16,048 nt of DNA from an uncultured Ruminococcus sp. (GTDB lineage: Bacteria; Bacillota; Clostridia; Oscillospirales; Ruminococcaceae). Location of the stretch: contig CAMWLD010000013.1 in NCBI GenBank assembly GCA_947175005.1, positions 1 through 16,048 on the forward strand, written 5' to 3'. The notes beneath the pieces are model-generated. The model was not told the DNA's origin. It worked only from the letters and a program-made list of their open reading frames with translations, and did not search any database. The position numbers and the translations under genes are program-made. This document shows positions 1-16,048 of the stretch, in pieces (position 1 is the first letter of the stretch; each line of letters starts with the position of its first letter).

Positions 1-80
1 TTATTTGGTTTTTGCAGCTGATACTCCTTCTTTGTACGCCCAAATAATGGCAGGGTGAAGAGGTTCAGATAATTCTTCTT

Positions 81-227
81 ATGATAAATACCGCAGGCTA
101 TATGTACAAAGCGCTGATTCCTGTCAACAGGCAAAACACACGACGAGGTCTGCTTGTATATTTTTGGCGGTACTTTTTGATATACGGGCTGATTTTATTT
201 TTAATTATATGTCTGTTTTGGTGGTGA
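81..227 (+). CDS. possible 48-aa membrane protein, or remnant of a larger gene
   Basis: An open frame of 48 codons begins with ATG at 81 and ends with TGA at 225-227. The last 25 or so residues are strongly hydrophobic (a run like YFLIYGLILFLIICLFWW) after a basic stretch with RQNTRR, which fits a single membrane segment. A terminator follows 22 nt after the stop, which supports a plus-strand transcript ending here. Against a real gene: no convincing Shine-Dalgarno site stands at the right distance, and the nearest purine run (GAAGAGG, 57-63) is too far from the ATG. The frame is open back to 48 and closed by TAA at 45-47. A different frame, open from base 2 to a TGA at 56-58, could be the end of an upstream gene. 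I do not recognise a family; this could also be a decayed gene end. Confidence 0.25.
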   Translation: MINTAGYMYKALIPVNRQNTRRGLLVYFWRYFLIYGLILFLIICLFWW

Positions 228-248
228 CATTTTATTGTCTTTCCATAA

Positions 249-296
249 AAAATTTCCCCTTGAACATCATAAAATGTCCAAGGGAATTTTATGTAC
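249..296 (+). terminator. rho-independent terminator, possibly bidirectional
   Basis: The inverted repeat AATTTCCCCTTGAACAT / ATGTCCAAGGGAATTTT has its arms at about 251-267 and 274-290, with one or two mismatches. A T-rich tract follows at 295-302. On the minus strand a run of T follows the stem too, so it could work both ways. The plus-strand regulator starts beyond it at 518, so the terminator most likely closes whatever is transcribed from the left edge. Confidence 0.7.
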
Positions 297-420
297 TTTT
301 TTCACAAATCTGACAATGTGAAATTGTGCAAAAGGCAGATAAATGTTAAAAAATTGTAAAAACCGACCCGACAGTGAAATTTTTTGGCCTTCTCAATCGT
401 TTATTAAGCAGAAGATAAAA

Positions 421-480
421 TTCGGGGGCTGTGGGAATATATCAACCTTTCGGTAATACCGAAAAGTTGATATCCCCGAA
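421..480 (+). promoter_or_regulatory. long inverted repeat upstream of the regulator gene
   Basis: The arms ATATCAACCTTTCGGTA (439-455) and TACCGAAAAGTTGATAT (457-473) are complementary at 16 of 17 positions around a single central base. Outside them, TTCGGGG (421-427) is complementary to CCCCGAA (474-480), with an 11-nt insertion on the left side only. The structure ends 21 nt before the Shine-Dalgarno site of the regulator gene at 518. As DNA it could be an operator for a dimeric regulator, possibly self-regulation. As RNA it would be a strong leader hairpin. The sequence shows the repeat; its role is inference. The remainder of 301-517 holds no gene and no promoter I would defend. Confidence 0.6.
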
Positions 481-517
481 AGAAGTAAAACGAGAAACCT
501 TGAGGAGGAAAAAGAAT

Positions 518-1249
518 ATGTATGAAAGAAACGATATGGCAGGCTTTTGCCGCCCCAATGTAATAATAGCAGACAGCAGAGACAACACCGACAGCAAGCT
601 TTCCGAGCTGCTGCTGCGGGAGGAAATAAACGTGATGAATGTAAAAAGCGGCAGCAAGGTGCTGGCAAGCATTGTGCCCCATATGATGATAATCAGGGAC
701 GGTGGGATAAACAGCCCCGCCTTTGATGAGATAGAGCGGGTGCGGAGTATGTCGGACATACCTATACTTACCGTTTCCGAGGACTGCACGGAAATATACA
801 GGATAATGGCGCTCACCAAGGGTGCGGACGCTTGTATGTCCGCCGACGAGCTTTCCGTGTTTGAGTTCAAGGCAAGAGTGGTCTCAATGCTCCGCCGTTA
901 CCTTAAAAGAGATTTTATTTATATGCCCCCAAGATTTTCGGGAGATACCATTACAAACGGCGTGCTCACCCTTGACCGCCGCCGCAGAGAGCTTTATTCC
1001 TCGGGGGTACAGGTGCGCATGACCTCTATCGAGTACGGCATAATGGAATATCTTATGGAAAACTGCGGAAACGTCTGCGCGATCAATGATATTTACCGTC
1101 GGGTATGGCGGGAGAAGCCCTATTCCGTCCGCAAGACCGTAGTGGAGCATATCCGCCGCATACGCTGCAAAATAGAGCCCGACCCCCACAATCCCAGCTA
1201 CATAAAGGTCGTTTTCGGAGTGGGATATAAAATGGAGCGAGCGGGATAA
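518..1249 (+). CDS. OmpR/PhoB-type winged-helix regulator with a degenerate receiver domain
   Basis: The protein has 243 aa. Residues 10-125 have the layout of a response-regulator receiver domain (start PNVIIADS, later DIPILTVSE and KGADACMS, ending SMLRRY). Residues 140-242 are a Trans_reg_C winged helix, with LTLDRRRREL, MTSIEYGIMEYL, the recognition helix around RKTVVEHIRRIR, and the wing IKVVFGVGYKM. The phospho-acceptor aspartate expected in the PDLIILD-like segment is Arg here (PHMMIIRDGG), although an Asp follows one position later. The conserved lysine of the KPF motif is also absent (MSADEL). It therefore probably does not respond to ordinary phosphotransfer, and no histidine kinase gene is adjacent. 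ATG at 518 was chosen because GAGGAGG lies at 502-508; a longer frame back to 431 runs through the inverted repeat and has no ribosome site. A terminator follows. It converges on gltD. Which genes it controls is unknown. Confidence 0.85.
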   Translation: MYERNDMAGFCRPNVIIADSRDNTDSKLSELLLREEINVMNVKSGSKVLASIVPHMMIIRDGGINSPAFDEIERVRSMSDIPILTVSEDCTEIYRIMALTKGADACMSADELSVFEFKARVVSMLRRYLKRDFIYMPPRFSGDTITNGVLTLDRRRRELYSSGVQVRMTSIEYGIMEYLMENCGNVCAINDIYRRVWREKPYSVRKTVVEHIRRIRCKIEPDPHNPSYIKVVFGVGYKMERAG

Positions 1250-1309
1250 TTGCAAAGATTTGCAGGGAAAATTATTTGCATAACATAATTCCGAACCGTA
1301 AAATAACCA

Positions 1310-1350
1310 AAGGCTGTTACAGAATCAAACTGCAACAGCCTTATTTTTTT
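1310..1350 (+). terminator. rho-independent terminator of the regulator gene
   Basis: AAGGCTGTT (1310-1318) pairs with AACAGCCTT (1334-1342). The stem extends inward by CAG/CTG after one mismatch, and ATTTTTTT follows (1343-1350). The T run lies on the plus-strand side, so it ends the regulator transcript. It also sits just beyond the gltD stop on the other strand, where the T tract is weaker. Confidence 0.85.
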
Positions 1351-1363
1351 GCACTTTATAAAA

Positions 1364-2857
1364 TCACCGCATGGTGGTATATCCCATAAGGTACTCGTCG
1401 ACCGCCTTTGCAGCCTCTCTCCCCTCTCGTATAGCCCATACCACAAGGGACTGACCGCGGCGCATATCCCCTGCTGTGAAAAGCTTTGGAATGCCTGTAA
1501 AATAACCGTCGGGAGAAACCGTGGCAATGTTGGTTCGGGGGGTAAGGTCTGCGCCGAAGGAATCGGCGATATATTTTTCCGTACCTAGAAATCCTGCGGC
1601 GATAAGCACCAGGTCTGCGGGGATAATTTCCTCGCTGCCGGGTATCTTTTCGGGTCTCATACGCCCTGTTGCCTCGTCCTTTACCTGCTGTAATTTCACC
1701 GTTTCAATGGAGCGGATATGCCCCTCCTCGTCGGGAATAAACTTGTTCACAGTGGTGCAGTAAATTCTCGGGTCGCTGCCGAATACGGCGATCGCTTCCT
1801 CCTGACCGTAGTCGGTCTTGCATATCCTCGGCCATTCGGGCCAGGGGTTATTTTCAGCACGCACATCGGGGGCTTTCGGCATCATCTCCAGCTGCACCAC
1901 CGACTTGCAGCCGTGGCGGATAGCCGTGCCCACGCAGTCGTTGCCCGTGTCTCCGCCGCCTATTACGACAACGTTCTTATATTTTGCGCTGATGAAATAG
2001 CCGTCGGAAAGGTTGGATTTCATAAGGCTCTTTGTGGTGGATTTAAGGAAATCGACCGCAAAGTAAATGCCCTTGCTGTCCCTGCCGGGGGCGTTTATAT
2101 CCCTGGGGTTGCCCGTACCGCAGCAGAGGATAACAGCGTCGTTTTCCTGCAATAACTGTTCGCCGGAAATATCCTTGCCCACATTCACTCCCGTGACGAA
2201 CCTTACTCCCTCCGCTTTCATAAGGTCAAGGCGGCGCTCGACTATCTCTTTTTCCAGCTTCATATTAGGAATGCCGTACATGAGCAGTCCCCCGGGTCTG
2301 TCCTCACGCTCGTAGACCGTGACCGTATGTCCACGCCTGTTAAGGCGTTGGGCGGCTGCAAGTCCCGAAGGCCCCGAGCCTATTACGGCTATGCGCTTAT
2401 CCGTCCTGTGAGAGGGGGGCGCAGGGTTCATCAGCCCGTGAGAATAGGCATATTCGATAACCGAATACTCATTTTCCTTGACCGTTACAGGGTCGCCGTT
2501 CAAGCCGCAGGTGCACGCCTTTTCGCAAAGGGCAGGGCATACACGGGAAGTGAACTCGGGGAAGCTGTTTGTCAGCAGAAGCCGCCTTAAAGCGCCGTCC
2601 ATATCCCCCCGCCATATAAGGTCGTTCCACTCGGGGCAAAGATTGTTCAAGGGACAGCCCGAAACCATGCCGTCATGAAGCGGCTTGCCGTACTGGCAGA
2701 AGGGCACGCCGCAGTCCATACACCGCCCCGCCTGTTTCCGCCTTTCCTCCATATCCATGGGAGTGTGGAATTCACGGTAGGTCTTTATCCGCTCAAGAGG
2801 CGACTGTCCCGCATTTTCCTCTCTATCATAATCCAAAAAGCCTGTAGCTTTTCCCAT
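1364..2857 (-). CDS. gltD: glutamate synthase (NADPH) small subunit
   Basis: The protein has 497 aa, the usual length for GltD. It carries electrons from NADPH through FAD and iron-sulfur clusters to the large subunit for glutamine-dependent glutamate synthesis. The N-terminal ferredoxin-like cysteines are present: C46, C49, C54 and C68, then C74 (NNLCPEW), C107, C111, C115 and C117. The FAD-binding fold follows (GSGPSGLAAAQ from about 160, then YEREDRPGGLL), then the NAD(P)H-binding glycine motif (VVVIGGGDTGND from about 296). A C-terminal FAD contact has the pattern FTAGDMRRGQSLVVWAIREG. The ATG at 2857 is preceded by AAAGGA at suitable spacing. It is the second gene after gltB, with a 109-nt gap containing a hairpin. 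Related GltD-like subunits occur in other oxidoreductases, but adjacency to gltB settles the assignment. Confidence 0.97.
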   Translation of the reverse strand: MGKATGFLDYDREENAGQSPLERIKTYREFHTPMDMEERRKQAGRCMDCGVPFCQYGKPLHDGMVSGCPLNNLCPEWNDLIWRGDMDGALRRLLLTNSFPEFTSRVCPALCEKACTCGLNGDPVTVKENEYSVIEYAYSHGLMNPAPPSHRTDKRIAVIGSGPSGLAAAQRLNRRGHTVTVYEREDRPGGLLMYGIPNMKLEKEIVERRLDLMKAEGVRFVTGVNVGKDISGEQLLQENDAVILCCGTGNPRDINAPGRDSKGIYFAVDFLKSTTKSLMKSNLSDGYFISAKYKNVVVIGGGDTGNDCVGTAIRHGCKSVVQLEMMPKAPDVRAENNPWPEWPRICKTDYGQEEAIAVFGSDPRIYCTTVNKFIPDEEGHIRSIETVKLQQVKDEATGRMRPEKIPGSEEIIPADLVLIAAGFLGTEKYIADSFGADLTPRTNIATVSPDGYFTGIPKLFTAGDMRRGQSLVVWAIREGREAAKAVDEYLMGYTTMR

Positions 2858-2878
2858 TTATAATCATTCCTTTCATAA

Positions 2879-2907
2879 GTGTATCAGTGACAAGTACACC
2901 AATACAC
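2879..2907 (-). promoter_or_regulatory. RNA hairpin between gltB and gltD
   Basis: Read on the minus (mRNA) strand, GUGUAUUGGUG is followed by a 7-nt loop and CACUGAUACAC. This gives 11 continuous pairs, two of them G.U wobbles. On the plus strand the same two positions are mismatches, so the structure is better as RNA on the gltBD transcript. The hairpin ends about 20 nt before the gltD start codon and just before its Shine-Dalgarno site. No T run follows, so it is not a normal terminator. A role in mRNA processing or in setting the GltB:GltD ratio is inference. Confidence 0.6.
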
Positions 2908-2966
2908 CGGTTCAGCTATAGATTATCTGTCAGACAATGTAATTTTCAAAGCTCTGCACATTGCAG

Positions 2967-5900
2967 TTATTCGTGCTTTACCACCGCATAGAATGCGCTG
3001 ATCTTAGCCTCATCCGTAGTCTTTCCCTCTGCCTCAAACTGCTTTATGCTGCTCATGATCTTTGCATAATCGTGGGGAATGACCTTTTTGAATTTAGGGA
3101 GATATGCCTCGAAATTATCAAGGATCTCTCTGCCCGTTGCCGAACCCGTAACAGCTGTGTGCTCTTCAATAAGGCTGCGCAGATTATCAATATCCTCCGC
3201 TTCCTTTACGCCCGAGAAGCCCACCAAAGCTTTGTTCAGCTTGGTGTACAGGTCAAATTCCTCATCAAGCACATAGGCAATACCGCCGCTCATGCCCGCC
3301 GCAAAGTTTTTCCCTGTTTTTCCGAGAATGACCGCCATACCGCCTGTCATATATTCGCAGCCGTGGTCGCCCACGCCCTCGCAAACTACCGTTGCACCAG
3401 AATTTCTTACGCAGAACCGCTCTCCCGCAACGCCTGCAATAAACGCCTTTCCGCTTGTTGCGCCGAACAATGCCACGTTTCCGACTATGATATTTTCATC
3501 AGCCTTGAAGCGGGAATTTTTAGGCGGGAAAAGTACCAGCTTGCCGCCCGAAAGCCCCTTGCCGAAGTAGTCGTTGCTGTCCCCCTCCAGAGTCAGGGTC
3601 AGACCCTTGGGGATAAATGCTCCGAAGCTTTGTCCGCCTGCGCCCGTGCAGTTCACAACATAAGTATCCTCATCAAGAGAATCGCCGTATTTTTCGGTGA
3701 TCTCCGAACCGAATACAGTGCCGAGGGTTCTGTTAAGGTTGGTCACATTTATGTCAATTGACATCTTTTCGCCCTTGTCAAAGGCGTCCTTCATACGGGG
3801 GATTATTACCGTTTCATCAATGGACTTATCCAGTTCAAAGTCAAATACATCTGCAGGATCAAAGCGGGAATTTTCGCTACCCGAATAGGGATTGTCAAGG
3901 ATAAGAGACATATCTATCTTGGCAGGTCTGCTGCCCTGGGCATACTCACGCTTTCTGAGAAGATCGGTGCGCCCTATAAGCTCGTCCACCGTGCGCACGC
4001 CCAGCTTTGCCATATATTCACGCATTTCCTCGGCAATGAACCGCATGAAATTTACTATATATTCGGGCTTTCCCTTAAAGCGTTTGCGCAGCTCGGGATT
4101 CTGTGTTGCAACACCCACAGGGCAGGTGTCCAGATTGCAGACCCTCATCATAACGCAGCCCATTGTTACCAGTGGTGCAGTAGCAAAGCCGTATTCCTCT
4201 GCGCCCAGAAGCGCCGCTATGACCACATCACGCCCTGTCATCATCTTGCCGTCTGTCTCGATAACTACCTTTGACCGCAGACCGTTCATTATAAGGGTCT
4301 TATGGGTCTCGGCAAGTCCCAGCTCCCAGGGAAGCCCCGCATTGTGAATGGAGCTGCCCGGAGCCGCGCCTGTACCGCCGTCATAACCCGAAATAAGGAT
4401 AACTCCCGCTCCCGCTTTGGCAACGCCTGCGGCAACAGTGCCAACGCCCGCCTCACTGACAAGCTTGACGGAAATTCTCGCCTTTCTGTTGGCGTTCTTC
4501 AAGTCGAAAATAAGCTGCGCCAAGTCCTCAATTGAGTAAATGTCATGATGAGGCGGCGGCGAAATAAGCGCAACGCCGGGGGTGGAGTGCCTTGTTTTGG
4601 CGATCCAGGGGTAAACCTTTCCCGCAGGGAGATGTCCGCCCTCGCCGGGCTTTGCCCCCTGTGCCATTTTTATCTGAAGCTCCTTTGCGGAGGTGAGATA
4701 TTTTGAGGTAACGCCGAAACGTCCCGAAGCAACCTGCTTGATAGCCGAGCACCTGTCCTCTGCCTGTCCCGAAGTAGCGATACGTTCATCGTCCTCGCCG
4801 CCCTCGCCGCTGTTGGACTTGCCGCCGATCATATTCATGGCGATTGCCATGCACTCGTGAGCCTCCTTGGAAATAGAGCCGTAGGACATTGCTCCCGTTT
4901 TGAAGCGGCGCATAATGCTCTCGGCACTTTCCACCTCGTCTATGGAAATGCCGCCGTCCGTTGCATAGTTAAAATCAAGAGTGCTGCGGAGGGTCAGATT
5001 CCGTTGCTCGTCATTAAGGTATGCGGAATATTTCTTGAAAAGGGAATAATCGTTTGTCCACGTGGCCTGCTGGAGCATATGAATGGTTGCTGGATTGTAC
5101 ATATGCTCTTCCTTGCTGCTGCGGGACTTGTGATCGCCCACACTTTCCAGAGCGTCGTTCACGGTAAGGTCGCCCGGGTCAAAGGCAGCGTCATGACGGC
5201 TCTTTACCTGTGCGCTTATGTCGTCAAGGTCAATGCCGCCCACTCTGCTTACGGTGTCGGGGAAGAATTCGTCACAGACCTCTTTGTTTATACCCAGCGC
5301 CTCAAATATCTTTGAGCCTTGATAGGACTGGATAGTGGAAATACCCATTTTCGAGGCGATCTTAACAATACCGTCAACAATTGCTTTAACATAGCAGTTA
5401 AGAGCCTCGGTGTATTCCTTGTCGATAGATCTTTTGTGAATAAGGTCATAGAGAGTATCCATAGCAAGATAGGGGTTTACAGCGCTTGCACCGTAGCCCA
5501 GCAGCGCCGCAAAATGGTGTACCTCTCTCGGCTCGGCAGTTTCGGCGATAATGGAGATAGCCGTGTTCTTCCTTGTGCGCACCAGATATGCTGAAAGGGA
5601 GGAAACCGCCAGCAGGGAGGGAATAGCCAGATGATCCTTGTCAACGCCTCTGTCGGAGAGAATGAGGATAGCCGCTCCCTCCTCGTGAGCCTTGTCCGCT
5701 TGCTTGTAAAGGTTCTCCACAGCCTCGCACAGGGTGGTGTTTTTATCGTAAAGCATTGATATATCGGCGGTTTTAAGTCCGTCAATATTAGCAGTGCGTA
5801 TCTTTAAAAGGTCAAGATTTGTAAGCACGGGATTGTGTATCCGCAGGACACGGCAATTCTCCTCCCGCTCCTTTAAAATATTTCCCGAAGCGCCCAGATA

Positions 5901-7535
5901 AACTGTGGTATCGGTGATAACCGACTCACGTACAGCGTCTATGGGCGGGTTTGTGACCTGGGCGAAAAGCTGCTTGAAGTAATCGAAAAGGGGAGGATTT
6001 TTCGCCGAAAGGGGCGGAATGGGAGTATCCGTACCCATGGCGGAAATAGGCTCGGAGGCATTGAGCGCCATGGGAATTATCGTACCCATGATAGATTCGT
6101 ATGTATATCCGAATGCATGCTGAAGCCGCTCCAGTTCCTCGCCCGAATATCTGAAAGGCTTTTTGTTGGGTATCTTGAATTCGTTTAGGGGGAAGAAATT
6201 ATGGTCAAGCCATTCGCCGAAGGGATGACGGGTGCTGTAATAATTCTTGACGGTCTCATCATCAACCAGCTCTCCCCTCTTCATATCCGCCAGAAGCATT
6301 TTGCCGGGGCGCAGACGTTCCTTTTTGATAACGCTTTCGGGAGGGATATCCAAAGCGCCCACCTCGGAGGAAAGAACAAGATAACGCTCGCCGTTATTTT
6401 CCGTGATATAATATCTCGAGGGGCGCAGACCGTTTCTGTCAAGCACCGCTCCCATAATATCGCCGTCGGAGAAAATAATGGAGGCAGGGCCGTCCCAGGG
6501 CTCCATCATAGTGGCGTAATACTGGTAAAAGGCTTTCTTTTCACGGCTCATGGTAGTCATATGCTGCCAGGGCTCGGGAATAAGAGCGATAACTGCCAAG
6601 GGCAGATCGACTCCCGACATGGTCATAAATTCAAGAGTATTGTCAAGGCGTGCCGAGTCAGAACCCGTAACGTCCAGAATTGGGGCAATATCCTTCATTC
6701 TGTCGCCGATAAGGTCGCTTTTCAAAATAGCCTCACGGCTTAGCATTTTATCCGCATTTCCCGTAATGGTGTTTATCTCGCCGTTGTGCACCATTATGCG
6801 GTTGGGGTGGGAGCGCTGCCAGCTGGGGTTGGTATTGGTGGAAAATCTCGAATGAACGATACCCACCGCCGAAGTATAGCTGTCGCTCTGCAAGTCCTTA
6901 TAGAACGCTCTGAGCTGGTTTACCAAAAACATTCCCTTGTAAACTACAGTGCGGCAGGAGCAAGAGCAAACATAGGTCTCCTTTTCCTTTTTCTCAAAGA
7001 CCATACGCGCAATGTACAGCTTTCGGTCAAAGTCCTTGTCGCACTCGCACTCTGCGGGGCGCTTTACAAAGCCCTGCATAATGGCAGGCTTGCTCTCCAG
7101 CGCACGGCTGCCCAGAACGCTTTCGTCCACGGGAACTTCACGCCAGCAAATAAACTCCATGCCCTCGTCTTTAACAACCTGTTCAAAGGCTTCCATTGCC
7201 TTTTTCCGCTTCTCCTCCGACTGAGGGAAGAACATCATGGCAATGCCGTAGCAGCGCCTGCCGCCAAGGTCAAAGCCCGCTTTCGACATCTCACCGGCAA
7301 AAAAATCGTGGGATATCTGAAGCAAGATTCCCACGCCGTCTCCGGTTTTACCCTCGGCGTCCTTGCCTGCTCTGTGTTCAAGTGTTTCAACGATCTTAAG
7401 CGCGTCGTCGACTACCTTTCGGTCGGCCTTGCCGCTTATGTTCACCACAGCTCCTATGCCGCAGTTCTCGTGTTCAAACCGGGGGTCGTACAGTCCCTTT
7501 TTTTCAAAGGGCTGCTGTTGCCTGTAATTATCCAT
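2967..7535 (-). CDS. gltB: glutamate synthase large subunit
   Basis: The protein has 1522 aa, full length for bacterial GltB. It makes two glutamates from glutamine and 2-oxoglutarate. The N-terminal class II glutaminase domain starts at the nucleophile Cys25 (ENCGIGAVV), implying removal of a 24-residue propeptide. A central domain follows, then the FMN-binding synthase domain (GEGGEDDERI, later the segment with KPGEGGHLPAGK and GYDGGTGAAPGSS). The 3Fe-4S cysteines are in CVMMRVCNLDTCPVG, near residue 1125. The C-terminal beta-helix has repeated G-x-x-x-G patterns (GATSGKAFIAGVAGERF, MTGGMAVILGKTG). I prefer ATG at 7535 to the upstream TTG at 7544, because AGGAAG lies 10 nt before the ATG but abuts the TTG. 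It heads the gltBD transcription unit behind a promoter near 7760-7788 and a structured leader of about 218 nt. Confidence 0.97.
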   Translation of the reverse strand: MDNYRQQQPFEKKGLYDPRFEHENCGIGAVVNISGKADRKVVDDALKIVETLEHRAGKDAEGKTGDGVGILLQISHDFFAGEMSKAGFDLGGRRCYGIAMMFFPQSEEKRKKAMEAFEQVVKDEGMEFICWREVPVDESVLGSRALESKPAIMQGFVKRPAECECDKDFDRKLYIARMVFEKKEKETYVCSCSCRTVVYKGMFLVNQLRAFYKDLQSDSYTSAVGIVHSRFSTNTNPSWQRSHPNRIMVHNGEINTITGNADKMLSREAILKSDLIGDRMKDIAPILDVTGSDSARLDNTLEFMTMSGVDLPLAVIALIPEPWQHMTTMSREKKAFYQYYATMMEPWDGPASIIFSDGDIMGAVLDRNGLRPSRYYITENNGERYLVLSSEVGALDIPPESVIKKERLRPGKMLLADMKRGELVDDETVKNYYSTRHPFGEWLDHNFFPLNEFKIPNKKPFRYSGEELERLQHAFGYTYESIMGTIIPMALNASEPISAMGTDTPIPPLSAKNPPLFDYFKQLFAQVTNPPIDAVRESVITDTTVYLGASGNILKEREENCRVLRIHNPVLTNLDLLKIRTANIDGLKTADISMLYDKNTTLCEAVENLYKQADKAHEEGAAILILSDRGVDKDHLAIPSLLAVSSLSAYLVRTRKNTAISIIAETAEPREVHHFAALLGYGASAVNPYLAMDTLYDLIHKRSIDKEYTEALNCYVKAIVDGIVKIASKMGISTIQSYQGSKIFEALGINKEVCDEFFPDTVSRVGGIDLDDISAQVKSRHDAAFDPGDLTVNDALESVGDHKSRSSKEEHMYNPATIHMLQQATWTNDYSLFKKYSAYLNDEQRNLTLRSTLDFNYATDGGISIDEVESAESIMRRFKTGAMSYGSISKEAHECMAIAMNMIGGKSNSGEGGEDDERIATSGQAEDRCSAIKQVASGRFGVTSKYLTSAKELQIKMAQGAKPGEGGHLPAGKVYPWIAKTRHSTPGVALISPPPHHDIYSIEDLAQLIFDLKNANRKARISVKLVSEAGVGTVAAGVAKAGAGVILISGYDGGTGAAPGSSIHNAGLPWELGLAETHKTLIMNGLRSKVVIETDGKMMTGRDVVIAALLGAEEYGFATAPLVTMGCVMMRVCNLDTCPVGVATQNPELRKRFKGKPEYIVNFMRFIAEEMREYMAKLGVRTVDELIGRTDLLRKREYAQGSRPAKIDMSLILDNPYSGSENSRFDPADVFDFELDKSIDETVIIPRMKDAFDKGEKMSIDINVTNLNRTLGTVFGSEITEKYGDSLDEDTYVVNCTGAGGQSFGAFIPKGLTLTLEGDSNDYFGKGLSGGKLVLFPPKNSRFKADENIIVGNVALFGATSGKAFIAGVAGERFCVRNSGATVVCEGVGDHGCEYMTGGMAVILGKTGKNFAAGMSGGIAYVLDEEFDLYTKLNKALVGFSGVKEAEDIDNLRSLIEEHTAVTGSATGREILDNFEAYLPKFKKVIPHDYAKIMSSIKQFEAEGKTTDEAKISAFYAVVKHE

Positions 7536-7563
7536 GATCTTCAAACTTCCTTTCGCAGCAGCG

Positions 7564-7630
7564 GCAGCGTGTTGCTGCGCCCACTCGCTATGTTAAACGG
7601 AGGCGTTATGTATTTTGCTTCCCGGTAACT
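7564..7630 (-). promoter_or_regulatory. 67-nt conserved structured element, copy 1, in the gltB leader
   Basis: This segment aligns without gaps to 15358-15424, with 50 of 67 positions identical. The best-conserved parts, read on the minus strand, are AGTTACCGGG at the 5' end, AATACATAA, GCCTC and TGGG. The 3' end forms GCAGC-AACAC-GCTGC. In copy 2 the same stem has a compensatory A-U to G-C pair and a U.G wobble. It lies between the gltB promoter and the gltB start codon, and its last base is 28 nt from the ATG. A second hairpin, CGCAGCA pairing with TGCTGCG, would compete with the terminal stem and ends right before the ribosome site. I do not recognise a named riboswitch family in it. A cis-regulatory RNA is inference. 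Confidence 0.55.
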
Positions 7631-7635
7631 CTTAA

Positions 7636-7665
7636 CTGCATAAATTTTTGCAAATTTTATTGCAG
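7636..7665 (-). promoter_or_regulatory. stem-loop in the gltB leader
   Basis: CTGCA at one end and TGCAG at the other are complementary, and the AT-rich interior (TAAATTT opposite AAATTT with bulged A) continues the stem. It lies in the 5' leader just before the conserved 67-nt element when read on the minus strand. No equivalent is visible beside copy 2, so it is probably not part of that element. Confidence 0.45.
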
Positions 7666-7759
7666 CGATCTTTAGTTACAGCAATTTTTGTTATCGGAAA
7701 TGCAGCGCCTCATCGGGCAGATTCGCCTTTGACATGACCCGACTTTTTTTGATATTATC

Positions 7760-7788
7760 ATTTTAACACATATTTTTCACTTTGTCAA
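7760..7788 (-). promoter_or_regulatory. sigma-A promoter of gltBD
   Basis: On the minus strand TTGACA (7788-7783), a 17-bp spacer and TAAAAT (7765-7760) form a near-consensus promoter. The start of transcription would lie near 7753, giving a gltB leader of about 218 nt. Just inside that leader a TCGGG/CCCGA inverted repeat (7713-7717 and 7738-7742) can form another stem. On the plus strand that repeat is followed by CTTTTTTTG, so it could also stop antisense transcription. Confidence 0.8.
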
Positions 7789-8108
7789 GGGATTTTGCAG
7801 GACTTTTATGAACATCTTGCAAAATTTGTTGATAAAATAAATAAACGCGCCGCATACAAGGGCGGTTTTTATTCAATACGCATATTCAAGGCAAATCAAG
7901 CAATATAAATATTATCCCCCGCCGTCGCTTTTGAGTTGAAAAAGATAATTACGCAAACAAGCCTTGTTAAAATTTTGCAAGTGATATGTTATTAAAATGC
8001 ACAAAACACAGCCGTCAAAAAAATTGACCGCCATAAGCGCCGCACCCGATGAATAGGACAAATTTTCCGGCGAATATATTAAAACATGAATTTTTACGAG
8101 GTGATAAT
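7789..8108 (+). other. AT-rich intergenic stretch upstream of sigK, no gene seen
   Basis: No credible reading frame lies here. A weak GC-rich inverted repeat followed by TTTTT (CCGC/GCGG near 7851-7870) might act as a weak terminator. Several TTGNNA-like hexamers occur, but none pairs with a good -10 at 16-18 bp. A sporulation-type promoter for sigK is expected somewhere here, since SigE or SigK would drive it; the segment around 8070-8085 (GAATATATTA) is the only vague candidate. Confidence 0.4.
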
Positions 8109-8795
8109 ATGTTCGGCGGACTTATATCATGGCTTATGGAAAATATGCTTTATTTTGCCCTGCATATGGACAGCAGCACGGTTTTCCCGAAGCCCCTTTC
8201 GGCAAAAGAGGAGGAAGAGGCGTTCAAGCGTATGGCGGAGGGCGATTCGTCTGCCAGAGGGAAGCTTATCGAGCATAATCTGCGGCTGGTGGCGCACGTG
8301 GTAAAGAAATATTACACGACAGCTGCCGACAGCGAAGAGCTTATTTCCATAGGCACTGTGGGACTTATCAAGGCGGTGAATACCTTTAACAAGTCCAAGT
8401 CCACAAGGTTTGCCACTTATGCGGCAAAGTGTATTGACAACGAAGTCCTCATGTTTTTCCGAAGCGCCAAAAAGAGCGCCCGTGACGTGTATCTCGACGA
8501 CCCCGTGGACACCGACAAGGACGGCAACAGTATGAGCCTTATGGACATAATCTCCGAGGACGACAACATGGTGGATAAGATCGACACCATGATAAAGACC
8601 CGTCAGCTTTACGGCTTTGTGGAAAGCTGCCTGGACGATCGGGAAAAGCAGATAATCCGCCTGCGCTACGGGCTTTACGGCACAATGCCCATGACCCAGC
8701 GTGAGGTGGCGAATAAGCTGAATATATCCCGTTCCTACGTTTCCCGAATCGAAAAAAAGGCCCTCGAAAAGCTGCGGGACAGGTATGAAAAATAA
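8109..8795 (+). CDS. sigK: sporulation sigma factor SigK (pro-form)
   Basis: The protein has 228 aa. SigK directs late mother-cell gene expression during spore formation. The hydrophobic N-terminus (MFGGLISWLMENMLYFALHM) resembles the membrane-bound pro-sequence that is cleaved off in many SigK proteins, and FPKPLSAKEEEE follows as in SigK. Region 2 has LIEHNLRLVAHVVKKYY, SEELISIGTVGLIKAVNTF and FATYAAKCIDNEVLM. The linker DPVDTDKDGN is typical of SigK rather than SigE. Region 4 has LDDREKQIIRLRYGL, then the helix-turn-helix MTQREVANKLNISRSYVSRIEKKALEKL. The ATG at 8109 has AGGTGA four bases upstream; an ATG at 8049 extends the frame by 20 codons but has no ribosome site. The gene is intact, with no inserted prophage-like (skin) element. 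No terminator separates it from the next gene, whose own promoter begins 14 nt after the stop. Confidence 0.92.
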   Translation: MFGGLISWLMENMLYFALHMDSSTVFPKPLSAKEEEEAFKRMAEGDSSARGKLIEHNLRLVAHVVKKYYTTAADSEELISIGTVGLIKAVNTFNKSKSTRFATYAAKCIDNEVLMFFRSAKKSARDVYLDDPVDTDKDGNSMSLMDIISEDDNMVDKIDTMIKTRQLYGFVESCLDDREKQIIRLRYGLYGTMPMTQREVANKLNISRSYVSRIEKKALEKLRDRYEK

Positions 8796-8808
8796 GAGTT
8801 TCAAAGCA

Positions 8809-8837
8809 TTGACATCCCCCGGAAAATATGTTAAAAT
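8809..8837 (+). promoter_or_regulatory. sigma-A-like promoter of the ECF sigma gene
   Basis: TTGACA (8809-8814), a 17-bp spacer and TAAAAT (8832-8837). The predicted start, near 8844, falls on the ribosome site GGAGGGG itself, so the leader would be only about 15 nt. Confidence 0.75.
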
Positions 8838-8858
8838 TATCCTTGGAGGGGATCTGCC

Positions 8859-9407
8859 TTGCTTAGTATTTATCTTGCAGCTATTGACGCGCCCGAGGAA
8901 AAAAGCAAATTCAAAAAGCTTTATCAGCTGTATGAACAGGATATGTTCAAAACAGCCTATGAGATACTTAAAACCGATTTTGATTCCGAGGACGCAGTCC
9001 ATATGGCTTTTACGAATATTATAAAGCATATGGAAAAGATAACCGAAACAGACAGCCCGAGGACTCGGGGATACCTTCTCATTACCGTAAGGCACACCGC
9101 CCTGAAGGTTCTTGAAATGCGCAATAAAATAGTCCGTACCGGGAACACGCCTGCGGAGCGTTTAGATGATTTTGATCTGGAGGAATATGTAATCTCGGGT
9201 ATTGAAGCCGAGCGGCTGGCGGCGGTGCTCAAAACGCTGCCTCTGGAGCATTATGAAATATTGTTTCTTGAAATTTATATGGATATGAGTATTACCGAAA
9301 TATCCGAGGTGCTGGGAATTACGTATGAGGCAGCCAAGAAGCGGCTGCAAAGGGCAAAAAAGAAATTCGGGGAAATGGCAAAGGAGGAATTTGAAAATGC
9401 GGAATGA
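8859..9407 (+). CDS. ECF-like sigma-70 family RNA polymerase sigma factor
   Basis: The protein has 182 aa, typical for an ECF (group IV) sigma factor with only regions 2 and 4. Region 2 covers roughly residues 15-75 (FKKLYQLYEQDMFKTAYEIL, then SEDAVHMAFTNIIKH). Region 4 covers roughly 120-172 (LKTLPLEHYEILFLEIYM, then the helix-turn-helix MSITEISEVLGITYEAAKKR). The start is TTG at 8859, chosen because GGAGGGG ends 8 nt before it and no ATG sits nearby in frame. It overlaps the following membrane protein gene by 11 nt, the classic sigma/anti-sigma arrangement. Being cytoplasmic, it would be held at the membrane by that partner until a signal arrives. I cannot name the specific ECF group. Confidence 0.9.
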   Translation: MLSIYLAAIDAPEEKSKFKKLYQLYEQDMFKTAYEILKTDFDSEDAVHMAFTNIIKHMEKITETDSPRTRGYLLITVRHTALKVLEMRNKIVRTGNTPAERLDDFDLEEYVISGIEAERLAAVLKTLPLEHYEILFLEIYMDMSITEISEVLGITYEAAKKRLQRAKKKFGEMAKEEFENAE

Positions 9408-10140
9408 CCCGTCGGCAGACTTTAATGCGGCATTCAAAGCGGCATTTGATTCCACCGTTTCAAGCCGCATTATCGAAACGGTTCCCAAAGTTCCCGACCA
9501 CGAATTTTCCCGAAGATACAGGCGTAAAATGAGAAAGCTGGAGCGCCGCAGCCTGTACGCTCCCGCATACGGCGGCGGTATCCGTTTTGATAAAGTCCCC
9601 CCGGAAAAAGGCTCTTTTAAAAAGGTTTCTTTAAAGAAGCTGTTTACCTATGCGCTGATAGCTGCGATTCTGGCGGCGTTAACAGCGCTTTCCGTCGGCG
9701 CAGCCCGTGACCTTTACAAAAAATTCTTTATGACAAGCTTCGATACTCATACGGTGGTCAAATCGGCGGATTTTGAAAATGCGCCCGAAACTATTGAGGA
9801 TGTTTATGTGATAACAAAACTCCCGGAGGGTATCAAGTTGGTATTTGAAAATGAAATTTCAGAAACCACACCCGAAGCAGTACATTTTTATCAAAATGAT
9901 ACCTATCAATTTTCCTTTGCGCAATATGTAAAATGTTATCACGATATTAATGTAAATACCGAAAATAATCCCATGAGCAATATTGAAATAAATGGCTATG
10001 ACGGCTACATTATTGACTTAGGCAATGATGAATATTACATATCTTGGGACAATGGCGAGTATATATTTGATATTTCGGGAAATATTGGCAAAAATGCACT
10101 AATTGAATTGGCGGAATCTGTACAAAAAGTAGAAAATTGA
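9397..10140 (+). CDS. membrane anti-sigma factor candidate with DUF4367-like outer domain
   Basis: The protein has 247 aa. Residues 1-80 are polar and basic (RRYRRKMRKLERRS) and should be cytoplasmic, where a sigma-binding region would lie. Residues 82-102 form one membrane segment (LFTYALIAAILAALTALSVGA). Residues 120-245 are an outer domain of the DUF4367 type: VYVITKLPEGIKLVFEN, then several beta-rich segments ending GYDGYIIDLGNDEYYISWDNGEYIFDISG (read as two pieces) and a final helix LIELAESV. DUF4367 proteins are commonly paired with ECF sigma genes in Clostridia. The start ATG overlaps the sigma gene by 11 nt, with AAGGAGGA 8 nt upstream. No zinc-binding (ZAS) HxxxCxxC motif is seen. 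Anti-sigma function follows from position and topology; binding itself cannot be seen. Confidence 0.75.
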   Translation: MRNDPSADFNAAFKAAFDSTVSSRIIETVPKVPDHEFSRRYRRKMRKLERRSLYAPAYGGGIRFDKVPPEKGSFKKVSLKKLFTYALIAAILAALTALSVGAARDLYKKFFMTSFDTHTVVKSADFENAPETIEDVYVITKLPEGIKLVFENEISETTPEAVHFYQNDTYQFSFAQYVKCYHDINVNTENNPMSNIEINGYDGYIIDLGNDEYYISWDNGEYIFDISGNIGKNALIELAESVQKVEN

Positions 10141-10243
10141 ATTTTTTGGAAAAAATAATAAAAATCTGTCCCCAAAATACCCTCTAAAAGATTATATAAG
10201 TAGGTGTTTGCAGCACCAAATAATCTGAAAGGAGGGCAAGCCA

Positions 10244-10645
10244 ATGAAAAAGCGCATAGGTATATTGTTTGCTGTTGTTATGGCAGTAACAATGCTTTGC
10301 GGGATTTCGGTTTATGCTGTCGAGGCAAGGTATATTTACGCAACTTCTGCGACAAGTACACTTACCAAACAAAACAGTTCGGTAACCTGTACAAGCACAG
10401 CTCAAGGAAACAGCACTGTTACCAAAATTGCTGCTACACAGTATTTGGAGAAGAAAGACGGCGATAATTGGGAAGTCGTAAAGGGTTGTAAATGGAGCAG
10501 CTCCACTGAAAGCGCTTACCTTTACGCAAGCAACAGCAAAAGCAGCCTTGGCAGCGGCACATACCGCCTAAGAACCGTATTTACGGTTTACAGCGGTACA
10601 AGTTCGGAAACAATCGAAAAGACAAGCAGCGAAGTGACAATCTGA
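10244..10645 (+). CDS. small secreted protein, DUF6147-like pattern
   Basis: The protein has 133 aa. A signal peptide covers about residues 1-25 (MKKRIGILFAVVMAVTMLCG, cleavage near SVYA). The mature part alternates hydrophobic and polar residues in a beta-rich way: YATSATSTLTKQNSSVTCTS, then KIAATQYLEKKDGDNWEVVK, then GTYRLRTVFTVYSGTSSE. This looks like the small secreted beta-sandwich proteins common in Clostridia; the family name is from memory of the pattern and is tentative. No enzyme motif is visible. AAAGGAGGG lies just upstream of the ATG. The gene follows the anti-sigma candidate after 103 nt and precedes the M23 peptidase by 30 nt, so it may belong to the sigma factor's target operon. 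Its role is unknown. Confidence 0.7.
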   Translation: MKKRIGILFAVVMAVTMLCGISVYAVEARYIYATSATSTLTKQNSSVTCTSTAQGNSTVTKIAATQYLEKKDGDNWEVVKGCKWSSSTESAYLYASNSKSSLGSGTYRLRTVFTVYSGTSSETIEKTSSEVTI

Positions 10646-10675
10646 AAAAATTAAAATGAAAGGATGAGTTTATTT

Positions 10676-11647
10676 ATGAAGCTCAGAAAAATGGCAGCTG
10701 TAATTATTTCGATAATACTTTCAATAAGCATATCTACAACAGTAATTGCAGCCAATGAAGCTTACATCAATCAAAATGACTATCATGACGAACTTGATAA
10801 CCTTACAATTTGTGAGGAATATGCAGCAACACAATACGACATAACAGGATATGTAAACGAATTGTCGAATTCCGACACATACGGAATAGAAACTTATTCC
10901 ACAACCTCCAATAACTACAGTGTAAACTGGACAGTTAAAGCTGGTACCATTACCCAATGTTCACTGAAACAATTTATGAATGCTGGAGACACTATGACGT
11001 TCAATTTAACATATACTCCTGCAAGTGCAAGCGTAAAAATAGGAGTCCTTACACCAAAAAATACCTTCAGAAATTACACTGTATCAAACGGAAAATTGTC
11101 CCAAACAATGACAATGACAGACACAGGTATATATCAATTCAGAATACAAAACACATCAGCATCGGATGTAAAATTTTCCGGAACATTTAGTTTTGTCACT
11201 CCTTTTGAATATATGTTTAAAGGAGCAAATGTACCTAAATACCTTTCAAGCAAGTATGGCGAATACAGAAATGGTAGATACCATTATGCCATTGATATTA
11301 CAACAGGTGTTTCCGGGGAAATAAATGGGTATTCGGTATATAATACATTATCGGGGAATGTAAAGTATTACGGTGTTTTTACCAGTGATCCATCAACATG
11401 TGCGGCTATATATCATGACAATGGGTATACAAGCAGATTTTTACACATGTCACTACTATCCAATAAACCCTCAGGATACATTGAAACGGGTACATTAATC
11501 GGATACGTCAGTGACATAGGCAGCTCAGGTGCTTATCATTTGCACTATGATGTAAATAATGCAAACACATACAACGGACCATCTCTTACCGAAGACAATA
11601 CAGTTGATCCAACAATACTTTTCCCAAACGTTTCCTTTACGTCTTAA
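10676..11647 (+). CDS. secreted M23-type metallopeptidase
   Basis: The protein has 323 aa. Signal peptide about residues 1-26 (hydrophobic core AAVIISIILSISIS, cleavage near VIA-A). Residues 75-175 look like a beta-sandwich domain similar to prokaryotic pre-peptidase modules (VKIGVLTPKN, GIYQFRIQNT). Residues 195-310 are an M23 (lysostaphin/LytM) fold with its zinc ligands H203 and D207 (HYAID) and H290 of the HLH motif, plus catalytic-type histidines H257 (RFLHM) and H288. The HxGxD glycine is Ala here, which is tolerated in the family. It probably cuts peptidoglycan cross-bridges outside the cell. I chose ATG at 10676: the in-frame ATG at 10664 directly abuts AAAGG, leaving no spacing. Base and codon use are clearly more AT-rich than in gltB or uvrB, which hints at transfer. 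The lipoprotein gene follows after 18 nt. Confidence 0.85.
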   Translation: MKLRKMAAVIISIILSISISTTVIAANEAYINQNDYHDELDNLTICEEYAATQYDITGYVNELSNSDTYGIETYSTTSNNYSVNWTVKAGTITQCSLKQFMNAGDTMTFNLTYTPASASVKIGVLTPKNTFRNYTVSNGKLSQTMTMTDTGIYQFRIQNTSASDVKFSGTFSFVTPFEYMFKGANVPKYLSSKYGEYRNGRYHYAIDITTGVSGEINGYSVYNTLSGNVKYYGVFTSDPSTCAAIYHDNGYTSRFLHMSLLSNKPSGYIETGTLIGYVSDIGSSGAYHLHYDVNNANTYNGPSLTEDNTVDPTILFPNVSFTS

Positions 11648-11665
11648 TTTATGGAGGATAATAAT

Positions 11666-12385
11666 ATGAAAAAACAAATTTCACTCATTTCTCTGACCCT
11701 TGCTGTTTTGCTGACACTATCTGCGTGCAGCAGCAAAAATCCTTCCGCTTCACTGGTCACAGAAAGTTCGGAATCTGACGTTGACACTATCTACTCCGCT
11801 CCCTCGCCTGCAACATCTATTTCATATGATGCCCCGATGCCTTCTCCTTTTTCCGATGGCGGAGGAGATGAAAATCGTGATTTCTACGCCTATGTCAGCA
11901 TAAAACTTGACTATATCGATATGGACTTTTTAAATCTTGTAGGATTTGATACTGCTATGGAATGGATATACAGTACAAGCGGTGCAACCAGTGAACTTAC
12001 GTCCGTTGACGAGGCTGCAAATCTGTATTCTTTTATCAAGCATTTTGATATTCCGGATGAAACGGTGCGGGAAACCCTTATAAAACTGCGCAATGAAACG
12101 GAATCTGATTTTTCCGATGAGGAAATAGACCTTCTTCTTTCGGGCAGCAATGAAGATATCGCCGAATATTTTGCGGCAGATACCGCAATAGTCAAGGGCA
12201 GCGATATTTATTCCCTAAAATGGGTATATTACCATACACCCGATGAATATGCAGCCTGCGGAATTTCTATGAAGGAAATATCCTCTGCACGACAAAATTT
12301 TGAGCAAATTGCTCTTACGCCCGATGCCAAAAAAGCGGTAACGCAAAAACTTGAAGCATATACAGAATCGTATATGGATCAGTAA
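11666..12385 (+). CDS. lipoprotein of unknown function
   Basis: The protein has 239 aa. A lipoprotein signal ends in LSAC with Cys21 as the lipidated residue. A Ser/Pro/Ala-rich linker to about residue 65 includes a short GGG and probably spans the cell-surface zone. The rest is mostly helical and acidic (TVRETLIKLRNETESDFSDEEIDLL read in pieces), followed by YFAADTAIVKGSDIYSLKWVYYHTPDEYAACG and a final helix. I recognise no enzymatic motif or named family. The ATG at 11666 is preceded by GGAGG five to eight bases upstream; an ATG at 11651 overlaps the ribosome site and is rejected. It is the last gene of the cluster and is followed by a hairpin. Membrane anchoring next to a secreted peptidase suggests a partner or immunity-type role, but that is speculation. 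Confidence 0.7.
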   Translation: MKKQISLISLTLAVLLTLSACSSKNPSASLVTESSESDVDTIYSAPSPATSISYDAPMPSPFSDGGGDENRDFYAYVSIKLDYIDMDFLNLVGFDTAMEWIYSTSGATSELTSVDEAANLYSFIKHFDIPDETVRETLIKLRNETESDFSDEEIDLLLSGSNEDIAEYFAADTAIVKGSDIYSLKWVYYHTPDEYAACGISMKEISSARQNFEQIALTPDAKKAVTQKLEAYTESYMDQ

Positions 12386-12445
12386 ATTTTATTTGCACCA
12401 ACTGCGCCATTCCGTTAAACAGCTGATGGCAGTTTTCCAAGACCA

Positions 12446-12482
12446 AATACCCCCGAAAGCAAGTCCGCCCTTCGGGGGTATT
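12446..12482. terminator. hairpin between converging genes
   Basis: AATACCCCCGAA (12446-12457) and TTCGGGGGTATT (12471-12482) are perfect 12-nt complementary arms around a 13-nt loop. The hairpin lies between the lipoprotein stop and the uvrB stop. Neither side has a long T run, so termination may be partial, but position and symmetry suit a shared bidirectional terminator. Confidence 0.65.
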
Positions 12483-12483
12483 A

Positions 12484-14445
12484 TCAGCTCTCCTGCAATT
12501 CCTTTATCTTATCCCTCAAATACGCCGCATGCTCAAATTCAAGCAGCTTTGCGGCGTTTTTCATTTCCGCCGTCAGCTTGCTTATAAGCTCCTCCTTTTC
12601 CTTGCGGCTTAGCTTCTTTGCGGAGGTCTTTTTGTCTGTTTCCTCCTTTGTGGATATTTCTATGACCTCCCGCACGTCTTTGATTATGGTTTTGGGGATT
12701 ATACCATGTTCCTTGTTGTACGAAAGCTGCATTTCACGGCGGCGGTTGGTCTCGTTTATGGCTCTCTCCATTGAACCCGTCACAAAATCGGCGTACATTA
12801 TTACCTGCCCCGAAGCGTTTCGGGCAGCTCGTCCCACCGTCTGGATAAGAGAGGATTCCGACCGCAGGAAGCCCTCCTTGTCCGCGTCCAGTATCGCCAC
12901 CAGCGATACCTCGGGAATATCAAGACCCTCACGCAGAAGATTTATCCCCACCAGCACATCGAATTTTCCCAAACGCAGGTCACGGATTATCTCCATTCTC
13001 TCAATAGTGTCAATATCGTGGTGCAGATATTTTACCCGCACCCCCATATTGTCAAGATACGCCGTCAAGTCCTCCGCCATTTTCTTTGTAAGCGTGGTGA
13101 CAAGCACCCTCTCCCCCTTTACCGTCCGCAGATTTATTTCACTGAGTAAATCCTCTATCTGACCCTCCACGGGCTTTACGGTAATTTCCGGGTCAACAAG
13201 CCCCGTGGGACGTATCACCTGTTCAACTATCTGCTTGGATTTTTCCCTCTCCAAAGGCCCGGGAGTAGCCGAAACATATATGGCCTGTCCCCTCTTTTCG
13301 TCAAATTCCTCAAAGGTCAGGGGACGGTTGTCAAAAGCAGAGGGCAGACGGAAGCCGTAATCTATTAGCACACTCTTTCTCCCCCTGTCGCCGCCGCTCA
13401 TAGCCCTTACCTGGGGCAGTGACACATGGCTCTCGTCCACAAACAAAATAAAATCCTTCGGGAAATGGTCAAGCAGCGTGTAGGGCACGCTCCCCGGCTC
13501 TCTTCCCGCCAGTATCCTCGAATAATTCTCTATCCCCTTGCAAAAGCCTATTTCCTCCAGCATTTCAATATCGTAAAGAGTGCGCTGCTTGAGCCTCTGC
13601 GCCTCCACCAGCTTTCCCTGCTCTTCAAACCATTTTACACGCTCGTCAAGCTCCCTCTGTATCTCCTCCACCGACTGCCGCATATGCTCCCTCGACACCA
13701 CATAGTGGGAAGCGGGATAAATAGCCGCATGGGACAGCGTCGCCGTAACATTCCCCGTCAGCGCCTGAATTTCGCATATTCTGTCGATCTCGTCTCCGAA
13801 AAATTCCACCCGCAAAGCGGTTTCCGCCGACCCCGCGGGGAATATCTCCACCACATCCCCACGGACACGGAACTTATTTCGCACAAAGTTCACATCATTC
13901 CGCTCATACTGATTTGCCACCAGCGCCGCTAAAAGCGCCTCCCTTGAAATTTCCATGCCCTTTCGCAAAGATATAACATTGCTGCGGTATTCCTCGGGCG
14001 CACCCAGCGAATAAATGCAGGAAACCGAGGCAACTATTATAACGTCCCGCCGCTCCGCCAGAGCCAGCGTCGCACTGTGCCGCAGCTTGTCTATCTCATC
14101 ATTGATAGCGCTGTCCTTTTCGATGTATGCGTCCGTCGAGGGGATATAAGCCTCGGGCTGATAATAATCGTAGTAGGAAACAAAATATTCCACCGCATTG
14201 TTGGGGAAAAATTCCTTGAATTCCGAGCAAAGCTGCGCCGCCAGTATCTTATTGTGCGCCAGCACCAGCGTGGGACGGTTCACCTTTGCAATGATATTTG
14301 CCATAGTAAAGGTCTTTCCCGACCCTGTAACTCCCAGCAAAGTCTGATCTCTGTAACCCTTTTTCAGTCCCTTCACAAGACTGTCAACCGCCTTAGGCTG
14401 ATCTCCCGACATTTCGTAAGGAGAGACAAGCTCAAATTTATCCAT
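12484..14445 (-). CDS. uvrB: UvrABC excinuclease subunit B
   Basis: The protein has 653 aa, normal for UvrB. It verifies DNA damage delivered by UvrA and recruits UvrC for nucleotide excision repair. The Walker A motif is GVTGSGKT (38-45). The beta-hairpin used to probe damaged DNA follows ([20 protein letters not shown], 91-110). The Walker B motif is DESH (337-340). The second RecA-like lobe contains [27 protein letters not shown] (in two parts) and the arginine-finger segment QTVGRAARN. The C-terminal UVR domain (about 620-650, ending [14 protein letters not shown]) binds UvrC. The ATG at 14445 has GAGAGG about 11 nt upstream. No uvrA is next to it in this window. I could not find a LexA-type GAAC-N4-GTTC box or a convincing promoter upstream. 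Confidence 0.97.
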
Positions 14446-14705
14446 TTTCCCGATTACCTCTCTTTATAATTTCATTTTTTGCATACGGCGCTAAAATATA
14501 CCAACTTAGTCAATTTTAGTTGACATTAACACTTTATACATTTTTAACTTCTATAAATATGCACGGTTTACACCTTTTAAATCGTTAAAACATAGTATAC
14601 ATTTAAAAAATCTGCCATGTCCCCACCGAGTCAAAAACTTAGGGCATTTGCGGATTTTACACCCGCCCGTATTGTAAATATTTTATTAATTTCTCATAAA
14701 ACCTA
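14446..14705 (-). other. AT-rich gap upstream of uvrB with a short inverted repeat
   Basis: This gap between the divergent genes uvrB (-) and the 88-aa gene (+) holds no reading frame. GTCAA-TTTTAG-TTGAC (14509-14524) is a perfect 5-nt inverted repeat and may be an operator for uvrB. GGGC/GCCC and GCGG/CCGC segments at about 14642-14670 can fold. No -35/-10 pair for uvrB is good enough to call. Confidence 0.35.
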
Positions 14706-14733
14706 TTGCAAATACCATATCTTGTGGTATAAT
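14706..14733 (+). promoter_or_regulatory. sigma-A promoter of the NrdD-tail-like gene
   Basis: TTGCAA (14706-14711), a 16-bp spacer and TATAAT (14728-14733). Transcription would start near 14740. The spacer is almost filled by an inverted repeat that matches an NrdR box, so the site should be repressible. Confidence 0.8.
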
Positions 14734-14758
14734 AATATACAGAACCACTAAATATGGT
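14714..14758 (+). promoter_or_regulatory. pair of NrdR-like boxes
   Basis: Box 1, ACCATATCTTGTGGT (14714-14728), lies in the promoter spacer. Box 2, ACCACTAAATATGGT (14744-14758), lies just after the start site. Box 2 equals the reverse complement of box 1 except at two positions. Their centres are 30 bp apart, about three helical turns. NrdR, the repressor of ribonucleotide reductase genes, is known to bind paired boxes with a core like ACAC-W-ATAT and TTGTGT spaced by whole turns. The ATAT-C-TTGTG part of box 1 fits that core. NrdR itself is not encoded in this window. Confidence 0.65.
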
Positions 14759-14782
14759 CATAGAGCCATAGAGCTTTAGAGC
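14759..14782 (+). repeat. three tandem 8-bp repeats in the leader
   Basis: CATAGAGC, CATAGAGC and TTTAGAGC follow one another directly after NrdR-like box 2 and before the ribosome site. Flanking ACAGAA (14739-14744) and TTCTGT (14786-14791) are complementary and could close a stem around them. Role unknown. Confidence 0.5.
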
Positions 14783-14816
14783 TGATTCTGTAAAACCACA
14801 AAGGAGAAAGAGAAAA

Positions 14817-15083
14817 ATGAATGTAAATGTAACCGGCGGACAGATCTCAAACGAGGAGCTTAATGCGTACATAAGACACGGCGAGATGAAATATCCCAAC
14901 AAGCGGATTGTCGCCATGGATGTAAATATTGACGGTGATTTTGTAGATTTGCAGTATTATTTTGACAGCCTGCCCTTCGACCGTATCAGAAGAATAACAG
15001 GGTATCTGGTAGGCACTCTCGACCGCTTCAACGATGCAAAGCGCTGCGAGGAGCATGACAGAGTAAAGCACTCCCTCTCATAA
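14817..15083 (+). CDS. small protein resembling the C-terminal part of anaerobic ribonucleotide reductase (NrdD-like)
   Basis: The protein has 88 aa. Its second half, PFDRIRRITGYLVGTLDRFN (about 53-72), then a Cys-containing helix ending DRVKHSL, resembles the end of NrdD, which has a pattern like R-x-x-GYL-...-N-x-x-K-...-RVKH. Before it, MDVNIDGDFVDLQYYFDSL (about 34-52) looks like two beta strands. It lacks the catalytic glycyl-radical motif and the CxxC zinc sites, so it cannot be a reductase by itself. It may be a companion or regulator of an NrdD encoded elsewhere. AAAGGAG stands 10 nt before the ATG. A promoter with NrdR-like boxes lies upstream and a strong terminator downstream, so it is transcribed alone. 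Family assignment is from the sequence pattern; function is inferred. Confidence 0.7.
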   Translation: MNVNVTGGQISNEELNAYIRHGEMKYPNKRIVAMDVNIDGDFVDLQYYFDSLPFDRIRRITGYLVGTLDRFNDAKRCEEHDRVKHSLS

Positions 15084-15104
15084 ACCCCTTGCAATAAATA
15101 ATAA

Positions 15105-15215
15105 AATTCGGATCCTTTTCCCCCTCGGGAAAAGGATTTTTTTTATAATCCGAAGCCGCCCCCGGCACCCCCGCAAGATACAGCTGTCATGCTGCCGGGG
15201 GCAGTGAAATAACGC
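15105..15215 (-). ncRNA. probable orphan small RNA of about 110 nt
   Basis: A perfect-consensus promoter at 15222-15250 points leftwards and would start an RNA near 15215. The first structural element is a perfect 10-bp stem, GCCCCCGGCA with TGCCGGGGGC (15193-15202 and 15158-15167 on the plus strand), closing a 25-nt loop. The terminator hairpin at 15112-15137 then follows. No gene lies downstream on this strand before uvrB about 650 nt away, so it is unlikely to be a leader. A 15-codon frame exists (ATG at 15190 to TAA at 15143) but has no ribosome site. SRP RNA, 6S, tmRNA and RNase P signatures are absent. The RNA and its ends are inferred. Confidence 0.5.
15107..15154. terminator. strong terminator of the NrdD-like gene, shared with a minus-strand transcript
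   Basis: ATCCTTTTCCC (15112-15122) pairs perfectly with GGGAAAAGGAT (15127-15137), and eight T follow on the plus strand (15137-15144). On the minus strand the stem is followed by CCGAATTTTATTATTT, weaker but usable. TTCGGAT (15107-15113) and ATCCGAA (15148-15154) form an alternative outer stem that would compete with the terminator base. Confidence 0.85.
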
Positions 15216-15221
15216 AAGTAT

Positions 15222-15250
15222 ATTATATCACAATAATTATGATATGTCAA
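15222..15250 (-). promoter_or_regulatory. perfect-consensus sigma-A promoter with a palindromic spacer
   Basis: On the minus strand TTGACA (15250-15245), a 17-bp spacer and TATAAT (15227-15222). The region 15225-15245 is a near-perfect 21-bp palindrome with arms ATATCA and TGATAT, filling the spacer as a repressor operator would. There is no gene on this strand directly downstream. Confidence 0.8.
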
Positions 15251-15357
15251 TGGAAAAAATTTTTTTAAAATACGGATAAATAATTTTCTGAATTTTCCAA
15301 AACAAAAGGCAAGATGAAAATATCACATTGCCCGAAAGTGCCGTCAAACCCGCATTT

Positions 15358-15424
15358 GCGGCATGTCACCGCCCCCAATCGCTGTATAAGACAGAGGCAT
15401 TATGTATTCGGCCGCCCGGTAACT
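15358..15424 (-). repeat. 67-nt conserved structured element, copy 2
   Basis: Ungapped match to 7564-7630, with 50 of 67 bases the same and in the same orientation. Read on the minus strand it starts AGTTACCGGG and ends in the stem GGCGGU-GACAU-GCCGC, where one pair has changed from A-U to G-C and another from C-G to U.G relative to copy 1. Here it follows the DUF3795-type gene on the same strand (stop at 15454) and is not directly before any gene; the nearest downstream feature is the small-RNA promoter about 110 nt on. It could be a 3' UTR structure, the leader of an unrecognised short RNA, or a dispersed repeat. Confidence 0.55.
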
Positions 15425-15453
15425 TAAAAATGCGTTAGTCCGATAAGCGGAAT

Positions 15454-15828
15454 TTATCTTTCTCCGCTTTTGATAAAACCGATCAATGCCTCGACATCAT
15501 CAAAGTCGTCATAATCGCCGTTTATTCCTTCGCGATGATAGACAACACCTGCTTTCTCATTTCGTTCAAGGCAGTCTAAAAGCTCTGTCTCCCCATATCT
15601 TTTGATGAATAATGTAAAACTGTACGGCTTGATTTTGGACAGCAACCCTTTTCGGCATTCCGACTCACATTCGTAGCAATGTCCACAGTTTTTCTCAATT
15701 GAACACCTTCTGTTTTCGCACCAATCCTTATCGGGACATTCTCCACTACCGCACCCGCTGCAATGATCGTTCTCGCTGCATAAGCAGCACGCCAGTCCGC
15801 AGCGTGCTATCCCAAGTTCCCGTTTCAT
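15454..15828 (-). CDS. cysteine-rich DUF3795-type protein
   Basis: The protein has 124 aa. Thirteen cysteines fall within the first 58 residues, in CxxxCCxC, CxxC and CGHCYEC patterns (C10, C14, C15, C17, C23, C26, C31, C37, C42, C48, C51, C54, C58), suggesting bound zinc or an iron-sulfur cluster. The C-terminal half (SKIKPYSFTLFIKRYGETEL, then a helix and GINGDYDDFDDVEALIGFI in parts) is as expected for the DUF3795 family, whose biochemical function is not established. No signal peptide or membrane segment is seen. The ATG at 15828 is preceded by GGGAGG at ideal spacing. It lies 54 nt after a VOC-like gene on the same strand and may be cotranscribed with it. A hairpin AAGCGGA/TCCGCTT (15445-15451 and 15463-15469) encloses the stop codon. 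Confidence 0.8.
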   Translation of the reverse strand: MKRELGIARCGLACCLCSENDHCSGCGSGECPDKDWCENRRCSIEKNCGHCYECESECRKGLLSKIKPYSFTLFIKRYGETELLDCLERNEKAGVVYHREGINGDYDDFDDVEALIGFIKSGER

Positions 15829-15882
15829 ATTATTCCTCCCGTAAAATCCAATTTTTGAAAATATTTCACTCTGCTTTGCCCG

Positions 15883-16048
15883 TCAAATACTGACCCACCA
15901 GCAAACGCCATACTTATCAATAACTGTAGCGCAGCATTTGCTCCACGGCAGCTCATGAATTGCGTCAATAACAACGCCGCCGTCACTTAGCACATCAAAT
16001 GCATTCTTTACCGCATCGGTGCTTCCCAGCTCAAATGCATTAAAAGTC
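15883..16048 (-). CDS. VOC/PhnB-like (glyoxalase fold) protein, 3' part only
   Basis: A minus-strand frame enters from the right edge and ends with TGA at 15883-15885, giving the last 54 residues. It reads FELGSTDAVKNAFDVLSDGG, a helix-turn typical of the helical part of VOC-fold proteins, and ends DKYGVCWWVSI, matching the D-x-[FY]-G-V-x-W pattern at the end of PhnB-like/3-demethylubiquinone methyltransferase-like domains. Such proteins bind a metal and small organic substrates, and many have no known reaction. The metal ligands and start lie outside the window. It would be transcribed before the DUF3795-type gene. Confidence 0.7.
   Translation of the reverse strand, partial: TFNAFELGSTDAVKNAFDVLSDGGVVIDAIHELPWSKCCATVIDKYGVCWWVSI

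Follow-up and report, generated by a model that had tools for sequence, protein, structure and literature searches.

A probable MITE family of an uncultured Ruminococcus clade whose target duplication is a whole hairpin

Introduction

Insertion sequences of the IS1182 family are listed with variable direct repeats of about 0-60 bp. IS1272/TnSha1 is described as entering inverted repeats, often transcription terminators, without a primary-sequence consensus (PMC4923244; PMC5678879); several of its target hairpins are confirmed terminators, and the hairpin is reported to be partly deleted with no target duplication (PMC4923244). Duplication of a whole stem-loop has been drawn as a possibility, an alternative to hairpin replacement by IS1272 (pathway b in Fig. 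13 of PMC5678879). IS1182-family members with palindromic targets are noted in the same two accounts (Siguier et al., 2015, cited in PMC4923244 and PMC5678879). Among small repeats, the pneumococcal RUP, BOX and SPRITE and the QMITEs of Coxiella are presented as mostly intergenic, multi-copy sequences discussed with or as MITEs (PMC10969869), and SMR-A of Haloquadratum is described as a ~110-bp element with terminal inverted repeats that inserts within palindromes (PMC3119063).

Here we analyzed a 16,048-nt stretch of DNA (the window) from the genome of an uncultured Ruminococcus sp., together with genomes of its relatives. G000 denotes the window's own genome, other G numbers the genomes compared, and L numbers individual loci. 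The element described below had no earlier description in the open-access literature that we searched.

Results

Two copies of a 67-bp core in the window

The window holds two copies of a 67-bp sequence on the minus strand, which align without gaps in the same orientation and are identical at 50 of 67 positions; the runner-up ungapped match to copy 1, on either strand of the window, reaches 32/67. The first-pass annotation had reported this pair as well as paired changes in its terminal stem (A-U to G-C and C-G to U.G), and both observations hold: the stem reads GCAGC/GCTGC in copy 1 and GCGGT/GCCGC in copy 2. Copy 1 is located 18 nt upstream of the first start codon of the gltB ORF (TTG, 7544) and 27 nt upstream of an ATG (7535), and copy 2 is found 30 nt past the stop codon of the minus-strand ORF 15454-15828. 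The features are as follows:

~7564-7630, minus strand: element copy 1, 67-bp core, the right half of the probable MITE (model R1, 72.1 bits; model R2, 29.3 bits, E 3e-7)
7564..7578, minus strand: right-end hairpin of copy 1, the tip of the element, GCAGC-AACAC-GCTGC (from the sequence and from stem covariation across the family)
~15358-15424, minus strand: element copy 2, 67-bp core (R1, 63.1 bits; R2, 18.7 bits, E 2.5e-4; presence/absence between species)
15358..15372, minus strand: right-end hairpin of copy 2, GCGGT-GACAT-GCCGC (from the sequence)
15424..15454, minus strand: probable left arm of copy 2, AATTCCGCTTATCGGACTAACGCATTTTTAA, resembling by eye the arm of G006 copy L035 in an alignment
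7760..7788, minus strand: promoter-like site TTGACA-17-TAAAAT upstream of copy 1 (consensus match, 11/12)

The covariance model R1 was built from 26 copies, copy 1 included. R2 was trained on G005 copies that R1 had selected, none of them from the window's genome, and its E-values are rough; at E≤10 it finds precisely the two copies in the window and nothing besides. Comparison with Rfam gave no family overlapping copy 1 or copy 2. The promoter-like site would place copy 1 inside a gltB leader transcript; such consensus matches number seven in the region, with 1.6 expected.

In G006 copy 1 occupies the same place, accompanied by a truncated tandem copy. The G006 ortholog lacks copy 2; its ORF is 94% identical (protein) and its flanks are 89-95% identical (DNA). 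The difference extends into the 30 bp left of the core, so a clean duplication cannot be made out, and a deletion in G006 may also account for it.

The core is the right half of a ~138-bp element

In better-preserved species (G005 and G009), the 67-nt piece makes up the right half of an element of ~138 bp with inverted-repeat ends. The left end reads CAG[TC][CT]TGTCGAAAAAG. Next to it come a left arm that varies, the conserved block GTTACCGAGCC[AG]CAAAA, another variable segment and CAACGAGTTGGCT; the right end, CAGCGACACGCTG, is by itself a small hairpin. When the surroundings of the G005 copies were aligned, the similarity extended in many of them ~71 nt upstream of the core, starting with CAGTCTGTCGAAAAAG, and the right end appeared as CTTCAGCGACACGCTG. 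The ends are thus imperfect inverted repeats, CAGTCTGTCG and CAGCGTGTCG, met in G005 and G009 as CAG[TC][CT]TGTCG on the left and the reverse complement CAGCGTGTCG on the right. The core's head lies near 29 of 33 left-end sites, and the other four include L159, a shortened copy that keeps its right end, and L193, at the edge of the stretch examined.

Tandem arrays of 2-4 cores with a period of ~97-102 bp are present at L097 (4163-4522), L111 (469-843), L112 (8031-8403), L098, L099, L100 and L101, and some arrayed copies are trailed by extra tail modules (CGAG-TGGCTGC plus hairpin). Simple transposition does not explain these arrays. A 21-bp palindrome such as GTTTCGGCAGTATGCCGAAAC stands directly ahead of the right-end hairpin at L007 (G000) and at L043 and L044 (G006).

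The target duplication is a whole stem-loop

In many G005 copies an identical stem-loop abuts both ends of the element. For flank analysis we kept 67 of 89 G005 matches and set aside weak or truncated copies along with the tandem arrays of L097; enough flank was available in 59 for local alignment and in 51 for the analysis with the right end fixed. In local alignments of left with right flanks, 24 of the 59 copies scored ≥11, compared with 0.8 expected from pairing flanks of different copies; some of the 24 (L157, L107 and L187) have boundaries that are offset and are perhaps not true duplications. When the right end was kept fixed, a flanking direct repeat was found in 26 of 56 usable copies, made up of 21 of 51 in G005 and five in G009, the latter picked for already visible duplications from six full-length copies with both ends; the remaining 30 of the 56 have no recognisable duplication. 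The sixth G009 copy, L215, is full-length with unlike hairpins on its two sides, and is possibly the product of recombination or rearrangement between copies. Among copies of other species, 24 of 48 scored ≥11 (5.9 expected), many of these being tandem arrays that match themselves.

After two of 28 rows (L152 and L171) had been dropped as contig-edge artefacts, 26 duplications were subjected to folding, and 24 of them fold as a stem-loop better than shuffles of their single bases. The aligned duplications are 11-42 nt long, and the duplicated whole stem-loops ~18-42 bp; examples are L213, with AGCCGAACTTAATGCAGTTCGGCT on each side, and L221, with ATGCCGACG[GA]ATTGTCGGCAT. The flanking repeats are 136-140 bp apart in 18 of the 26 copies, a short, non-coding interval with no room for a transposase; in the remaining eight, the aligned repeat overruns the boundary (four copies) or the spacing is shorter, 115-130 (four copies). 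At L191 and L214 (G025), the two flanking hairpins differ by compensated changes that retain pairing, as if both had been kept as hairpins after duplication.

Many of the target hairpins look like intrinsic terminators, judging from their sequences. A run of at least four As precedes the left hairpin in 20 of 26 copies, a run of at least four Ts follows the right hairpin in 14, and both are present in 12; the mean A- and T-runs at the hairpins are 4.6 and 3.7, compared with 1.9 and 2.1 farther out. By simple ORF calling, the right-hand gene points toward the element in 20 of the 26, and in the larger G005 set it does so in 41 of the 63 copies that have a gene called on that side.

One insertion, L217, was compared with its empty site by searching across the genus. 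In G009 the site reads ACCGCCTTTCGGAAAATACCCCAAAGGCGGT - element - ACCGCCTTTCGGAAATATCCAAAAGGCGGT, and its G025 ortholog has a single ACCGCCTTTCGGAAATACCAAAAGGCGGT, after which the two sequences continue in register. The orthologous sites in G012, G002 and G004 likewise have one hairpin and no element, and G011 has other sequence there. Because the hairpin flanks the element on both sides and the empty ortholog has it once, we read the element as a MITE that duplicates the whole hairpin.

In the G000 and G006 copies, flanking duplications are hardly detectable: one of 14 scored ≥11 (0.31 expected), and none is visible at the window copies. Since their left ends are also unclear, membership of the window copies in the family is read from the 67-bp core. 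We take them to be ordinary members of the MITE family, older and eroded relics of a sub-family common to G006, whose positions in the gltB leader (copy 1) and behind a small ORF (copy 2) are a matter of happenstance.

The family is dispersed and nearly confined to one genus

A BLAST search of G000 with copy 1 returned eight hits at E≤0.01, counting copy 1, and these lie at unrelated places. In 20 relatives, including 12 from the genus, the hits numbered 14 in G006 and one in G010. A second element type turned up in other species when the genus was searched by pattern; it shares the head GTTACCGAGCCGCAAAA, is about equally long and has a comparable tail, (A)CGAG-TGG and a hairpin. With the best 150 candidates per genome scored, R1 at E≤0.1 matched 18 of 20 genus genomes, the window's own included, with at least 135 matches in G008, 113 in G005, 67 in G022 and 52 in G009. 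G000 itself had at least 17 in this search, compared with at least 14 in an order-wide run that used stricter filters and scored the best 17 candidates per listed genome. In the latter run one of 294 other genomes of the order gave a match, a weak one (28.5 bits, E≤0.001): L117 1501-1567 of G101, from another genus of the family, which scores 28.8 bits with the G005-only model and may be a distant true copy. L117 1501-1567 adjoins a T-box-like leader (81.9 bits, under the Rfam cut-off of 93). In named database records, 13 of 14 matching stretches, from two of these species, come from 'uncultured Ruminococcus sp.' metagenome assemblies; the other one, from Pseudomonadales, is taken as a chance match. 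The element is therefore nearly confined to one genus.

The first-pass annotation had read the pair either as a lineage-specific, dispersed structured repeat or as a new cis-regulatory RNA, and had proposed a covariance-model search in which hits at scattered, unrelated intergenic sites would favor the former. That is the outcome, and the repeat reading stands. The regulatory-RNA reading is not supported, in view of the mobile-element ends, the target duplications, the empty orthologous site and the gltB survey described below.

Contigs of G005 start or stop inside or beside the element at L168, L152, L157 and L177, and the repeat may break metagenome assemblies of these bacteria.

Copies at gltB

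Among 16 gltB loci found in the genus, the element is present at two (G000 and G006); two of the 16 (L143 and L145) start at the first bases of their contigs, which leaves 14 informative. A leader specific to gltB was dropped as an explanation on this count. Across the 67 G005 copies, which are intergenic, gene orientations are mixed. Rfam comparison of seven other loci gave one sub-threshold partial overlap, with ncr952 on L213 (28.7 bits; cut-off 100).

The MITE copy in the gltB leader might have been recruited in the G000/G006 lineage to regulate gltB, as RNA or as DNA. Its location is the same in the two species, a promoter-like site lies upstream of it, and G006 has a second, truncated tandem copy; shared descent, however, suffices for its presence in two close species, and we consider co-option unlikely.

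Covariation of the right-end hairpin

The right-end stem is paired in 83.3% and 93.9% of cells in two alignments, with 30 and 87 stem cells altered on both sides, and none of 500 shuffles reached either value. The 87 changes of the second alignment compare with 29.8 in shuffles; having been fitted to the model, this alignment is biased toward it, and kinship alone can beat shuffles without structure. From a single wobble pair the first-pass annotation had argued for selection on minus-strand RNA. Stem mismatches across the family point elsewhere: G.U on the element strand and A-C (G.U on the opposite strand) occur at 9:9, 5:8 and 6:9 in three overlapping alignments. Stem mismatches thus show no strand preference, and therefore the constraint need not act on RNA; a DNA hairpin at a transposon end explains the covarying stem equally well. 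A long-range pairing of the conserved blocks GAGCCGC and GGCT, missing from consensus folds, was dropped by eye.

A covarying hairpin at one end, together with a high copy number at intergenic sites, might also be expected of a palindrome-associated or REP-type element moved by a single-strand transposase (HUH, IS200/IS605 or RAYT). To our knowledge, HUH-moved elements in general are without terminal inverted repeats and without target duplications. PATEs, for example, are described as having neither inverted-repeat ends nor target duplication (PMC3119063). The copies in G005 and G009, in contrast, have terminal inverted repeats and long target duplications, and we regard a single-strand transposase as improbable. 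Weakest of all, and in our judgment hardly tenable, is a new riboswitch-like leader RNA on the minus strand, for example for nitrogen genes: the covarying terminal hairpin and a copy 1 lying within the predicted gltB leader and retained in G006 would suit it, but the element is found at just two of 16 gltB loci, its G005 copies are intergenic with mixed orientations, its stem mismatches are strand-symmetric, no Rfam family overlaps the window copies, and the inverted-repeat ends, the duplicated targets and the empty site are marks of a mobile element.

Search for a mobilizing transposase

A MITE would be moved by a transposase supplied in trans, and candidate parents were sought among 20 genus genomes. 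An IS1182 transposase model gave matches in seven of the 20, all below the cut-off and at loci without the ends of the MITE, and an IS1634 model gave none in the 20. Two IS-like elements inspected have ends around TAGTC..CCTCA, not CAGTCTGTCG. Both families were dropped as parents, and no transposase with matching ends was found in these 20 incomplete and fragmented assemblies. No long element bearing the left end was present among the loci examined; seven sites in G009 and G025 that match part of the left end were judged by eye to be chance, eight loci of viral contigs with the exact left end had a convincing partner end in no case, and a plasmid search with the L213 element gave no match. 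A reading as integron attC sites was dropped since the ends do not fit. An IS1182-like element at L212 ~1013-2667 (G011) has the ends ATAATTAGTCTCTCCTCAA and flanks (aacagccaacc / ggttggctgtt) that resemble hairpin halves, and this element may likewise target a hairpin.

Discussion

We conclude, with considerable confidence, that the repeated core belongs to a non-autonomous MITE family of one uncultured Ruminococcus clade, that its target duplication is a whole hairpin, and that the window copies are eroded members. What first appeared to be an orphan riboswitch is thus a mobile element; of the earlier interpretation, the dispersed lineage repeat is retained and the new cis-regulatory RNA is not supported. 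The result is also a caution, since dispersed, covarying 'RNA motifs' from comparative genomics can be transposon ends.

A possible mechanism is as follows. The element inserts at the base of stem-loops, a good number of which are probably intrinsic terminators, and there a transposase acting in trans may join the 3' ends of the element to the 5' feet of a cruciform. Joining at these feet would duplicate the stem-loop and leave one complete hairpin on each side, so that neighbouring genes would retain a terminator, termination would be spared and more than 100 copies could be tolerated. In its strongest form the proposal states that target choice and duplication length are set by DNA shape alone, that the transposase makes its cuts at the base of an extruded hairpin, and that the element is insulated between two hairpins; we consider the chances of this form to be evenly balanced. 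If true, the element would have a self-neutralising way of inserting, by which over 100 copies could build up. Its numerous natural insertions, its empty site and one simple rule (the duplication equals the whole hairpin) make the family a testbed for structure-directed transposition.

Compared with known systems, the Ruminococcus element is small, intergenic and multi-copy like RUP, BOX, SPRITE and the QMITEs; duplication of a whole terminator as target, however, is not mentioned for them in the treatment given in PMC10969869. It resembles SMR-A in being short, with terminal inverted repeats and palindromic targets, and differs from it in that SMR-A is described as an archaeal element with no target duplications (PMC3119063). 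It shares palindromic targets with the IS1182-family members reported to have them, and its own membership of that family is putative. The closest likeness is to IS1272/TnSha1, the IS1182-family element of staphylococci, which also has terminator hairpins as targets. An IS1182-type transposase with matching ends was not found for the Ruminococcus element in the 20 genus genomes, and whereas IS1272 is described as deleting or replacing the hairpin, the Ruminococcus element duplicates it whole. Shape-set targeting, if true, would provide natural evidence for the pathway of whole stem-loop duplication drawn for IS1272.
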